Under the pieces are notes generated by a model. It was not told the origin of the DNA. It saw only the letters and a program-made list of their open reading frames with translations, and did no database searches. Below, piece by piece: positions 1 through 64,000 of a DNA stretch of 64,000 bases. Origin of the DNA: Polynucleobacter sp. HIN7 (GTDB lineage Bacteria > Pseudomonadota > Gammaproteobacteria > Burkholderiales > Burkholderiaceae); the NCBI RefSeq assembly GCF_030297595.1, contig NZ_AP028138.1:1550001-1614000 (forward strand), in the 5' to 3' direction. The position numbers and the translations under genes are program-made. Within the stretch, counting starts at the first letter, position 1. Every line of letters starts with the position of its first letter.

Positions 1-6
1 GCATGA

Positions 7-1218
7 TTACTCCTTCGCGCGCTCTGCAAGCACAGCAAATGCAGGCAGGGTTTTGCCCTCAAGAAACTCTAAGAACGCCCCGCCTCCGGTTGAAATGTAG
101 TCGACTTGATTCTCGATACCGTACTTCGCAATAGCTGCTAAGGTATCGCCACCACCAGCAATCGAGAATGCGGGTGAGTGGGCAATGGCTGCTGCAATCA
201 TTTTGGTGCCGCCGCCAAACTGATCGATTTCAAAAACGCCTAAGGGGCCATTCCAAACAATCGTGCCGGCATGCGCCAACATCATCGATAGTTGTGCAGC
301 TGTTTTAGGGCCAACATCCAAAATCATGTCGTCTGGCGCCACTTCGTCGACTGGCACCCGATTGGCTCTGGCTAATGGCGATAACTCATTGGCAACCACC
401 ACGTCCTCAGGAATCGGTACTCGCGCCCCTCGCTTTTCCATGAGCGCAATAATTTCTTTCGCTTCATTGACCAAATCTGGCTCAGCCAGCGACTTACCAA
501 TATTGAAGCCTTTGGCTAATAAAAAGGTGTTAGCAATCCCACCGCCCACGATTAATTCATCAACTTTCTCGGCGAGCGACTTCAGAATGGTTAATTTGGT
601 TGATACCTTGGAGCCCGCCACAATGGCAACTAGTGGCCTTCTTGGTTCTGCTAAGGCCCGACTCAAAGCATCGAGCTCAGCAGCCATCAAGGGGCCAGCA
701 CACGCAACCTTGGCAAACCGGGCAATACCATGCGTCGTGGCTTCAGCACGATGCGCCGTGCCAAATGCATCATTGACGTAGACATCGCATAAGGCAGCCA
801 TTTTTTTGGCTAATTCATCGGCATTCTTTTTCTCGCCTACATTGACCCGACAGTTCTCCAAAAGAACCAGATCACCTGGTGCTAGTTCAAATCCGCCATC
901 AACCCAATTACTAATTAATGGAACTTTACGATTGAGGATCTCCGCAATGCGATGGGCAATTGGTGCCAAACTATCTTCGGCCTTAAACACTCCTTCGCTA
1001 GGCCGACCCAAATGAGAAGTCACCATCACCGCTGCTCCGCCATCCAGGCACATCTGAATCGCCGGGATCGATGCCCGAATCCGCGTATCTTCGGTAATGT
1101 TGCCAGCCTCATCTTGAGGGACGTTCAAATCAGCACGGATAAATACCCGCTTACCTTTGAGCTGACCAGATGCTGCGAGATCACTAAGGCGCTTTACATG
1201 AAGCAAGGTGGTGGACAT
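7..1218 (-). CDS. pgk: Phosphoglycerate kinase
   Basis: Cytosolic glycolytic enzyme that transfers phosphate between 1,3-bisphosphoglycerate and ADP. The 403-residue length is normal for bacterial Pgk. Visible signatures are the N-terminal substrate motif RADLNVP (about residue 28), TSHLGRP (about 67), the hinge-region GSKVSTK (about 203) and the nucleotide-binding C-terminal region with GPLGVFE and the glycine-rich GGGDTLAAI. The gene is complete, its stop lying 7 bases from the left window edge. It is transcribed leftward and separated by about 50 bp from azlD, which lies upstream on the same strand. No clear Shine-Dalgarno sequence precedes the ATG. Family assignment is certain. Confidence 0.97.
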
Positions 1219-1267
1219 AGACTATTAATTTTGGAGAAATTAGAGTATTTGAAGTGTGAGTTCCATT

Positions 1268-1615
1268 TTAGAGCCAGTAACGCACCAAACTAAACACAGT
1301 CATACCCAAAATAAGGGTTGGCAGCATCTGCCGAGTCCAGAAGTACACCACAAAACCTGCTAATCCACCCCAAAGATTGGGGGATTTCCAGTCCATTTGG
1401 CTAATTTCGACTGCTCCTGGGGGTAAAAGCAGCTCAGGCGCAACAATCCCCACAATCGCAGCCAAGGGTGCATATCGAATCGCTCGCAGAACCAACTCGG
1501 GCACTTGAACGCGCGCGCCCAAGAATACAAAGAAAGCCCGAGTTAGAAGGGTCACGAGGGCCATCCCCCCAATCACCAAGGCGATCTCCAAAGCGCCTAA
1601 GGAATCCGGCCTCAT
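1268..1615 (-). CDS. azlD: AzlD-family branched-chain amino acid export subunit
   Basis: Small integral membrane protein of 115 residues with about four hydrophobic segments and a hydrophobic C-terminus, typical of AzlD. In characterised systems AzlD works with the larger AzlC to export branched-chain amino acids or their analogues. The start overlaps the azlC stop in an ATGA arrangement, so the two are translationally coupled. Divergent ilvE, a branched-chain aminotransferase, lies beyond azlC, which fits a role in valine, leucine and isoleucine homeostasis. Substrate is inferred from family and context. Confidence 0.85.
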   Translation of the reverse strand: MRPDSLGALEIALVIGGMALVTLLTRAFFVFLGARVQVPELVLRAIRYAPLAAIVGIVAPELLLPPGAVEISQMDWKSPNLWGGLAGFVVYFWTRQMLPTLILGMTVFSLVRYWL

Positions 1616-2373
1616 CGCATTGCCTTAGGTGAGCGGTCGGCCAAGATGCCAACTACGATCGCTGCCAAAATGGCAACTGTCAAATTCAGCTTGAGCGGCA
1701 AACTATAGGTCAGGATAGCGACAATCGCAGCAACAATCGCCGCCCAGCGGGCTGCTCGATGATCCAGCATTGGGACAATCACTGCAATTAAGGCCAAGGT
1801 CCCAGCAAATTCCATGCCCCAATCATCTGGGATTTGACTTGCGCCCAAGATGCCAAGAATTGAACCAGCTTGCCAAATACCCCAATTGCCGGTGGCAAGT
1901 CCATACATAAAGTGAGTGCGGTAATACGAATCTTTTTTACGCTCGGTCACCGCTTGCACCTCGGGAAAGCGGCTGGTGTACATCAAGTACCCAAAATCCG
2001 CTGTGAAATACCCCAAGATGGCTCTGCGCCATGCGGGTAAATGCGAAAAGTGGGCTTGCACGCCAATGCTAAAAATCACAAAACGCAAGTTCACGATGAA
2101 TGCAGTAATCAGAATCGTAAAGACAGAAAAACCGGCCCCAATCAGCGGAAGGGCGGCAAGCTGAGCAGAGCCCGCAAAGACGAATAAAGTCATCGCCAGT
2201 GCCTGCTCAGTGCTTAGGACCGATTTACCCATCGCCAAGCCGGTCACCACCCCCCAACTAAAGATGGCAAGAGCCGAGCGAGACATGGTTTTCAGTCCAT
2301 CACGCCACGCCGATTGCTGTTGCTGGTTCCAGCCCAAGTAAGGCAATTTAACAGTCAGGCGTGCGAAATCCAT
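1612..2373 (-). CDS. azlC: AzlC-family branched-chain amino acid permease
   Basis: Polytopic inner-membrane protein of 253 residues, the large subunit of the AzlCD exporter. The N-terminal cytoplasmic stretch is followed by segments typical of AzlC, including SWGVVTGLAMGKSVLS (about 39-54), FAGSAQLAALPLIGAG (about 76-91) and a second half with FTADFGYLMYTSRFP. Length agrees with the family (about 230-250). It is first in a two-gene operon and overlaps azlD by four bases. The 127-bp gap upstream is shared with divergent ilvE. The exact amino acid specificity cannot be read from sequence. Confidence 0.88.
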   Translation of the reverse strand: MDFARLTVKLPYLGWNQQQQSAWRDGLKTMSRSALAIFSWGVVTGLAMGKSVLSTEQALAMTLFVFAGSAQLAALPLIGAGFSVFTILITAFIVNLRFVIFSIGVQAHFSHLPAWRRAILGYFTADFGYLMYTSRFPEVQAVTERKKDSYYRTHFMYGLATGNWGIWQAGSILGILGASQIPDDWGMEFAGTLALIAVIVPMLDHRAARWAAIVAAIVAILTYSLPLKLNLTVAILAAIVVGILADRSPKAMR

Positions 2374-2500
2374 AGATGAACCGATTATAGAAAGCCTGGC
2401 TCATTGGGCTTCAGACCGGGCGATTCCTCTGCTCTACAATAAGGCTTTAGGGCTAAATTGCATAAATAATCCGCAAGCCCGCCACAACATAAAGGTGCTA

Positions 2501-3424
2501 ATGATGTCGATGTCTGACCGCGATGGAGTTATTTGGTTCGATGGCAAGATGGTCCCCTGGCGGGATGCCAATATTCATGTGCTAACGCATAGCCTTCACT
2601 ACGGCATGGGCATCTTTGAGGGTATTCGTGCCTACAAGACCGAAAATGGCACGGCAGTGTTTCGCTTGGCCGAGCATGTCAAGCGCCTCTTTAACGGCCT
2701 AAAGATTTTCCAGATGAAAATCGATTACAGCGAAGAGCAAATTGCGCAAGCGATTCTTCAAGTGGTGCGCGATAACAAGTTGGCCTCGTGCTATATCCGC
2801 CCCATTATTTTCATTGGCTCAGAAAAATTAGGTATTTCGCCAACCGGCAATAAAGTACATACGGCAATTGCAGCATGGCAATGGGGCGCTTACCTTGGCG
2901 AAGATGGCATTAACAAAGGGATACGCGTCAAAACCTCATCCTTTACCCGCCACTTCGTAAACTCCTCCTTAGTTCGTGCAAAAGCCTCTGGGTACTACAT
3001 TAATTCCATCTTGGCGCATCAAGAAGTGGCTGCCAATGGCTACGATGAGGCCCTCCTATTGGATACCGAAGGCTACGTCTCTGAGGGTTCAGGCGAGAAC
3101 ATGTTCATGGTTCGTAATGGCATTGTGTTTACCCCTGATCTTGCCTCCTGCCTTGATGGTATTACCCGAGACTCGATCATCCGCATTGCCAAAGACTTAG
3201 GGTTTGAGGTTCGAGAAAAACGCATCACCCGTGATGAGGTGTACTCGGCAGATGAAGCCTTCTTTACTGGTACCGCCGCTGAAGTTACTCCCATTCGGGA
3301 GCTGGATGACCGAACCATTGGCGATGGTAAACGCGGTCCGATCACCAAACAAATTCAGGATGTCTTTTTCGATACGGTATACGGTCGCAATGATCGCTAC
3401 CGTGCTTGGTTAACCACTGTCTAA
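2501..3424 (+). CDS. ilvE: Branched-chain amino acid aminotransferase
   Basis: PLP-dependent class IV aminotransferase that catalyses the last step of valine, leucine and isoleucine synthesis and the first of their breakdown. It shows the IlvE start signature VIWFDGKMVPWRDANIHVLTH, the active-site neighbourhood HQEVAANGYDEALLLD, and the PLP-phosphate region EGSGENMFMV followed by TGTAAEVTPI. The probable Schiff-base lysine is in SLVRAKASGYYIN. Four in-frame starts exist (GTG 2495, ATG 2501, 2504 and 2510). The purine-rich AAAGG at 2491-2495 is best spaced for ATG 2501 or 2504, so I chose 2501. It leads the run ilvE-zinc finger-waaF. A TACAAT hexamer at 2435-2440 is a possible -10 element. Confidence 0.95.
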   Translation: MMSMSDRDGVIWFDGKMVPWRDANIHVLTHSLHYGMGIFEGIRAYKTENGTAVFRLAEHVKRLFNGLKIFQMKIDYSEEQIAQAILQVVRDNKLASCYIRPIIFIGSEKLGISPTGNKVHTAIAAWQWGAYLGEDGINKGIRVKTSSFTRHFVNSSLVRAKASGYYINSILAHQEVAANGYDEALLLDTEGYVSEGSGENMFMVRNGIVFTPDLASCLDGITRDSIIRIAKDLGFEVREKRITRDEVYSADEAFFTGTAAEVTPIRELDDRTIGDGKRGPITKQIQDVFFDTVYGRNDRYRAWLTTV

Positions 3425-3436
3425 ATTTAGATTGCT

Positions 3437-3634
3437 ATGAGTGATTTAAACGAACTGAATGCGGTCATGGTTCACGGCAATGACTTGCCGCTGCATTGTC
3501 CAACCAAAGATACTCCAGCCTGGAACTATCACCCACGTGTTTTTCTGGATATTCTTGCTACCGGTCAGGTGAAATGTCCCTATTGCGGCACTGAATATCA
3601 CTTGATTCCTGGTACCGAACCCCACGGCCACTGA
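3437..3634 (+). CDS. Zinc-finger domain protein, CHCC type
   Basis: Small 65-residue protein of the zf-CHCC family, related to the zinc-binding domain of the mitochondrial complex I subunit NDUFS6. The C-terminal motif VKCPYCGTEYHL supplies two cysteines and a histidine. LHCP near residue 17 supplies the fourth likely ligand. It lies 12 bp after ilvE and 25 bp before waaF, on the same strand, the order seen in related betaproteobacteria. Zinc binding is inferred from the motif. The cellular role is unknown. Confidence 0.85.
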   Translation: MSDLNELNAVMVHGNDLPLHCPTKDTPAWNYHPRVFLDILATGQVKCPYCGTEYHLIPGTEPHGH

Positions 3635-3659
3635 TATTGGCTCCAAACGGGGCTTCGCT

Positions 3660-4694
3660 ATGCCACGCATCCTCGTTATCGCCCCACATTGGATTGGGGA
3701 TGCGGTTATGTCCTTGCCGCTCATCACCCTCATTCATTCTAGATTTCCCAATTCCAGTGTTGATGTCCTGTGCACCCCATGGGTAGGCCCTATCTACCGC
3801 GCCTGTCCTGCAGTTGAAACAATTATTGAGCGTGATTTTCAGCACGGCGCTCTGCAGTGGAGCCTACGACAATCAACCGCGCGTGAGCTCAAGAAACAAG
3901 GTTATGAGATGGCATTTGTGCTACCAAATAGCATGAAGTCAGCACTGATCCCGTGGCTCGCGGGCATCCCAAAACGGATTGGCTACCAAGGTGAGTTTCG
4001 CTTTGGCTTGATCAATGTTTCATTGCCCAATCCATCACGCCAAGCGCGTACGCCCATGATGGAGCACTATGCAAAATTATTAGGTAGCGCGCTAGACCAA
4101 ACAAGCAATCTTCAAAATCTGCCATTACCAAAATTAAGCATTGATCCAACTCTTGCCCAATGGGGCAAGGGCAAGATCGAAGAGATCGGCGGCGTACCTC
4201 TTTATGTATTTGCTCCTGGCGCCGAATACGGCTCTGCAAAACGATGGCCAACAAGTCACTTTGCGCAATTGGCGAACCAGATTTTGGAAGGCAACCCCGA
4301 CGCGAAGATTATTATTTTGGGAAGCCAAGCGGATCATGTACTTGGTCAAGAAATTGTGCAAGCTGCCAATCGATCTGATCGCATCCACAATTGGTGCGGC
4401 GCGATTCGCTTAGACCAATCGATGGCACTCATCGCACAATGCACATCCCTCATCAGTAACGACTCGGGTCTTATGCATATTGGCGCGGCTCTTTCGATTC
4501 CACAAATTGCTATTTTTGGTTCGAGCAATCCCAAGCACACGCCACCCTTATCCCCAAAAGCCCAAGTCATCTGGCTCGGATTAGACTGCAGCCCCTGCTA
4601 TCAACGCACTTGCCCTCTTGGGCATCTCAATTGTTTAAATCAGATCGATTCGCAACGCGTCTACAGTATGCTTACACCATTAAAGGCTCAATAA
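3660..4694 (+). CDS. waaF: Lipopolysaccharide heptosyltransferase II
   Basis: GT9-family glycosyltransferase of 344 residues that adds the second L-glycero-D-manno-heptose to the LPS inner core from ADP-heptose at the cytoplasmic face of the inner membrane. Evidence is the N-terminal ILVIAPHWIGDAVMSLPL, the PNSMKSALIPWLAGIPKRIGYQGEFR region, FAPGAEYGSAKRWP (about 183), and the nucleotide-sugar site SNDSGLMHIGAAL (about 266) followed by IAIFGSSNPKHTPPL. The distal gmhB at 57.8 kb makes a precursor of the same donor. The reading frame is intact and of family length. Confidence 0.93.
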   Translation: MPRILVIAPHWIGDAVMSLPLITLIHSRFPNSSVDVLCTPWVGPIYRACPAVETIIERDFQHGALQWSLRQSTARELKKQGYEMAFVLPNSMKSALIPWLAGIPKRIGYQGEFRFGLINVSLPNPSRQARTPMMEHYAKLLGSALDQTSNLQNLPLPKLSIDPTLAQWGKGKIEEIGGVPLYVFAPGAEYGSAKRWPTSHFAQLANQILEGNPDAKIIILGSQADHVLGQEIVQAANRSDRIHNWCGAIRLDQSMALIAQCTSLISNDSGLMHIGAALSIPQIAIFGSSNPKHTPPLSPKAQVIWLGLDCSPCYQRTCPLGHLNCLNQIDSQRVYSMLTPLKAQ

Positions 4695-4701
4695 ATTTCT
4701 T

Positions 4702-5133
4702 ATGCCGCGCTTTGCACGACTTTTTCAGAATCCCGATGCAGTGATTGACGCCTGGCGCGAGACCTTGCGCCAAGGGGACGTCGAAGGAGCCCTTGCCTTA
4801 TGGCTCGATGACGACTCAATTACTTGTGTGCTACCAGAAGGTAATCGCTTAAGCGGTCATGCAGAGATTCGTGCGGGGCTGGAGCGCATGCTCGCCAGGC
4901 CTCTCTATTTAGAACCGATCGCTTGCATTGAACACATTACTGTGAGCGCTGCAGTATTTGATTCAACCGAGGCGGTCTATTTTAAGAATAACCAAATTGA
5001 AGCCGACTTCATGATTAATATCACCCTGGTCCTCATGCAAGACGGCAAAGGCTGGCGCATTGCCCATTTACATGCCAGTCGCTCTCACGATGATGACTTT
5101 GAGTTTCCGAGCGATCAGCACGAGCTGCACTAA
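4702..5133 (+). CDS. NTF2-like / SnoaL-like domain protein
   Basis: Soluble 143-residue protein with the NTF2-like cone-fold pattern: an N-terminal helix (PDAVIDAWRETLRQGDVEGALALW), an acidic turn followed by ITCVLPEGNRLSGHAEIRAGLERML, and C-terminal strands ending IAHLHASR. This resembles the SgcJ/EcaC and DUF4440 groups, which include enzymes, binding domains and orphan proteins. It follows waaF by only 7 bp and is probably co-transcribed. Its stop overlaps by 4 bp the stop of the convergent M48 protease gene. No catalytic residue set is recognisable, so no function is assigned. Confidence 0.75.
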   Translation: MPRFARLFQNPDAVIDAWRETLRQGDVEGALALWLDDDSITCVLPEGNRLSGHAEIRAGLERMLARPLYLEPIACIEHITVSAAVFDSTEAVYFKNNQIEADFMINITLVLMQDGKGWRIAHLHASRSHDDDFEFPSDQHELH

Positions 5134-6782
5134 CTCTTTTTTTGCTCTTTTTGCTCTTCGCGGTATTGATTCTGAAACACGCGCAATCGCGCATCAATCA
5201 CGGATCCCAGATAAAAATCATTGCCGGCGGCCGAGCGTGCAATTTTGAGCTGCTCAATCGCCGATGGCCAAGCTCCTTCGGTGGCGAACTTCTCAGCAAG
5301 TGCGTAATGCCGTAAACCAATCTTTTTATCTTGGTCATACGCACGCGCCAATAAATCCCACCAGATGGTCTCATTCGGCTGTGCTTTAGTCTTCGCTCGC
5401 AATAGAGCAATAGCCTCATTAGCTCGACCCAAACGCAGTTCTGCATTGACCGTCGCCACGGCCGCAGAGAATGAGAACGGATCTGCCTTGGCCGCATTTT
5501 GGGCATACTGCAAGGCCTCCTCGGGCCTACCTCGCGCAAGCGCTAACTCAGATGCCGTGTAATCAAAGGATAAACTCTGACGCTGCACAGGCGAACCTGG
5601 TGCCAAAACATTTTGTGCTACGGCCCGAGCTTTTTGTAAAAAACCTTCAGCTTGATCAAAGCGCCCCTGACGCTGGGCAATCAAAGCTAAACCATAGAAA
5701 CCTTCCATTTGCTTTTCTGGCGCAGTCTGCTTACTCAAACTCTCAAATAAATTACGCAGATCAAATAATCCACTGGTACTCCCACTCTGCTCGACGCGCG
5801 CTCTAGCTTTAATGAGATAGAACTCGAGCGCACTGGGTACCCGATTTTGTGCAACCGTCCTTGCCCGGTCTTGCATATCGGCAATTCGATCGGTGGTTAA
5901 GGGATGGGTGCGCAAATACCCAGGTACACCACTATCCATGATTCCATAAGCCTTTTGCAATCGTTGAAAGAATGCGGGTGCCCCATTCACATCGTAACCA
6001 CTCGCTTGCAAGATCTGAAAACCAATTCGATCGGCCTCGCGCTCTGCATCCCGTGAATACGAGAGTTGATTTTGAATCGCAAGTGCTTGGCCACCCGTGA
6101 TTAGGCCGGCAGCAGCGCCAGGATTACTAGCGGCTGCCAACGCACCCAGCACAATGCCGGCCAAGGCGATGATGGAATTAGTACCTTGACGCTCTAAAGA
6201 GCGCGCCAAGTGACGTTGCAATACATGGCCAATCTCGTGACCCATTACCGAAGCAACCTCTGAATCGGTCTCCGCAGTAATTAAGAGCCCCGTATGAAAA
6301 CCGATAAATCCACCGGGCAATGCAAACGCATTAATCGATGGGTCCTTTACCGCAAATACCTCATAGTCGTATGCGGCACTGCCTTGGGCATTTGCTCCAC
6401 CCAGTTGCAAGCGTCGCGCAGCTTGCATGAGGCGTCGCTCCATCGAGTTGAGGTAATCGTAGATGGGCCAATCATTGGAAAAATCCCGATCCCTACGAAT
6501 CTCACGCATGATCTGCTCACCAATCTTGCGTTCATCTAAGGGGCTTAGAGCATCCCCACCAGGATCACCCATATCGGGCAACACCAAGACGGGTTGCGAT
6601 TGCAAAGTATTTCGGGAGGGTAAATTGGCTGAGCGCGCTTCCGGTGACTGAATCACCCGCCCAAGGTTCTCCTTGGCTGCGTTGTCTTGGGTAACTGACA
6701 CCCCTGGCTGCTGGGCGAAGGAGGAGACACTTAAGACCCCGCTCAAGTACAAAGCAACGATTCGTTTTACTTGCTTCCCCAT
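5130..6782 (-). CDS. Periplasmic M48-family metalloprotease with TPR region (BepA/YfgC-like)
   Basis: Zinc metalloprotease of the BepA/YfgC type, which in E. coli maintains outer-membrane assembly by degrading stalled LptD and other proteins. Starting at ATG 6782 gives a signal peptide ([21 protein letters not shown], cleaved near SFAQQ). The M48 domain carries [11 protein letters not shown] (HExxH) and the downstream zinc-ligand glutamate in READRIG. The C-terminal 200 residues are tandem-repeat-like and rich in alanine and leucine, as in the TPR region of BepA. A longer open frame starts at 6872 but would overlap moaC and bury the signal peptide. Length is 550 residues against about 490 in E. 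coli. Confidence 0.88.
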
Positions 6783-6805
6783 GTCTATATGGTAAAACCT
6801 CTTGT

Positions 6806-7282
6806 ATGAACAAACTAACGCATTTTGATTCCAGTGGCCAAGCGCATATGGTCGATGTTGGCGATAAAGCATCTACCCACCGGGTAGCCATTGCCACTGG
6901 CTGTATTCAAATGAATCCTAACACCTATGAACTGATCGAGTCGGGTGGTCATAAAAAGGGGGATGTACTTGGCATTGCCCGAATCGCCGGAATACAGGCA
7001 GCCAAGAAAACAGCTGATCTTATCCCCCTCTGCCACCCAATTGCACTCACCCATGTGAGCATTGAGTTCCGATCCGATCAATCCAGCCACACAATTTATT
7101 GTCAAGCCAGAGCCGAGACCACGGGGCCTACTGGTGTTGAAATGGAAGCACTCACCGCCACCCAAATCGCCCTACTCACAATCTATGACATGTGTAAAGC
7201 CGTGGACCGTGGCATGGTGATGAGCGATATCAAATTACTTGAAAAGAGCGGTGGCAAATCGGGGGGTTGGAAGGCGAACTAA
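6806..7282 (+). CDS. moaC: Cyclic pyranopterin monophosphate synthase MoaC
   Basis: Second enzyme of molybdenum cofactor synthesis, converting the MoaA product 3',8-cyclo-7,8-dihydro-GTP to cPMP. The 158-residue protein shows [38 protein letters not shown] (the LCHP substrate motif), [10 protein letters not shown], and the C-terminal catalytic region [11 protein letters not shown] followed by [10 protein letters not shown]. It is a lone moa gene, divergent from the M48 protease with a 23-bp gap and convergent with the pilin gene. The other moa genes must lie outside this window. An orphan modA is present at 30.6 kb. Confidence 0.96.
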
Positions 7283-7304
7283 ACGCTCGCCCCAATCGAA
7301 TAAC

Positions 7305-7808
7305 TTACTTGCCTACGCGGCACTCTGCCGGTAAGAGCTTAGCGGGTAGATTGGTTTGCTCCGAACGGCACGACCAGCCACCCGACCAAGTCACTAAATT
7401 ACTTTGTGAGAGATCGATTGCTCGGGGCGCAGCGACATCCGGCTCATTGGTCGGAATCAAAATCAAACTGTTTTTACCATCGGGCGCTACCGATGTTTGG
7501 TAATCAATGGCAATCGCCCCGCTTGGCAAAATCTCAATTTCTTTCACGCTGCGCGTTGGGGTAAATGAAAAAGACTCTTGGGTCACTCGATCCATTGGGC
7601 TTGGTCCTTTGCTAGCGTATGCCTCGGTTACTGCCAATTTGGCGCTAGATGCCAGATTTAATCCTTCGACAACTCGCCCACGAGCTATGTAATCCTGATA
7701 CTGTGGCACCGCAACGGCAACTAAGATGCCAATAATGGCCACAACGACCATGACTTCAATTAATGTGAATCCCCGTTGATCGTCTTTTACTTCTTGATGT
7801 GTATACAT
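7305..7808 (-). CDS. Type IV pilin (PilA/PilE-like major or minor pilin)
   Basis: Prepilin of 167 residues. A short charged leader ends in RG, followed by the methylated-phenylalanine motif FTLIEVMVVVAIIGILVAVAVP, where PilD would cleave after glycine and methylate the new N-terminal phenylalanine. Glu5 of the mature protein, needed for assembly, is present. The C-terminus has two cysteines (WSC and AEC about 17 residues apart) that can form the usual disulfide-bonded D-region. The leader RNA folds into a strong hairpin that contains the Shine-Dalgarno sequence (see 7809-7865), so expression is probably regulated post-initiation. No other pilus genes are adjacent. Confidence 0.92.
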   Translation of the reverse strand: MYTHQEVKDDQRGFTLIEVMVVVAIIGILVAVAVPQYQDYIARGRVVEGLNLASSAKLAVTEAYASKGPSPMDRVTQESFSFTPTRSVKEIEILPSGAIAIDYQTSVAPDGKNSLILIPTNEPDVAAPRAIDLSQSNLVTWSGGWSCRSEQTNLPAKLLPAECRVGK

Positions 7809-7865
7809 AAAAAATCCCCTCCTTGATGGACCTCTATCTTCGGACAGAAATCCATCGCAGAGGGG
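7809..7865 (-). promoter_or_regulatory. Pilin 5'-leader hairpin sequestering the Shine-Dalgarno sequence, terminator-like
   Basis: Read on the minus strand, 7865 to 7816 folds into one long hairpin. GATGGATTTCTGTC (7856-7843) pairs over 14 consecutive bases with GATAGAGGTCCATC (7838-7825), closing a CGAA loop. After a 2x2 mismatch, CCCCTCT (7865-7859) pairs with GGAGGGG (7822-7816). That distal arm contains the only Shine-Dalgarno sequence of the pilin gene, nine bases from its ATG. A run of six U follows immediately (7814-7809). Several pairs are G.U in this strand and would be A.C on the other, which favours function as sense RNA. It could be an intrinsic terminator for terC read-through, a translational switch, or both. 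Confidence 0.7.
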
Positions 7866-7905
7866 TTTATTGGTTGTCAGTAATCCTTGATTTTAATATC
7901 AGTGC

Positions 7906-8613
7906 TTAGGCAGCTTTGGATTTACTTTTAGCACGACGCTTCATCAACTCACCAAAAGCCATCACAGCAACTGCACCTGTGATACCAGCAATGGTGGAGT
8001 ATCCGGCCATGCCCTCGCCAAACTGCTTGACAATGGCAGGATCGGTCACCATCATGCCGCCAGCAATCCAGCCCAAGAGGCCGGCACCCGCTGTCACAAT
8101 CAATGGGAAGCGATCAATCAAGAACAGAACCACCTTACTACCAGCGATGATGATCGGCACAGAAACGATCAAGCCGAACACGACATAACCAATTTGATGG
8201 GATGCATCATCCACCTGTCCTGCGGCGCCAGCAATCGCCAATACGTTATCCAAGCTCATCACGATGTCGGCAACGATGATGGTCTTAATTGCAGCAAACA
8301 ATTTGTCTGGCGCATCTAAGTTGTGCTCTTCCTCATCGTGCTGAACCATCAACTTGTAACCAATCCACAAGAGTAATGCGCCACCAACGAGTTTTAAGAA
8401 CGGGATTTGCAGTAAGGTCACTGCAAACGCGACTAAGATGACGCGCAAAATAATCGCGCCAGCGGTACCGTAAATGATGCCCTTCTTACGTTGATTTGGA
8501 TGCAAATTACGGCAAGCCAATGCAATCACGACCGCATTATCACCACCTAATAAAAGGTCGATGATGATGATTTGAATCACGACCGACCAGTCAATCATTG
8601 CTAAAAGTTCCAT
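7906..8613 (-). CDS. TerC-family integral membrane protein (YjbE-like)
   Basis: Inner-membrane protein of 235 residues with seven or so hydrophobic segments. The TerC signature is clear: IIIDLLLGGDNAVVIALACR near the N-terminus and IIVADIVMSLDNVLAIAGAAG in the middle, each with an intramembrane acidic residue (GGDNA, SLDN). TerC proteins of this class are implicated in metal-ion, especially Mn2+, efflux and in metallation of exported proteins. The substrate here is inferred only from family. AGAGGAAG precedes the ATG at good spacing. The downstream pilin gene on the same strand is separated by the hairpin at 7816-7865. Confidence 0.9.
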   Translation of the reverse strand: MELLAMIDWSVVIQIIIIDLLLGGDNAVVIALACRNLHPNQRKKGIIYGTAGAIILRVILVAFAVTLLQIPFLKLVGGALLLWIGYKLMVQHDEEEHNLDAPDKLFAAIKTIIVADIVMSLDNVLAIAGAAGQVDDASHQIGYVVFGLIVSVPIIIAGSKVVLFLIDRFPLIVTAGAGLLGWIAGGMMVTDPAIVKQFGEGMAGYSTIAGITGAVAVMAFGELMKRRAKSKSKAA

Positions 8614-8691
8614 GTCTTCCTCTAATTGTTATAACTACTTACCCAAACATTTCATTTCAACATCGCCTGCCATTACAACTGAATTCACAAA

Positions 8692-9585
8692 CTAAATCAT
8701 TGCTTTTAGTAAAGTCGCCATCTCAGAAGGGTTTTTGGTGACCTTAAAGCCACACTCTTCCATCACTGCTAATTTGGCATCCGCGGTATCAGCACCACCG
8801 GAAATCAACGCGCCCGCATGACCCATGCGCTTGCCTGGAGGCGCTGTCACGCCTGCAATGAATCCCACAACGGGTTTTTTCATATTGGTCTTGCACCAAC
8901 GCGCCGCCTCAACCTCGTCTGGACCGCCAATTTCGCCGATCATAATGACCGCATCTGTCTCAGGGTCTTCATTAAACATTTTCATCACATCGATGTGCTT
9001 CAAACCATTGATGGGATCTCCGCCAATGCCAACCGCGGTTGACTGGCCAAGCCCAATCGCAGATAACTGCCCCACGGCTTCATACGTTAGGGTGCCAGAG
9101 CGACTCACAACCCCAATGCGACCTTTGCGGTGAATGTGACCGGGCATGATGCCGATCTTGATTTCCTCAGGAGTAATCAAACCAGGGCAATTCGGGCCTA
9201 ATAACAAAGTTTTCTTACCGCCCTTGGCTTCTTTTTGTAGCATCTTGTTGCGAACTTCGAGCATGTCGCGCACCGGAATTCCTTCAGTGATGCAAATAAC
9301 CAAATCGAGATCGGCCTCAACCGCTTCCCAAATCGCTGCAGCAGCGCCTGGAGGTGGAACGTAGATCACCGAAACCGTAGCACCGGTTTCTTTGGCTGCA
9401 TCTTTCACGGTTCCAAAAATCGGAATCCCAAAAATCGATTCGCCAGCTTTTTTAGGATTGACGCCAGCCACAAAGCAGTTCTTACCGTTCGCGTATTCTT
9501 GGCACTTCTCCGTATGGAACTGTCCGGTCTTGCCAGTAATCCCTTGGGTAATAACGCGTGTGTTTTTATTTATCAAAATTGACAT
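8692..9585 (-). CDS. sucD: Succinyl-CoA synthetase alpha subunit
   Basis: Alpha subunit of the TCA-cycle enzyme that converts succinyl-CoA, ADP and phosphate to succinate, CoA and ATP. It shows the CoA-binding Rossmann fold (TRVITQGITGKTGQFHTEKC), GPNCPGLITP, and the phosphohistidine loop GHAGALISGGADTA near residue 245. At 297 residues it is of standard length. It lies 27 bp downstream of sucC and the two form an operon. No other TCA genes flank it. Confidence 0.97.
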   Translation of the reverse strand: MSILINKNTRVITQGITGKTGQFHTEKCQEYANGKNCFVAGVNPKKAGESIFGIPIFGTVKDAAKETGATVSVIYVPPPGAAAAIWEAVEADLDLVICITEGIPVRDMLEVRNKMLQKEAKGGKKTLLLGPNCPGLITPEEIKIGIMPGHIHRKGRIGVVSRSGTLTYEAVGQLSAIGLGQSTAVGIGGDPINGLKHIDVMKMFNEDPETDAVIMIGEIGGPDEVEAARWCKTNMKKPVVGFIAGVTAPPGKRMGHAGALISGGADTADAKLAVMEECGFKVTKNPSEMATLLKAMI

Positions 9586-9612
9586 AGTGATTTCCTCAAA
9601 TTAGATGGTCGC

Positions 9613-10779
9613 TTACTTACCTTGCACAGCTGCAACAACTTTCGTTGCCGCCTCAGCCATGGAATCAGCACTGATGATGGGTAATCCCGAGTCAGCCAAA
9701 ATCTTTTTACCTAACTCTTCGTTGGTACCCTTCATCCGAACCACCAAAGGAACAGATAAATTGACTGCTTTACACGCAGTCACTACGCCATCGGCAATCA
9801 CATCGCAACGCATGATGCCGCCAAAAATATTAACCAAAATGGCTTTCACGCTCTTGTTTTTGAGCATGATCTTGAACGCTTCAGTCACTTTCTCTGCTGT
9901 TGCGCCACCGCCTACATCTAAAAAGTTCGCTGGCTGACCACCAAATAATTTAATGGTGTCCATCGTTGCCATCGCCAAGCCTGCGCCGTTGACTAAACAA
10001 CCAATATTGCCATCAAGGGAAATGTAGGCAAGATCAAATTTAGATGCTTCAATTTCAGCAGGATCCTCTTCATCCACATCACGGTAGGCCACGATTTCAG
10101 GATGGCGATAGAGCGCATTTGAATCAAAGTTAAATTTCGCATCAAGAGCCTTGATATTTCCATTGCCCTCCAGAATGAGTGGATTAATTTCCACCAAAGA
10201 TGCGTCGGTATCCCAATAGGTTTTGTAGAGGTTCTTCAATACCCCACGAGCTTGGGCTTGTGAGCCCTCAGGAACGCCAATGCCTTTACTGAGTTGATCG
10301 CACTGCGCATCGGTTAAACCAACTAATGGATCAACAAATACTTTAATAATTTTCTCAGGAGTCTTTTCAGCAACCTCTTCGATATCCATACCGCCCTCGC
10401 TTGAGGCCATTACGACTACTTTTTGCGTAGCACGGTCGGTCAAAATTCCGAGGTAGTACTCTTTCTTAATATCAGCGCCGTCTTCAACCAATAAACGACG
10501 TACTTTTTGTCCTTCGGGGCCAGTCTGATGGGTTTTTAATTGCATGCCCAAAATTGCGCTGGCGTATTGCTTCACTTCATCCATGCTCTTGGCGACTTTC
10601 ACGCCACCGCCTTTGCCACGGCCACCTGCATGAATTTGTGCTTTCACAACCCAAACTGGACCGCCTAACTTCTTCGCGGCTTCGATTGCCTCATCAACGC
10701 TAAACGCTGGAATACCATTGGGTACCGGTACATTAAATTGGCGCAGAATCTCTTTGCCTTGGTACTCATGAATTTTCAT
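9613..10779 (-). CDS. sucC: Succinyl-CoA synthetase beta subunit
   Basis: ATP-grasp beta subunit of succinyl-CoA synthetase, 388 residues as expected. Signatures are [15 protein letters not shown] at the start, the ATP-grasp lysine region [22 protein letters not shown], the metal-binding LVEINPLIL and [10 protein letters not shown], and [22 protein letters not shown] of the CoA-ligase domain. Binding partner SucD is encoded directly downstream. AGGAGCTG stands before the ATG. The leader holds a nested inverted repeat and an FNR-like dyad at 10830-10867, suggesting oxygen- or redox-linked control. Confidence 0.97.
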
Positions 10780-10829
10780 AACAGCTCCTGGAATGATTAA
10801 ATTTCAACGCCAGCGTGAAAAGCTATTTT

Positions 10830-10867
10830 CCTTGATGGGGCCCTTGGGTCATTGACCCAAATCAAGG
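10830..10867. promoter_or_regulatory. Nested inverted repeat with FNR/CRP-like dyad upstream of sucC
   Basis: An outer repeat CCTTGAT (10830-10836) / ATCAAGG (10861-10867) encloses an inner perfect repeat TTGGGTCA (10844-10851) / TGACCCAA (10853-10860). The right side reads TTGACCCAAATCAA (10852-10865), nine of ten matches to the FNR consensus TTGAT-N4-ATCAA. It lies 51-88 bp before the sucC start. As RNA it could also fold, though the inner loop is very tight, which favours a DNA operator. Which regulator binds is inference. Confidence 0.4.
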
Positions 10868-10931
10868 CAAAAAAGGCTTAATACGCCCTCAAAAGACCCA
10901 TAAGTCTAACATTTTCACTGCACCAAATTGG

Positions 10932-11429
10932 CTATTTGGAGGGGGTGCGACCGCTGATCAATCGGCTGACAAGCTCTGGATTAAAGCCTTTTGAAACCAA
11001 GAAGCGATACTGCTTGGCACGCTCCTTTGGGTCCAAGGAAATCTCACCAAACTTACGAGCCCACAAGGCCTGGGCACGCTCAAATTCCGAGGTGCTTAGC
11101 TCATGACTTAGCTCTGCAATCATGCCGGGCTCTATGCCGGCCCGCTGCAACTCATCAGCCACACGGCGCAAACCGTAGCGCTGACTGCGCCGTCGCACGA
11201 GGGCCTGAGCATACCGTTCATCGGATAGCCAGCCCCGGGCCTCAAAGTCATTCAAGACCTGGGTAATTTGCTCTTCAAGGTCAGCCGGTGGACTGTCATC
11301 TGCCTGACTGGATAAACGCGCTAACTTTTGCGCCAACTCATGACGGCTATATTCGCGTCGCGATAAAAGGCGCAAAGCCCGAGCTTTGAGACTCGGGCTT
11401 TGTTTAGAAGCGTGATCTGATCCTGGCAT
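10932..11429 (-). CDS. recX: Regulatory protein RecX
   Basis: RecX modulates RecA by capping and destabilising its filaments. The 165-residue protein has the tandem three-helix repeats of the family: SLKARALRLLSRREYSRHELAQKL, then VLNDFEARGWLSDERYAQALVRRR with RYGLRRVADELQRAGI, and the C-terminal KYG/FRFLVSKGF-like element. Its ATG overlaps the recA TAA by one base (TAATG), so it is translationally coupled to recA and should share its SOS induction. Confidence 0.92.
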   Translation of the reverse strand: MPGSDHASKQSPSLKARALRLLSRREYSRHELAQKLARLSSQADDSPPADLEEQITQVLNDFEARGWLSDERYAQALVRRRSQRYGLRRVADELQRAGIEPGMIAELSHELSTSEFERAQALWARKFGEISLDPKERAKQYRFLVSKGFNPELVSRLISGRTPSK

Positions 11430-12523
11430 TAAGCGCTCGCGGATTCGATCTCCTCATCGTCTAGGGTCTCACTAATGAGAGTGCCGCCACTCTTAACGCC
11501 GAGCTTTTGCCGAATCTTCGCTTCGATCTCCTTCGCAATCTCAGGATTCTCTTTTAAGAACTCGCGCACATTATCTTTACCCTGACCGATACGATCGCCG
11601 TTATAGCTATACCAGGCACCGGATTTTTCAACGATCTCAGCCTCAACGCCCATATCGATGATTTCACCTTCACGAGAAATGCCCGAGCCATACATGATGT
11701 CAAAGATCGCTTCGCGGAATGGTGGGGATACTTTGTTCTTCACAACCTTCACACGGGTCTCGTTACCGATCACATCATCACCCTTTTTAATGCTACCGAT
11801 TCTACGAATATCAAGACGCATTGAGGCATAGAACTTAAGGGCATTACCGCCAGTGGTAGTTTCGGGGGAGCCGAACATCACACCAATCTTCATCCGAATT
11901 TGGTTAATGAATATCACCATGGAATTGGTGCGCTTGATCGTGCCCGTTAACTTACGCAAGGCTTGGCTCATCAGTCGTGCCTGCAGGCCTGGCAATGAAT
12001 CTCCCATGTCGCCTTCAATCTCAGCCTTTGGAACTAAGGCTGCGACCGAGTCGATCACAATTAAATCAATTGAACCTGAGCGTACTAGCGCATCGGCAAT
12101 TTCCAATGCCTGCTCACCGGTATCGGGTTGAGAGATTAATAGATTGTTGACATCCACGCCCAGCTTAGCGGCATATTGCACATCCAATGCATGCTCGGCA
12201 TCAATAAATGCGCAGGTGCCGCCGAGCTTTTGCATTTCAGCTACGGCATGCAGTGTTAATGTAGTTTTGCCAGAGGACTCTGGGCCGTAGATTTCAATCA
12301 CACGCCCACGTGCCAAGCCGCCGACGCCCAGAGCAATATCAAGCCCCAAGGAGCCACTCGATACCACCTGAATATCCTGATTAATTTCTGCATCGCCAAG
12401 ACGCATGATCGAGCCTTTACCAAACTGCTTTTCAATTTGGGCCAAGGCAGCCGTCAGTGCTTTTTGCTTCTCGCCACTCATCCCTGCAAACTCTGATGAG
12501 GCTGATTTTTTCTTGTCGTCCAT
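11429..12523 (-). CDS. recA: Recombinase RecA
   Basis: DNA-dependent ATPase for homologous recombination and co-protease activation of LexA. The Walker A motif GPESSGKTT, Walker [11 protein letters not shown], the L1 and L2 regions and the [24 protein letters not shown] segment are all present. Two in-frame ATGs occur at 12529 and 12523. AAAAGG directly abuts the first but sits six bases before the second, so 12523 (364 residues, MDDKKK) is preferred. A LexA box lies 67-86 bp upstream and recX is coupled downstream. Confidence 0.98.
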
Positions 12524-12589
12524 GGCCATCCTTTTCTAGATATCGGTTCGGTTTTGCTTGCTTAATTCCTGAAATTCATACTGTACGCT

Positions 12590-12609
12590 TACTGTATATA
12601 AAAACAGTA
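12590..12609 (-). promoter_or_regulatory. LexA-binding SOS box of recA
   Basis: TACTGTATATAAAAACAGTA differs from the ideal proteobacterial LexA operator TACTGTATATATATACAGTA at only two central positions. The CTG/CAG half sites at 12592-12594 and 12605-12607 are exact. On the minus strand the box overlaps a plausible recA promoter (TTGCAA at 12615-12620 as -35). A further half site, TACTGTA, lies 10 bp toward the gene (12580-12586). Regulation by LexA is the established pattern for recA. Confidence 0.88.
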
Positions 12610-12710
12610 TTGTTTGCAAGTAGGCATTTCTGATTTATTGGTACGATTGGCTTTATATTCAGTTAAGTAAGTACTTATTTACTTATAAGTATTTGATTTA
12701 TATATAAATA

Positions 12711-13256
12711 TTACTTTTCTTTAGCGAAGTATAGAAATACCGGCATCGCAATCGCCCAAACAACGGCCAAGTAGACCAGAGCAAAAACCTGTGTCTCCGA
12801 GTTTGGCCAAGTTGCTGCCCCAAGGCGTACCCCCGCCTCATAGCATAGAGGCCCAGCAATTGCGCCCAATACAGCGGCTAAGCTATTTTTTCCCTGTAGC
12901 CAAGACATCGACTCTTTTAGGGTGGTGGCAAAGACCAGCCATAGCGCCCACATCCAAACCGGTGAAATTGCCGCAAATGGAAAATCGGATTCGAACTGAA
13001 TCCAGCCCAGTTGAACCAAAATCGTGTCAGCAATTAGGCCATAAATGAATACTTTGAGCAGTAGCTCGTGTTCACTCCGGGCATTTCGATGTAACCACAG
13101 ATAAACCCCGATACAAAGGAGTGCGATCGCGAGTGCTAAACCCAATTGATGGTGAGCAGCACCCAAGATGCAAGCAAACCAACCAAGCTGGAACAAAACA
13201 AAGTTCCAGATCTTGCGCCAAGTACCCCGAGTAATTGCTAGATTCACAATCTTCAA
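12711..13256 (-). CDS. DUF2878 integral membrane protein
   Basis: Hydrophobic 181-residue protein with about six membrane segments, ending in a charged FAKEK tail. Segment order and motifs (NFVLFQLGWFACILGAA, IADTILVQLGWIQFESDFPFAAISPVWMWALWLVFATTLKESMSWL, GPLCYEAGVRLGAATW) match DUF2878. In many gammaproteobacteria DUF2878, DUF3833 and chalcone-isomerase-like genes travel together with cfa and FAD-dependent lipid enzymes. Here it is the last gene of exactly that trio, two bases after the DUF3833 gene. Biochemical function is unknown. A lipid or envelope role is inferred from that association. Confidence 0.75.
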   Translation of the reverse strand: MKIVNLAITRGTWRKIWNFVLFQLGWFACILGAAHHQLGLALAIALLCIGVYLWLHRNARSEHELLLKVFIYGLIADTILVQLGWIQFESDFPFAAISPVWMWALWLVFATTLKESMSWLQGKNSLAAVLGAIAGPLCYEAGVRLGAATWPNSETQVFALVYLAVVWAIAMPVFLYFAKEK

Positions 13257-13257
13257 T

Positions 13258-13815
13258 CTAGCGCTTATAGAAAGCTAAGGTGACCTCACCCAAATAAATC
13301 CCGAACTTACTCATTTCAGCTTTATTGAGCATCACCTTATCGTCCATCAAATACATCCAATCATTAAATTGCACGTGATAGGTTTTACCGTCCACTGGCA
13401 GGGCCAAGGTATAGCGCCAATTGAGCGCATTGCCCGCTAACTCGCCCACCGCCTCGCCAATCACATCACTGGCTGTTCCACTGTAACGGCCAGGGGCCAC
13501 CTCAGTAAGCGTCCAAATACGCTTTTGCTTAGTACCATCGGAGTAAACAAAATCTTCATCCAAAACACCAACCTTTTTGCCATCCTTGACTTCCCATTTG
13601 GCTTTAATGAGGACTTTAAAGCGTTTAACAACCTCGCCACTGCGATTGGTAAAGATTCCGTAGGCATCAATCTCGCCATCAAAGTAGCTTGCCAAATCCA
13701 ACTTGGGGACCTCTTTGCTATACATCTGCACACTTGGGCTTGAACAAGAAACCAAACCAAGAGTTAGAACAGAAATCAAAGAAATGGTTAGTAGACGCTT
13801 GAGTCTAGTGAACAT
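13258..13815 (-). CDS. DUF3833 family lipoprotein
   Basis: Exported protein of 185 residues starting at ATG 13815. The N-terminus MFTRLKRLLTISLISVLTLG ends in the lipobox LVSC, so it should be a lipoprotein. The body is the beta-rich DUF3833 domain: LASYFDGEIDAYGIFTNRSGE, then DEDFVYSDGTKQKRIWTL, PGRYSGTASDVIGEAVGE and the C-terminal FNDWMYLMDDKVMLNKAEMSKFG. It lies between the chalcone-isomerase-like and DUF2878 genes, with a 2-bp gap to the latter. A longer frame to 13878 exists but would lose the lipobox position. The function is unknown. Confidence 0.8.
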   Translation of the reverse strand: MFTRLKRLLTISLISVLTLGLVSCSSPSVQMYSKEVPKLDLASYFDGEIDAYGIFTNRSGEVVKRFKVLIKAKWEVKDGKKVGVLDEDFVYSDGTKQKRIWTLTEVAPGRYSGTASDVIGEAVGELAGNALNWRYTLALPVDGKTYHVQFNDWMYLMDDKVMLNKAEMSKFGIYLGEVTLAFYKR

Positions 13816-13835
13816 AATGAGCACCAAGTGAAGAA

Positions 13836-14405
13836 TTAAGGATTCGGGCAGTTTGCAGCAATTAAAGCAGGAGGGCAACGAGTCGCAATCAGTGCGGAAC
13901 GTAACTTCGGTACGCTGGTGCGCTCATCAAGCCAGATTCCAAAAAAGGCTTTGGCAAATGCATCGCCAGGAATATCACCAATTGGTTTGCCATTGTGCAG
14001 GAATAAAGTACCACGATCGGGAAGATGAATGCCAACTAAGGTGTCACCCGAGGCAATATCTGGAAAGAGTTTCTCGAGGCTTTGCAACCAAATCGTGCGC
14101 TGCTTTTCAGAAACACCTAAGCGGGTCATTTCATCGATCGTGCGCTTGGCTAAATCAGCACCTTTAAAGGATCGAATGTAATGAATTTCCAAGGCAAAGC
14201 CATTTTGGCCTTTGGGATCAGCCACATAGTAGCGGGCGTCGTAGACGTCAAAACCCCAAAATGTGAGTCGGCCCTGACCCTGGAGGCTAGCGCTCTCAAT
14301 GTAGCGATAAACCGGGGATTTGGTACTGGACGCATTCGCAAATACCCAGCTTGGCCCCAAAAGGGCAAGCGCAAGACAAAGGGTTGGATAAAGAGACCAT
14401 TTCAT
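13836..14405 (-). CDS. Periplasmic chalcone-isomerase-fold protein
   Basis: Secreted 189-residue protein. Starting at ATG 14405 gives a signal peptide MKWSLYPTLCLALALLGPSW cleaved near VFANA. A second ATG at 14417 is possible but has no Shine-Dalgarno. The mature part has the chalcone-isomerase-like pattern: LTFWGFDVYDARYYV, ALEIHYIRSFKGADLAKRTIDEM, GDTLVGIHLPDRGTLFLHNGKPIGDI, and FAKAFFGIWLDERTSVPKLR. Bacterial members are fatty-acid-binding or of unknown function, and the plant enzyme activity should not be assumed. It is the first gene of the trio with DUF3833 and DUF2878. Confidence 0.78.
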   Translation of the reverse strand: MKWSLYPTLCLALALLGPSWVFANASSTKSPVYRYIESASLQGQGRLTFWGFDVYDARYYVADPKGQNGFALEIHYIRSFKGADLAKRTIDEMTRLGVSEKQRTIWLQSLEKLFPDIASGDTLVGIHLPDRGTLFLHNGKPIGDIPGDAFAKAFFGIWLDERTSVPKLRSALIATRCPPALIAANCPNP

Positions 14406-14463
14406 GCCACCAAGCATAGAGGAGTTTTATGACCCTTGCACAAACCCCATTTTTCACAAGGAG

Positions 14464-14495
14464 GAATAAAAAAACCCGCTCCAAAGAGCGGGTTT
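14464..14495 (-). terminator. Rho-independent terminator after the symporter operon
   Basis: AAACCCGCTC (14472-14481) and GAGCGGGTTT (14486-14495) form a perfect 10-bp stem with a CAAA loop. On the minus strand the stem is followed by a T-rich run (complement of 14464-14471). It sits 20 bp past the stop of the sodium:solute symporter gene, so it ends that transcript. Confidence 0.88.
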
Positions 14496-14514
14496 CAGAC
14501 TACATCAAACTTGA

Positions 14515-16656
14515 TTAGTTGGCTTGTGTATTTAACGTATCGCCACGCAGCGTTGGGTAACGCACGTGATCGACTAACTCCTGAATATCTTTGCGTGGAG
14601 CTGGGGTTACCAAGCTCACCAAGATAATCACTGCAAAGCCAACCGGTACACCAAAGAGGCCGGCAGAGATTGGCTGAATACCCCACCAGAGTTCAACTGG
14701 GGAAGTAACGCCAAAAATTCCGCGCATCCATGGTTGTGTGGTTGCCATGTAGTAGAAGGTAATTGCAAGACCAGCCACCATACCAATACAAGCACCTGCT
14801 TTAGTTGCACGCTTCCAGAAAATACCCAAGGTAAGTGCTGGGAAGAATGAGGCTGCAGCAAAGGAGAACGCCGCACCTACTAAGAACAGAATGTCTGCTG
14901 GTTTTTGGGCAGCCACATAGGCAGCCGCTAAGGCCACGACCAACAACAAGGCTTTCGAAATCGCTACGCGCCGTGAAGCAGGTGCGTTTGGATCGATCAT
15001 CTTGTAGTACAAATCATGGGACAAAGCGTTTGCAATGGTCAACAGCAAGCCGTCAGCAGTTGAGAGCGCAGCAGCTAAACCACCCGCTGCCACCATTCCG
15101 GAAATCACGTATGGTAAGCCCGCAATTTCTGGGGTCGCCAACACGATGATGTCACCACCAATGGTCATCTCAGCCAATTGGAAGATACCGTCCTTATTGA
15201 TATCAGCAACGGAGAGCAAGGATGGGTCAACTTTCGACCACGCTGCAATCCAGGCTGGTAGCTTATCAAACGGCGTTCCCACCAAGACCGTGAAGACCTC
15301 GTATTTCACCAAGACTGCCAAGGCAGGTGCAGTGAAGTAGAGCAAGAAAATGAAGAACAGCGACCAGGTCACAGACTCACGCGCCGCTTTCACCGATGGT
15401 GTGGTGTAAAAGCGCATCAGGATGTGTGGCAATGCCGCAGTACCTAACATCAAACAGAAGATCAACGCTAAGAAATTACGACGCGATGTATCAAATGCGG
15501 TGCGAGCCTTCTCATCACCATTCGGATCGCCAGCAAACTGCTGTGCATGCCGTGGCATGTTCGCTAATGGGTTCGAACGATTATTCGCGCTGGTGCGTTG
15601 CGCTGTCCAAGCCTTCTTTGCAGCTTCCGCATCTTTTGGAACGGCAGCTAACGCTTTTTCAGCAGCAGCAATTTCTTCGGCAGGCGCATTCGCTGCTTTC
15701 AGATCAGCCACTTTCTTCTCCGCAGCAGCCTTGTCGGCAGCTAAGGCAGCAGGCACATCCTTTAATTTCTCAGCAAGTGCATCAGCACGTGCTTTGAAAA
15801 TTGCACGGACTTCCAGCTCTTTCGGATCCTTGATGAGCTCAGCTTCTTTAGCGGTCACTTTTTCCAATTGCTGACCATAGATCAGTTGTGGAATTGGGAA
15901 GCTAGTTTGCTTCATGGATAACCAGAGCACTGGAATCATGTAAGCAATGATCAAGATGATGTACTGTGCAACCTGTGTCCAGGTCACGGCACGCATACCA
16001 CCCAAGAACGAGCAAACCAAAATACCAGCCAAGCCTAAGAAAATACCAATCTCAAATGGTACGCCAGCCAAACGGGTGGTAATCAAACCAACACCGTAAA
16101 TCTGCGCAACCACGTATACGAACGAGACCAGAATCGCTGCCAAAATACCAATGAAGCGAGGTAAGTTACCGTCATAACGAGCGCCCAAAAAGTCAGGGAT
16201 CGTAAATTGACCGAACTTACGCAGGTATGGTGCCAAGAACAATGCCACTAAGCAGTAGCCACCAGTCCAACCCATAATGAAGGCTAAGCCGCCGTAACCA
16301 GTGAGGTACAAAGTACCTGCCATACCGATAAACGACGCTGCCGACATCCAGTCCGAGCCTGTTGCCATACCGTTGTAAACCGCGGGCACTCGTCGACCAG
16401 CTACATAGTATTCTGCAGCATCATTTGTTCGACTCATTACGCCGATACCGGCATAAAGCAACACGGTTGCGCCAAGGAAAACGTAACCAATGGTGGCGCG
16501 AGCCATTCCCATTGCTTCAGCAATTCCAAGAATAACTACAAATGCAAGGAAGCCGAGGGTATAAAAACCATAGACTTTGTTTAGCTTCTTTTTAAAGTCG
16601 GCATTACTGCCGCCGCCGCCAAAAACACTACCATCACCAGGTGTCATTCCAGCCAT
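14515..16656 (-). CDS. Sodium:solute symporter, VC_2705-like large subunit (ActP-related)
   Basis: Large integral membrane transporter (713 residues) of the sodium:solute symporter family, close to acetate permease ActP. Signatures include YVAGRRVPAVYNGMATGSDWMSAASFIG, AEMTIGGDIIVLATPEIAGLPYVISGMVAAGGLAAALSTADGLLLTIANALSHD, and the C-terminal QPADILFLVGAAFSFAAASFFPAL. Between about residues 255 and 375 there is an alanine-, lysine- and glutamate-rich, coiled-coil-like cytoplasmic insertion absent from ActP but found in the VC_2705 group. The small partner (DUF4212) is encoded 2 bp upstream. The substrate is probably a short organic acid, but that is inference. Confidence 0.88.
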   Translation of the reverse strand: MAGMTPGDGSVFGGGGSNADFKKKLNKVYGFYTLGFLAFVVILGIAEAMGMARATIGYVFLGATVLLYAGIGVMSRTNDAAEYYVAGRRVPAVYNGMATGSDWMSAASFIGMAGTLYLTGYGGLAFIMGWTGGYCLVALFLAPYLRKFGQFTIPDFLGARYDGNLPRFIGILAAILVSFVYVVAQIYGVGLITTRLAGVPFEIGIFLGLAGILVCSFLGGMRAVTWTQVAQYIILIIAYMIPVLWLSMKQTSFPIPQLIYGQQLEKVTAKEAELIKDPKELEVRAIFKARADALAEKLKDVPAALAADKAAAEKKVADLKAANAPAEEIAAAEKALAAVPKDAEAAKKAWTAQRTSANNRSNPLANMPRHAQQFAGDPNGDEKARTAFDTSRRNFLALIFCLMLGTAALPHILMRFYTTPSVKAARESVTWSLFFIFLLYFTAPALAVLVKYEVFTVLVGTPFDKLPAWIAAWSKVDPSLLSVADINKDGIFQLAEMTIGGDIIVLATPEIAGLPYVISGMVAAGGLAAALSTADGLLLTIANALSHDLYYKMIDPNAPASRRVAISKALLLVVALAAAYVAAQKPADILFLVGAAFSFAAASFFPALTLGIFWKRATKAGACIGMVAGLAITFYYMATTQPWMRGIFGVTSPVELWWGIQPISAGLFGVPVGFAVIILVSLVTPAPRKDIQELVDHVRYPTLRGDTLNTQAN

Positions 16657-16658
16657 GA

Positions 16659-16922
16659 TTAATCTTCCTCCACTTCAGCACAGTCATATTCTTTATCAAG
16701 ATTATTCATGTAGTGTGCGTAGTAAGCAATGATCAGCACATAAATTACCAATGCTCCTTGGGCTCCAACCCAAAAACTAAAGGGCCAACCAAAGAAATTG
16801 AAATTTAAGTCCCGCGCGTTATAGCCAACAACAAAGGTCACAATAAACCAAATCGCCAACAGCAGAGCTGATATGCGTAGGTTCTTTGACCAATATTGTT
16901 TATGCGATTCTGTTAATTGCAT
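16659..16922 (-). CDS. DUF4212 small subunit of solute:sodium symporter
   Basis: Small 87-residue membrane protein with two hydrophobic hairpin segments (LLAIWFIVTFVVGY and FSFWVGAQGALVIYVLIIAYY) and the DUF4212 hallmarks NLRISALLLAIW, FNFFGWPFSFW and YAHYMNNLDKEYDC. Members always accompany VC_2705-type symporters and are thought to be an accessory subunit. Only two bases separate it from the large subunit. AGGAGAAAC precedes the start in the minus strand. Assignment is strong because domain and context agree. Confidence 0.88.
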   Translation of the reverse strand: MQLTESHKQYWSKNLRISALLLAIWFIVTFVVGYNARDLNFNFFGWPFSFWVGAQGALVIYVLIIAYYAHYMNNLDKEYDCAEVEED

Positions 16923-16985
16923 AACAGTTTCTCCTTAGGTTATTAAAAACATCTACATCAAACTTCGTACTTCTACTTCATTGTG

Positions 16986-17558
16986 CTAAGCAGTTAGACC
17001 AGTCTCCCGCTCCAACTGCTTAGCAAATTTCGGCTCAAATTCTTTTAAATGCCTGATGATTTTTACTGCTTCTTCGGGTTCTTGGCGATCCACATAAACC
17101 CTTGCTAATTGGTACCAACCATAGGGACTCATGGGCTGAAGCTGAGTATTTTTCTTCAAAGCCTTGATGGCTTCATCAAAACGACGCTGCTGAATTAGGG
17201 TTAGCCCTAATCCGTACCAGGCTAGATCCATCTTCTCGTCTAGCTTGAGCGCTTTACGAAAACTGAACTCGGCATCCTCCACTTGACCCAATTCTTCTTG
17301 TAAGTAAGCAAGGTTGTACCAAGAGTAGGCTGGGGCATCTGAGCGCTGTACAACCCTTTTATAAAAAGCGATTGCGCCCTCTTTATCCCCTGCTTGAGTT
17401 TTTAAATAAGCAAGGCTCGAGAGTACATAGGGATCATTTGGGTATTCACGCAGCATTTCTTCAAACACCATCATTGCTTGCTGCTGCAAGCCAAATAGGA
17501 TGAATGCAGAGGCTCGCCACTTAAAGAGATACCAGCGTAAATTGTGGCTTACTGACAT
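16986..17558 (-). CDS. Tetratricopeptide repeat protein
   Basis: Protein of 190 residues with about four TPR units: YPNDPYVLSSLAYLKTQAGDKEGAIAFYKR, APAYSWYNLAYLQEELGQVEDAEFSFRKAL, MDLAWYGLGLTLIQQRRFDEAIKAL and SPYGWYQLARVYVDRQEPEEAVKII carry the W/Y-L-G-Y-A spacing. TPRs mediate protein-protein contacts, and no catalytic domain is attached. There is no clear signal peptide, though the N-terminus has a moderately hydrophobic stretch. It overlaps the upstream small membrane protein gene by 10 bp, so the two are probably made together. The partner is unknown. Confidence 0.85.
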   Translation of the reverse strand: MSVSHNLRWYLFKWRASAFILFGLQQQAMMVFEEMLREYPNDPYVLSSLAYLKTQAGDKEGAIAFYKRVVQRSDAPAYSWYNLAYLQEELGQVEDAEFSFRKALKLDEKMDLAWYGLGLTLIQQRRFDEAIKALKKNTQLQPMSPYGWYQLARVYVDRQEPEEAVKIIRHLKEFEPKFAKQLERETGLTA

Positions 17559-17845
17559 AGCTCAACCCCAATCGTGACGCAATGCTCAATTTTGGCCAGG
17601 GTCACAGCAATGTATAAGACCGCGACAATACAGAAGGCAACAAACGGAATTTGATGGTCCGCAATTTGCTTTGGCGAGATAAAACGCGCCACACTTGTCC
17701 ATGGCTTATTCACGATTTGGAATAGCTGATAAAAGAGATTGGTTTCCCGCTTTACTCCAGTTAAAACATACAACAACCCTTGGCCAATGAGAGCTAGGCC
17801 GCCAATATATAAAAGTAATTGAGCGATGTTCAGAAATAAAAGCAC
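17549..17845 (-). CDS. Small membrane protein upstream of the TPR gene
   Basis: Protein of about 98 residues with two predicted membrane spans, LLFLNIAQLLLYIGGLALIGQGLLYVL and IPFVAFCIVAVLYIAVTLAKI, separated by a basic and aromatic loop containing KRETNLFYQLFQIVNKPWTSVARFISPK. I chose GTG 17845 because AAGG stands six bases before it. An alternative TTG at 17878 adds eleven residues without a ribosome-binding site. The gene overlaps the TPR gene by 10 bp. Its promoter region carries two direct repeats. The loop resembles YggT-like proteins only loosely, and I do not assign a family. Confidence 0.65.
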   Translation of the reverse strand: MLLFLNIAQLLLYIGGLALIGQGLLYVLTGVKRETNLFYQLFQIVNKPWTSVARFISPKQIADHQIPFVAFCIVAVLYIAVTLAKIEHCVTIGVELCQ

Positions 17846-17918
17846 GGAAAGCCTTATAGAGCTTAGTGAAAAAACCAATGGGGATTATGGTTGGGGTGCA
17901 AAAACACCCAAATCGGTG

Positions 17919-17972
17919 CTTACCCTAGGTCGTGATAAATAAATCCCTTGGGATCTAGTACTTACCCTAGGT
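17919..17972. repeat. Two direct repeats CTTACCCTAGGT, 42 bp apart
   Basis: CTTACCCTAGGT occurs at 17919-17930 and again at 17961-17972, a centre-to-centre distance of 42 bp, or almost exactly four helical turns. The site lies in the promoter region of the small-membrane-protein/TPR operon, between it and the exonuclease gene. The core ACCCTAGGT occurs once more, inverted, at 27845-27853. Operator function is inference. Confidence 0.5.
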
Positions 17973-17986
17973 ATGTCAATCTAAGC

Positions 17987-18634
17987 TTACGTTCTAGGAA
18001 TCCAAGCCCCGTGCTTGGCCAGGGTTTTAAGCGCTTTAAGGCTATTCGCCTCGCGTGTAATTGAGCTCCATAGGCAAAGCAGTAACTCACAGGTTGCCAA
18101 AGTATCGGCCGCTGCTTGATGGCGAACTGCGCACTCAATTCCAAAGTGTGACAGCCAATCGTCTAAAGCACGTGCCTTTGGCTTTAATCCTGATAAAGCA
18201 GCTAAAGGCTCAATATCAATCCAATCATTACTCAATGGTGGTAAGTGAAGTTGCTGATATGCACGATTAATCATGGCGTGATCAAAAGGCGCATGAAATG
18301 CCAACAAGGGAGAATCACCAACCCAGTGACGAAACTCCTCTAACACCTCAACGGCTGGTCTACCTTGCTTTTGAGCCCCTGCGCCAATGTGATGCACCAA
18401 TATATTGTCCTTATCGGATGCAAACTCTTGGCGGAGAACGGCTTCGTAACTATCTCCCAAAATAATCGCGGGCCGAGTAAAGCCTGGCCCCACCTCGACA
18501 GCAATCGCCGCAATCGCTAATAGTCGATCGCGATGGGGATCAAGGCCAGTTGTTTCAACGTCGAGTACAACCCAGCGATTGGGTTCAGGCACTGGTGATG
18601 AAAAACCAAAACGCGCCAATAAACTAGCGAACAT
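17987..18634 (-). CDS. 3'-5' exonuclease, DnaQ (DEDDh) family
   Basis: Cytosolic exonuclease-fold protein of about 215 residues related to the DNA polymerase III epsilon subunit. ExoI motif WVVLDVETTGLDPHRD, ExoII AFHAPFDHAMINRAY and the ExoIII region HQAAADTLATCELLL supply the DEDDh acidic residues and histidine. ATG 18634 is preferred over a TTG at 18640. It overlaps the cNMP/CBS/DUF294 gene by 11 bp. This pairing of a DnaQ-like exonuclease with a DUF294 protein is common in proteobacteria but not functionally explained. It lacks the clamp-binding and polymerase-binding tail that would make it DnaQ itself. Confidence 0.85.
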   Translation of the reverse strand: MFASLLARFGFSSPVPEPNRWVVLDVETTGLDPHRDRLLAIAAIAVEVGPGFTRPAIILGDSYEAVLRQEFASDKDNILVHHIGAGAQKQGRPAVEVLEEFRHWVGDSPLLAFHAPFDHAMINRAYQQLHLPPLSNDWIDIEPLAALSGLKPKARALDDWLSHFGIECAVRHQAAADTLATCELLLCLWSSITREANSLKALKTLAKHGAWIPRT

Positions 18635-20528
18635 AATCAAGCTCTAAACGCTGTTGCAGATTGCGCACTTCAGATAATGACTCCCGCAGAATAGTCTTAT
18701 CAACCGAATTTAATTGCTCCACATCCACTGCATTGGGATTGCCGCCGATCGCATGACCATCAATTTGCGCAGCTAAGCGTAAGGTTTGTAAATACTCAAA
18801 GGCTGCAATCCATGCAATGCTCTCTGATTCATTGAGCTTTAATGCACGGCCAATTGCAGCGAGTCGCTCACGTGTATTGACGGCACTAATACCATGAGCT
18901 AATGAATAAATCCGTGCGCAGTCAACCATAATCGCTGTGCCCTGTAACTTAATATCGATGGTTTTCTTCCCATCAAGCTCTTTGGTTTCTAGGCTACCAA
19001 ACCAATTAAATGGCACTTTCCACTGTAAGGAATTTTCAACCAATAATTTAATAAATCGTGGGGTAGCCTCTGCGTGCTTCACAACATAATTGCGTAATGG
19101 CTCAAGCAAAGACTCATTACCAGCAAGCGCTCTAAAGTCAAAGAAGATGCTGGCATTAAGAAGATCCTCTGGATTACCTTGTTCAATCCAACGTGCAAAG
19201 CGTTGCAACCACTCCTGTTGGCTAATGCAAAGCTCAGGGTTGCTCGCCATGATATTGCCCTTACATAAAGGGTAACCACACGCGTCAAGAGCATGATTAA
19301 CGTCTTTGGCAAAGGCAAGATAGCGCGCTTTGTGGGAAATCTCAGAATCCATCAAAATAAGTGCGTTATCTTGATCAGTCGCAATCGTTTGTTCGCTACG
19401 ACCCTCCGAACCAAGCGAGATCCATGCAAATCGGTCCATACTCAAATCATGTTGCTTGGCAAAGATAGCAATCAGTTGAGCTGTTAATACATCATTGAGA
19501 TGACTAATTAGGGCGGTTAACTGGCGCGCTTGCACACCCTGACCTAAAAGATTGCGCGCAAATTTACGTATATTACTAGCGCATTCTTTTAAGCTATCCA
19601 CATCTTCGGCCGACCGGATTGAACTGCTGATATTGTTAAGTGATAAACGCTGCAAAGAAAATAAATCACGCTCCGAAATAATGCCAACCAGTTCCTTGCC
19701 GCGCAACACTGGTAAGTGACGAATGTGATAACGCGACATCGTTAGGCCAGCGGTCTCAGCAGTATCGTCAATGGATACAGTTTTAACATCACGCGACATG
19801 ACTTGAGATATCGGTATTTCGAGGGAAACTTGGGCAAGCGTTACCCGACTCAAGATATCGTAGCGGGTCAAGATGCCGACAATAGTTCCGCCCTCATCCA
19901 CCACCAAAACAGAGCCCACTTTTTTATCATGAATTAATTGCAATGCAACCTTCAATGGGGTGTCAGGGCGAACTGAAATCGGCTTTTTGAGCGCCAGATC
20001 GCGCATTGGACTTTCAAGAGACTGCTCAGTTAAGGCTTGAGAAGCAAAACTATTACGCAAAGCCGTTCTAGATTCCTCAAGTAGCTTCAAGATACGGTTA
20101 TTTAAAAAGTCACTGAAGGGCTTGGATCGCTTAGCGAGCTCATGCATACGCTCTATCGGTAAGGCTAAGCAAAAACAGTCATCGATTGCCACGTACTTCA
20201 CTGTGCTTGGAAGCCCTCCATAACATGCGCTAACTGCCAACAGATCGCCCGGGTCCAGCTCAAATCCAGTCTCTTCAAAGCCAGGAATCAAACGGCGACC
20301 CGATACCCTCCCTTGTCGAATCAGATAAAGCATCTTTGGTACACCGTCTGCTGGAGAAAGAATAATTTCTTCGGGAGCAAAGTACGATTCAACAGAATGG
20401 CGCAAGAAGAAATCGACGTCCTGCTCTGCCATTTTTGAAAAAGGTAGTACGCGCATTAACTGCTGACGTAGGTTTTGTACAAGGCTGTACGATATGGGAG
20501 TCACTTTTTGTAGATCTGTGGATTCCAT
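18624..20528 (-). CDS. Cyclic-nucleotide-binding / CBS / DUF294 nucleotidyltransferase-like signalling protein
   Basis: Multidomain cytosolic protein of 634 residues. In order: a cNMP-binding-like domain (about 20-140, with ILSPADGVPKMLYLIRQGRVSGRR), two CBS repeats (about 170-300, with DKKVGSVLVVDEGGTIVGILTRYDIL and YHIRHLPVLRGKELVGIISERDLF), a DUF294 nucleotidyltransferase-like domain (about 330-470, with WISLGSEGRSEQTIATDQDNAL) and the DUF294 C-terminal domain. The GSEGRSEQTIATDQDNA element resembles the GlnD/PII-uridylyltransferase active site. The ligand and target are unknown. It is co-transcribed with the exonuclease gene. Confidence 0.88.
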   Translation of the reverse strand: MESTDLQKVTPISYSLVQNLRQQLMRVLPFSKMAEQDVDFFLRHSVESYFAPEEIILSPADGVPKMLYLIRQGRVSGRRLIPGFEETGFELDPGDLLAVSACYGGLPSTVKYVAIDDCFCLALPIERMHELAKRSKPFSDFLNNRILKLLEESRTALRNSFASQALTEQSLESPMRDLALKKPISVRPDTPLKVALQLIHDKKVGSVLVVDEGGTIVGILTRYDILSRVTLAQVSLEIPISQVMSRDVKTVSIDDTAETAGLTMSRYHIRHLPVLRGKELVGIISERDLFSLQRLSLNNISSSIRSAEDVDSLKECASNIRKFARNLLGQGVQARQLTALISHLNDVLTAQLIAIFAKQHDLSMDRFAWISLGSEGRSEQTIATDQDNALILMDSEISHKARYLAFAKDVNHALDACGYPLCKGNIMASNPELCISQQEWLQRFARWIEQGNPEDLLNASIFFDFRALAGNESLLEPLRNYVVKHAEATPRFIKLLVENSLQWKVPFNWFGSLETKELDGKKTIDIKLQGTAIMVDCARIYSLAHGISAVNTRERLAAIGRALKLNESESIAWIAAFEYLQTLRLAAQIDGHAIGGNPNAVDVEQLNSVDKTILRESLSEVRNLQQRLELDYVR

Positions 20529-20651
20529 TGAGTGAATACCTCGCTTACGTTATGTATCGGTACCATTTCATTATGAACACGATGTACTCTTGAATCAATA
20601 CAATAAGATTATTCGCTTATTTACCTTGATTTCTAGTCAACTACTCCGCCC

Positions 20652-21350
20652 ATGAAATACCAACTAATTGCGTTTGATGCCTATGGAACCCTGCTGGATG
20701 TGTTTGCGGTTACGGCGAGTGCTGAGCAATTGTTTCCGGGGCATGGAAAATCCTTATCGCAGCTCTGGCGGGATAAACAGCTCGAATACACACGCCTGAT
20801 CTCCCTAGCAGATCCAAATGCAGAGGGTAGTCAACACTATCAGTCGTTTTGGGATATCACCATTGCAGCATTGCGTTTTAGTTGTAAGCAACTCAAGCTC
20901 AATCTTACGAGGGAAAATGAGGCTCAGTTACTTCAGCAATACGCCCATTTAGATCCATTTACAGAATCTAAGCAGGTGCTTGGGGAAGTAAAAAGAATGG
21001 GTTTAAAAACCTGTGTACTATCAAACGGCAACACCGAAATGCTATCGACAGCCCTTGGCCATAGTCAGCTCAAGGAATATTTTGATGCAGTGATCTCAGT
21101 TGACGAAGCACGGCAGTTCAAAATTACACCTGCCAGTTATCAATTGGTTCTCAAGCACTTCTCCGTGGCAAAAGATCAGGTGTTATTTATATCCTGTAAT
21201 GCCTGGGACATTATTGGTGCCAACTGGTTTGGATTTGATACCTTTTGGGTCAATCGTTATTTGCTACCTTTTGAAGAAATTGGTCTTAAACCACGGTATA
21301 GCGGAGAAAACTTAAATGCCCTACTACCAAATATCAAAACTACTCCATGA
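20652..21350 (+). CDS. Haloacid dehalogenase, type II (L-2-haloacid dehalogenase-like)
   Basis: HAD-superfamily hydrolase of 232 residues. Motif I FDAYGTLLDV has the nucleophilic aspartate. Motif II is CVLSNGN, the motif III lysine is in QFKITPASYQ, and motif IV is ISCNAWDIIGA. FDAYGTLLDVFAV, the SNG motif and CNAWDI identify the type II dehalogenase subfamily, whose members cleave short-chain 2-haloacids or act on unknown substrates. It is divergent from the DUF294 gene and its end overlaps by 11 bp a convergent small membrane protein gene. The actual substrate is uncertain. Confidence 0.88.
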   Translation: MKYQLIAFDAYGTLLDVFAVTASAEQLFPGHGKSLSQLWRDKQLEYTRLISLADPNAEGSQHYQSFWDITIAALRFSCKQLKLNLTRENEAQLLQQYAHLDPFTESKQVLGEVKRMGLKTCVLSNGNTEMLSTALGHSQLKEYFDAVISVDEARQFKITPASYQLVLKHFSVAKDQVLFISCNAWDIIGANWFGFDTFWVNRYLLPFEEIGLKPRYSGENLNALLPNIKTTP

Positions 21351-21585
21351 GCATTGCAATAAATTCGTAGATTAAATAGCCAGCACCGATCGCCAGTATT
21401 GTGTAGACAAAGGTGTGCACAAAAGTATTTCCTAGAGCCCCTAAACGCTCCTGCAAAAAGATTAAAAAGGTGTAATCTGGATTCGGGTCATTACGCCATC
21501 GATAGAAACTCACCACGAGTTGGTAAAGATTAAAGACCACCCACAAACCAAAAGTGATTTGGATAAAAGTAAATATGTATTGCAT
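21340..21585 (-). CDS. Small two-span membrane protein, unknown
   Basis: Hypothetical protein of 81 residues with two hydrophobic helices, IFTFIQITFGLWVVFNLYQLVV and TFVHTFVYTILAIGAGYLIYEFIAML, linked by a charged loop SFYRWRNDPNPDYTF. It overlaps the HAD gene by 11 bp, tail to tail, and is divergent from dedA with a 71-bp gap. I recognise no family. The start ATG has no convincing Shine-Dalgarno. The even hydrophobic architecture and its occupancy of an otherwise empty gap support a real gene. Confidence 0.6.
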   Translation of the reverse strand: MQYIFTFIQITFGLWVVFNLYQLVVSFYRWRNDPNPDYTFLIFLQERLGALGNTFVHTFVYTILAIGAGYLIYEFIAMLME

Positions 21586-21656
21586 GGCTGCATTCTAGAG
21601 CTTTTTCATCATTAGCCAATATCATTACAATGCCAGCAATACATTAAAGGCAAATC

Positions 21657-22304
21657 TTGGACTTTTCTTACCTCATCGATTTATTTCTCAATCTTGATAA
21701 GAACTTGGCACTCATTGCCAATCAATGGGGCACCTGGATCTATGTTCTGCTCTTTACGATCATCTTTGTTGAAACTGGGCTTGTCATCATGCCCTTTCTG
21801 CCCGGCGACTCCTTGCTCTTTGTCGCGGGCGCACTCACTGCAGCGGGTGATCTAAGTCTTCCGGTACTCATGGTCTTACTGACCAGTGCGGCCATTTTGG
21901 GTGATGCCGTGAACTACTCAGTTGGGCGTTTTGTGGGCAATAAAGTCTTCTCTTGGGAAAACTCACGCTGGTTTAATAAGAAAGCCTTTGATCAAGCACA
22001 TGCCTTTTATGAAAAATACGGCCCCATCACCATTGTGATTGGTCGATTTTTGCCATTTGTCAGAACGTTTGCCCCCTTTGTAGCCGGCGTGGCCCAGATG
22101 CGCTACCCCGTATTTGTTTTCTATAACATTATTGGCGGCATCATCTGGGTCTGCAGCCTAACAGGCCTTGGTTTTTTGATCGGCGAGCATCCGTGGGTGA
22201 AGAGTAATTTCTCAATCGTTGCACTCGCAATGATCATTATTCCTGGCTTACCTGCGCTTTGGATTTTTCTGAAAGAACTTTGGAAGAAATTTAAATCCAA
22301 GTAA
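21657..22304 (+). CDS. DedA-family membrane protein
   Basis: Inner-membrane protein of 215 residues in the DedA/SNARE-associated family. Its hallmarks are VETGLVIMPFLPGDSLLFVAGAL, GDAVNYSVGRFVGNKVF and GRFLPFVRTFAPFVAGVAQM, with the conserved arginines GRF-x-P-x-VR. Members translocate or flip undecaprenyl phosphate or phospholipids, or support proton-motive force. The start is TTG: AAAGG at 21646-21650 stands six bases before it and no better ATG exists upstream. It precedes the glycosyltransferase-phosphatase fusion by about 100 bp. Confidence 0.9.
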   Translation: MDFSYLIDLFLNLDKNLALIANQWGTWIYVLLFTIIFVETGLVIMPFLPGDSLLFVAGALTAAGDLSLPVLMVLLTSAAILGDAVNYSVGRFVGNKVFSWENSRWFNKKAFDQAHAFYEKYGPITIVIGRFLPFVRTFAPFVAGVAQMRYPVFVFYNIIGGIIWVCSLTGLGFLIGEHPWVKSNFSIVALAMIIIPGLPALWIFLKELWKKFKSK

Positions 22305-22406
22305 ATTCATTTACTTAGGAATGCATCTCATGTTTTGCTTGGGTGTCAAGCAAAATTGACAGGAGATGTCGGTATACTGACCATCCAAAAATCAGCAGGA
22401 GAAAAT

Positions 22407-23918
22407 ATGTTTATTTTCCTAATGCGGCTATGGAAACGGTTCAAGCATTATCTTCGCGTTCAAAGTGAACGTTTGTTTCCAGCAAAACTAATCCAGCCTG
22501 ATCGCAAGAAAGAGTCGAGTAAACCTCAAGCAATCTCATTGAGTGTCATCATTCCAGCGCTCAATGAAGAGAGGCAAATATCCTCGGTGATTGCCTTTGC
22601 GCTTAAAGATAAGTTGACCAAAGAAGTCATTGTGGTTGACGATAGTTCGATTGATCGAACTGCTGAACTAGCCAAGCAGTCAGGAGCCCGAGTAATACGG
22701 AGTTCCATGCTAGGCAAAGGGGCGTCCATGCATGATGGCCTAATGGTTGCCCAGCATGAGTACATTCTTTATTTGGATGGTGACTTAAAAGACCTCAATG
22801 AGAACCTAGTCGCAGCCATGCTTGAGCCATTGCAAAAAGATCGGGCCGATTTTGTGAAAGCCAAATTTGGCCGAGGTGGGGGTCGGGTAACAGAACTAAC
22901 GGCAAAACCCATGTTGAAAGTTTTCTTTCCGGAACTTGCCCACATTAACCAACCCCTCGGTGGAATCATTGCTGCCAAGGCAAGTCTCCTCAAAAACCTG
23001 CACTTTGAAAATGGCTACGGGGTTGATATTGGACTTTTATTGGGCGCATTCCAGAAAGGTGCGCGTATCGCAGAAGTGGATATTGGCTCCCTAGAGCATG
23101 AGAGTCAGCCACTCCATGATCTAACGTATATGGCCAATGAAGTGGCCAGAGTCATTCATTTCTATTCGAAAGAGGCTGGGCGTCTGCACGTTGAGCAAAT
23201 TAGTGAAATGTATGAAATGCAACGCCAAGCATCAGCTTCCTTTGATTTCATCATCTCGCGCCAAAAAAATCGTGACAAAGTCCTACTGCTGGATATGGAT
23301 GGCACGATTACACCCAACCGATTTGTTGTCGATTTAGCCAAATTTACCAATACCCACGAAACCTTAAACGCTTTATTAGACAACCCCCAAGATGATTCGG
23401 GTACCCGTAGTCAAAAAATAGCGGAGATTTTTAAGTTCACCCATCGCAATCAATTTGAAAAAGTGGCAATGGGATTACCGATTCGTCTAGGGGTCATTGA
23501 GTTAGTCAATGAGATGAAACGCCGGGGCTTCATGGTTGGGATTGTTTCTGATAGCTACTTTATTGCCGCTGAAATTATGAGGCGTCGGATCTTTGCAGAT
23601 TTTGCGATTGCACATGTCCTCCACTTCCAAAATGATATCTGCACGGGCCAACTTCGCATTAATTCTGATTTTCTGCCCGACGGGTCTAGCGATCGATCGC
23701 TGGCGTGCAAAAGCCATGTCGCAAATCGCTTTCTGACCAAGAAATCAAGGCCTAGCTTTAAAGAGGTTTGGGCCATTGGGGATAATCTCAATGATCTCCA
23801 TATGCTAAAGCTGGTAGATAAAGCATTTGTGATTGATCCCAAATCACCCCAACTGACGCAGATCAAAGGCATTACAAGCATTGATTCCTTTCAGGAATTG
23901 CTTGCCATCACACCATAA
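22407..23918 (+). CDS. Fused glycosyltransferase (glucosyl-3-phosphoglycerate synthase-like) and HAD-IB phosphatase
   Basis: Two-domain protein of 503 residues from ATG 22407, preceded by AGGAG. Residues about 45-260 form a GT-A glycosyltransferase: LSVIIPALNEE, EVIVVDDSSIDRT, a DGD motif in LYLDGDLKD, then GRGGGRVTELTAKP, NQPLGGIIAAK and GYGVDIGLLLGAF. These match mycobacterial GpgS (GT81), which makes glucosyl-3-phosphoglycerate. Residues about 290-480 are a phosphoserine-phosphatase-like HAD domain with LLLDMDGTITPNR, GIVSDSYF and AIGDNLNDLHML. The pair would make and dephosphorylate a glycosyl-3-phosphoglycerate, giving glucosyl- or mannosylglycerate, a compatible solute. The sugar is not determined. 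This is inference from domains. Confidence 0.75.
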   Translation: MFIFLMRLWKRFKHYLRVQSERLFPAKLIQPDRKKESSKPQAISLSVIIPALNEERQISSVIAFALKDKLTKEVIVVDDSSIDRTAELAKQSGARVIRSSMLGKGASMHDGLMVAQHEYILYLDGDLKDLNENLVAAMLEPLQKDRADFVKAKFGRGGGRVTELTAKPMLKVFFPELAHINQPLGGIIAAKASLLKNLHFENGYGVDIGLLLGAFQKGARIAEVDIGSLEHESQPLHDLTYMANEVARVIHFYSKEAGRLHVEQISEMYEMQRQASASFDFIISRQKNRDKVLLLDMDGTITPNRFVVDLAKFTNTHETLNALLDNPQDDSGTRSQKIAEIFKFTHRNQFEKVAMGLPIRLGVIELVNEMKRRGFMVGIVSDSYFIAAEIMRRRIFADFAIAHVLHFQNDICTGQLRINSDFLPDGSSDRSLACKSHVANRFLTKKSRPSFKEVWAIGDNLNDLHMLKLVDKAFVIDPKSPQLTQIKGITSIDSFQELLAITP

Positions 23919-23997
23919 AGCATGTCTAGTCTTGGGCAGTCATGTGATTGGGTTCACAATACTGTCTTTTACAGAACATTAGAAATTTTTAGATCGC

Positions 23998-25167
23998 ATG
24001 ATTAAACCAATTGTTATTATCGGAAGCGGCCTCGCAGCCTATACCCTGATTCGTGAATACCGCAAGCTCAATTCAGAGCATCCCATTACCGTAATTACCC
24101 AAGAGTCGGGTGATTTTTATTCCAAGCCAATGCTATCGACTGCGATTGCTGGTCAAAAATCTGCCGAGCAACTTGTCACCAGCTCGGGAGCCAAAATGGC
24201 TGAGCAATTCAATCTCACTTTGCATGCCCATGCAACTGTTAAGAGGATTGAGCCGAAGCATCAAATGATTTCTGTAGTCCTTAGCGATGATCAATCAATT
24301 GATATTGGATATAGCCAATTAGTCTTAGCGCTTGGTGCTGATCAAATCCGCATTTCGATCGATGGGGACGCTAGCGATGCGATTCAATCGGTCAATGATT
24401 TGCACGATTACGCCAACTTCCGCACACAACTCGATGGCAAGAAAAAAGTGGTGATTCTTGGCGCGGGTTTGATTGGTTGTGAATTTGCAAACGATTTGGC
24501 ACTCGGTGGTTATCAGGTTGAAGTAATTGATCTTGTAGACCAGGTCTTGAGTCGCCTATTGCCAAAACCCATTGCGCAAGCACTTGAGCAGCAGCTATCC
24601 AGTCTTGGTGTCCTTTGGCATTTAGGAACCAGTATTCAATCGATTTCTCACGATGGCGATCATCTACAAATTTCATTAAGAAATGGTCAATCAATCAGTG
24701 CCGATCTGGTGCTATCAGCACTGGGGCTAGCCCCCAGGGTTCAATTGGCCAAAGAAGCGGGCATCACCATTAATCGCGGGATTGTTGTAAATCGTCAGTT
24801 AGAAACCAGCGTCCAGAACATCTATAGCCTGGGTGATTGTGCAGAGGTTGAGGGTCAGGTTCTTCCGTACGTAATGCCAATCATGCAAGCTGCTCGCACC
24901 TTGGCCATGGTTTTGGCTGGACAAAACGCATCTTTAGTCTATCCAGCGATGCCGGTAATGATTAAAACGCCCTCATTGCCCTTGATTGTTTCGCCTCCAC
25001 CGATAGGAAGCTCTGGCTCATGGTCAATCAAGCATTTAGACGGCGGGATTGAGGGGCTCTTTCATAACGATCAATCTGAACTCATCGGCTTTGCCCTAGC
25101 GGGATCAGCAACGAGTCAGCGCGCCGCTCTCACTAAACTCCTCCCCCCAATTTTAGGAACTTCTTAA
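23998..25167 (+). CDS. NAD(P)H-dependent FAD oxidoreductase, rubredoxin-reductase type
   Basis: Flavoprotein of 389 residues with FAD-binding GxGxxA motif IVIIGSGLAAYTLIREYRK, a second Rossmann motif VVILGAGLIGCEFANDLALGG for NAD(P)H, and the FAD-binding NIYSLGDCAEVEG. The middle FYSKPMLSTAIAGQKSAEQL and C-terminal VMIKTPSLPLIV match rubredoxin-NAD+ reductases (AlkT/NorW-like). No rubredoxin gene is adjacent, so the electron acceptor is unknown. The end overlaps by 4 bp the convergent gene. Confidence 0.88.
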   Translation: MIKPIVIIGSGLAAYTLIREYRKLNSEHPITVITQESGDFYSKPMLSTAIAGQKSAEQLVTSSGAKMAEQFNLTLHAHATVKRIEPKHQMISVVLSDDQSIDIGYSQLVLALGADQIRISIDGDASDAIQSVNDLHDYANFRTQLDGKKKVVILGAGLIGCEFANDLALGGYQVEVIDLVDQVLSRLLPKPIAQALEQQLSSLGVLWHLGTSIQSISHDGDHLQISLRNGQSISADLVLSALGLAPRVQLAKEAGITINRGIVVNRQLETSVQNIYSLGDCAEVEGQVLPYVMPIMQAARTLAMVLAGQNASLVYPAMPVMIKTPSLPLIVSPPPIGSSGSWSIKHLDGGIEGLFHNDQSELIGFALAGSATSQRAALTKLLPPILGTS

Positions 25168-25580
25168 GGGCGCCAGAATAAGGTCAGCTTTTGTGGATCG
25201 CCTTCTTTGAGGACCACATTGCGCTTAAGTAATTTGCCCTGATAACTTGCCTCAACAGTGTATTGTCCTGGCGGGGCATTGAGAAGCATTAAGGGTCCAT
25301 CGCATACGGTCTCTAGGATGGATTGTTGTTTGGCGTTCTGCACACGAATATCAATACCCGCAATCCAAACGCCACGGCCACTTCCATCAATCTCCGACAT
25401 CTCAATAAGTAGTGACCACTTTTTAGCAGCCGCAAACATGGCACTAGACTCATCACTGCCAATGCCGCCAGTAATAAAGGTTGTATCCCCTTGCGTCTTA
25501 CTGGGCGGTAATTGAGCAAGGCTTGCACCGGATAAGAATCCGGTACAAACCATCAGACACTGAATCACAAAATGACGCAT
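25164..25580 (-). CDS. Exported carboxypeptidase-regulatory-like domain protein
   Basis: Secreted protein of 138 residues with signal peptide MRHFVIQCLMVCTGFLSGASL cleaved near AQ. The mature part has a serine-rich stretch ITGGIGSDESSAMFAAAKKWSLLIEMSE followed by a beta-sandwich segment, GPLMLLNAPPGQYTVEASYQGKLLKRNVVL, typical of carboxypeptidase-regulatory/transthyretin-like domains. The tail KLTLFWRP is usual for such proteins. It probably acts in the periplasm. The function is unknown. Confidence 0.7.
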   Translation of the reverse strand: MRHFVIQCLMVCTGFLSGASLAQLPPSKTQGDTTFITGGIGSDESSAMFAAAKKWSLLIEMSEIDGSGRGVWIAGIDIRVQNAKQQSILETVCDGPLMLLNAPPGQYTVEASYQGKLLKRNVVLKEGDPQKLTLFWRP

Positions 25581-25605
25581 GGATGATTTCCTAACTAGGT
25601 CTCAA

Positions 25606-26295
25606 TTATTTCATCGCAGAGCCAGGTAACGGCTTTAAGGGCGACTCCATTGCAAACACTACGATACGCCGCGTCATATCCTGAAAGGCGCCAACGGAGC
25701 TTGAACCCAGACGGAAGGGCTCACCCTGCACAGCGACCATACCGCCCGCAATAAATTCTTTGGTTTGGCTGTCGGTCACGCGATTTTCAACGACCAAAGC
25801 AGGCGTTTTTGAATTGTTGCCCGTTGCAAATGCAGCCGCATTCGCAGCCAATCCAATCGGAGTAAAGTTCCAAGGCTTAAGACCATCAGCCGATAACTCA
25901 GCACCAGTGATACCAACAGCTACCCTTGCTACGCCAGGGCCAGGCTTATCGACCAACTTAATATCAGAGCGTCTTTGAACAGCTTGGCGCATCGCCTCTT
26001 CTAAAATTTTCTTGGTCTGCGCAATCACCTCAGGGGTAATTTCTTTGGTGTACTCGGTCTGATTTAAGTAAACAGGATCAATCATGACCGCGGTATAACT
26101 CGATGCTTGAATGCCTGGCTTGATATAGCGCCAAGCCCGTATATCTTTAGGCGTATTACCTACCACCTGCAGCACGTTGTAATTTGGCAGAAATCCAGAC
26201 TCGGGCATACGCTCGGTCATGACCTTAGGACCGCCACCACAGGCCGTTAAACCCAAAACGACTGCACTCACACCAATAGCCAATTTAATCTTCAT
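25606..26295 (-). CDS. DUF3313 family lipoprotein
   Basis: Lipoprotein of 229 residues. The N-terminus MKIKLAIGVSAVVLGLTACG contains the lipobox LTAC. The body has DUF3313 features: ESGFLPNYNVLQ, AWRYIKPGIQASSYTAVMIDPVYL, then VGITGAELSADGLKPWNFTPIGLA and PALVVENRVTDSQTKEFIAGGMVA. ATG 26295 is preceded by AGGA at seven bases. A longer frame to 26346 is less likely. It is downstream of the small membrane protein gene at 26316-26489 on the same strand. The role is unknown. Confidence 0.8.
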   Translation of the reverse strand: MKIKLAIGVSAVVLGLTACGGGPKVMTERMPESGFLPNYNVLQVVGNTPKDIRAWRYIKPGIQASSYTAVMIDPVYLNQTEYTKEITPEVIAQTKKILEEAMRQAVQRRSDIKLVDKPGPGVARVAVGITGAELSADGLKPWNFTPIGLAANAAAFATGNNSKTPALVVENRVTDSQTKEFIAGGMVAVQGEPFRLGSSSVGAFQDMTRRIVVFAMESPLKPLPGSAMK

Positions 26296-26315
26296 ATTCT
26301 TTCCTAGGAGGTTAA

Positions 26316-26489
26316 TTACGAACGAAGTGAATTCAAGCATTTGCATTTGATGCTTGACGATAAAGCGATCAGGAAATAACTAATGATCCCGATGGTAAAT
26401 ACAGTTGCATCTTGCGAATCAAAGAACATTAACAATCCAATGATGGTGATTCCGACAGCAAGGCAACTGAGTATGGTTTTTAAGAACAT
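26316..26489 (-). CDS. Small membrane protein, 57 residues
   Basis: Tiny protein with two hydrophobic helices (FLKTILSCLAVGITIIGLLMFF and FTIGIISYFLIALSSSI) and a short cysteine-containing basic tail KCKCLNSLRS. The start ATG 26489 is chosen because a strong Shine-Dalgarno, TTGGAGGAGCC, directly precedes it in the minus strand. It lies 20 bp before the DUF3313 lipoprotein gene and may be co-transcribed. I recognise no family. Confidence 0.6.
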   Translation of the reverse strand: MFLKTILSCLAVGITIIGLLMFFDSQDATVFTIGIISYFLIALSSSIKCKCLNSLRS

Positions 26490-26701
26490 GGCTCCTCCAA
26501 TATTTGACAAATAAGTATAAGAGTGATTTAGGAATTCGAATAGTACCCACGAATAAAGAGAGATCGTTCAAGGAGAGCGGTCTAATCGGACGGTTCTCGG
26601 AGGGAAAGACGCCTTTGGGCAAGCAAAACCAACTGATTTTTTGATCTAGCGCAAATTATCAGATCTACCTCTTGCTAGACTAAGATCAACTCGAGGTAAA
26701 A

Positions 26702-26878
26702 ATGCGACTTATATTATTTTGTGAACAAACCGGTGCCCGCTTAGACCCCAAGCAATCGGCCGCCGTTTGCGCTGCCGAGCATGGCTGTGACTCTCATCAA
26801 AACTGCCCGTTGATACCCAAACCATCAGAGCCAAATCAACAGGTAAGTACTCTAGCCCCGGTCGAAATTTCCTCATAA
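26702..26878 (+). CDS. Small cysteine-containing protein, 58 residues
   Basis: Short open frame starting MRLILFCEQTGARLD, preceded by GAGG five bases from the ATG. It has four cysteines (Cys7, Cys23, Cys29, Cys35) and a histidine, in FCEQTG, AVCAAEHGC and HQNC. The paired spacing suggests metal binding or disulfides. A proline-rich tail follows. It is the first of two closely spaced small genes on this strand. No family is recognised. Codon pattern and ribosome-binding site make it plausible but not certain. Confidence 0.5.
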   Translation: MRLILFCEQTGARLDPKQSAAVCAAEHGCDSHQNCPLIPKPSEPNQQVSTLAPVEISS

Positions 26879-26919
26879 GATAAAACTGTTTACACTCTTC
26901 CCAAAAGGAGTGGCCTGCA

Positions 26920-27183
26920 ATGCGAATGGTTTTGTATCTATTGATTGCGTTAATACCCATCGGCATGGTGTATTCACGCTTTTTGGATCGATCAAAATTA
27001 CGAGATTTTTTTATTGCCATCTCGTATCTGAGCATGATGGCATGGGCATTTTTCTTTGCCCTACTCTTAGAGATGCTCTTTCGGATTCCCCTCAAGTACT
27101 CCGTCGCTGTTTTAGCTGTTGTGATGGCATATGCCCACTTTCGGGCCATTGCCTATCTGCACAAAAAGCGTCAAGGGAACTAA
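26920..27183 (+). CDS. Small membrane protein, 87 residues
   Basis: Hypothetical protein with three hydrophobic segments (MVLYLLIALIPIGMVYS, FFIAISYLSMMAWAFFFALLLEML and YSVAVLAVVMAYAHF) and a basic C-terminus LHKKRQGN, giving a cytoplasmic tail. AAAAGGAG at 26903-26910 precedes ATG 26920 by nine bases. A second ATG two codons on is possible. It is 41 bp after the small cysteine-containing gene and ends immediately before the convergent cysteine-rich gene. No family assignment. Confidence 0.6.
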   Translation: MRMVLYLLIALIPIGMVYSRFLDRSKLRDFFIAISYLSMMAWAFFFALLLEMLFRIPLKYSVAVLAVVMAYAHFRAIAYLHKKRQGN

Positions 27184-27363
27184 TTAGGCCTGATCGTTTT
27201 TGCTTTCAAGCTTGACTTGCATGGCCTCGTCTTGGGGTTCACCAAGATTTAATGGCATATGAACCATTTTTTCACCATCCCATTTTTGGCCACACCAGCA
27301 CTCACCAGCGTCATTGATGATGCAAACACCGGATCCACAACAACGGCTATCCGACTTTTTCAT
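27184..27363 (-). CDS. Cysteine-rich small protein, 59 residues
   Basis: Minus-strand open frame starting MKKSDSRCCGSGVC, preceded by GAGGTGA at good spacing. It has five cysteines in RCCGSGVC and GECWCGQKW, a spacing that suggests a small zinc or iron-sulfur site. The remainder is polar and acidic. It sits 17 bp downstream of the DUF2452 gene on the same strand and abuts the convergent small membrane protein gene. No family is recognised. Metal binding is inference from the cysteine pattern. Confidence 0.6.
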   Translation of the reverse strand: MKKSDSRCCGSGVCIINDAGECWCGQKWDGEKMVHMPLNLGEPQDEAMQVKLESKNDQA

Positions 27364-27380
27364 ATCTTCACCTCGTTGAT

Positions 27381-27806
27381 TTAGTCTTCCACCACTTCCC
27401 AGGTACTGTCGCCTAACTTACGAACCACCTGGCAAAAAGACCAGCCTGCTGGAATACCGCAACTCCATTCACTGGGAGCGTTTTGAACCAAACGATAAGA
27501 GCCGACGCTCTCATCTTGATACAAATAATATTTTTTGCCATAGACTGGGCTGAAACTAAACTTGGCCGCATGAACCATTTCGGTTGCATCTAAGCGCGCT
27601 TGCAGCGCTTTCGCTTGACGCATCAATACTGCGGCCTGCTCCATGATGCGCTCATATTCTTGATTGGCATGCGCCCTAGCAATATTGATCGCTTTATCTT
27701 TTTCCTCGCGAATCGGAACCGGCGCAAATTTCGGTGCGCCTACCTCCATGGGGTACTCAATGGCGTTGTGACGGGCTGGATCGGTATCTTCAATGCGCAT
27801 GATCAT
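27381..27806 (-). CDS. DUF2452 family protein (C1orf50-like)
   Basis: Soluble 141-residue protein. A helical, alanine-rich first half (KAINIARAHANQEYERIMEQAAVLMRQ, AKALQARLDATEMVHAAKF) is followed by a compact aromatic segment KKYYLYQDESVGSYRLVQNAPSEW. This layout, helix pair then YYLY-x(2)-ES and a P-x-EW box, matches DUF2452, which includes the animal protein C1orf50. No enzymatic activity is known. Two starts (27806 and 27800) are possible. The upstream region holds a candidate sRNA transcribed on the other strand. Confidence 0.72.
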   Translation of the reverse strand: MIMRIEDTDPARHNAIEYPMEVGAPKFAPVPIREEKDKAINIARAHANQEYERIMEQAAVLMRQAKALQARLDATEMVHAAKFSFSPVYGKKYYLYQDESVGSYRLVQNAPSEWSCGIPAGWSFCQVVRKLGDSTWEVVED

Positions 27807-27844
27807 TGAATTCTAGTGGTTTATCACCAAAATCACAGGGCCCA

Positions 27845-27880
27845 ACCTAGGGTTTTTAATTACTGATAAATCTGTATAGT
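27845..27880 (+). promoter_or_regulatory. Putative promoter and operator of the candidate sRNA
   Basis: TATAGT at 27875-27880 is a reasonable -10 hexamer. ACCTAGGGT at 27845-27853 is the inverted form of the 9-mer that is directly repeated at 17922 and 17964. It ends about 33 bases before the predicted transcription start near 27887, a position where activators commonly bind. There is no good -35 hexamer, which would fit an activator-dependent promoter. This is inference. Confidence 0.3.
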
Positions 27881-27886
27881 GAAATT

Positions 27887-27957
27887 GACAGCCTTGCTCT
27901 TAAATGAAGGCTGATTTATTTCCTTTGAATTTAAGCCCCGCAAGGGGCTTCTTTTTT
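27887..27957 (+). ncRNA. Candidate small RNA of about 70 nt
   Basis: In the gap between the DUF2452 start and the fpr stop, the plus strand has CAGCCTT (27889-27895) paired with AAGGCTG (27907-27913), a single-stranded A/T-rich stretch containing TTTCCTTTGAA, and a terminator AAGCCCC (27933-27939) / GGGGCTT (27944-27950) with a GCAA loop and six T (27952-27957). No plus-strand gene lies upstream that would need this terminator, and on the minus strand the stem is not followed by T. The TTTCCTTT segment could pair with Shine-Dalgarno sequences. The layout is that of a trans-acting, Hfq-type sRNA. No homology was tested. Confidence 0.5.
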
Positions 27958-27960
27958 AGA

Positions 27961-28737
27961 TTACTTCTCGACAAAAGCCCGCTCGAAGACGTAGTCGCCC
28001 AGCTCTCCGGAGGATGGAGAGACCTTAAAGCCCCGTTGATCCAATAACTCACTGGTTTCTTTCAGCATTGCAGGGCTGCCACAGATCATGGCGCGATCCA
28101 CTGCAGGATCGAGCGGTGGCAATCCAATATCAGTAAACAGTTTTCCGGATTCAATTGCGGTAGTTAAGCGGCCAGTATGGGAATAGGCTTCACGAGTTAC
28201 TGTGGGGTAATAAATGAGTTGATTACGTACCAACTCTCCCAAAAACTCATCATTGGGCAATTCGTTTGTAAGGTAGTCCTGATAGGCAAGCTCACTCACT
28301 ACGCGCACACCATGAACTAAAACGATTTTCTCAAACCGCTCATAGGTATCTGGGTCGCGAATAATACTCAGAAATGGAGCTAAGCCGGTTCCAGTGCTAA
28401 ATAGATATAAATGCTTTCCTGGATTCAGATCATCAATCACCAAGGTGCCAACGGATTTCTCGCTCACAAGAATGGAATCGCCCACCTGAATATGCTGAAG
28501 CCGCGAGGTTAATGGACCATTGGGTACTTTGATACTAAAGAACTCCAAATGCTCCTCATAGTTCGGACTCACTACACTATAGGCACGAGCTAATGGCTTA
28601 CCATCCACCTCAAGGCCGATCATTAAAAAATGGCCGTTACGAAAACGTAGCCCACGATTGCGGGTCGTTGTAAAGCTAAATAAACTTTCGTTCCAGTGTT
28701 TGACAGAGAGCACGCGCTCTGTTTGATAGGTGGCCAT
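27961..28737 (-). CDS. fpr: Ferredoxin--NADP+ reductase
   Basis: FAD-dependent reductase of 258 residues exchanging electrons between NADP(H) and ferredoxin or flavodoxin, supporting redox balance and oxidative-stress defence. It shows FAD-binding RAYSVVSPNYEEHLEFFSIKV, the phosphate motif GPLTSRLQH, NADP-binding STGTGLAPFLSIIRDP, HGVR, and MICGSPAML with a C-terminal aromatic FERAFVEK as in bacterial Fpr. Transcribed leftward and followed by the plus-strand terminator of the candidate sRNA. Confidence 0.94.
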   Translation of the reverse strand: MATYQTERVLSVKHWNESLFSFTTTRNRGLRFRNGHFLMIGLEVDGKPLARAYSVVSPNYEEHLEFFSIKVPNGPLTSRLQHIQVGDSILVSEKSVGTLVIDDLNPGKHLYLFSTGTGLAPFLSIIRDPDTYERFEKIVLVHGVRVVSELAYQDYLTNELPNDEFLGELVRNQLIYYPTVTREAYSHTGRLTTAIESGKLFTDIGLPPLDPAVDRAMICGSPAMLKETSELLDQRGFKVSPSSGELGDYVFERAFVEK

Positions 28738-28791
28738 AACTATTCGGGGGTTCGCATATAAGAATCAATCCCTCCATTGTAATGAATGGAC

Positions 28792-29880
28792 TTATAGCGC
28801 CGGATAATCGGTGTAACCCTTTTCATTGCCGCCATAAAAGGTGGCGCGCTGATAGGGGTTTAATGGGGCTTTTAACTCAAAGCGTTTTGGCAAATCGGGA
28901 TTAGCAATAAACAGTCTGCCAAATGCAATCGCATCGGCCTCGCCATCAGCAATCGCTTTCTCAGCACTGGCTTGGTCAAAACCACCAGCCAATACCACCT
29001 TCCCAGTAAATAAAGAACGAAACAGTTGGCCTGTTCGTGGCGCATCAGCCACCAATTGATCACTGCCGCCCGCTGTGGTTGCGCGTGGCTCAATCAAATG
29101 CAGATAAGAAAGATTGAATCGATTGAGTGCGTTGATCAAATGGGCAAATAAAGCTTTCGGATCGGAATCGGCAATGTCGTTGAATGTGCCATAAGGCGAT
29201 AAACGGATTCCGACGCGACCACTACCCCATACCGGAATAATCGCCTCTAGTATTTCCAAGACTAATTTGCACCGATTGGCAATCGATCCGCCATATGCAT
29301 CCGTGCGCTGATTCGTGCGATCTTGTAAAAACTGGTCTAACAAGTAACCATTCGCTGCGTGCAACTCGACGCCATCAAACCCAGCGGCTTTAGCCTGATG
29401 GGCAGCATGCACATAATCAGCCTTCAACTGCCCAATCTCTTCAAGGGTTAATGCTCTTGGAGTTTCGTACTCGGCCAAGGACCAAGATGCGGTATATACC
29501 TTGCCTGCGGGTTGAATGGCTGAGGGAGCAACTGGCAAGCCTTCATCTGGATGAAGTGAGGAGTGAGAAATGCGCCCAACATGCCATAACTGCAAAACGA
29601 TTTTGCCACCCCGCGCATGCACTGCATCAGTCACTGTCCGCCACGCAGCCACTTGAGAGTCGCTGTAAATACCGGGGGTTGCTGGATAGCCTTTACCCAA
29701 TGGTGAGATCTGTGTTGCTTCACTAATAATGAGACCAGCGGAAGCACGCTGTGCATAGTACTCTGCTGCCAATGGTCCTGGGACGCCATCATCACCCGCA
29801 CGCATCCGGGTTAGTGGTGCCATCAAGATTCGGTTTTCAAGAGAGAGTAAGCCAAGCGTAACGGGAGTGAATAAATTCAT
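28792..29880 (-). CDS. Old Yellow Enzyme-family alkene reductase (NemA-like)
   Basis: FMN-dependent TIM-barrel reductase, about 362 residues, that reduces activated alkenes such as N-ethylmaleimide using NADPH. Motifs are NRILMAPLTRMRAGDDGVP, ISEATQISPLGKGYPATPGIYSD, VLQLWHVGRISH, the active-site HAANGYL (His and Asn bind the substrate carbonyl), QFLQDRTNQRTDAYGGS, and FMN-phosphate-binding ADAIAFGRLFIANPDLP. ATG 29880 is preceded by AAAGG at suitable distance, and an upstream TTG is rejected. It lies 54 bp upstream of fpr on the same strand. Physiological substrate is unknown. Confidence 0.92.
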   Translation of the reverse strand: MNLFTPVTLGLLSLENRILMAPLTRMRAGDDGVPGPLAAEYYAQRASAGLIISEATQISPLGKGYPATPGIYSDSQVAAWRTVTDAVHARGGKIVLQLWHVGRISHSSLHPDEGLPVAPSAIQPAGKVYTASWSLAEYETPRALTLEEIGQLKADYVHAAHQAKAAGFDGVELHAANGYLLDQFLQDRTNQRTDAYGGSIANRCKLVLEILEAIIPVWGSGRVGIRLSPYGTFNDIADSDPKALFAHLINALNRFNLSYLHLIEPRATTAGGSDQLVADAPRTGQLFRSLFTGKVVLAGGFDQASAEKAIADGEADAIAFGRLFIANPDLPKRFELKAPLNPYQRATFYGGNEKGYTDYPAL

Positions 29881-29943
29881 TACCAACCTTTGTTAAGTTC
29901 CATGTAAAGTGTGGATTTTATAGGCTATCCATATAAATTTCTG

Positions 29944-30144
29944 ATGACATCAACAGCAAAATTTCAGGCAGGCGACCAATTAATTCATCTCAAGTCAGGT
30001 GGACACTATCGCGTAATTGGCTTAGGGAAGATAGAGGCTAATTTAGAAGATGTATACATCTATGAAGCGCTTCGTAACCAGACCTTGTGGGTTCGACCCA
30101 AAGCCGAGATGGAAGATGGCCGCTTTGTAAAGCAACTTGGATAA
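29944..30144 (+). CDS. DUF1653-like small protein
   Basis: 66-residue protein with the DUF1653 core: GDQLIHLKSGGHYRVIGLGKIEANLEDVYIYEALRNQTLWVRPKAEM, matching the H-x-K-G-x-Y-Y-x-V and VYEAL-x(5)-WVRP pattern. ATG 29944 was preferred to a GTG at 29911. It is the first of a three-gene run with the next small gene and modA. Function unknown. The domain is often found with NUDIX or cytosolic housekeeping genes. Confidence 0.7.
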   Translation: MTSTAKFQAGDQLIHLKSGGHYRVIGLGKIEANLEDVYIYEALRNQTLWVRPKAEMEDGRFVKQLG

Positions 30145-30151
30145 CGATTCG

Positions 30152-30592
30152 ATGTTTTTAGAAGAGCATGATTTAAAAACGTCCACCAAGATCGATGCCT
30201 TAGAAGCAAGGTATCGAGAGATTGAAGCATTTACGAGTCTGCTATTTACTGATATGGATGAGGTTGAACGAACTCGTCATGAAGCTATCAAGCAACGCTT
30301 TGAAGAACTTAAAGTGACTCTTTTTAAAAACTCAGACCACATCTTGAGCCAAGCCAAACATCCCGATTCAGGGTCTGCCCAAAAGGCATTACGCGAGGCG
30401 CAACTCAATATGATGTTCGATTGGGAACAATTTGGGCTTACAGAGGATATGTTTTTCAAGTTGTATCAATGCCACCGCAATCAATTGATTGGCAATGCTG
30501 ATCTGAAAATGCGAGCTGCTTTAATCGAACAAATCTTAGCGATTGAGACCAACCTCACTTTGCTCTTCAAAATTCGGCAACTGACTTCATGA
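30152..30592 (+). CDS. Hypothetical helical protein, 146 residues
   Basis: Soluble, mostly alpha-helical protein rich in charged residues. Segments such as TKIDALEARYREIEAFTSLLFTDMDEVERTRHEAIKQRFEELK and AQLNMMFDWEQFGLTEDMFFKLYQC suggest helical bundles. No family is recognised. It starts 7 bp after the DUF1653-like gene and its stop overlaps the modA start in ATGA. A co-operon with modA is likely, but no molybdate-related motif is visible. Confidence 0.6.
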   Translation: MFLEEHDLKTSTKIDALEARYREIEAFTSLLFTDMDEVERTRHEAIKQRFEELKVTLFKNSDHILSQAKHPDSGSAQKALREAQLNMMFDWEQFGLTEDMFFKLYQCHRNQLIGNADLKMRAALIEQILAIETNLTLLFKIRQLTS

Positions 30593-31341
30593 TTCCAAAA
30601 TTCCTACTAGTTCTTTTTTGTTCATTCTTTGCAGGGCTTGTTCACGCTCAAGCAAGCTTTGTCGTCGTGGCAGCCAATATGAAAGAGGCATTTATTGAGA
30701 TCCAGAATCAGTTCCAGAAGGAAAACAAGGGGGAATTAAAGGTCATCTATGGCTCCTCCGGAAACTTTGCCTCACAAATCATGAACGGCGCCCCGTTTCA
30801 CTTATTTATCTCTGCAGACGAGCAATATCCTCTTGAGCTTTTTAAAAAGGGGAAAACGGTCAATGAGGGCACTGTTTATGCGATTGGAAAATTAGCGCTG
30901 ATTGCTAATAAAGGCAAAGGAATTACTCTGGATGACTCTAAAGACAAAATTGCAGATGTCATTAGGAAAGCCAACAAGATTGCTCTAGCAAAGCCCGAAC
31001 TTGCCCCTTATGGACGTGCCAGTGTTGAGTATTTAAAAGCTAGTAATTTATGGGGGTTGGCAAACTCGAAGATTGTGTATGCCGACAATGTTGCCATGGC
31101 AGCGATGTTTGTAACGACTGGCTCTGCTGATATTGGCTTTACCGCCCTCTCCATTGCGAAATCTCCCTCAGTTGCTAAACAGATCTCCTCTACTGAACTA
31201 ACCGAAGGCTATCAGTCCATTAAACAACGGATGGTGCTCATTAAAAATCCCACCCCTGATGCAATACGGCTCTATGAGTTTATGCAATCCCCTAAAGCCA
31301 AAGAGATATTGAAAGCCCATGGTTACCAAATTCCACCCTAA
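30589..31341 (+). CDS. modA: Molybdate ABC-transporter-type periplasmic binding protein ModA
   Basis: Periplasmic substrate-binding protein of 250 residues. Signal peptide MIPKFLLVLFCSFFAGLVHA is followed by the ModA motifs VVAANMKEAFIEIQNQF, VIYGSSGNFASQIMNGAPFHLFISADEQYP, ALIANKGKGI, KIALAKPELAPYGRASVEYLK, and VAMAAMFVTTGSADIGFTALS. These give serine and other oxyanion contacts seen in ModA. Neither modB nor modC follows. Instead, about 300 bp of non-coding sequence comes next. It therefore depends on distant permease genes or serves as a sensor. Molybdenum cofactor gene moaC is at 6.8 kb. Confidence 0.88.
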   Translation: MIPKFLLVLFCSFFAGLVHAQASFVVVAANMKEAFIEIQNQFQKENKGELKVIYGSSGNFASQIMNGAPFHLFISADEQYPLELFKKGKTVNEGTVYAIGKLALIANKGKGITLDDSKDKIADVIRKANKIALAKPELAPYGRASVEYLKASNLWGLANSKIVYADNVAMAAMFVTTGSADIGFTALSIAKSPSVAKQISSTELTEGYQSIKQRMVLIKNPTPDAIRLYEFMQSPKAKEILKAHGYQIPP

Positions 31342-31377
31342 TCTTTAGGGATAACTTGGTTTTCCATCATTCACAGC

Positions 31378-31454
31378 TGCGAATGGGTACAGGTGGTTAG
31401 AGCAACGGAATCATAAGCTCGAAGTTTCAGAAAAATCCTCAATCGTTTCAAAGA
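31378..31454 (+). pseudogene. Degenerate tRNA-Met(CAU)-like segment
   Basis: Aligned without gaps to the intact CAU tRNA at 37459-37535, 32 of the first 39 bases are identical, including a 25-base run from the D-loop through the CAT anticodon with a single mismatch (GGTGGTTAGAGC, then ACGGAATCATAA). The D-stem (GTAC instead of GCTC), the 3' half and the acceptor stem are not preserved and no CCA end is found. It therefore cannot fold as tRNA and is a relic or a tRNA-like mimic. Confidence 0.5.
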
Positions 31455-31619
31455 CATAACAGCACCACAAAAACGGGTGCTTTACACACTGTGCTGAACA
31501 CTTCACCATACAAAGCTCGGAAGCTTTATGGCTAAAGGCTGGCGGGTTAGGCGCACGGAGTCCACGAGAAAATGTGTGGTGATTGCGTGAAAAAATTTAG
31601 GTGGCTTGAGTTTGGAAGT

Positions 31620-31634
31620 GTCGTTTAAAACGAC
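31620..31634. repeat. Intergenic palindrome copy 1, GTCGTTTAAAACGAC
   Basis: Fifteen-base perfect palindrome, seven-base arms around one central base, located 4 bp beyond the sensor-kinase stop codon. It shares the pattern GTC-n-TTT-w-AAA-n-GAC with three other intergenic copies at 35598, 35789 and 37331. All four are preceded by T on the plus strand. Confidence 0.65.
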
Positions 31635-31638
31635 GCAT

Positions 31639-33006
31639 TCACGAATTGATTGAAAGTACACTTGGTAACACGAGCGTTATAGACAGCCCCCCAAAAGACG
31701 ATTGATTCAAGCTTACTTTGCCACCATAGAGCTCAACTAGCTCACTCACAATGGATAGTCCCAACCCAGAACCTGGAGTAATCTCATCAAGCTTCATTCC
31801 TCTTTTGAGAGCCAAATCAAATTTCGCAGGATTCAAACCAACCCCATCGTCCTCAATACAAATTTCCACAAAATTTTCTTTGTTTGAAATGTGGATATTG
31901 ACGATTGATTTAGCCCATTTACAAGCATTGTCTAATACATTGCCAATGATTTCCTGCAAATCATGAGCTTCGCCATTAAAAATTAAATTTGGCTCACTAC
32001 ATTCAATCTTTATAAGTAGGCTCTTATCACTATGTAATTTATCCATCACCCGAACAACTGATTGAATAGTACTTAAAATCGGAGTTCGAGTCGTTACGAT
32101 AGGATTAAGCGCCAACGTTTTTGTCTTCGCCAAACTCCTCTCGACCTGCTCTTTAGCTGATTGTGTCTGCTGTAGAACCAATTCCTTAAAGGCCTCTTTA
32201 GATAGATTGTTGTCGTTGACAGCGTTTTGAATCACAGCTAGCGGCGTTTTAATAGCATGCGCCAAATTACCAGCTTGCGCTCTTGCTCGAGCAATGATCT
32301 GTTGATTTTGCTCCAAAACAGTATTGAAGTCCTTCACCAAAATATTGAACTCGGTAGGATACTCACCCTCAATCATTGAGCTTTTGCCACTCTTTAATCG
32401 AATCATTGCTTTTTTTAATGCTTCAAGAGGCTGTAATCCAATCGTAATTTGCATGATTAATATCATGAGGAGCGCAAGCGCAAGAATGAATAAGTAACGT
32501 CTAATTTCACTTGAAAATAATGTAATTTCAGCGTCAAGCGGTGAGCGATCGACAGCTACTGTTAGCGTAAATGGAGTTGACTGAGCATCCTCCAAGGAAA
32601 CGGTTTTGGAGTAAGCCAGTAATGAATGCTGACCAACGCCAGTGATTTCGTAAAAAAAAGGTTGATCAGACTGATTTTTGGAGCCGCGGATGGCGAGTGT
32701 TTGGTCCCAAAGGGAACGCGAGCGTAACACGGTCCCATCTGATGCATTGATCTGCCAATAGAGTCCAGATAGGGGCTTAGCCCATCTGGGCTCTCCCACT
32801 GGCGATACTAACTGGGGCTGCTGAGACCGCAAATCAATCGAGACAAGACTCGCTAACTGATTAAATTGATTCTTTATATTGAGTTCAAACTGCTTTGTGG
32901 CATATTGGGTAAATAACTCCGTAATGACCCGATTAGCAACAAATAATGCGATAAGAATTGCTAAGGTTGAGGTGACTGCGATCCGAAATCGCAGGGACTT
33001 AAGCAT
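31639..33006 (-). CDS. Sensor histidine kinase, HATPase with HAMP-less two-span sensor
   Basis: Membrane kinase of 455 residues starting at ATG 33006 (overlapping the regulator by 8 bp). A short N-terminal cytoplasmic tail leads to a first span (FRIAVTSTLAILIALFV), a periplasmic sensor region, then a second span (RYLFILALALLMILIMQITIG) near residue 185. The phosphorylated histidine is in the LAHAIKTPLAVIQ box. N box NVLDNACKWA and the G box GSGLGLSIVSELVELYGG follow. It pairs with the adjacent OmpR-type regulator and PepSY protein. PhoQ/QseC-like architecture. The signal is unknown. Confidence 0.88.
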   Translation of the reverse strand: MLKSLRFRIAVTSTLAILIALFVANRVITELFTQYATKQFELNIKNQFNQLASLVSIDLRSQQPQLVSPVGEPRWAKPLSGLYWQINASDGTVLRSRSLWDQTLAIRGSKNQSDQPFFYEITGVGQHSLLAYSKTVSLEDAQSTPFTLTVAVDRSPLDAEITLFSSEIRRYLFILALALLMILIMQITIGLQPLEALKKAMIRLKSGKSSMIEGEYPTEFNILVKDFNTVLEQNQQIIARARAQAGNLAHAIKTPLAVIQNAVNDNNLSKEAFKELVLQQTQSAKEQVERSLAKTKTLALNPIVTTRTPILSTIQSVVRVMDKLHSDKSLLIKIECSEPNLIFNGEAHDLQEIIGNVLDNACKWAKSIVNIHISNKENFVEICIEDDGVGLNPAKFDLALKRGMKLDEITPGSGLGLSIVSELVELYGGKVSLNQSSFGGLSITLVLPSVLSINS

Positions 33007-33661
33007 GATCGTTGAGTCGATACCCAAGGCCACGGACTGTCTCGATCAAACCTTCGGGTAGTTTTTTTCGCAAACGCGCGATAAAGACCTCAATCGTATT
33101 GGAGTCCTTGTCTTCATCATAGGCGTAAAGATGTTCACTCAGGGTTGTTTTATCAATCACTTTATTAGGGTGATGCATTAGGTAACTTAGCAAGCGCAAC
33201 TCATAACTCGTTAAATTGATGGTATTGCCGTCAAGACTCACTCGATTACTAGCAAGATCTAAGGTTAATCCTTGGATACTAATTACTGAAGAAGAGTGAC
33301 CGGTTGAGCGACGAATAACGCTTCGCACCCTTGCTAAAAGCTCCTCCATATGAAATGGCTTTGTGAGGTAATCATCGGCTCCGGCATCAATTCCGGCTAC
33401 TTTCTCGCCCCAGTTATCCCGTGCGGTCAGAATAATGACTGGAAATGTTTTCTTAACAGCTCGCCATCCCTTTAAGACCGAAATCCCATCAAGCTTGGGA
33501 AGGCCCAAGTCCAAAATGGCCGCATCAATCGCTTCTTCTTTTCCAAAATGAAGCGCATCCTCACCATTACTGGCAGTATCCACCACATAACCTTGCTCTT
33601 GGAGCGCCAGTTTTAATTGCTCAAGTAGAGTTGGCTCATCCTCAACCACGAGTAAACGCAT
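32999..33661 (-). CDS. OmpR/PhoB-family response regulator (QseB/PmrA-like)
   Basis: Transcriptional regulator of 220 residues. The receiver domain (about 1-115) has acidic pocket residues in MRLLVVEDEP, the phospho-acceptor in AILDLGLPKLDG, the conserved threonine in ILTARD, and lysine in YLTKPFH. A winged-helix DNA-binding domain follows with LTSYELRLLSYLMHHPNKVIDKTTL, SNTIEVFIARLRKKL and ETVRGLGYRL. Overlap with the kinase gene, and a cytochrome operon 420 bp away on the other strand, suggest it controls that operon. Target is inferred from proximity. Confidence 0.92.
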   Translation of the reverse strand: MRLLVVEDEPTLLEQLKLALQEQGYVVDTASNGEDALHFGKEEAIDAAILDLGLPKLDGISVLKGWRAVKKTFPVIILTARDNWGEKVAGIDAGADDYLTKPFHMEELLARVRSVIRRSTGHSSSVISIQGLTLDLASNRVSLDGNTINLTSYELRLLSYLMHHPNKVIDKTTLSEHLYAYDEDKDSNTIEVFIARLRKKLPEGLIETVRGLGYRLNDHA

Positions 33662-33672
33662 CAATTGGCCTT

Positions 33673-33978
33673 TTAGTCTTTCTTAATCTTTTGCTTTAAA
33701 ACCTGACCAGTTTTAGCATCCACCTCTAACTTCACAATCGAGCCTGCCGAAGTCAATTGCTTGATTTCGTAAACCCAGCCACCCTTCTCCTGATCAAGCT
33801 CCACTTCGAGCACTTGACCGGGATGATCTTTAGAAACCTTTTGCAAGATTTCTTGTAGGGGAAGGATTTGACCGGATTGGACGGCTTTTCTGGCTCGCTC
33901 ATGATCTGAATCGGCAAAACTTGTCATCGGCATCACGATGAGTGCTATTACCAGAAGAAACTGTGGGAGTTTTCGCAT
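33673..33978 (-). CDS. PepSY-domain periplasmic protein
   Basis: Exported protein of 101 residues: signal peptide MRKLPQFLLVIALIVMPMTS cleaved near FADS, then a single PepSY domain with ARKAVQSGQILPLQEILQKV, GQVLEVELDQEKGGWVYEIKQ, and VKLEVDAKTGQVLKQK. It is 11 bp upstream of the response regulator gene on the same strand. PepSY proteins commonly accompany such two-component systems and may act as a periplasmic ligand or inhibitor. The next gene upstream is the divergent cytochrome operon, with a 103-bp shared region. Confidence 0.88.
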   Translation of the reverse strand: MRKLPQFLLVIALIVMPMTSFADSDHERARKAVQSGQILPLQEILQKVSKDHPGQVLEVELDQEKGGWVYEIKQLTSAGSIVKLEVDAKTGQVLKQKIKKD

Positions 33979-34081
33979 ACGGAAATTGTAGATCGGCAAG
34001 ATGAACGGAATCTGAACAACGCCTTCAGCCTGGGTCTAGGAACACTATTGAATACTGGGGTCCAAACAATAAAGGACTCAA

Positions 34082-34480
34082 ATGAAATACTCCTTCAGCC
34101 TCATCTTGATTATTGGCATAGGCATGGTAAATGCCGCCATTGCCGGTGATACTAGCCCCACTGAACAGCTGAAATACTGGACAGATAAAGCAGGTGCGGC
34201 GGCAAACCCGATTGCTGGAAAGCTTTTTTTCACCCAAACGCATGGCAAAGAATGGTCTTGTGCCTCATGTCACGGCAATCCTCCAATCTCCACTGGTAAA
34301 CATGCAAGCACGAATAAAGCTATTCCACCCTTAGCGCCTAGTAGTAATCCAGAAGCATTTACGGAAACCACAAAGATTGAAAAGTGGTTTCGACGTAACT
34401 GCAATGATGTTCTTGCTAGGGAATGCGCCCCTCAAGAAAAAGCCAATGTGCTGGCTTATTTAATTTCATTAACCAAATAA
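34082..34480 (+). CDS. Periplasmic c-type cytochrome, DUF1924 / SHP-like
   Basis: Exported monoheme cytochrome of 132 residues. Signal peptide MKYSFSLILIIGIGMVNAAIAG is followed by a heme-attachment motif CASCH and the DUF1924 features GKHASTNKAIPPLAPSSNPEAFTETTKIEKWFRRNCNDVLAREC. The asparagine and cysteine in RRNCNDV resemble the sphaeroides heme protein SHP, whose iron is bound by an asparagine in the oxidised form and binds oxygen when reduced. It is first in an operon with a diheme cytochrome and cytochrome b561. SHP-type function is inference from domain and neighbours. Confidence 0.82.
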   Translation: MKYSFSLILIIGIGMVNAAIAGDTSPTEQLKYWTDKAGAAANPIAGKLFFTQTHGKEWSCASCHGNPPISTGKHASTNKAIPPLAPSSNPEAFTETTKIEKWFRRNCNDVLARECAPQEKANVLAYLISLTK

Positions 34481-34526
34481 ATGGATAAGTGAGATGGCTC
34501 AAAAAAAACACCGTCAGGAGATCAAC

Positions 34527-35009
34527 ATGAAAGAGTTTTTTGGACTAATTTTATTGACCTTGGTTCTCTTGGCCGCCATTGCTTTGGCTAGCAAGCATGC
34601 CAATGCCGGTAGCAAGGATATGCAGCCAGCACAACCGCTTCCTGTATATCAAACCGAATGTGGCTCGTGCCACTTAGCCTACCCTCCCGCATTCCTCCCA
34701 AAATCCTCATGGGAGCAATTGATGTCCACCCTTTCCAAACACTATGGAACGGATGCCTCAATCGATGCCAAATCCAACCATCAAATCAATCAGTGGCTAA
34801 CCCAATATGGGGGCAGCTATAAACGGGTTAAAGAATCGCCACCTGAGAATCGCATTACTAAATCGGCATGGTTTGAACGCAAACACCGCAAAGTGAAACC
34901 GAGTGACTTTATGAAGCCTTCCGTGAAAAGTCCTGCCAATTGTGCCGCCTGCCATCAGCGGGCTGAGCAAGGTCTATTTGACGATGATGATGTTCGGATC
35001 CCAGACTAA
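34527..35009 (+). CDS. Diheme cytochrome c (DHC-like)
   Basis: 160-residue exported protein starting at ATG 34527, which AGGAG precedes by six bases. The N-terminus MKEFFGLILLTLVLLAAIALA is a signal or anchor, followed by a first heme motif CGSCH in ECGSCHLAYPPAFLPKSSW and a second, CAACH, in NCAACHQRAEQG near the C-terminus. This spacing, with the phrase LAYPPAFLP, matches DHC-type cytochromes. It sits between the SHP-like cytochrome and cytochrome b561 and probably passes electrons between them. A longer frame from 34494 lacks a ribosome-binding site. Confidence 0.85.
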   Translation: MKEFFGLILLTLVLLAAIALASKHANAGSKDMQPAQPLPVYQTECGSCHLAYPPAFLPKSSWEQLMSTLSKHYGTDASIDAKSNHQINQWLTQYGGSYKRVKESPPENRITKSAWFERKHRKVKPSDFMKPSVKSPANCAACHQRAEQGLFDDDDVRIPD

Positions 35010-35018
35010 GGCCATTCG

Positions 35019-35516
35019 ATGAAGACACTCAAGCAAATCCTTCACCTAGCAGGCGCCATCACTTTTATTGGGGCATACCTTACCGCCGATAGTGAATCCT
35101 GGCGATTGATTCATGTGTATTTAGGATATGGTTTTGGGATTATCTTTTCCCTTCGACTCTTGATTGGCTTAGTTCTAAGAACATCGATGGCATTTCAAAC
35201 AATTTGGATGCGTGCCAATCTTTTTAAAACGATTGTGCAGGATCTGAAGGATCTAAAACTTGAGCGTCTTTGCAAATGGCAAATTTGGTATGGCTCCGGT
35301 ATGGGGATTTTGGTATTTCTAATGTACCTTTTATCCATCCCACTTGTTTTGTTCGGAATCATGACTTATGAGGAATTTGGCGGGAAATGGTTTATTAAAT
35401 TCTCTGAAAATAGCCACGAATTTATTGGTGAATTTTATCTCTCGATTGTTTTAATTCATTTGGTACTTATTTTTGGAAAATACCTTTTGCTGAATTGGAA
35501 AAATCAACCTATATAG
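35019..35516 (+). CDS. Cytochrome b561-type membrane protein
   Basis: 165-residue integral membrane protein with four helices: LHLAGAITFIGAYLTA, IHVYLGYGFGIIFSLRLLIGLVL, YGSGMGILVFLMYLLSIPLVLFGIM and FYLSIVLIHLVLIFGKYLLLNW. Histidines in LHLAG, IHVYLGY, NSHEF and LIHLV are candidate b-heme ligands. Such proteins transfer electrons across the membrane from quinol to periplasmic cytochromes. It is the third gene of the operon, 9 bp after the diheme cytochrome. Confidence 0.85.
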   Translation: MKTLKQILHLAGAITFIGAYLTADSESWRLIHVYLGYGFGIIFSLRLLIGLVLRTSMAFQTIWMRANLFKTIVQDLKDLKLERLCKWQIWYGSGMGILVFLMYLLSIPLVLFGIMTYEEFGGKWFIKFSENSHEFIGEFYLSIVLIHLVLIFGKYLLLNWKNQPI

Positions 35517-35597
35517 CTCGTGCTCATGTGCTAAAAATTTTTGGATTCTCTAATGGTGTCAAATACCAAATAGATACTTTTTATTTGCCACAAATTT

Positions 35598-35612
35598 GTC
35601 CTTTAAAAAGAC
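35598..35612. repeat. Intergenic palindrome copy 2, GTCCTTTAAAAAGAC
   Basis: Fifteen bases with one arm mismatch, 82 bp after the cytochrome b561 stop. Same GTC-n-TTT-w-AAA-n-GAC pattern and same orientation (preceded by T, followed by G) as copy 1. Confidence 0.65.
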
Positions 35613-35679
35613 GCTTTGTAACACACCACGTTTTTGGTGTATTTAGATACTTGAAATTACAGTGGGATTTCCGTCAAAC

Positions 35680-35720
35680 GGATTGGTAGTCCTCTGCTCT
35701 ACCGACTGAGCTACCAGGCC
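35680..35720 (-). pseudogene. Truncated tRNA 5' half (tRNA-Phe-like)
   Basis: On the minus strand the sequence from 35720 begins GGCCTGG-TA-GCTC, continues with an intact D-arm AGTCGGTA-GAGC and then A-GAGGACT, all as expected for the 5' half of a bacterial tRNA and close to betaproteobacterial tRNA-Phe (from memory). From the anticodon loop on, ACCAATCCGTTTGACGG replaces the expected anticodon arm, there is no TTC T-loop, and no CCAGGCC acceptor partner follows. It is therefore a truncated, non-functional remnant. Confidence 0.6.
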
Positions 35721-35788
35721 ACGAAAGAATGTTCATTATACGCAAACTGATGTAGAGCTTGAGAAATGTGCGCTAGTGCGCATGAGTT

Positions 35789-35803
35789 GTCTTTTAAAAG
35801 GAC
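35789..35803. repeat. Intergenic palindrome copy 3, GTCTTTTAAAAGGAC
   Basis: Fifteen bases with one arm mismatch, 40 bp beyond the methyltransferase stop and 68 bp from the tRNA remnant. Same pattern and orientation as the other copies. Confidence 0.65.
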
Positions 35804-35843
35804 GATATGTTTTAAATGGTTTATTTCTCATCTTTGAAAAAAA

Positions 35844-36683
35844 TTAATTTTTCTCAAACACCCCCAATATCGATGTCCCCCACGGAAACGATAAGTGGTG
35901 ACCCAATGGCGTTTCTGCATAAAACACAGCTTTAAGGGCATTATTAATAATGGGATGAGGCGTCTTGTACTCTTCTTTATAGAGTTTTGCCATTTGCTCC
36001 TCATTAAGCTCTTTGGGGCGGGTTTTGCGCGATAGCCAGTACAGCGGACTAAGCAAGAACATAAAGTAGCGCGCATCTTTAAGGATTAGTCCGCTACTCT
36101 TTGCGAGCTCCTGATACTTTCGTTTGTCGTAGCGACGCACGTGCTTTACGAACTCATCGTTGTATGACCAAAAGAAGTCAAGCGCTGGGGTCGCCACAAA
36201 TAGCTTGCCACCCGGCTTCACGGCTTTGGCTGCCTCCCGCATCACGGTGACATCATCCGGACAATGCTCAATTACATCCAATAAGTAAGCGGTATCCCAC
36301 TGCTCCTGCATTTGTAAATCCATGAGATCAACGTGATACAGGTCCACATCCTCATCTAATACCCCTTTGGCATTGAGGAGCGCTACCCGGGAGGAATCCG
36401 CCAGCGCCAAATCGGTTAATCGATTAGGGATTGTTTGAGTAAGGTATTGCACCCAGCCGCCACATCCCCCACCCAAATCAATGGCTGAGAAGTTTTCTGA
36501 TGCTTGATGACGCTTTAATGACTCTAATAAAAAACGATGGCGCCCTAGATACCAAAAATGCTTGGATTGCATTTCAAATAAATGGGCAAACTGATCTTCA
36601 ACAAATTCATCATTACGGTGCGTGACTGGTTTTTGTGGCACATAAATGCCAACGCTATCTTGGTAATACATAAACATCCCCAT
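35844..36683 (-). CDS. Class I SAM-dependent methyltransferase
   Basis: Rossmann-fold methyltransferase of roughly 280 residues. Motif I is FSAIDLGGGCGGWVQYL, followed by LALADSSRVALLNAKG (acidic ribose contact), VDLYHVDLMDLQ, and the post-motif AYLLDVIEHCPDDVTVMREAAKAVKPGGKLFVATPALDFFWSYNDEFVKHVRRYDKRKY. This last stretch, with N-D-E and H-x-R-R-Y, is common in methyltransferases of sugar or lipid-linked substrates. Start uncertain: ATGs at 36683, 36677 and 36671 are possible and a longer frame reaches 36752. Substrate is unknown. It is flanked by palindrome copy 3. Confidence 0.82.
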   Translation of the reverse strand: MGMFMYYQDSVGIYVPQKPVTHRNDEFVEDQFAHLFEMQSKHFWYLGRHRFLLESLKRHQASENFSAIDLGGGCGGWVQYLTQTIPNRLTDLALADSSRVALLNAKGVLDEDVDLYHVDLMDLQMQEQWDTAYLLDVIEHCPDDVTVMREAAKAVKPGGKLFVATPALDFFWSYNDEFVKHVRRYDKRKYQELAKSSGLILKDARYFMFLLSPLYWLSRKTRPKELNEEQMAKLYKEEYKTPHPIINNALKAVFYAETPLGHHLSFPWGTSILGVFEKN

Positions 36684-36831
36684 ACCGATTTCGCACCCTA
36701 TTAGGTGCAGAACTTGGTTTCGTGAGAAACCGCCCAGAATGGAGGCGAACAACCCGCTAAGGGTTTAAAGCAATGAAATGTACTTTTTAGGGATTGCCAC
36801 CAACCATTGGCTTACCTAACGCGGTAAGCGC

Positions 36832-37230
36832 TTAGATGAAGTGGCGTTGGGGTGGCGCTAAGGCCGGGGGTGGAAACTTGGGGTTAAGAAATGAAAACGG
36901 GACCAATAAGGTCTTGGCAAACGAAACGCGCCGAATAAAGGGTCGATCTTTTAAGACTAAAAGGACGACTGCAACAAAAGCAACCACAAAAGTGGTGTCG
37001 AGAAAATGCTTACGCGCATCTGGAACAGTCACTGCATATGAATCCGGGGTTGGCTCAGGACTGCCATCATCTAAGAGTCGCGCACTATCAAAAGAACTCA
37101 AACCCGACATATGAAATCCTGAATCGTTATCTCCAGCGATATGCGCATGTAAGAACGGAGACATGCACTTGAGAAAAATTCCCAAGAACAAGAAAGCTAT
37201 CAAAAAAGATCGATTGAATTTAAAGCGCAT
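36832..37230 (-). CDS. Hypothetical exported/membrane protein with HAH motif
   Basis: 132-residue protein with an N-terminal hydrophobic segment FLIAFLFLGIFLKCMSP followed by FLHAHIAGDNDSGFHMSG, a histidine-rich stretch that could bind metal, then a polar proline-containing linker and a second hydrophobic segment TTFVVAFVAVVLLVL. The C-terminus is proline-rich (PKFPPPALAPPQ). This layout resembles small DUF2946-like envelope proteins, but I cannot assign a family. It is isolated between the methyltransferase and the tRNA region. Confidence 0.55.
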   Translation of the reverse strand: MRFKFNRSFLIAFLFLGIFLKCMSPFLHAHIAGDNDSGFHMSGLSSFDSARLLDDGSPEPTPDSYAVTVPDARKHFLDTTFVVAFVAVVLLVLKDRPFIRRVSFAKTLLVPFSFLNPKFPPPALAPPQRHFI

Positions 37231-37330
37231 GCTTACATTCTAAGTGGATCTGAAAATTTTCAATAACCACTAAAAATAATGGGTTTTGATTTGATCAATT
37301 AATTTATGGCTTTAGAGATACCGAGGCATT

Positions 37331-37345
37331 GTCTTTTTAAACGAC
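37331..37345. repeat. Intergenic palindrome copy 4, GTCTTTTTAAACGAC
   Basis: Fifteen bases with one arm mismatch, extended by flanking ATT/AAT to ten-base arms. It lies 113 bp before the intact CAU tRNA and about 100 bp upstream of the start of the HAH-motif protein gene. Same pattern as copies 1-3. Confidence 0.65.
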
Positions 37346-37458
37346 AATATTTTAGTTAGGGCATCCCGTAGCCACAACGGTTTGAACTATTTGACAGAGT
37401 TAGCCACAGTCGTCACATTCACACAGCACCACAGTCAATTTGCTACAATTCTCAGTTC

Positions 37459-37535
37459 GGCGAATTAGCTCAGCTGGTTAGAGCGACGGAATCATAATCC
37501 GCAGGTCCGGGGTTCAAATCCCTGATTCGCCACCA
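37459..37535 (+). tRNA. tRNA with CAU anticodon (tRNA-Met)
   Basis: Complete 77-nt cloverleaf: acceptor GGCGAAT pairs with ATTCGCC, D-stem GCTC/GAGC, anticodon stem ACGGA/TCCGC with loop ATCATAA (anticodon CAT), variable AGGTC, T-arm CGGGG-TTCAAAT-CCCTG, and an encoded CCA end. The anticodon is consistent with elongator Met. Ile2 (lysidine-modified) cannot be excluded by eye. TACAAT at 37444-37449 is a good -10 element about 10 bp upstream. A terminator follows at 37542. Confidence 0.97.
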
Positions 37536-37541
37536 AATTCT

Positions 37542-37571
37542 GCCCTCAGCCTGTCTGGGGGCTTTGTTTTT
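37542..37571 (+). terminator. Rho-independent terminator after the tRNA
   Basis: GCCCTCAG (37542-37549) pairs with CTGGGGGC (37555-37562) over eight positions, one of them a G.U in RNA, with loop CCTGT. TTTGTTTTT follows. It begins seven bases after the tRNA CCA end. Confidence 0.88.
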
Positions 37572-37597
37572 GGATCGTTTATTGGTAAGGTATATCG

Positions 37598-37744
37598 ATG
37601 ATTTCTAGAACGTGGTGGATGATCTTTGGGTTTATTGCCCTTGGTTTAGGGTTTTACATGTATATACGGGATAAAGACCTCATTGGTATTGTGATTGCCG
37701 TCTTAATTTTATTTGGTGCTTTTTCAGCAAAACCAAAAAAATAA
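37598..37744 (+). CDS. Small membrane protein, 48 residues
   Basis: Short open frame MISRTWWMIFGFIALGLGFY then a charged turn IRDKDL and a second hydrophobic segment IGIVIAVLILFGAFS, ending AKPKK. TAAGG precedes the ATG by seven bases. Two membrane helices with a basic tail are likely. It follows the tRNA terminator and is 6 bp before another tiny membrane protein gene. No family. Confidence 0.5.
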   Translation: MISRTWWMIFGFIALGLGFYMYIRDKDLIGIVIAVLILFGAFSAKPKK

Positions 37745-37750
37745 TCTGCT

Positions 37751-37876
37751 ATGGATCCAAAAACACAACGAGAGCGGGATGAAGCGGTTAAGCGTAAATA
37801 TATTTATAAACCCGTCTTCATTATTTTCGGCATCCTGAATCTCTTAATCATTGCTCTGTTTGTTATTTCTCTTTAG
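37751..37876 (+). CDS. Small membrane protein, 41 residues
   Basis: Open frame beginning MDPKTQRERDEAVKRKYIYK, a basic helical head, then the single hydrophobic span VFIIFGILNLLIIALFVISL. Its last 33 bases overlap the end of the convergent FrhB-like gene. It follows the 48-residue gene by 6 bp and is probably in the same transcript. No clear Shine-Dalgarno. Real but unproved. Confidence 0.4.
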   Translation: MDPKTQRERDEAVKRKYIYKPVFIIFGILNLLIIALFVISL

Positions 37877-39115
37877 CTGTACCTTCACTTCATCTTTGAT
37901 TTCACTGGTATTTGCAACTAGCCCGTAAGGTTTGACTAGTTGCCAAACATGATTGGGCACCATGTTTTTCATCTTCTTTGGTAGCTCTCTGCGAAGATGC
38001 AATACCGTTTCAATGGCTTTCATCTCAACTCGCGCTCTTGCAAACTCTAATCCCCTGGGTCCAATCTTTGGCATGAGCCACCCGACGATCGGTCGTAACC
38101 AATTGGGCATCTGACGCAGTGGTAAACCACCAGCAGCTAACTCCACGTTTTTCATAAATCCTTTCACTGGACCCACACGATTACCAGCACTCTCTGGTTC
38201 GCTTAGTTTGATTTGATTACCTAATAGATTCAGTAGCTCCTCTCCCTGTTGATTGCGCACAATTAACCATTGCTCGCCAGAGCCACCCATATAGCCAACC
38301 GTGATATCGGAGAGAGCATTGGTGTAATCCACGCAAGTTCTGCACGTCAATGGGAAAAAATCGGGTCTAAGTTTTGATAATGGCAGCATCAAAAATGGGA
38401 TTGTTCGTTGTTTTCCGTCTTGATAACGAACTTCTACATGGTAGTCGGCCCTAAACTCTAAATAGGTAATCTTTTCTGGACTCTCATCAATCAGTTGCAA
38501 AAACTCATGAAAGTTCTTGGTACTGGTGTTATCCGAGCACGGCGTACCAATCACATAGAGTTTTTTTAGATCCAACTCTTTTTCTAAAGCTCGTAATGCA
38601 TAAACCTGGCAAGGAATGCCAATCACTCCAAGCCGTTGGTAATTTCTCTCTTTTGCAATATCTAGGAGAGCCAGGAGCGGAGCGTAGCCCATCCGCATCC
38701 CGCGTGCTTGATGAAGCTCTTGAGGATCGGTGATCAAGACAGGCATGGGTCGCCAACGATCATCTGGATCTGGCGCCATCGTTAATACGGCATCTACTAA
38801 ATTGTTATTGAGAAGTTGGCTAGCAATCGAGGTGGTAATTCCGGTCCACTGGGCACCCACGAGCGGCTCACGCATACTGGCTCGGTACATCTTGCGATAA
38901 ACCCCAAAGAAGAGTTGATCCCCTTCTAATGCTCGGGCTTTTCCGTGGATTGATTGCTCAAGAGACTCGTATTGGGGGTCAATAAACTGGCAAGCTCGAC
39001 CACAGCGTTTGGGATCTGAAGATCTAGAAATCCCGCAGTCAGTACAAAGCCCTCGCTCGGGCACAGGGCCCGAGTACGAGAGTGATTCAATACTAATTAC
39101 TTTTTTACCATCCAA
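37844..39115 (-). CDS. Coenzyme F420 hydrogenase/dehydrogenase beta-subunit family iron-sulfur flavoprotein
   Basis: Protein of 423 residues in the FrhB/BciB family. N-terminal cysteines in GLCTDCGISRSSDPKRCGRACQF match the family's cluster-binding region. The FrhB N-terminal domain carries VGAQWTGITTSIASQLL and IGIPCQVYALR, and the C-terminal domain GTPCSDNTSTKNFHEFL, PLTCRTCVDYTNALSDITVGYMG. Family members are ferredoxin- or F420-linked flavoproteins, including divinyl chlorophyllide reductase BciB. This organism type is not expected to make F420 and no bch gene is near, so the substrate is unknown. It overlaps dctM by 11 bp as the last gene of the TRAP operon. Confidence 0.82.
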   Translation of the reverse strand: MDGKKVISIESLSYSGPVPERGLCTDCGISRSSDPKRCGRACQFIDPQYESLEQSIHGKARALEGDQLFFGVYRKMYRASMREPLVGAQWTGITTSIASQLLNNNLVDAVLTMAPDPDDRWRPMPVLITDPQELHQARGMRMGYAPLLALLDIAKERNYQRLGVIGIPCQVYALRALEKELDLKKLYVIGTPCSDNTSTKNFHEFLQLIDESPEKITYLEFRADYHVEVRYQDGKQRTIPFLMLPLSKLRPDFFPLTCRTCVDYTNALSDITVGYMGGSGEQWLIVRNQQGEELLNLLGNQIKLSEPESAGNRVGPVKGFMKNVELAAGGLPLRQMPNWLRPIVGWLMPKIGPRGLEFARARVEMKAIETVLHLRRELPKKMKNMVPNHVWQLVKPYGLVANTSEIKDEVKVQLKRNNKQSND

Positions 39116-40430
39116 TTAACTTAGGCAACCATAGCGAGATTTGAGGGAACTGGAACACTAAGTATAGTGTCACGCCCTGCATAACGATGAATGGTACAAC
39201 GCCCTTGTAAAGATGCTTAATTAATACTTCTGGCGGAGCAACTCCTTTGAGATAAAAGAGAGCCCAACCAAATGGTGGAGTCAAGAATGAGGATTGCAAG
39301 CAAACCGTGACCATCATGGCAACCCAAACTGGATCTGCACCTTGGGATAACAAAATAGGCATAAAGAGTGGAACGGCAATATAGCTAATCTCAATCCATT
39401 CCAAGAAAAATCCCAGCACGAAAATAAGAAGCAACATAAGCCAAATATCACTATTAAGTCCACCGGGCACTGCATTAAATAGCTTGGCAATCAGCTCCTC
39501 ACCATTGAGCCCTCTAAAGGCCAATGAAAATACCTGGGCACAAATCAAGATGAACATCATCAGAGCGCTGATTTTGGTGGTATCAATCATCGTAGCCTTT
39601 AAACGCTCCCAGGTCAGACGACCCGAAAACGCGGTCACCAAGATAGCGCCAAATGAACCCATTGCAGCTGCTTCAGTAGGCGCGGCAACACCGCCCACAA
39701 TCGATCCCAAGACGGCGACCACCAACATAATGGGTGGTACAACCACTTTCCAAAACCGAATCCAAAGCTCTTTACCCGAGACCTTACTACGCTCCTCGAT
39801 CGGGATGGGCGGCATCAGTTCAGGTTGTAGCCATCCTCGAATCAATAAATAAACCACATATACTGTTGTAAGCAATAAACCCGGCATCACTGCCGCTGCA
39901 AACAAAGTGCCAACTGATAATTGCAAGATATCAGAGAGCAAGATCAAGATCAGACTGGGAGGAATAATTTGACCTAAGGTTCCAGATGCGCAAATTGTGC
40001 CGCACGCAATCCCTTTGTCATAACCTCGTTTGAGTAAGGTTGGCAGTGTTAAGAGTCCCAAGGTAATAATGGTTGCACCCACAATTCCGGTGGTCGCACC
40101 CATTAAGGCGCCAAAGAGAACGATGCCAACGGCCATACCTCCTTTCACACCCCCTGCTAAATGACCAATCACATCGAGCAAATCATCGGCAAGCCTTGAT
40201 TTCTCTAACATGATGCCCATAAAGATAAAGAGCGGAATCGCAAGCCATTGATAGCCACCAACCACCCCAAAGACGCGGGCTGGCAACAAATTAAAAAGCG
40301 TGTCACCAAAGCCAATAAAGCCAAATACGAATCCAACAGTTGCCAGTGAGATCGCAACGGGTATGCCAATCATGAGCATGACAAAAAACCCGCCCAACAT
40401 CAAAAATGCAATGATCTCGGGGTTAAACAT
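39105..40430 (-). CDS. dctM: TRAP transporter large permease (DctM)
   Basis: Integral membrane subunit of a tripartite ATP-independent periplasmic transporter, 441 residues from ATG 40430 (a longer frame to 40514 would extend far into dctQ). It shows typical DctM features: MFNPEIIAFLMLGGFFVMLMIGIPVAISLA, FIFMGIMLEKSRLADDLLDVIG, GVKGGMAVGIVLFGALMGATTGIVGATIITLGLLTLPTLLKRGY, CGTICASGTLGQIIPPSLILILL, GVAAPTEAAAMGSFGA and SFLTPPFGWALFYLKG. It is in the operon dctP-dctQ-dctM-FrhB-like. Confidence 0.92.
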   Translation of the reverse strand: MFNPEIIAFLMLGGFFVMLMIGIPVAISLATVGFVFGFIGFGDTLFNLLPARVFGVVGGYQWLAIPLFIFMGIMLEKSRLADDLLDVIGHLAGGVKGGMAVGIVLFGALMGATTGIVGATIITLGLLTLPTLLKRGYDKGIACGTICASGTLGQIIPPSLILILLSDILQLSVGTLFAAAVMPGLLLTTVYVVYLLIRGWLQPELMPPIPIEERSKVSGKELWIRFWKVVVPPIMLVVAVLGSIVGGVAAPTEAAAMGSFGAILVTAFSGRLTWERLKATMIDTTKISALMMFILICAQVFSLAFRGLNGEELIAKLFNAVPGGLNSDIWLMLLLIFVLGFFLEWIEISYIAVPLFMPILLSQGADPVWVAMMVTVCLQSSFLTPPFGWALFYLKGVAPPEVLIKHLYKGVVPFIVMQGVTLYLVFQFPQISLWLPKLIGW

Positions 40431-40947
40431 GATCCGCCCCCTTATTTCCAGGACGGTTGAGATAAACCCGTATTGCTTCTGCTGCTCCCTGAAGTGCAAG
40501 TAAGGCAAAGCCAACTGGTATCAGGCCTTTAACTACCCAACGCGCTGGTATACCGCCAGGATCGGGCGACTTCTCGCCAATTGAGAACGATTGTCCGACG
40601 TAATTAATTGATACTTTAATAAAGATCAAAGCGATCAGTACTGTCAGTATTGCTGAAACCAGGTCGACAATGTATTTCTTTTGGGGGGAATAATTTGCAT
40701 AGAACAAATCAACCCGAACGTTCTCACCACGCAATAGGGCATAACTCATACCAAACAAAATCATGGCCGCTAATAGATGCCACTCCAATTCCTGAGCCCA
40801 AACACTTCCAAGACTCATTGAATAACGTAAGACCACATTGATAACGATCAATAGAACAATTGACAAGGTGAGCCAAGAGGCCACCTTGCCAAATAGATCA
40901 ATCAAGGCCTCAATGCGCGACGCAATTACTGCCGATGCTTTTTGCAC
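40423..40947 (-). CDS. dctQ: TRAP transporter small permease (DctQ)
   Basis: Four-span membrane subunit, 174 residues, that links the binding protein to the large permease. Features are FGKVASWLTLSIVLLIVINVVLRYS, the LGSVWAQELEWHLLAAMILFGMSYALLRGENVRVDLFY motif and KGLIPVGFALLALQGAAEAIRV. It overlaps dctM by 8 bp and follows dctP by 20 bp. Confidence 0.9.
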   Translation of the reverse strand: MQKASAVIASRIEALIDLFGKVASWLTLSIVLLIVINVVLRYSMSLGSVWAQELEWHLLAAMILFGMSYALLRGENVRVDLFYANYSPQKKYIVDLVSAILTVLIALIFIKVSINYVGQSFSIGEKSPDPGGIPARWVVKGLIPVGFALLALQGAAEAIRVYLNRPGNKGADHV

Positions 40948-40967
40948 TGAATCTCCCGATTTGTTAA

Positions 40968-42068
40968 TTAACCACGAACCTTGCTGTGATAGGCTGCTTC
41001 ACTATAGACTGCCCAGGCATCATATTTTTTCTTGTAGGCAAAATAGGAGTCATGAACCTTCTTGGTCATCGGATCCTTTGCAGCTTCCTCGTTCAGAATC
41101 TTCATGGTTTCATCACGCATTGCTTTGACTACAGAGTCTGGTAATTGCAAGGCTTGAACACCTTGCTTCTTAACCAAATCCTCCATAGCGTCTGCGTTAT
41201 TTTTCTGACACCATGCTTCACCAATCACATTACAGGCCGCTGCAGCATTGGTAACAACTTCCTGCAGATCTTTTGGTAGCTTCATCCAAGCTGCTTTATT
41301 GATGAGTAGCTCAGACGTAGTTGCGGGCTCATGCCAGCCAGTGGTGTAGTAAAACTTGGCGGCTTTTTGCAAACCTAAGCGACGATCTTGGAATGGTCCT
41401 ACAAATTCAGCAGCATCAATTACGCCGCGCTCAAGTGCGGGGAAGATTTCACCGGCGGGTAGCACCTTCACATCAACACCTAATTTGGCATAGACTTTGC
41501 CAGCTAATCCAGGAATACGCATCTTCAAACCCTTGAGATCGGCTACAGAATTAATTTTTTTCTTAAACCAACCCGTCATTTGAACGCCAGTATTACCGCA
41601 AGCCATGGCCACCATTCCAAACGGTGCATAGACTTCGTTCCACAGGTCATTGCCACCGCCGTCATAGAGCCAGCCATTCATACCCTGAAAGTTAAGACCA
41701 AATGGCACTGCCGTGAAATATTGGGCAGCTGCTGTTTTACCAGTCCAGAAATAAGCATTTGCGTGATTCATCTCAACTGTACCCGCACGCACTGCATCAA
41801 AACCCTCAAACGCTGGGATCAGCTCGCCTGCACCGAATACCTGAATACGTAAACGACCACCAGACATTTCCAGAATGCGCTTCGCTAAATCAGTAGCGCT
41901 ACCTGGACCATCCATATAAAAGGGTGCGCCTTTTGGATAGGCGCTGGTCATCTTCCAATTAAAGGTTTGTGCAGACTGAGCCTTTACAATTGCAGGCGCA
42001 GCAAGTGCGGCGCCAGCAACACCGGCACCTAAACTTTTGGTTAAAAACTTACGACGGCTTGAACTCAT
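40968..42068 (-). CDS. dctP: TRAP transporter periplasmic substrate-binding protein (TakP-like)
   Basis: Secreted binding protein of 366 residues with a Tat signal MSSSRRKFLTKSLGAGVAG containing SRRKFL, cleaved near VKAQ. The mature part shows FNWKMTSAYPKGAPFY, GELIPAFEGFDAVRAGTVEM, GLKMRIPGLAGKVYAKLGV, RGVIDAAEFVGPFQD and TTGWHEPATTSEL, close to the TakP/lactate-binding class that takes 2-oxo- or 2-hydroxyacids. AAGGAG precedes the ATG. It leads the four-gene operon. Specificity inferred only. Confidence 0.88.
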   Translation of the reverse strand: MSSSRRKFLTKSLGAGVAGAALAAPAIVKAQSAQTFNWKMTSAYPKGAPFYMDGPGSATDLAKRILEMSGGRLRIQVFGAGELIPAFEGFDAVRAGTVEMNHANAYFWTGKTAAAQYFTAVPFGLNFQGMNGWLYDGGGNDLWNEVYAPFGMVAMACGNTGVQMTGWFKKKINSVADLKGLKMRIPGLAGKVYAKLGVDVKVLPAGEIFPALERGVIDAAEFVGPFQDRRLGLQKAAKFYYTTGWHEPATTSELLINKAAWMKLPKDLQEVVTNAAAACNVIGEAWCQKNNADAMEDLVKKQGVQALQLPDSVVKAMRDETMKILNEEAAKDPMTKKVHDSYFAYKKKYDAWAVYSEAAYHSKVRG

Positions 42069-42280
42069 TTATTTTCTCCTTAGTTATAAAATTCCAAATA
42101 ATGTGTTGCGATGACATGAAGTACTTAATTCAAGCAAGACACCAGAATTTAGTAATTTCTTGCAAAGTAAAATGTATCGAGAAAAATTAGGTGTGCACTA
42201 GACCTATTCCCTAAAGTAGTGCGTTAATTCTTTAATTTGGGGAATCTATTCCTCGTTTTAGTTCAAAGGAAAGTATTGCT

Positions 42281-43879
42281 ATGCAACCAAAATGGGGTAT
42301 CCGTGGAATGGCCGTTGCGCCTCACTCACTCGCTTCTCAATCAGCGCTTGCAGTTCTTAGGGAGGGCGGCAATGCTTTAGAGGCCATGATTTCGGCAGCC
42401 GCCACCATTGCAGTGGTTTATCCGCATATGAATTCGATTGGCGGAGATTCTTTTTGGGTAATTCATGCGCCTGGTAAGGCCATGGGAGGCATTGATGCTT
42501 GCGGAGGCGCCGCTGGATTAGCAACTCGCTCGTGGTATCAGGAGCACGGAATCAAAGGTGCAATTCCATTTCGTGGGCCTGTTGCAGCCAATACGGTTGC
42601 AGGCACCATTTCAGGATGGGGGGCGGCTTTTGAACTCTCTAAAAAGAGTTTAGGCGGCAGATTACCCTTATCTCGATTGCTCGAAGATGCGATTCACTAC
42701 GCCGAGCATGGTGTTCCAGTAACGCATAGTCAGTCTGCCCTCACTGAGAAAAAACGGCTTGAGCTTAGTCCGCAACCTGGATTCTCAGAGACGTTTTTAG
42801 TAAAAGGTAAGTCTCCAGCAACTGGCAGTGTGTTTTATCAAAAGCGCCTTGCAAATACTTTGCGTCAGATCGCCAAAAAAGGTACGAATGATTATTACCG
42901 CGGTGAACTCGCTGAGTTGATTGCAAAAGAACTCAAACAATTGGGTAGTCCACTGCGCCTCGATGATCTACAACGCCACCATGCAAAATTGATCAACCCC
43001 TTGCACCTAGCTCATAGTTTGGCAGATGTATACAACATGACGCCCCCAACTCAAGGGGTGGTATCGCTGATGATTCTGGGTATTTTGGATCAACTCAAAC
43101 TCAAACAATTTGCAGTCGATAGTCCAGAGTATGTACATCACTGTGTAGAGGCCACTAAACAAGCCTTCAAGATTCGTGATCAACACATTACGGATCCTGC
43201 ATATATGCAAAAGCATGCTCAAGAATTTTTATCGCCTAGCTTTTTAAAAACACTCGCCAACAAAGTCGATCGTCAACGCGCCCTACCCTGGGGTGCCGGT
43301 AGAGGGCCTGCGGACACGATTTGGATGGGCGTGATTGATGGTGAGGGCCGTTGCGTTTCGTTTATCCAAAGTATTTATCATGAGTTTGGCTCCGGAATTG
43401 TTTTACCGAAAACAGGCATTAACTGGCAAAACCGTGGTTGCAGCTTTTCACTAGACCCTAAAGCGCTCAATGCCCTAGAGCCTTACCGCAAACCATTTCA
43501 TACTTTGAATCCTGCCCTAGCATTATTTAGAGATGGTCGGTCTATGGTTTACGGAACCATGGGAGGTGATGGCCAACCACAAACCCAGTGCGCAGTATTT
43601 ACCCGAACTGCCATCTATGGGCTTGATCCACAAGATGCGATTAGCCGTCCTCGCTGGCTATTAGGACGCACTTGGGGACAAACCAGTGATACGCTGAAAT
43701 TGGAATCTCGTTTTGATCCGGCACTAGTTCAACAGCTTCGCGACATGGGGCATGACATTGAGATCCTGGCTGAGCTTGACGAAACGGTGGGACACGCGGG
43801 TTGCATTATTCGTGAGCCATCGGGCATCCTCAAGGGTGGCTGGGATCCAAGAAGTGATGGTGCGGTAGCATCGTTCTGA
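42281..43879 (+). CDS. Gamma-glutamyltransferase family protein
   Basis: Ntn-hydrolase-type protein of 532 residues. The first part matches the GGT large chain: GMAVAPHSLASQSALAVLREGGNALEAMISAAATIAVVYPHMNSIGGDSFWVIH, FRGPVAANTVAGTISGW and THSQSALTE. The small-chain start GPADTIWMGVIDGEGRCVSFIQSIYHEFGSG has the putative autoprocessing threonine in DT. The second threonine of classical GGT (TTH) is not present, so it may be an amidohydrolase rather than a glutathione transpeptidase. No signal peptide. AAAGGAAAG precedes the start. It overlaps maiA by one base. Confidence 0.85.
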   Translation: MQPKWGIRGMAVAPHSLASQSALAVLREGGNALEAMISAAATIAVVYPHMNSIGGDSFWVIHAPGKAMGGIDACGGAAGLATRSWYQEHGIKGAIPFRGPVAANTVAGTISGWGAAFELSKKSLGGRLPLSRLLEDAIHYAEHGVPVTHSQSALTEKKRLELSPQPGFSETFLVKGKSPATGSVFYQKRLANTLRQIAKKGTNDYYRGELAELIAKELKQLGSPLRLDDLQRHHAKLINPLHLAHSLADVYNMTPPTQGVVSLMILGILDQLKLKQFAVDSPEYVHHCVEATKQAFKIRDQHITDPAYMQKHAQEFLSPSFLKTLANKVDRQRALPWGAGRGPADTIWMGVIDGEGRCVSFIQSIYHEFGSGIVLPKTGINWQNRGCSFSLDPKALNALEPYRKPFHTLNPALALFRDGRSMVYGTMGGDGQPQTQCAVFTRTAIYGLDPQDAISRPRWLLGRTWGQTSDTLKLESRFDPALVQQLRDMGHDIEILAELDETVGHAGCIIREPSGILKGGWDPRSDGAVASF

Positions 43880-44550
43880 TGAAACCAACTCTGTATAGCT
43901 TCTGGCGCAGCTCTGCCGCCTTTCGGGTGCGGATTGCACTCAATCTAAAAGGGATTGAATATGATGTGATTCCAGTCCACCTTCGCAAGGGCGGCGGAGA
44001 ACAGCTCAAAGATGTTTATCAAGTATTGAACCCAAATGGCTTAGTGCCACTGTATATCGATGCAGGCCTTACCTTGCATCAATCAGCAGCAATCATAGAA
44101 TTTCTCGAAGAAAAGTACCCCACTCCAACTTTGTTGCCAACTAGGGTCGAAGATCGAGCCTGGGTACGAGGTTTGGCACAGGATATCGCCGCTGATATTC
44201 ATCCACTGAATAATCTTCGAGTTCTGCGCTATCTCGTTGGCAAACTTGGGGTTAGCGATGAAGCCCGCTTGGGTTGGTACAACCATTGGCTTGAAAAGGG
44301 TCTCATTGCTCTAGAAAAACGTCTTTCGAATGATCCACGCGTTGGTCAATTCTGCTATGGCGATCAGCCAGGTATGGCTGATGCATTTTTAGTTCCGCAA
44401 GTGTTTAATGCATATGATGCCAAGATAAGTTTTAGTAACTATCCAACTTTGCAGCGTATTACGTATAACTGCATGCAACTCCCCGCATTTTTGAATGCCT
44501 CTTGGGAACATCAAATTGATGCGGAAGGAAAAAATCCAGAGCCTAGCTAG
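43879..44550 (+). CDS. maiA: Maleylacetoacetate isomerase (zeta-class glutathione S-transferase)
   Basis: Cytosolic glutathione-dependent enzyme of tyrosine and gentisate breakdown, isomerising maleylacetoacetate to fumarylacetoacetate. The 223-residue protein has the zeta-GST motif YSFWRSSAAFRVRIALNLKGIEYD, with the catalytic SS, the cis-proline NPNGLVPLYID, glutathione-binding HQSAAIIEFLEEKYP and the C-terminal YGDQPGMADAFLVPQVFNA. Its start overlaps the gamma-glutamyltransferase stop as TGATG. Other GST classes are less likely given the SS motif. Confidence 0.9.
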   Translation: MKPTLYSFWRSSAAFRVRIALNLKGIEYDVIPVHLRKGGGEQLKDVYQVLNPNGLVPLYIDAGLTLHQSAAIIEFLEEKYPTPTLLPTRVEDRAWVRGLAQDIAADIHPLNNLRVLRYLVGKLGVSDEARLGWYNHWLEKGLIALEKRLSNDPRVGQFCYGDQPGMADAFLVPQVFNAYDAKISFSNYPTLQRITYNCMQLPAFLNASWEHQIDAEGKNPEPS

Positions 44551-45475
44551 GCGTCATCCACCACACTAGGATTGATAGGGTAAATAAAGAACCAAGGGTA
44601 GTAATGAGTACGACCCGCGAGATCAAAGAACCATCGGCTCGGTAATACTGAGCCAACATGAATGGGCCCGTACCCGTTGGCAAAGCGCTGACTAATACTG
44701 CCGCATAAACCCAAAATGTCGGTAATCCCAAGATAGGATCAGCTACCACCCAAACGACGAATGGCTGCAAGATCAGTTTTACAAACACAAGGCTCCAAGT
44801 GGTCTTTGCGGGCGCAGCAGTTTTTTGAACCAAAAATAATCCAATCGATACTAAGGCACAGGGGCTAGCTGCAGCCCCTAAAAAACTGACAAACTGGCGC
44901 AGAGGTGCATAAAGCTCTAAGCCGGTAGTCGCCCATAGCGCTCCACAAAATGGGGCAACCAATAAAGGATTGGTGGCTAAGGATTTTCCAACCGTTTGAA
45001 TAATTTCACCAAACGGCTTTTTAGCATGCACCCCGAGCTCAATAAAGATAATCGCTACTGCAAACAGTGCGCACACCACAATCAAGGTGGCAATCACGGC
45101 AGGCCCGAGGCCGCTTTCACCAAATGCGAGGAGTAGCAGCGGAATGCCCATGTAACCAGTGTTCGCATACGAACCACTCAAGCTTTGAAAACTAGCAACG
45201 GTCCAATCTTTAGTTTGAATCCGATAATAAATTAAGAGGGCCAAATAAACCAAAATGGCGCCCGAGCTAAACGCAATAATGAACCCTGGTTGCCATAACT
45301 CCTGCCAGTTACTATGGGCAGTGAAGTCAAACATTTGGGCTGGCAGTGCGAGCCACACCACAAAGCGATTGATTTCGGTTGATGCGTTTGGACTTAACTT
45401 ACCGGTTTTGCCACAAATGTATCCCGCCAAAATTAAGGCGAAGATGGGAATGATGACGTTAAGAACGTGCAGCAA
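44543..45475 (-). CDS. AEC-family (auxin efflux carrier type) transporter
   Basis: Integral membrane protein of 310 residues with about ten spans. It starts MLHVLNVIIPIFALILAGYICGK and shows ASTEINRFVVWLALPAQMFDF, YANTGYMGIPLLLLAFGESG, NPLLVAPFCGALWATTGL and SALPTGTGPFMLAQYY. Bacterial members export or import organic acids such as malate or malonate. The substrate is unknown. It ends in an 8-bp overlap with the convergent maiA and is 7 bp downstream of the carbonic-anhydrase-like gene. Confidence 0.88.
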   Translation of the reverse strand: MLHVLNVIIPIFALILAGYICGKTGKLSPNASTEINRFVVWLALPAQMFDFTAHSNWQELWQPGFIIAFSSGAILVYLALLIYYRIQTKDWTVASFQSLSGSYANTGYMGIPLLLLAFGESGLGPAVIATLIVVCALFAVAIIFIELGVHAKKPFGEIIQTVGKSLATNPLLVAPFCGALWATTGLELYAPLRQFVSFLGAAASPCALVSIGLFLVQKTAAPAKTTWSLVFVKLILQPFVVWVVADPILGLPTFWVYAAVLVSALPTGTGPFMLAQYYRADGSLISRVVLITTLGSLFTLSILVWWMTPS

Positions 45476-45482
45476 TGAAAAC

Positions 45483-46007
45483 CTAGGAAATTTTCTTGAG
45501 GGTTTTGCGATAACGGGCAGCGTTCTCGACGTAATGTGAGGAGATGCGATTCATCTCAGCAATCTGCTCCGGACTCAGCGTTTTCACCGCTTTCGCTGGC
45601 GTTCCAATAATCAGAGAGCCATCTGGAAATTCTTTGCCTTCGGTAACTAAGGCTCCCGCACCGACTAAGCAATTTTTACCAATCTTGGCGCCATTGAGGA
45701 CGATGGCATTAATTCCAATGAGACTACCATCACCAATCGTGCAGCCATGCACCATCGCCTGATGACCAATGGATACATTCTCACCTAAGGTGAGTGGCCA
45801 ACCATAGTCAGAGTGCAAAACCGCAGAATCTTGAATATTGGTACCAGCTCCAATCCGAATCGGCTCGTTATCGCCCCGGATCACCACGCGCGGCCAGACA
45901 TTGGCATTTTTTCCAAGATGAACTCGGCCAATGACCTCAGCCGAGTCTGCAACCCATGCCCCTTCTGCTAACTCCGGGGAAATACCATCCAATTCATATA
46001 TCGCCAT
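45483..46007 (-). CDS. Gamma-class carbonic anhydrase-like protein
   Basis: Left-handed beta-helix protein of 174 residues. The hexapeptide-repeat pattern is visible in GRVHLGKNANVWPRVVIRGDNEPIRIGAGTNIQDSAVLHS and LIGINAIVLNGAKIGKNCLVGAGALV. The zinc ligands of gamma-CA are in LHSDYGWPLTLGENVSIGHQAMVHGC (three histidines). Enzymatic activity is not assured because many homologues (YrdA, PaaY) are not carbonic anhydrases. AEC-transporter gene follows on the same strand. Confidence 0.88.
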   Translation of the reverse strand: MAIYELDGISPELAEGAWVADSAEVIGRVHLGKNANVWPRVVIRGDNEPIRIGAGTNIQDSAVLHSDYGWPLTLGENVSIGHQAMVHGCTIGDGSLIGINAIVLNGAKIGKNCLVGAGALVTEGKEFPDGSLIIGTPAKAVKTLSPEQIAEMNRISSHYVENAARYRKTLKKIS

Positions 46008-46030
46008 GCTTTCATTATAGTGAGGCCAAA

Positions 46031-47233
46031 TTACCAGTTTGACTCCCGATCTGGAGTGGCGGAAATTTTATGAATACTAAGATCGGCCCCATCAAATTCA
46101 TCCTCTTGAGACATTCGAATCCCAACCGATGCTTTAAGAATTCCATAAACTATAAAACCGCCGATTAGAGCAACCGCTACCCCTAATAAGCTACCGATTA
46201 ACTGAGCAATAACATTGACTCCGCCAAGTCCACCTAAGGCTGTGAGACCAAATATACCTGCAGCGATACCGCCCCACAAACCGCATAAGCCGTGTAATGG
46301 CCAAACACCAAGCACGTCGTCGATCTTCCAACGATTCTGTACTTTGGTAAACATATAGACAAATAAAGCGCCCGCAACTAATCCCACGATAAGTGCCCCT
46401 AGAGGATGCATCAAATCGGAGCCAGCACACACTGCCACTAAACCAGCTAAAGGCCCGTTATAAGAGAACCCTGGATCATTGCGCCCTACAAACCACGCTG
46501 CAATGGTTCCACCAACCATAGCCATTAGAGAATTAAGAGCAACTAAACCACTGACCTTATCAATCGTCTGTGCGCTCATGACGTTAAACCCAAACCATCC
46601 CACTGTCAAAATCCATGCCCCAAGAGCTAAGAATGGGATGCTTGAAGGTGGATGCGCTGCAATTTGACCTTCCTTAGAATATCGCCCACGTCGAGCACCC
46701 AGCAAAATGACTGCTGGTAAAGCGAGCCAACCACCAACTGCATGAACCACAATCGAGCCGGCAAAATCATGAAACTCATCACCTGTGAGATTTTTAATCC
46801 AACCTTGTATTCCATAATGTTGGTTCCAAACAATGCCCTCAAAGAAAGGATATATAAAACCAACAATCACAAAGGTAGCAATCAATTGCGGATTAAACTT
46901 GGCACGCTCGGCAATGCCGCCAGAAATAATTGCTGGAATCGCTGCGGCAAAAGTTAATAAGAAGAAAAACTTTACAAGCTCAAAGCCGCTTTTTTGAGAG
47001 AGTAACTCTGCACTTGAAAAAAAGTTGACTCCGTAAGCAATGCTGTAGCCAATAAAAAAATAAGCAATGGTGGAGATCGAAAAATCAATAAGGATTTTGA
47101 TCAGTGCATTGACTTGATTTTTCTTACGCACAGTTCCAAGTTCCAAAAATGCAAACCCCGCATGCATTGCCAAAACCATAATTGCGCCCATCAAAATGAA
47201 AAGGACATCGGCCCCAGATTTCATCGCATCCAT
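46031..47233 (-). CDS. amtB: Ammonium transporter AmtB
   Basis: Trimeric inner-membrane ammonium channel, 400 residues, with eleven or so spans. The twin-histidine pore residues are in FAGSIVVHAVGGWLALPA and WPLHGLCGLWGG, and the conserved aspartate in FHDFAGS. No glnK accompanies it, although GlnK is the usual gate partner and is usually adjacent. A perfect NtrC-type dyad lies 70-86 bp upstream at 47303-47319, supporting nitrogen-limitation control. The C-terminus is rather acidic (SQEDEFDGADLS). Confidence 0.93.
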   Translation of the reverse strand: MDAMKSGADVLFILMGAIMVLAMHAGFAFLELGTVRKKNQVNALIKILIDFSISTIAYFFIGYSIAYGVNFFSSAELLSQKSGFELVKFFFLLTFAAAIPAIISGGIAERAKFNPQLIATFVIVGFIYPFFEGIVWNQHYGIQGWIKNLTGDEFHDFAGSIVVHAVGGWLALPAVILLGARRGRYSKEGQIAAHPPSSIPFLALGAWILTVGWFGFNVMSAQTIDKVSGLVALNSLMAMVGGTIAAWFVGRNDPGFSYNGPLAGLVAVCAGSDLMHPLGALIVGLVAGALFVYMFTKVQNRWKIDDVLGVWPLHGLCGLWGGIAAGIFGLTALGGLGGVNVIAQLIGSLLGVAVALIGGFIVYGILKASVGIRMSQEDEFDGADLSIHKISATPDRESNW

Positions 47234-47302
47234 TAATACCCCTATTTTTGTAAGTGAATTTTCGGTATTATGTTTTGAAGTGGGGCAATATGATCAAAAT
47301 TT

Positions 47303-47319
47303 TGCACCCTTTCGGTGCA
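47303..47319. promoter_or_regulatory. NtrC-type binding site upstream of amtB
   Basis: TGCACC-N5-GGTGCA (47303-47308 and 47314-47319) matches the NtrC half-site consensus exactly, with CTTTC as spacer. It lies 70-86 bp upstream of the amtB start and 26-42 bp upstream of the divergent Rap1a-like gene. I could not find a convincing GG-N10-GC sigma-54 element on either side. As a hairpin it might also be a weak terminator, but the divergent arrangement and consensus match favour an operator. Confidence 0.7.
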
Positions 47320-47344
47320 AATTATGTTTTTTAAGGGACTAACA

Positions 47345-47701
47345 ATGAAAAAACTGTTTCTATTACTTGGATTAGGTGTATCTTTTTTAAGCACCCCAGC
47401 CATGGCTGAAAACAAAGCCTTAAGTACCCAAGAGCTCGTGAAGTACTGTCAGCTTCCTGCTAGCTCAGAATTTCGATCCTTTTGTGTTGGCTACTCAACT
47501 GCGATTTACGATACCTACCTCGTAACCCGCCATCCAACGAATGCCAAACCGTTTATCTGCCTAAAGCAACCGGCACCCCCGATTGATGCAGTGATTGCCG
47601 ATTACGTCAATTGGGCAAAGCAAAATCAGCAATATGCTAATACACCTGCAGCCGATAGCGCATTGCGTTACCTTGCTGGTCGCTTTCCTTGTGGCAAATA
47701 A
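47345..47701 (+). CDS. Rap1a/Tai-like secreted protein
   Basis: Exported protein of 118 residues. Signal peptide MKKLFLLLGLGVSFLSTPAM cleaves near AMAEN. The mature part resembles the Rap1a/Tai immunity family: ELVKYCQLPASSEFRSFCVGYSTAIYDTYL, PFICLKQPAPPIDAVIADYVNWAKQN, and SALRYLAGRFPCG, with four cysteines that can pair. Rap1a is a type VI secretion amidase immunity protein in Serratia, but no effector or secretion genes are near, so it may have another envelope role. AAGGGA precedes the ATG. Confidence 0.72.
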   Translation: MKKLFLLLGLGVSFLSTPAMAENKALSTQELVKYCQLPASSEFRSFCVGYSTAIYDTYLVTRHPTNAKPFICLKQPAPPIDAVIADYVNWAKQNQQYANTPAADSALRYLAGRFPCGK

Positions 47702-47726
47702 TCATTTCATTTAGGAGAACTTGATC

Positions 47727-48032
47727 ATGAAAAAATCATTACCCATCATTCTTGGTTCCGCATTGTTGATTACAGGTTGCTCCAATATGGATACCACCCA
47801 ACAGCGCACCTTATCGGGTGGCGCAATCGGTGCTACCGCTGGAGCGGTTGGTGCCGCAATCTTCCATGGCAACCCCATTTGGGGTGCAGTCGGTGGAGCT
47901 GCAGTTGGTGCAGCCTCTGGCTACGTGTATGACATGTACGAAAAAGACAAGCAAGCCCAATACAACAAAGGCTATCAAGCCGGTAAGGCAAGCTCTACCA
48001 ACTCGAATAGCTCCTCATCAAGCTCAAAGTAA
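47727..48032 (+). CDS. Glycine-zipper lipoprotein
   Basis: Lipoprotein of 101 residues. Signal MKKSLPIILGSALLITGC ends in the lipobox LITGC. The mature part has a glycine-zipper segment LSGGAIGATAGAVGAAIFHGNPIWGAVGGAAVGAASGYVYDMYEKDK, typical of small outer-membrane-associated lipoproteins. The C-terminus is serine-rich (NSNSSSSSSK). AGGAG precedes the ATG. It follows the Rap1a-like gene by 25 bp and overlaps the convergent OsmC gene by 9 bp. Function unknown. Confidence 0.85.
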   Translation: MKKSLPIILGSALLITGCSNMDTTQQRTLSGGAIGATAGAVGAAIFHGNPIWGAVGGAAVGAASGYVYDMYEKDKQAQYNKGYQAGKASSTNSNSSSSSSK

Positions 48033-48410
48033 CTCAGTATTAATTTCAATAGTGCCAATAAGTGCCTTGTGAACAGGGCATTTATTGGCAATCTCAAGTA
48101 ATCGCTCTGATTGCTCGGCATCAGTGATGCCTACAAGCTTGATTGAACGCTTGAATTTCTCGATCTCGTTTTCTCGCTCGATATCTACCGTCACAATTGC
48201 ATCTTGTAGATCCCAGGATTTCCTCTGGGCATACATTTTTAGGGTCATGCCTGTGCAGGCAGCTAAGGCAGCGCCTAAATATTCATGTGGCGATGGTCCT
48301 GCAGAATCACCGCCCTTGTCTTTTGCAACATCCGAGACAAAATGATCATTGCCTACCTCTAGGGTCTGCTGAAAATTACCACTACCAAATCGAGATACCA
48401 CCGCTCTCAT
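48024..48410 (-). CDS. OsmC-family peroxiredoxin-like protein
   Basis: Cytosolic protein of 128 residues in the OsmC/Ohr family. The N-terminal RFGSGNFQQTLEVGNDHFVSD is followed by GPSPHEYLGAALAACTGMTLKMYAQRKSWDL, with a first cysteine in AACTGM, and the second cysteine in ANKCPVHKALIG. The two cysteines would reduce organic hydroperoxides or bind lipids. Between ATG 48410 and TTG 48416 the ATG is preferred. It is the last gene downstream of htpG on the minus strand, 10 bp away. Substrate unknown. Confidence 0.85.
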   Translation of the reverse strand: MRAVVSRFGSGNFQQTLEVGNDHFVSDVAKDKGGDSAGPSPHEYLGAALAACTGMTLKMYAQRKSWDLQDAIVTVDIERENEIEKFKRSIKLVGITDAEQSERLLEIANKCPVHKALIGTIEINTELL

Positions 48411-48420
48411 ACCCAATCCT

Positions 48421-50319
48421 TTATGCCAAAAGCATTTGATTAATACGTTTTACAAATCCAGCAGGGTCCTGTAATTGACCCCCTTCTGCAAGCAATGCTT
48501 GATCAAACAAAATGGTTGCCCAATCATCAAATTGCTTATCTTCATATTTTAATTTGAGAACTAGCGGGTGCTGCGGATTGATTTCTAAAATCGGTTTACT
48601 ATCCGGGGCCTGTTGGCCTGCGGCTTTGAGCATTCGTAATAAATTTGCGGAGAGCTCATGCTCATCAGCAACTAAGCACGCTGGCGAATCAGTCAGGCGC
48701 AACGTAACCCGCACATCCTTCACTTTGCTATCAAGGGATTTTTTCATACGCTCAATCAAATCCTTGTACTGCTCTTCGGTTTCCTTTTGCTCCTTTTTCT
48801 CGGCCTCATCGGCCAAGGCACCCAGATCAAGCCCGCCTTTTGCAACCGATACCAAGGCCTTGCCGTCAAACTCATGGAAATACGACAGCATCCACTCATC
48901 GACTCGATCCGATAGCAGCAGAACCTCAACCCCTTTTTTCTTGAAAATCTCTAAGTGAGGGCTGTTCTTGGCAGCAGTATAGGATTCACCGGTAACGTAA
49001 TAAATCTTGTCTTGCCCCTCCTTCATACGACTCACATAGTCAGCAAGCGCAACTGTTTGCTCGGCAGAATCAGTGTGCGTACTAGCAAAGCGCGCTAATT
49101 TCGCAATTCGCTCTTGATTACCAACATCCTCTCCGATCCCTTCTTTGAGAACCTGACCAAACTCTTGCCAAAACTGAGCATATAGCTCTTTTTTAGCAGT
49201 ATCCTCACTATTAGCCAACTCCTCGAGCATCGTTAAAACTCGCTTGGTTGAGCTCTCACGGATAGTTTTGACATCACGTGACTCTTGTAAGATTTCACGA
49301 GAAACATTAAGTGGCAAATCAGCCGAATCAATCACACCCGTGACAAAGCGAAGGTACATAGGCATTAGCTGTTCAGCGTCATCCATGATGAAGACGCGTT
49401 TGACATATAGTTTGATGCCATTGCGCTTATTGCGATCCCACAGGTCAAAATTGGCTTTCTTGGGAATAAATAAGAGTTGAGTGAACTCACTGCGTCCCTC
49501 AACTCGATTGTGCGAGTATGTTAGGGGGTCTTCAAAGTCATGGGAAATATGTTTATAGAACTCCTTGTACTGCTCGTCCGTAATTTCTGACTTTGGTCTG
49601 GCCCACAAGGCGGTCGCTTGATTGATGGTCTCAAACTCATCTTTTGTAACCTGCTCTTTCTTTTCTTCATCCCATTCCTCCTTCTGCATCTGAATTGGTA
49701 AAGAAATGTGATCCGAATACTTGCGAATAATAGATTTCAATTTCCAAGAGGAAAGCAACTCGTCTTCGCCTTCACGCAAGTGTAAGGTGATCGAGGTACC
49801 ACGCTCTGGACGATTGATGGTTTCAATCGTGAACTCCCCAGCGCCCTGGGATTCCCAACGCACACCTTCGGATGCGGGCAAACCAGCCCGTCGTGTTTCC
49901 ACGATGATGTTATCAGCCACGATAAATGCCGAATAGAAGCCAACACCAAACTGACCAATCAGAGCGGCATCCTTTTGCTGATCGCCAGAGAGTTTTGTAA
50001 AGAACTCCTTAGTACCCGAACGGGCAATGGTTCCGAGATTGGCGATTACCTCATCCCGGCTCATACCAATTCCGTTATCACTGATGGTGATGGTTCTGGC
50101 TTCTTTATTGAAGCTAATTTTGATCTTTAACTCTGGATCAGACTCATACCAATCCGGATGGTTCATCGCCTCAAAGCGTAGCTTGTCAGCAGCATCTGAA
50201 GCGTTTGAAATGAGCTCTCGCAAAAAGATTTCCTTGTTGGAATACAAGGAATGGATCATTAACTGCAAAAGTTGTTTTACTTCGGCTTGAAAGCCAAGGG
50301 TTTCTTTAACTGCACTCAT
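48421..50319 (-). CDS. htpG: Molecular chaperone HtpG (Hsp90)
   Basis: ATP-dependent chaperone of 632 residues. The N domain has [46 protein letters not shown] and GVGFYSAF. The middle and C-terminal dimerisation domains follow. ATG 50319 is chosen since AGAGGA precedes it and an upstream frame to 50385 would overlap the RpoH promoter. It is preceded by a heat-shock promoter at 50359-50386 and is divergent from miaB. Confidence 0.97.
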
Positions 50320-50358
50320 TAGTAAGCGTCCTCTTTGGTCTTGATTTCGATTGCTTTT

Positions 50359-50386
50359 ATATTGGGGCACCTTAAGCGATTTCAAG
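50359..50386 (-). promoter_or_regulatory. RpoH (sigma-32) promoter of htpG
   Basis: Read on the minus strand: CTTGAAA (50386-50380), 12-nt spacer, CCCCAATAT (50367-50359). This closely matches the sigma-32 consensus CTTGAAA-N11-16-CCCCATNT. It starts 40 bp before the chosen htpG ATG. Heat induction is the established pattern for htpG. Confidence 0.82.
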
Positions 50387-50455
50387 AGCCTAAATCGTAG
50401 CGATAATCGCCTACAATAGGGGTCTTGCCCCCAGCTATAAACCTGAGATCGGCGT

Positions 50456-51808
50456 ATGAAAAAGCTTTATATCAAAACATTTGGCTGCCAAATGAATGAG
50501 TATGATTCGGACAAAATGGCCGACGTACTTCATTCAGCACAAGGCATGAACCAAACGGATCAAATTGAAGATGCTGATGTCATCTTGCTCAATACCTGCT
50601 CTATCCGAGAAAAAGCCCAAGAAAAGGTATTCTCAGACCTAGGGCGCCTACGGGAACTAAAGCAATTAAAGCCCGATCTGTTAATTGGCGTCGGCGGCTG
50701 CGTTGCGAGCCAAGAAGGTAAACAAATTATTAATCGTGCCCCGCATGTGGATTTTGTCTTTGGCCCACAAACCTTACACCGCTTGCCAAAACTAATTGAT
50801 GAGCGACTCGCCACTGGTCAATCGCAAGTAGATATCTCGTTTCCCGAAATTGAGAAGTTTGATCATCTCCCGCGCTCACGTCAGACCAAAGGTTCAGCCT
50901 TTGTCTCCATTATGGAGGGTTGCTCCAAGTACTGCAGCTACTGCGTGGTACCGTACACGCGCGGTGAAGAAGTATCTCGCCCCTTTGAAGATGTGCTCAC
51001 TGAAATAGTGGGCCTAACCGAGCAAGGCGTCAAGGAGATCACCCTATTAGGCCAAAACGTCAATGCCTATCGCGGGCTTATGGGCCAAACATCAGAGATT
51101 GCTGATTTTGCCCTGCTCCTCGAATACATGTCAGAGATACCGGGGCTGGAGCGGATTCGATTTACCACCAGCCATCCAAAAGAATTTACCCAACGCCTAA
51201 TTGATGTGTATGACCGAGTTCCACAATTAGTCAGTCATTTACACCTCCCCGTACAGCACGCCTCTGACAAAATTTTGTCAGCCATGAAACGAGGTTATAC
51301 GAGCTTAGAGTTCAAAAGCATTGTTCGCAAAATGCGTATGGTTCGCCCCAATCTCTCACTTTCCAGTGACTTCATCGTAGGCTTTCCTGGAGAAACCGAA
51401 GCTGACTTTGAGAAGCTAATGGATATGGTGACCGAACTGCAGTTTGATAACAGTTATTCATTTATCTTTAGTTCTCGGCCCGGTACTCCTGCAGCCAATC
51501 TAGAAGACGACACGCCCTATGAGGTCAAGTTAAAGCGCTTACAACGTTTGATTGCGCAAATTGATTCTCAAGCGCTGACAGTTAGTCAAGCAATGCTAGG
51601 CAATCATGAGCGAGTCTTGATTGAAGGCTTGACTCGTGATAAGGCTCATCTGCTGGGGCGCACCGAGAATAATCGCGTGGTCAATATCATTATTCCTGAG
51701 GGTGATTCTGATCAACGCTCAGTTGATCAATGGATTGGACAGATGCTAGACGTTAAAGTGACTGAAGTTCTCAAGCACACCCTACGGGGTGAAATTATTC
51801 ATTCTTAG
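50456..51808 (+). CDS. miaB: tRNA-2-methylthio-N6-dimethylallyladenosine synthase MiaB
   Basis: Radical-SAM methylthiotransferase acting on i6A37 of tRNA. The 450-residue protein has three domains: N-terminal UPF0004 with [27 protein letters not shown] and GVGGCVAS (the three cluster cysteines), radical [18 protein letters not shown], and the TRAM domain near [12 protein letters not shown]. Downstream is ybeY. The order miaB-ybeY lacks the intervening ybeZ/phoH of many proteobacteria. Divergent from htpG. Confidence 0.97.
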
Positions 51809-51821
51809 GTCTAATTGATTC

Positions 51822-52271
51822 ATGAGCCAAACCCTCAATCTTGATCTTCAGTTTGCTACCCAAGCCCTCCAAAGCCAAGTTTTGAGGATAGCGAGTTTGG
51901 CGCAAATTCGTAAATGGGCTGGAGCCTGTTTTCAAAGTAAAGTAATCCTCACGATTCGCTTTGTGAATCGAGCCGAGGCCCATGATCTCAACCTATTTTT
52001 TCGCGGCTTTGATAAGCCTACCAATGTCCTTACTTTTTCCTACCCAACACAGGGAAAATCAATTGAAGCAGACATTGTTTTATGTTTACCAATTCTGCGC
52101 AAAGAAGCCAAAGAACAACAAAAGCCACTCGCGGCTCACCTCGCCCATCTTTTAATTCATGGCTGCTTGCACGCCAAAGGCTATGACCATTTAAAGCCAA
52201 AAGATGCTAAACAAATGGAAGCCTTAGAGATCAAGATATTGCAATCGCTTGGCTTTGCAAACCCTTACTAA
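51822..52271 (+). CDS. ybeY: Endoribonuclease YbeY
   Basis: Zinc-dependent RNase involved in 16S rRNA 3'-end maturation and ribosome quality control, 149 residues. Motif HLLIHGCLHAKGYDH supplies the H3-type zinc ligands, and FRGFDKPTNVLTFSY is the family fingerprint. It starts 13 bp after miaB and precedes the YbeX-like gene. The PhoH-like ybeZ normally found between miaB and ybeY is not present here. Confidence 0.94.
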   Translation: MSQTLNLDLQFATQALQSQVLRIASLAQIRKWAGACFQSKVILTIRFVNRAEAHDLNLFFRGFDKPTNVLTFSYPTQGKSIEADIVLCLPILRKEAKEQQKPLAAHLAHLLIHGCLHAKGYDHLKPKDAKQMEALEIKILQSLGFANPY

Positions 52272-52324
52272 AAAGATTCGTTTGTCGGACTTTCATCAAA
52301 ATGTTTTATGCTGTCTACTAATTT

Positions 52325-53170
52325 ATGTCTAATAGCCTGATTGATCGTCTAAGCGCGTTTTTTTCGGACCAGTCCTCTGATCCCAAAGCGCAGCGCAGGG
52401 AGTTGATTGAGACTCTTCGTGAAGCCCAAGCCGATGGGCTCATGGATGCCGATGCGCTTTCGATGATCGAGGGCGTTTTTCAGGTTGGCGAATTATCCGC
52501 TCGCGATATATTGCTGCCTCGAGCCCAAATTGACTGGATTGACATCAATGCCCCCTTGTCTCAAATCATTGCAGATGTAGTCAAAACTGGCCACTCGCGC
52601 TTCCCAGTCTATGAAGGGAGTCGCGATCAAGTCATCGGAATTCTTTTAGCCAAAGATCTTTTGCGCCATTTCACAGAAAAGGATTTTCAGATTCGCGACT
52701 GGCTTCGGCCGGCTGTATTTATTCCTGAATCAAAGCGTTTAAGTGTTCTACTGAAAGACTTTCGTAATAACCGCAACCATTTGGCTATTGTGGTCGATGA
52801 ATACAGTGGCGTGGCTGGAATGATTACGATTGAGGATGTCATCGAACAAATTGTTGGTGATATTGAAGATGAACATGACATCGATGAGGATGCTGACAAT
52901 ATCACCGTCTTAAAAAATGGCGACTATCGCATCAAGGGCATGACCGAATTAGAACAGCTCAACGATGAGTTAAAAACGGATTTTTCGGCAGAAGACGTAG
53001 AAACTGTTGCCGGGCTGGTCATTCAACATCTGGGTCGAGTACCAAAATTTGGCGAGCGGGTTCGTATTAATGGTTTTGAATTCGAGGTCCAACGTGCCGA
53101 TCCCCGTCAGGTCCACATACTTCTAATGCGCCGTATTGCAACCCCCAACGTTTCTGCCACTGATTCTTAA
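52325..53170 (+). CDS. ybeX: HlyC/CorC-family CBS transporter protein (YbeX/CorC)
   Basis: Cytosolic 281-residue protein with two CBS repeats (GELSARDILLPRAQIDWIDINAPLSQIIADVVKTGHSRFPVYEG; VVDEYSGVAGMITIEDVIEQIVGDIEDEHD) and a C-terminal CorC_HlyC domain (YRIKGMTELEQLNDELKTDFSAEDVETVAG). YbeX/CorC is linked to magnesium and cobalt efflux and ribosome metabolism. It sits between ybeY and lnt, the conserved order. The first part is a short helical leader. Confidence 0.92.
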   Translation: MSNSLIDRLSAFFSDQSSDPKAQRRELIETLREAQADGLMDADALSMIEGVFQVGELSARDILLPRAQIDWIDINAPLSQIIADVVKTGHSRFPVYEGSRDQVIGILLAKDLLRHFTEKDFQIRDWLRPAVFIPESKRLSVLLKDFRNNRNHLAIVVDEYSGVAGMITIEDVIEQIVGDIEDEHDIDEDADNITVLKNGDYRIKGMTELEQLNDELKTDFSAEDVETVAGLVIQHLGRVPKFGERVRINGFEFEVQRADPRQVHILLMRRIATPNVSATDS

Positions 53171-54694
53171 TTGCAAAGTAGTCGTCTTCAGGCCAATACC
53201 GTTATTTATAGCTCCTTACTTATTTTTTTAGGAGTTCTCTTAGCGGTCGCGAGTGAGCTTCCCTTTAGCGGCTATATTCAAATAGTCTTATTTGCTTACA
53301 CTTTATACATACTAAATAAAAGTAGCGAGGCAAAATTTAGTCAGGCATTTCGGGATGGATTCTTACTCGGTCTTGGCTATTTTGTAATCGCTCTTTGGTG
53401 GATTTTTATAAGCCTGCACGATGTCGGTGGAATGGCGGTCTGGTTATCAAGTCTTGCTGTTTTCGCTCTAGCCAGTCTCATGGCGGTCTATTTTGGATTA
53501 GCTAATCTGATTGCAAAGCAAGTTGCTCATTCTGCGTGGCGATCCCTCGCGATCCCTGCAGCGTGGGTACTCACCGAATATTTACGGGGTCAGATTTTTA
53601 CTGGCTTTCCGTGGATGGGCTTTGCCGAGTCGCAAGTAAATGGCCCCTTTGCCAATATTGCGCCCTATTTTGGCGGTTTAGCTTGTACCTTTTTATGCAT
53701 CTGGGCCGCCTTGCAATTGAGTCAGCCTCGATTACGAAATATCGCTGGCGTAGTGGGAGCGGTTGCGATTGTCCAGGTCTTGGGAATGTGGTCATTCACA
53801 ACCCCCAAAGACTCACCCATCACGGTGCGACTGATTCAGGGGAACTTTGAACAAAGCCTCAAATTTAATCCCGCTGAAATCCTAAAACAAATCCATTTTT
53901 ATCGGGATCAAATTATTAAAGCCCCAGCCGATTTAATCATTGCCCCTGAGACCGCGTTTCCTTGGCCTGAGACCGATATTCCTGATCAGTCTATTGAACG
54001 TATTCAAGCGTTTGTGAATGAAACAGATAGTCACGTATTACTCGGCTTAATTGGCAAAATTGCTAAGGGCGATACCGCGGTTCAATATTCCAATCGAGTC
54101 AGTGGCTTTTCTAAAGAACAGTCAATCTACCACTACGATAAACATCACTTAGTTCCCTTTGGCGAATTTATTCCCCCGGGTTTTCAGTGGTTTGTGGATG
54201 CTTTTAAAGTACCGATGAGTGACTTTGCCAGAGGATCGATTGATCAAGCACCATTTTCAATTCGCCCCCGCTCTAATCCAGATCACCCCCTTTATGCCGC
54301 CATCTCAATTTGCTACGAAGATATTTTTGGTAACGAAATCGCTACCCGAATTCGCAATAGTAGAGAGCCAGTTAATCTTTTAGTGAATGTGACCAACTTG
54401 GCTTGGTTTGGCCAATCGCAAGCCCCGATGCAACAATTGCGCCTCTCTCAATTGCGTTCTCTCGAAACCGGCCTACCTAGTTTACGTGCCACTAATACCG
54501 GAATCACTGCACTGATTGATGAACGCGGACGTGTCATGGCAGATCTTGAGCAATTTGTGCAGGGTGAGCTTGAGCTGCGTGTACAAGCCTTTGAGGGACG
54601 AACGCCTTATGTGATTTGGGGTAATTGGCCGATTTTGATCTGGGTACTTTTTGCCTTAGGGATTGGCTATTGGGGAAGAACACGACCGAATTGA
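53171..54694 (+). CDS. lnt: Apolipoprotein N-acyltransferase Lnt
   Basis: Inner-membrane enzyme that adds the third acyl chain to lipoproteins. The N-terminal part has several spans, then a nitrilase-like domain with catalytic glutamate in IIAPETAFPWP, lysine in HYDKHHLVPFGEF, and cysteine in AISICYEDIFG. The start is TTG 53171, immediately after the YbeX stop. 507 residues agrees with the family. The lipoproteins at 13.8, 26.3 and 47.7 kb would be its substrates. Confidence 0.94.
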   Translation: MQSSRLQANTVIYSSLLIFLGVLLAVASELPFSGYIQIVLFAYTLYILNKSSEAKFSQAFRDGFLLGLGYFVIALWWIFISLHDVGGMAVWLSSLAVFALASLMAVYFGLANLIAKQVAHSAWRSLAIPAAWVLTEYLRGQIFTGFPWMGFAESQVNGPFANIAPYFGGLACTFLCIWAALQLSQPRLRNIAGVVGAVAIVQVLGMWSFTTPKDSPITVRLIQGNFEQSLKFNPAEILKQIHFYRDQIIKAPADLIIAPETAFPWPETDIPDQSIERIQAFVNETDSHVLLGLIGKIAKGDTAVQYSNRVSGFSKEQSIYHYDKHHLVPFGEFIPPGFQWFVDAFKVPMSDFARGSIDQAPFSIRPRSNPDHPLYAAISICYEDIFGNEIATRIRNSREPVNLLVNVTNLAWFGQSQAPMQQLRLSQLRSLETGLPSLRATNTGITALIDERGRVMADLEQFVQGELELRVQAFEGRTPYVIWGNWPILIWVLFALGIGYWGRTRPN

Positions 54695-54759
54695 TTTTTT
54701 AACGAGTCCTTGGTTTGCCGAGTAAAATCAAGGTCTTATCTAAAAAATCATTGTGTCGC

Positions 54760-55643
54760 ATGCTAACGTTTCAACAAATTATTCTCAAACTTCAAGATTA
54801 TTGGGACCAACAGGGTTGTGCGCTTTGTTGCAACCCATCGATCTTGAAGTTGGGGCTGGTACCTCGCATACAGCCACTTTTTTGCGAGCCATTGGTCCTG
54901 AACCCTGGAAAGCAGCCTATGTTCAACCTTCACGCCGTCCCAAGGATGGTCGTTATGGTGAAAACCCAAATCGCTTACAACACTACTACCAATACCAAGT
55001 TGTTTTAAAACCAGCACCTGCCAACATCTTGGATTTGTATCTGGGCTCCTTGAAGGCTTTGGGGCTTGATCTGCAGCAAAACGATATTCGTTTCGTAGAA
55101 GATGACTGGGAGAACCCGACCTTAGGAGCATGGGGCCTTGGCTGGGAAGTTTGGCTCAATGGAATGGAAGTGACTCAATTTACGTATTTTCAGCAAGTGG
55201 GTGGCTTAGATTGCAAACCTGTATTGGGTGAGATTACCTACGGAATTGAACGTTTGGCGATGTACTTGCAAAACTGCTCAAACGTCTTTGATCTCGTCTG
55301 GACGGACAGTGTGACCTATGGTGACGTCTATCACCAAAATGAAGTGGAGCAATCACGCTATAACTTTGAACACTCCAATACAGACTTCCTGTTCGCAAAC
55401 TTTAATCAGTACGAAAGCGAAGCAAAGCGCCTCATGGAGCAATCGCTTGCACTGCCTGCATATGAGATGGTTCTAAAAGCAGCCCATACATTTAATCTGC
55501 TTGATGCGCGTGGGGCGATTTCAGTAACAGAGCGTGCTGCTTATATTGGTCGTATTCGTAATTTGTCACGCTTGGTCGCACAAGCCTATTACGAATCACG
55601 TGAACAACTAGGCTTTCCCATGTTGCAAACTAAAGCGCATTAA
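54760..55643 (+). CDS. glyQ: Glycyl-tRNA synthetase alpha subunit, with apparent frameshift
   Basis: Alpha subunit of the tetrameric glycyl-tRNA synthetase, split by a frame change at about 54817-54819. The first 20 residues, [20 protein letters not shown], are in one frame that ends at 55008. The remainder, [25 protein letters not shown] through [17 protein letters not shown], is in another frame. E. coli GlyQ has QGC-TIV-QP, so the expected three residues between GC and QP result if two bases (TG) are removed. The second frame has its own GTG at 54753 but a nonsense N-terminus. Either a sequencing/assembly error or a real mutation. glyS directly downstream is intact. Confidence 0.85.
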
Positions 55644-55658
55644 GGCATTAATTTTCAT

Positions 55659-57788
55659 ATGAACCGTCTCCCCTTGCTACTCGAGCTATTTACCGAAGAG
55701 CTTCCCCCAAAATCACTCAAACGTTTAGGTGAATCCCTATCGCAGTCAATCTACGAAGGTTTAAAGAGAGCACAGTTGCTAAGTGCCAGTAGCACCTGTC
55801 AGTCTTTTGCCAGCCCAAGACGTCTAGCAGTCCTGATTAGCGATGTTTTGGATCAAGCTTCCGATTATCCGGTGCGCGAGAAACTCTTGCCACTCTCAAT
55901 TGCCTTTGACGAACAAGGCAAACCCAGTCAAGCGCTTACCAAAAAGTTGGCAAGCTTAGGTCACTCTGATACTCCACTGAATCAACTGGAACGCAGTGGT
56001 GAAGGTAAAAATGAAGCGCTATATTTAAATACCATTGCCAAAGGTGCGCGCCTGGAATCGACATTACAACAGGCTCTTATGGATGCAATTCATCATTTGC
56101 CGATTGCAAAGATGATGCATTACCAGGTCCAAGGCCAGTCAGGTGGAATTGAAGAGGTCCAATTTGCGAGACCTGTGCACCGCATCATTGCATTACACGG
56201 ATCGAAGACGCTTGCAATTCATGCTTTGGGAATTGATGCCAGCAATCAAACCGAAGGGCATCGTTTTTTATCACCTGGAATCATTACCATTAGTGACGCG
56301 CAGCAATACGAACCCCAACTGGAGGCTGCAAAAGTAATTCCGTCATTTACCAAACGCCGCGCTTATATTGAATTGGAGCTACAAAAGGCTGCCAACGACC
56401 TACGAGTTTTAATGCCAGATGCTCTTTTGGATGAAGTGACCGCCTTGGTGGAGTATCCGGCGATCTATACCTGCGAATTTGATCCTGAGTTTTTGGAAGT
56501 TCCTCAGGAATGCTTGATTCTGACGATGCAAACCAATCAGAAATACTTTGCCTTGATCAATCAGGATGGCAAGCTAAGCAATCGCTTTCTCATCGTCTCA
56601 AACATCCAAACCGATCAACCAGAGTCAATTATTTCAGGGAATGAGCGCGTAATTCGCCCCCGCTTAGCTGATGCCCGCTTCTTTTATCTGCAAGATCAAA
56701 AGCGCACTCTTGAATCACGCGTTCCTGATTTAGCTAAGGTGATTTATCACAATCAATTAGGAAATCAGTTACAGCGTTCCGAGCGGGTCCGAGCTATCGC
56801 TAGTGGAATTGCCAACAGCCTGAATCAAACTGGATTACAGCTTAATCTACAAGAGCTTGACCGTGCATCACAACTTGCTAAAGCTGATTTATTAACGGAT
56901 ATGGTTGGCGAGTTTCCCGAACTCCAAGGGGTCATGGGGCGGTACTACGCTTTAGCCAATCATGAAGCACCGGATGTCGCTGCCGCGTGTTATGAGCACT
57001 ATCTTCCTCGATTTGCTGGGGATTTTCTGCCACAAACCATAGTGGGAACCGTATTGGCGATTGCTGATAAATTAGAAACGATTGTTGGGATTTGGGGTGT
57101 CGGTCTTGCTCCCACAGGTGATAAGGACCCCTATGCATTGCGACGCCATGCCTTGGGCATTTGCCGGCTGCTACTAGAAAAGAATCTGCCGCTCAATCTC
57201 AAGCAACTCATTGGTCTTGCGAAGCAGCAGTTTTCAAATCTAGTTTTGAAGGTCGAGGTTGATGAAGAAGTTATCTATCAGTTTATTCTGGATCGATTAA
57301 AAGCATATTTAAAAGATCAAGCCGTTGATGGCGCCACATTTAGCCCCTTAGAAATTGATGCGGTCCTGAGCACCCATCCGCAAAAACTCAATGATCTAAT
57401 TGCACGTTTAGTAGCCATTCGAAGTTTTAATCAATTACCGCAAGCGGCCGCGCTCGCTGGAGCCAATAAGCGAATTAGTAACATCCTGAAGAAGGTCGAT
57501 GGCAAAGTGAGTGCAGAGATCAATCCAAGTTTGCTCACGATTGCAGCAGAAAAGAATTTATACACGGCCCTTACTCAACTGCAACCGCGCCTCGATCAGA
57601 AGCTCCAAGCCCAACAATTAATTGATCTATTGCAAGACTTGGTCTCACTCAGTGATCCAGTAGATCAATTCTTTGCAGATGTTATGGTGATGGATGAGAA
57701 CATCGAGCTTCGAAATAATCGTCTTGCTCTACTCCAGCGCCTCCACCAACAAATGAATTTGGTCGCTGATATTGGCAAACTTGCATGA
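55659..57788 (+). CDS. glyS: Glycyl-tRNA synthetase beta subunit
   Basis: Large beta subunit, 709 residues, with the hallmark start LLLELFTEELPPKSLKRLGESL, central VIPSFTKRRAYIELELQKAA and QTNQKYFALINQDGKLSNRFLIVSNI, the HD-like domain segments KADLLTDMVGEFPELQGVMGRYYA and TGDKDPYALRRHALGICRLL, and the C-terminal anticodon-binding part. It follows glyQ by 15 bp. Its own reading frame is intact, and its stop overlaps gmhB by 4 bp. Confidence 0.96.
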   Translation: MNRLPLLLELFTEELPPKSLKRLGESLSQSIYEGLKRAQLLSASSTCQSFASPRRLAVLISDVLDQASDYPVREKLLPLSIAFDEQGKPSQALTKKLASLGHSDTPLNQLERSGEGKNEALYLNTIAKGARLESTLQQALMDAIHHLPIAKMMHYQVQGQSGGIEEVQFARPVHRIIALHGSKTLAIHALGIDASNQTEGHRFLSPGIITISDAQQYEPQLEAAKVIPSFTKRRAYIELELQKAANDLRVLMPDALLDEVTALVEYPAIYTCEFDPEFLEVPQECLILTMQTNQKYFALINQDGKLSNRFLIVSNIQTDQPESIISGNERVIRPRLADARFFYLQDQKRTLESRVPDLAKVIYHNQLGNQLQRSERVRAIASGIANSLNQTGLQLNLQELDRASQLAKADLLTDMVGEFPELQGVMGRYYALANHEAPDVAAACYEHYLPRFAGDFLPQTIVGTVLAIADKLETIVGIWGVGLAPTGDKDPYALRRHALGICRLLLEKNLPLNLKQLIGLAKQQFSNLVLKVEVDEEVIYQFILDRLKAYLKDQAVDGATFSPLEIDAVLSTHPQKLNDLIARLVAIRSFNQLPQAAALAGANKRISNILKKVDGKVSAEINPSLLTIAAEKNLYTALTQLQPRLDQKLQAQQLIDLLQDLVSLSDPVDQFFADVMVMDENIELRNNRLALLQRLHQQMNLVADIGKLA

Positions 57789-58357
57789 CCATTAAAGTCG
57801 ATAAGCTCATCATTTTGGATCGCGATGGGGTGATTAACCAAGATCGTGACGATTATGTGAAGTCATGCGATGAGTGGATCCCGATTCCTAATAGCTTAGA
57901 GGCGATTGCATTACTCTCTCAGGCAGGCTATACCCTGACCATTGCCACCAACCAATCGGGCATTGCACGCGGTTATTACACCTTAAGTGAATTGCATGCG
58001 ATGCACCAAAAAATGATGGATTTGCTTAAACCATTGAGCGGCAAGATTGATAGTATTTTCTTTTGTCCTCATACCGATGCCGATCAATGCGATTGCCGTA
58101 AGCCTAAACCGGGCTTAATGCAGCAAATTGCAAATCGATATTTAAAAAGTCCTGCAAATCCTGCTTTGCCATTAAGCAATGTTCCGATCGTGGGCGACTC
58201 ATTGCGCGATCTTTTGGCAGGAACGGCTCTGGGCGCCAGTCCGCACTTGGTCCTAACAGGGAAAGGTCGTGGTGTTAAGAGGGCTGAGTTACCTAGCAAT
58301 ACACAAATTCATGAGGATTTGATGGGTTTTGCGCGATCAATTTTGGCGCAGTCATGA
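57785..58357 (+). CDS. gmhB: D-glycero-beta-D-manno-heptose 1,7-bisphosphate 7-phosphatase
   Basis: HAD phosphatase of the ADP-heptose pathway for LPS core, 190 residues. Motif I ILDRDGVINQDRDDYV, motif II ATNQSGIARGYY, and the zinc-binding loop CPHTDADQCDCRKPKPG with IVGDSLRDLLAGTALG as motif IV. It overlaps glyS and plsC by 4 bp each. The donor made downstream is used by waaF at 3.7 kb. Assignment is firm. Confidence 0.94.
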   Translation: MTIKVDKLIILDRDGVINQDRDDYVKSCDEWIPIPNSLEAIALLSQAGYTLTIATNQSGIARGYYTLSELHAMHQKMMDLLKPLSGKIDSIFFCPHTDADQCDCRKPKPGLMQQIANRYLKSPANPALPLSNVPIVGDSLRDLLAGTALGASPHLVLTGKGRGVKRAELPSNTQIHEDLMGFARSILAQS

Positions 58358-59094
58358 TTTGGCTTCGTTCTCTTCTTTTTTTTATTAGTCTTGTAGCGTA
58401 CACGCCGCTGTATGCTGTTTTCTGCTTAATGACATTTCCCTTTCTGAGCGAACATACACGCTATCGCATCATTCAGTTCTGGGGTCAAAGCATTATCTTT
58501 TTCTTGCAATTCTTTTGTGGGGTTCGGTTTGAAGTTCTGGGAAGAGAAAATATACAAGCAGTGATTGATCAGCCTGTGGTGATACTTAGTAAGCATCAAT
58601 CGGCTTGGGAGACCATCGCGTTCTTACAAATTTTTCCCAAAGAGCTCTGCTATGTATTTAAACGTGAACTACTTTGGATTCCATTTTTTGGTTGGGTGAT
58701 TGGCTTACTGAACATGATTCATATCAATCGCTCTGATGCAGGCGGCTCCGCAATATCGGTTGCCAATCAAGGTAAAGAGCGTTTAAAGGCGGGCAAGTGG
58801 ATGATTTTGTTCCCTGAGGGTACCCGAACACCCGTTGGATCTCATAAGCCCTATCGCAAAGGCGGGGCCCGCTTAGCCGGACTCACGGGAGCAACCGTAT
58901 TACCGGTCGCCCACAATGCTGGGCGCTGCTGGCCACGAAATAGCTTTTTGAAGTACCCTGGTCTCATTACAGTCTCGATTGGACCGTCGATTCCCTCCCA
59001 GGGCAAGTCTGGGGATCGATTACATGAGGCCGTAGAAACCTGGATCGAGGGTGAAATGCGGCGGATTGACCCAGCAGCTTATCAAGCTAAATAA
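58354..59094 (+). CDS. plsC: 1-acyl-sn-glycerol-3-phosphate acyltransferase
   Basis: Membrane-associated acyltransferase of phospholipid synthesis, 246 residues. N-terminal hydrophobic part LLFFISLVAYTPLYAVFCLMTFPF, then the block I motif SKHQSAWET (HxxxxE, where HxxxxD is usual), block III FPEGTRTPVGSHKPYRKGG, and block IV VLPVAHNAGRCWPR. The glutamate in place of aspartate is a known variant in this group. Last gene of glyQ-glyS-gmhB-plsC, convergent with rsmA by 0 bp. Confidence 0.92.
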   Translation: MIWLRSLLFFISLVAYTPLYAVFCLMTFPFLSEHTRYRIIQFWGQSIIFFLQFFCGVRFEVLGRENIQAVIDQPVVILSKHQSAWETIAFLQIFPKELCYVFKRELLWIPFFGWVIGLLNMIHINRSDAGGSAISVANQGKERLKAGKWMILFPEGTRTPVGSHKPYRKGGARLAGLTGATVLPVAHNAGRCWPRNSFLKYPGLITVSIGPSIPSQGKSGDRLHEAVETWIEGEMRRIDPAAYQAK

Positions 59095-59886
59095 TCATTT
59101 TTCTGACAGCATCAACGCCCACTGAATATAACGCTCCACTGAAATATCTTGGGCGCGTGCTTTTAGCTCCGTATCGGTAAGATTTAGTTGCTCAGCAATA
59201 CTCTGTAAATTACTGCGTAACATTTTGCGACGCTGAGCAAAGGCCAAGGCCACAATCTGACTAAGCGCACCCCATTGTGCTGGTGTTAAAGCAAAATCAG
59301 CACGTGGAATCATCCGAATCACTGCAGAATCTACTTTGGGTTGAGGTTCGAACGCAGTCGGCGGCACATCCAATAAGTAATCCACGTGGTACCTTGCTTG
59401 CAGCATGACCGATAAGCGGCTGTACTCCGAATCACCCGCTGATGCAGTAATACGTTCTACCACTTCAGCCTGCAACATAAAGACTTGTTCATCAACCCAT
59501 GGGGCGGCTGCAATCAGATGGAATAGCAAAGGCGATGAAATGTTATATGGCAGGTTACCGATCAAGGCGCAGCGCTCTTTCGATAGCTTGGCTTGCTTAG
59601 CCCAGCTAACAAAATCAAATTGAAGAGCGTCCCCTTCGTGAATAATCAGGCCACCTAACTGCTCTCGCTGTTTTGCTTCTTGCCATGTATAAACAATGTC
59701 ACGATCGATCTCAAGAACTTCGAGTTTTTCAAGTCGCTCAAGTAAAGGTCGAGTTAAGGCGCCAAGTCCAGGACCAATTTCAAGAACGTGCATGCCAGGC
59801 GTCGGATTTAAGGCATTCACAATCGCAGCAATTACTCCCTGATCGATCAGGAAGTTCTGTCCAAAGCGCTTACGTGCTCGATGCAT
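59095..59886 (-). CDS. rsmA: 16S rRNA dimethyladenosine transferase RsmA (KsgA)
   Basis: Dimethylates A1518 and A1519 of 16S rRNA, 263 residues. Motif I LEIGPGLGALTRPLL, ILEIDRD-like EVLEIDRDI, and motif IV IGNLPYNISSPLLFH, which gives the NLPY active site. The C-terminal domain is typical of KsgA. The start RARKRFGQNFLIDQ is the family hallmark. It overlaps pdxA by 17 bp in the run lptD-surA-pdxA-rsmA. Confidence 0.96.
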   Translation of the reverse strand: MHRARKRFGQNFLIDQGVIAAIVNALNPTPGMHVLEIGPGLGALTRPLLERLEKLEVLEIDRDIVYTWQEAKQREQLGGLIIHEGDALQFDFVSWAKQAKLSKERCALIGNLPYNISSPLLFHLIAAAPWVDEQVFMLQAEVVERITASAGDSEYSRLSVMLQARYHVDYLLDVPPTAFEPQPKVDSAVIRMIPRADFALTPAQWGALSQIVALAFAQRRKMLRSNLQSIAEQLNLTDTELKARAQDISVERYIQWALMLSEK

Positions 59887-60865
59887 CGTGATTCAATTTT
59901 GTAAGAGCCAACTCTCTTGCGAGTTGTAAAGCTGCAAACATACTGCGCCAATCTGCCTTACCCTGCCCAGCAATATCGAGGGCGGTACCATGATCAACAG
60001 AAGTACGGATATACGAGAGGCCCAAACTGACATTCACTCCCTCCGTGAAACTTGCTAACTTAAAGGGAGCCAAGCCTTGATCATGGTACATCGCCAAGAC
60101 CGCATCAAATGAATGCAAGCGATCCGCATGAAATAAGGTATCGGCTGGATAGGGTCCAGAGGCCAAGATCCCTTCATGTTTAGCAGCCTCAATCACAGGA
60201 ATAATCACGTCAAGCTCCTCGCGACCAAGATGACCGTCCTCTCCAGCGTGGGGATTTAAGCCAGTCACCGCAATGCGAGGCTTTGCGATACCAAAGCGTG
60301 TCTTTAAATCCGCTTTGATGATTTTCAGAGTATTGAATAAAGACTCAAACTGAATCGCATCGGCAACCTGAAGAATAGGCAAATGGGTGGTGGCAAGAGC
60401 GACTCGTAAGGGGATTACTTGCCCTTTACCACTGAGCGCTTGGGGGATTTCGCCGCACAACATCATCACGACCTGGCGTTGCTGATCAAGGTCAGCCAAA
60501 AACTCAGTGTGTCCTGTAAATGGATGTTGCGGGGTATCCAAAATACTTTTTTGGACCGGAGCAGTAATTAAGGCGTGATGTTGACCAACTCGACAAGAAT
60601 CGCTGGCTGCTCGAATGACTGAAAGCACGTAGTGTGCATTAGCTGGATTAAGAACACCAGATTGTGGTGGATGATTTAGAGGGATATGCACAACTTTGAT
60701 TTGGGGCGGCAATACCTCGTGCGCAAATAACTGCCGATCACCAAATAATCTAATCTCTGCATCAGCATGGGCTGCTATGAAGGCCTTGGCAGCTGCTAAT
60801 GAAACTTCAGGGCCAATGCCAGCCGGCTCCCCAGTGCTCAGTGCGAGCTTAACGGACTTGCTCAT
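59870..60865 (-). CDS. pdxA: 4-hydroxythreonine-4-phosphate dehydrogenase PdxA
   Basis: NAD-dependent enzyme of vitamin B6 synthesis, 331 residues. Signatures LALSTGEPAGIGPEVSL, HALITAPVQKSILDTPQHPFTGHTEFLADL, the metal histidines in TGHTEFLA, GLNPHAGEDGHLGREE and YHDQGLAPFKLASFTEGVNVSLGLSYIRTSVDHGTALDIAG. It overlaps surA by 17 bp and rsmA by 17 bp. Confidence 0.96.
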   Translation of the reverse strand: MSKSVKLALSTGEPAGIGPEVSLAAAKAFIAAHADAEIRLFGDRQLFAHEVLPPQIKVVHIPLNHPPQSGVLNPANAHYVLSVIRAASDSCRVGQHHALITAPVQKSILDTPQHPFTGHTEFLADLDQQRQVVMMLCGEIPQALSGKGQVIPLRVALATTHLPILQVADAIQFESLFNTLKIIKADLKTRFGIAKPRIAVTGLNPHAGEDGHLGREELDVIIPVIEAAKHEGILASGPYPADTLFHADRLHSFDAVLAMYHDQGLAPFKLASFTEGVNVSLGLSYIRTSVDHGTALDIAGQGKADWRSMFAALQLARELALTKLNHDASST

Positions 60866-62291
60866 CCAGATTCAAAATCTTGACAGTCGCGGTATCGCGT
60901 AATTGGCGCAACCAGTCTTGGTAGGCTTGCTCGAACTTACGCTCTCGAATGGCTGCTCGAGCAAACTCACGTTGCTTCTCAACCGTTAATTGCGCATCGC
61001 GCCGCTCCAGTACTTGAATTAAATGCCAACCAAATTCCGTCTTGACTGGATCGCTCACCTCGCCAATTTGCAAGCGATTCATCGCAATCTCGAATGGGGG
61101 CACCAATTCGCCAGGACCCATCCAACCCAATATGCCGCCATTCTGGGCCGAGCCATCTTCCGAGAATTTCTTCGCTAAAGACTCAAAATCAGCGGTCTTG
61201 GCACGAATCTGATCACGATAACCTTGCAGGCGTCGCTCGACATCCGCGTCTTGCAATCCTTGGCGATGACGAATCAAGATATGTCGCGCTAACGTTTGCG
61301 TAACAATCATATTCTGCGGGGTGAGATCCGCTGGATTGGCATTACTGGTAGCTGCGCGTGCCCCTGTACCACTGGAACGTCGATCCATTACTTTTAATAC
61401 ATGAAAGCCGGCCGGGCTTCGAACCACCGATGGCGCCACTTGACCAGGACCAAGATTTCTTACAGCCTCAACAAAGATTTGAGGTAAACGATCTTGGGTT
61501 CGATAGCCAAGATCCTGGAACTTAATACGAGAGTTTTCTTTATTGGCTTGTGCGCCCAACTGCATAAAATCTGCGTCACCACGTGCTTCCTTTAATATGG
61601 CTTCAGCACGCTTTCTAGCATCAGCTTGAGCGCTGGGACCAGCCCCCTCTTCCACCGGGATAAAAATTTGAGCAACCGCAATCTCTTCAGGACCTGAGCC
61701 TGCTGCAGCAGGCTCTGCTCCGCGACGCTGCATCTGCTCAACAATAAAGTTATCGATTTCAGCATCCGAGATCTTAATTTGTGAATCAACCTCCCGCTCT
61801 CGTAAACGCGCTTTTAGAACATCTTCACGCAATAGCTCGCGATAGCGCTGAAAACTCATGCCTGATTTGGTGACTGTCTCCCGAAATTCATTGAAGGTCA
61901 ACTTATTCCGAGTTGCAATGTCTTCAATAATCTTATTGAGCTCTTTATCGTTAACGGCTAAACCAGTTTGCTCAGCTTCCTGAATTTGAATCTTCTCTAA
62001 GATCAAGTTTTCGAGCACTTGCTTACGTAGCTCGCTACCCTCTGGCAGTTTTTTTCCGCCAGCTGGTACTTGCTTTTGAATCGAGGCAATCCGATCATCA
62101 ATTTCCTTACGCGTTACAACCCCAGTGTTCACAACCGCCACTACGCCATCAATGTTGACGATCTTAGGCTCATTGGCAGACGGATTATTTTGTGCGCCCA
62201 ATGGCTGACTAAACAACACGCCCAAGAATCCACATGCCATCAAATAAGGAAACATGGTGAACTTTAGGAATGAATTACGACACAAAATCAT
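60849..62291 (-). CDS. surA: Periplasmic chaperone and peptidyl-prolyl isomerase SurA
   Basis: Outer-membrane-protein chaperone, 480 residues. N-terminal signal (MILCRNSFLKFTMFPYLMAC to LGAQN), the SurA_N region VNIDGVVAVVNTGVVTRKEIDDRIA, two parvulin domains (about 200-300 and 330-440, the second with ARHILIRHRQGLQDADVERRL and GWMGPGELVPPFEIAMNRLQIGEVSDPVKTEFGWHLIQVLERR). The ATG overlaps the lptD stop as TAATG, so the two are coupled. LptD is a main SurA client. Confidence 0.95.
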   Translation of the reverse strand: MILCRNSFLKFTMFPYLMACGFLGVLFSQPLGAQNNPSANEPKIVNIDGVVAVVNTGVVTRKEIDDRIASIQKQVPAGGKKLPEGSELRKQVLENLILEKIQIQEAEQTGLAVNDKELNKIIEDIATRNKLTFNEFRETVTKSGMSFQRYRELLREDVLKARLREREVDSQIKISDAEIDNFIVEQMQRRGAEPAAAGSGPEEIAVAQIFIPVEEGAGPSAQADARKRAEAILKEARGDADFMQLGAQANKENSRIKFQDLGYRTQDRLPQIFVEAVRNLGPGQVAPSVVRSPAGFHVLKVMDRRSSGTGARAATSNANPADLTPQNMIVTQTLARHILIRHRQGLQDADVERRLQGYRDQIRAKTADFESLAKKFSEDGSAQNGGILGWMGPGELVPPFEIAMNRLQIGEVSDPVKTEFGWHLIQVLERRDAQLTVEKQREFARAAIRERKFEQAYQDWLRQLRDTATVKILNLDEQVR

Positions 62292-64000
62292 TATTGATAA
62301 TTTTCGTAGGGTGAGGGTGGCAAAGGCTTGGCTACCGGCTGGTATCCAGGAACGTTTAGACGCATCACATCGACTGGATTATTTCCAACACTAGCAAAGC
62401 CTCTAAATTCTAATTGAAAAAGGACCTGGGTAGTAGTGATTTGGGAGGTGTTACGGGCTTGCGAGTAAGCAAAGCGTGCGGTCCAACAATCTGCGTCATA
62501 CTGCAATCCCACGAGGGTATTTAAGGTCTTTGCTGTTAAGGCGTCATACCCCCAACGGCCTAATACACGATACTTTTTAAATATTGGCCACTCGCCAAAG
62601 GCATTGTATTGATCGGTCTGAGTCACACCAGAGTTCGTGCCATCGGTTGGTGGATTCCAAACATTCCGGTAGGCAAAATTAAGGCTGCGGCCCGGAGTCG
62701 GTCGCCACCCCGCGCCAACACTGCTTTGTACAAAACGATTCAATTGGGTGTTGTATTGTCCAAATAAATCGACGTTAAAGTTTCCTAGCAAACGGATCGT
62801 ACTGGCACCCAGCGTATCGGAGTAACGTGTGGGATTTTGGATCGTACCGTTCAAGCCTACCCGTTGACCTGTGAAATCTTGGCGTTGGGCCAAAGTTACC
62901 GTGGCTCGCTCGGCGCCAGTGTTCGTTTCTAGAACACGACTTGTCAAGCCCATAGTTAATTTATTGTTATCAGCAACGCGGTCATTACCCACGAAAGTGT
63001 TCTCACTAAATATTTGAGTAATACCAAAGCCAGCGTCAGCAGTATCAAAGAGCGGGGTCTGTGCCTGACTTTGGAATGGTGTATACACATAAAAGGCGCG
63101 TGGCTCCATGGTCACAATCATGTCGCGCCCAAAGAAGCCCTTCATCTCTCTTGCGTCACGCTCAAACGCCAAACCAGAATCCAAACTAAAGGTTGGTAAG
63201 GCAAATCCTTGAATCGGTTGATTTAAGGATTGATTAATCGAAGTTGATGGGCTATTTGTGAGCATCCCAGAATATTGATTGGCCTGAAAACTTAACTTGG
63301 GTCTCAAGAAATATCCCGGAGTAACTTGTGGCAAAGCGATACTACCGCGAATCACGGTTCGATCCGCCTGACTAAATGACCCTCCCTGTGGCATGCCAGA
63401 GGCTGGTGCATACAGATTATTGGTGTTATATGAAAAGCGAGTGAAGTCTGCGCTGAATGTAATGTCGGGGGCTCGATTAAACCCACCCGAGAATGCTCCA
63501 GGGGCGCCCAAGGCACGCTGATTTCGATAATTGGCGGTGACTTGGGGCAAGATGTTGTAGGGAGAAGTGACGGGTGCTGTTGGATCTGGTTGTAGGGTCT
63601 GAAAGGTCAGTGCGCGTGCAGTGAAATTCCAGTTTTTGATACCGCCATAATTGGTACCGACTTCTTGCCGAAACTGATTCGTCACTGCACCACCAATGCC
63701 GTAGGAAAAATCGATTGGATATAGATTGTCCGATACCTTGCTCACATTCGCGTAACCATTCCACGCTCGACCTAGCATTTGTCGCTGTTGCCAGTCGTAC
63801 TTCCAACGATCGCGTCCTAAAATTTTGTCGTAGTTCATGAACTGACCGCTCAAGGTTCCTGAATACTTGGGATCAATGTAACGAAAATCGCCGCCTAGTA
63901 ATGTCCCGCGATGATTCATGAACCGAGGTGTAATGGTGAGATCGCGATTCGGCGCAATATTGACGTAGTACGGTTGTGCAATATCTAAACCATTATTCGA
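62291..64000 (-). CDS. lptD: LPS-assembly protein LptD, C-terminal part (cut by window edge)
   Basis: Outer-membrane beta-barrel that inserts LPS. The open frame continues without a stop to base 64000, so the N-terminal signal, the jellyroll and the upstream barrel strands lie outside. The first visible residues, QPYYVNIAPNRDLTITPRFM, are the LptD barrel start. FRQEVGTNYGG, QFELEFRGFASVGNN-type C-terminal strands and AFYVYTPFQSQ are typical. 570 residues are in view. It leads the operon lptD-surA-pdxA-rsmA. Confidence 0.92.
   Translation of the reverse strand, partial: SNNGLDIAQPYYVNIAPNRDLTITPRFMNHRGTLLGGDFRYIDPKYSGTLSGQFMNYDKILGRDRWKYDWQQRQMLGRAWNGYANVSKVSDNLYPIDFSYGIGGAVTNQFRQEVGTNYGGIKNWNFTARALTFQTLQPDPTAPVTSPYNILPQVTANYRNQRALGAPGAFSGGFNRAPDITFSADFTRFSYNTNNLYAPASGMPQGGSFSQADRTVIRGSIALPQVTPGYFLRPKLSFQANQYSGMLTNSPSTSINQSLNQPIQGFALPTFSLDSGLAFERDAREMKGFFGRDMIVTMEPRAFYVYTPFQSQAQTPLFDTADAGFGITQIFSENTFVGNDRVADNNKLTMGLTSRVLETNTGAERATVTLAQRQDFTGQRVGLNGTIQNPTRYSDTLGASTIRLLGNFNVDLFGQYNTQLNRFVQSSVGAGWRPTPGRSLNFAYRNVWNPPTDGTNSGVTQTDQYNAFGEWPIFKKYRVLGRWGYDALTAKTLNTLVGLQYDADCWTARFAYSQARNTSQITTTQVLFQLEFRGFASVGNNPVDVMRLNVPGYQPVAKPLPPSPYENYQ

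Follow-up and report, generated by a model that had tools for sequence, protein, structure and literature searches.

A hairpin over the pilin Shine-Dalgarno sequence in Polynucleobacter and its possible role in insulation from upstream transcription

The pilin locus and its leader hairpin

The window, i.e. the whole 64,000-nt stretch of DNA analysed here, comes from a freshwater bacterium and carries a type IV pilin gene with a terC-family gene as its upstream neighbour; sucC and sucD precede terC on the same strand (Table 1). The sucC-sucD pair is the supposed source of read-through, and transcription would continue from it into the pilin leader. The 78-nt spacer between sucD and terC folds to only -9.2 kcal/mol, and no dedicated terminator is found between the terC stop codon and the leader hairpin at this locus. 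The terC product falls into a family named for riboswitch control (R_switched_YjbE); despite this membership, no riboswitch reaches the Rfam gathering score anywhere in the 64-kb window.

Table 1. Genes and leader elements at the pilin locus (window positions)
Feature	Position	Strand	Basis
Type IV pilin gene	7305..7808	-	PF00114 E 3.9e-13, N_methyl E 6.2e-11
Six U, terminator-like tail between hairpin and start codon	7809..7814	-	sequence, U-run comparison
Outer helix 3' arm GGAGGGG, overlapping the Shine-Dalgarno sequence	7816..7822	-	fold, pair counts
Pilin Shine-Dalgarno sequence AAGGAGG	7818..7824	-	sequence
Inner helix 3' arm	7825..7838	-	fold, pair counts
GAAGAT (GANNAT box), inferred pilin -10 element	7836..7841	-	position and leader comparison
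CGAA loop	7839..7842	-	fold
Inner 14-bp helix 5' arm	7843..7856	-	fold, pair counts
Outer helix 5' arm CCCCUCU, complementary to the Shine-Dalgarno region	7859..7865	-	fold, pair counts
terC-family gene, upstream neighbour of pilin	7906..8613	-	PF03741; NCBIfam TIGR03717 (YjbE family)
sucD (succinate--CoA ligase alpha)	8692..9585	-	NCBIfam
sucC (succinate--CoA ligase beta)	9613..10779	-	NCBIfam

The leader hairpin spans 7865-7816 on the minus (pilin-sense) strand. It consists of a 7-bp outer helix with one U.G pair within it, a 2x2 internal loop (GC/AA) and a 14-bp inner helix capped by the CGAA loop; an A and six U follow, and then the pilin ATG. The fold described in the first-pass annotation of this DNA (14-bp helix, CGAA loop, 2x2 mismatch, 7-bp helix, six U) is present base for base.

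On the minus strand, an 81-nt segment folds to -35.1 kcal/mol, compared with -17.0 (s.d. 3.0) in shuffles (z -6.0; 0 of 200 as good); the plus strand reaches -25.4 kcal/mol (z -3.3; again 0 of 200). Restricted to exactly 57 nt, the minus and plus strands fold to -35.1 and -23.0 kcal/mol respectively. The plus strand is weaker because the four G.U pairs of the hairpin become A.C. These pairs had been taken as a sign that the structure is kept for the pilin-sense RNA, and the homologues agree: among 16 distinct hairpins, the window's counted, this strand has the better energy in 15, the exception being leader L049 (-23.0 pilin-sense vs -27.0 kcal/mol). Both strands of the window were also scanned in 57-nt segments at every third position plus the exact register. 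Only three of 42,632 segments reach -35.1 kcal/mol, all of them overlapping registers of the pilin-leader hairpin, and the next distinct structure lies at -31.0 kcal/mol. No other structure among the scanned 57-nt segments of the 64 kb, whichever the strand, is as stable; this ranking applies to the window and not to the whole genome.

The earlier judgement that the hairpin is of no known class, c-di-GMP-I included, agrees with the family models: neither c-di-GMP-I nor any other Rfam riboswitch or RNA family matches. At gathering thresholds, the sole match in the whole window is a tRNA at 37459-37532. At E values up to 10, positions 7700-8000 give one match, SNORD61 (E 5.6, 7911-7968), which lies outside the hairpin and is surely due to chance.

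In read-through RNA, the hairpin is predicted to bury the pilin Shine-Dalgarno sequence (SD), as had been proposed. Opening costs 13.5 kcal/mol (7-nt SD) or 17.2 kcal/mol (9-nt SD) at 37 C, and 0 of 60 shuffles are as high. Control of pilin by an RNA thermometer has been suggested for this leader, and the SD does sit in a helix; however, the predicted cost falls from 17.6 kcal/mol (10 C) through 15.3 (25 C) and 10.6 (55 C) to 8.7 (65 C). The SD is buried at every temperature tested (10-65 C) and stays far from melting in the plausible range; with costs this high, a thermometer is extremely unlikely. In a close relative (leaders L039 and L012) the SD region reads AATGAGGGG instead of AAGGAGGGG; this change breaks one outer pair and weakens the lock to 9.7 kcal/mol.

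Pairing and leader kinds in related genomes

Eight distinct sequences, the window's among them, keep 99.4% of cells paired, compared with 49-62% in slid controls. Ten cells are changed on both sides vs 3.9 in shuffles, and the covariation score is 0.236 vs 0.160 (0 of 500 shuffles for each). Pairs changed on both sides (3 vs 2.1; 145 of 500 shuffles) and pair types (8 vs 9.7; 499 of 500) are not above shuffles. Since the eight sequences fall into few sub-clades, independent events are fewer than cells. The outer helix was compared in 16 sequences; it swaps C-G with A-U and U-G with G-C, 99.1% of its cells are paired, and 15 are doubly changed vs 7.5 in shuffles (0 of 500), while doubly changed pairs and pair types are not above shuffles (500 of 500 for both). 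In a third sub-clade of six sequences covariation is uninformative, 172 of 500 shuffles scoring as high.

Exchange of arms between leaders points the same way. Among 12 thinned leaders of the window's kind, own arms pair at -24.8 kcal/mol vs -15.1 for the arms of others (P 5e-5, the permutation floor), and the own arm is the best partner in nine of the 12; leader L237 is an exception (own partner -10.1 vs -11.6 kcal/mol). No such effect is seen in 37 thinned leaders of the kind with a dedicated terminator (-13.0 vs -12.5 kcal/mol, P 0.15). Judged from these comparisons, the pilin-leader hairpin is a real conserved RNA structure whose arms co-evolve in relatives. Pairing at the RNA level for the pilin-sense strand, as first proposed, is borne out by compensatory changes among homologues and by arms that fit their own partners best.

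A DNA-level inverted repeat, serving as an operator or recombination site and having no RNA role, would be consistent with the overlap between the repeat and the inferred promoter (see below). It is very unlikely, given the bias in stability towards the pilin-sense RNA and the co-variation of the SD with the arm that pairs with it.

Leaders were compared across the genus Polynucleobacter. A pilin match is present in 170 of the 186 genomes searched, with one locus (the best match) taken per genome, and 152 can be classified; the other 18 have no neighbouring terC match of sufficient length, a contig end, a long gap or an unrecognisable pilin N-terminus. Distinct terC-to-pilin spacers number 154, three of which (over 350 nt) are dropped to leave 151. 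Named loci in the genome collection are the best 80 of 92, and many are labelled Polynucleobacter. One contig labelled uncultured Myxococcales (CAIPXZ010000538.1, leader L112) has a Polynucleobacter-type terC-pilin locus and is probably misbinned.

In the common kind of leader, found in 112 of 152 genomes, terC is followed by a dedicated hairpin terminator (typically GCCGGC...GCCGGCTTTTTT), then by a promoter with the layout TTGAG, 17 nt, GANNAT, and then by pilin. Five leaders (L166, L163, L252, L241 and L019) were set by hand as terminator-bearing, the script having missed the terminator. In 40 of 152 genomes no dedicated terminator is found after terC, and 34 of these carry the window's terC variant, whose members are 67-100% identical to the window's (41-50% for the other variant). 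The window's kind lacks the terC terminator and has a large hairpin ahead of pilin with the SD in its 3' arm.

SD-opening thresholds were picked after seeing the data, and hence there are three of them; at 9 kcal/mol or more, the SD is locked in 30 of the 34 terminator-less genomes with the window's terC variant and in 31 of all 40. Since 19 of 112 terminator genomes also reach this value, the contrast between lock and terminator is graded; 14 of the 19 distinct leaders matching those genomes have a small repeat beside the SD. An opening cost of at least 12 kcal/mol is seen in 20 of 38 distinct leaders without a terminator vs one of 113 with one. The median cost is 12.1 kcal/mol without a terminator (n=38) vs 6.4 with (n=113), with a P of 6e-11 that overstates the evidence because the leaders are related; with 60 shuffles of the upstream portion as the reference, the median z is 3.8 and 0.8 respectively.

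Some leaders depart from the two main patterns. Seven distinct leaders combine the window's terC variant with a terminator; in six the SD opens at no more than 8.0 kcal/mol and in one at 11.1. L049, from the cultured strain Polynucleobacter sp. 15G-AUS-farblos, has one of the weaker locks of the window's kind (10.9 kcal/mol, z 1.9). L132 and L133 have a long hairpin around the -10 box, an open SD (3.1 and 1.5 kcal/mol) and no U-run, while genomes G052 and G066 give SD opening costs of 8.1 and 7.8 kcal/mol. Five genomes with the other terC variant have neither a terminator nor a strong lock. In L160, L171 and L028 the terminator has apparently lost one arm (GCCGGCTTTTTT remains) and the SD opens at 4.5-8.9 kcal/mol; these leaders are possible intermediates.

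Two short repeats are also seen. Of the 113 distinct terminator-type leaders, 58 (e.g. L059, L060, L091) have a small GAGG...CCTC inverted repeat immediately ahead of the SD; placed between the inferred -10 box and the SD, it spans the probable start site and could serve as an operator or as a lock of lesser strength. An ATCAGA...TCTGA repeat follows the terC stop codon in several leaders without the GCCGGC terminator (e.g. L094, L135, L052), and similar letters flank the terminator in some others (e.g. L037).

The GC-rich stem followed by at least five U in the window's leader is the hallmark of an intrinsic terminator. A simple scan of positions 7000-9000 finds no terminator-like site by a rule requiring a single unbroken stem and a loop of 3-8. 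Thirty-two distinct leaders have the window's terC variant and lack a dedicated terminator; 18 of these carry a U-run of at least five ahead of the start codon, compared with none of the 113 leaders that have such a terminator. In 11 of the 32, which lie outside the U-run sub-kinds, the longest U-run is three or less; termination is therefore not a constant feature. The terminator-like appearance noted in the first-pass annotation thus holds for the window and the leaders that share its U-run, and not for the kind as a whole. The pattern fits a terminator role in those lineages which have the U-run.

Nine U-run-poor leaders (L134, L135, L137, L231-L235 and L237; U-run of three or less) still bury the SD at 7.8-12.0 kcal/mol, modestly so in four of them (at least 3 of 60 shuffles as high, or z near 2); SD burial is therefore more constant than termination. 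This bears on a simpler explanation, namely a plain terC terminator which overlaps the pilin SD by chance, with burial as a by-product and read-through so rare as to be of no consequence. A strong stem followed by a U-run, standing where the dedicated terminator is missing, is what such an element would look like; however, burial in leaders with so short a U-run, even if modest in four, makes this explanation unlikely.

Terminator loss, lock and terC variant go together. Two terC variants share the same place beside pilin, as noted for the window and for L072, L093, L182, L192, L196, L210 and L247. A sucD tree of 84 rows (91 full-sucD loci, 83 of them distinct, plus the window; quick search, no bootstrap) scatters the lock kind among the other kind, e.g. 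L131 as sister to L130, and requires at least seven changes, five of them forced by well-supported branches. The terC variants appear to have been exchanged between lineages, and the scatter fits exchange of a cassette of terC and leader. The tree offers four well-supported independent comparisons (eight on all branches). Lock and terminator are opposite in 3.7 of the four well-supported pairs on average (p 0.125); with only four such pairs, their mutual exclusion is suggestive but unproven.

A covariance model (R1; 16 leaders, 65 positions) was run on 299 genomes of the family, members of the genus included. Strong matches occur only in genomes G000 and G128, and six weak ones (E 0.002-0.09, stretches of 32-44 nt) in five further genomes. 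R1 gives no match in G012, G107 and G112, although their divergent leaders count as locked; part of the kind therefore goes undetected and R1 cannot establish absence outside the genus. A leader sequence pattern is found at 43 places in 40 of 186 genomes. Twenty are pilin leaders by position, and the other 23 lie elsewhere in the genomes and are unpaired by eye; leaders of other sequence (e.g. L131) are missed by the pattern and were found through their pilin loci.

A candidate promoter within the hairpin

Every one of the 32 leaders that lack a terminator and carry the window's terC variant has a -10 box pattern (GANNAT, CATGAT or GATAGT; chosen after inspection) at 9-19 nt from the SD on its upstream side, as do 107 of 113 terminator-type leaders. 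Promoter comparisons use box-bearing leaders only, 101 of the terminator type thinned to 37 and 32 of the other kind thinned to 12. In the 37 common-kind leaders, a TTGACA-like box peaks at a spacer of 17 before GANNAT, with a mean match of 3.38 of 6 and 62% of leaders matching at four or more; other spacers from 8 to 26 give a mean of at most 2.1 and at most 11%. The position of this box makes GANNAT the likely -10 element. TATAGA was considered as the common-kind promoter and set aside; the -35-like box peaks 17 nt from GANNAT, and the stretch 17 nt before TATAGA is little conserved.

In the window's kind, the -10 box lies within or beside the hairpin loop (by eye). GANNAT and the SD are usually 15 nt apart in common-kind leaders and two sub-kinds, and 12 nt apart in the window's. 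A gapless comparison puts the outer 5' arm of the hairpin where the common kind has its -35 box. Leaders of the window's kind show no -35 box at the 17-nt spacing (mean match 1.33 of 6, none with four); pilin's own promoter would therefore be weak or activator-dependent. The argument is weakest at this point: the mode of promoter recognition has changed, or else pilin is expressed otherwise. A CsrA site, with GGA in the loop, is set aside as GGA is not constant among leaders (by eye).

Pilin transcription would begin inside the inner 3' arm, around 7829, which is 6-8 nt beyond the candidate -10 box. The predicted cost of opening the SD drops from 14.3 to 1.3 kcal/mol in an RNA starting at 7860, and is 2.0 kcal/mol or less for the later starts tested; a start almost anywhere inside the hairpin therefore frees the SD. 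In the first-pass annotation, a pilin start inside the hairpin was named as evidence that would refute the proposal. The leader comparison suggests just such a start; the translational lock would still stand, confined to read-through RNA.

A regulated switch is another explanation. Pilin would be transcribed from a promoter upstream of the hairpin, or solely together with the terC operon, and the hairpin would be opened, or termination blocked, by a small RNA, a protein or a ligand. Expression platforms often join a terminator and SD burial, as this single structure does, and the internal -10 box of the window's kind lacks a consensus -35. Riboswitches of pilin genes exist elsewhere; PMC6366702 deals with c-di-GMP riboswitches. 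However, a promoter-like pair upstream of the hairpin does not score above shuffles on average (best score 7.4 vs 7.5 in the 12 thinned leaders; 6 vs 7.5 in the window), and the arms diverge freely provided that pairing stays. For the earlier proposal of a riboswitch expression platform there is no Rfam match; only about 39-58 nt separate the terC stop from the hairpin, and in this space no conserved aptamer-like stretch is seen by eye and only the short ATCAGA...TCTGA repeat recurs. With folding examined through minimum-energy and ensemble energies, regulated switching is rather improbable.

Probable insulation from the upstream operon and known counterparts

We favour, with a probability of about 0.55, a role in insulating pilin from sucC-sucD-terC, in which a terminator and a translational lock act against read-through and pilin's own transcript escapes. 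By computation, RNA entering from terC would form the whole hairpin and hide the pilin SD. Most of this RNA would be terminated between the SD and the AUG; RNA that escapes termination would stay untranslated with its SD locked. Pilin's own RNA, starting inside the hairpin near 7829, would lack the 5' arm, have a free SD and be translated. In related lineages, the conventional terminator after terC would do the job of termination, with a lock that is on the whole weaker.

If insulation is correct, one short stretch serves four functions: terminator, SD lock, promoter -10 box and SD-to-start spacer. More tentatively, lineages would swap this device for an ordinary terminator, so that either one predicts weakness of the other. 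The genus would then be a natural replacement series at the same gene (terminator plus weaker lock vs lock alone), which makes insulation of adjacent transcription units testable by comparison. Small genomes might use such leaders more generally to shield costly surface proteins from strong upstream operons. A further lesson would be that, where a gene's own RNA begins within a strong hairpin covering its SD, the hairpin may be neither a riboswitch nor a thermometer. Among titles and abstract openings on Polynucleobacter pilin, no paper or other account of this leader is found.

Bacteriophage T4 provides the closest parallels. In the long read-through RNA of gene e (lysozyme), the ribosome-binding site is hidden in a hairpin and lysozyme synthesis is down 100-fold; transcripts from the proximal late promoters, which lie just upstream, do not contain the 5' portion and are translated well (PMC3014915, in the portion available). 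The SD of the pilin leader is likewise predicted to be paired in upstream-initiated RNA. The effect was measured for gene e, whereas in the pilin leader it is predicted and the start site inferred; moreover, pilin is a bacterial chromosomal gene and part of its lineages have a U-run. The description of the gene e structure in the available portion of PMC3014915 does not use the terminator label. Tentatively, the pilin leader may be a cellular counterpart of the gene e leader, a terminator and lock with the promoter inside, swapped between lineages for an ordinary terminator.

The leaders of T4 homing endonucleases (I-TevI, I-TevII, I-TevIII and segB, with mobE of Aeh1) similarly hide the ribosome-binding site in upstream-initiated RNA and free it in RNA from the proximal late promoter (PMC2988022, available portion). 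As described there, these leaders govern the timing of phage early, middle and late RNA, whereas the pilin leader would provide insulation from a metabolic operon. The IS10 transposase gene is subject to fold-back inhibition, in which the SD is concealed in RNA entering from outside and RNA made from the internal promoter escapes; this arrangement sits at the end of a mobile element, while the pilin leader adjoins a host operon. Like intrinsic terminators, the pilin leader has a GC-rich stem followed by a U-run; unlike them, its stem holds the SD of the next gene and its U-run is the spacer between SD and start codon.
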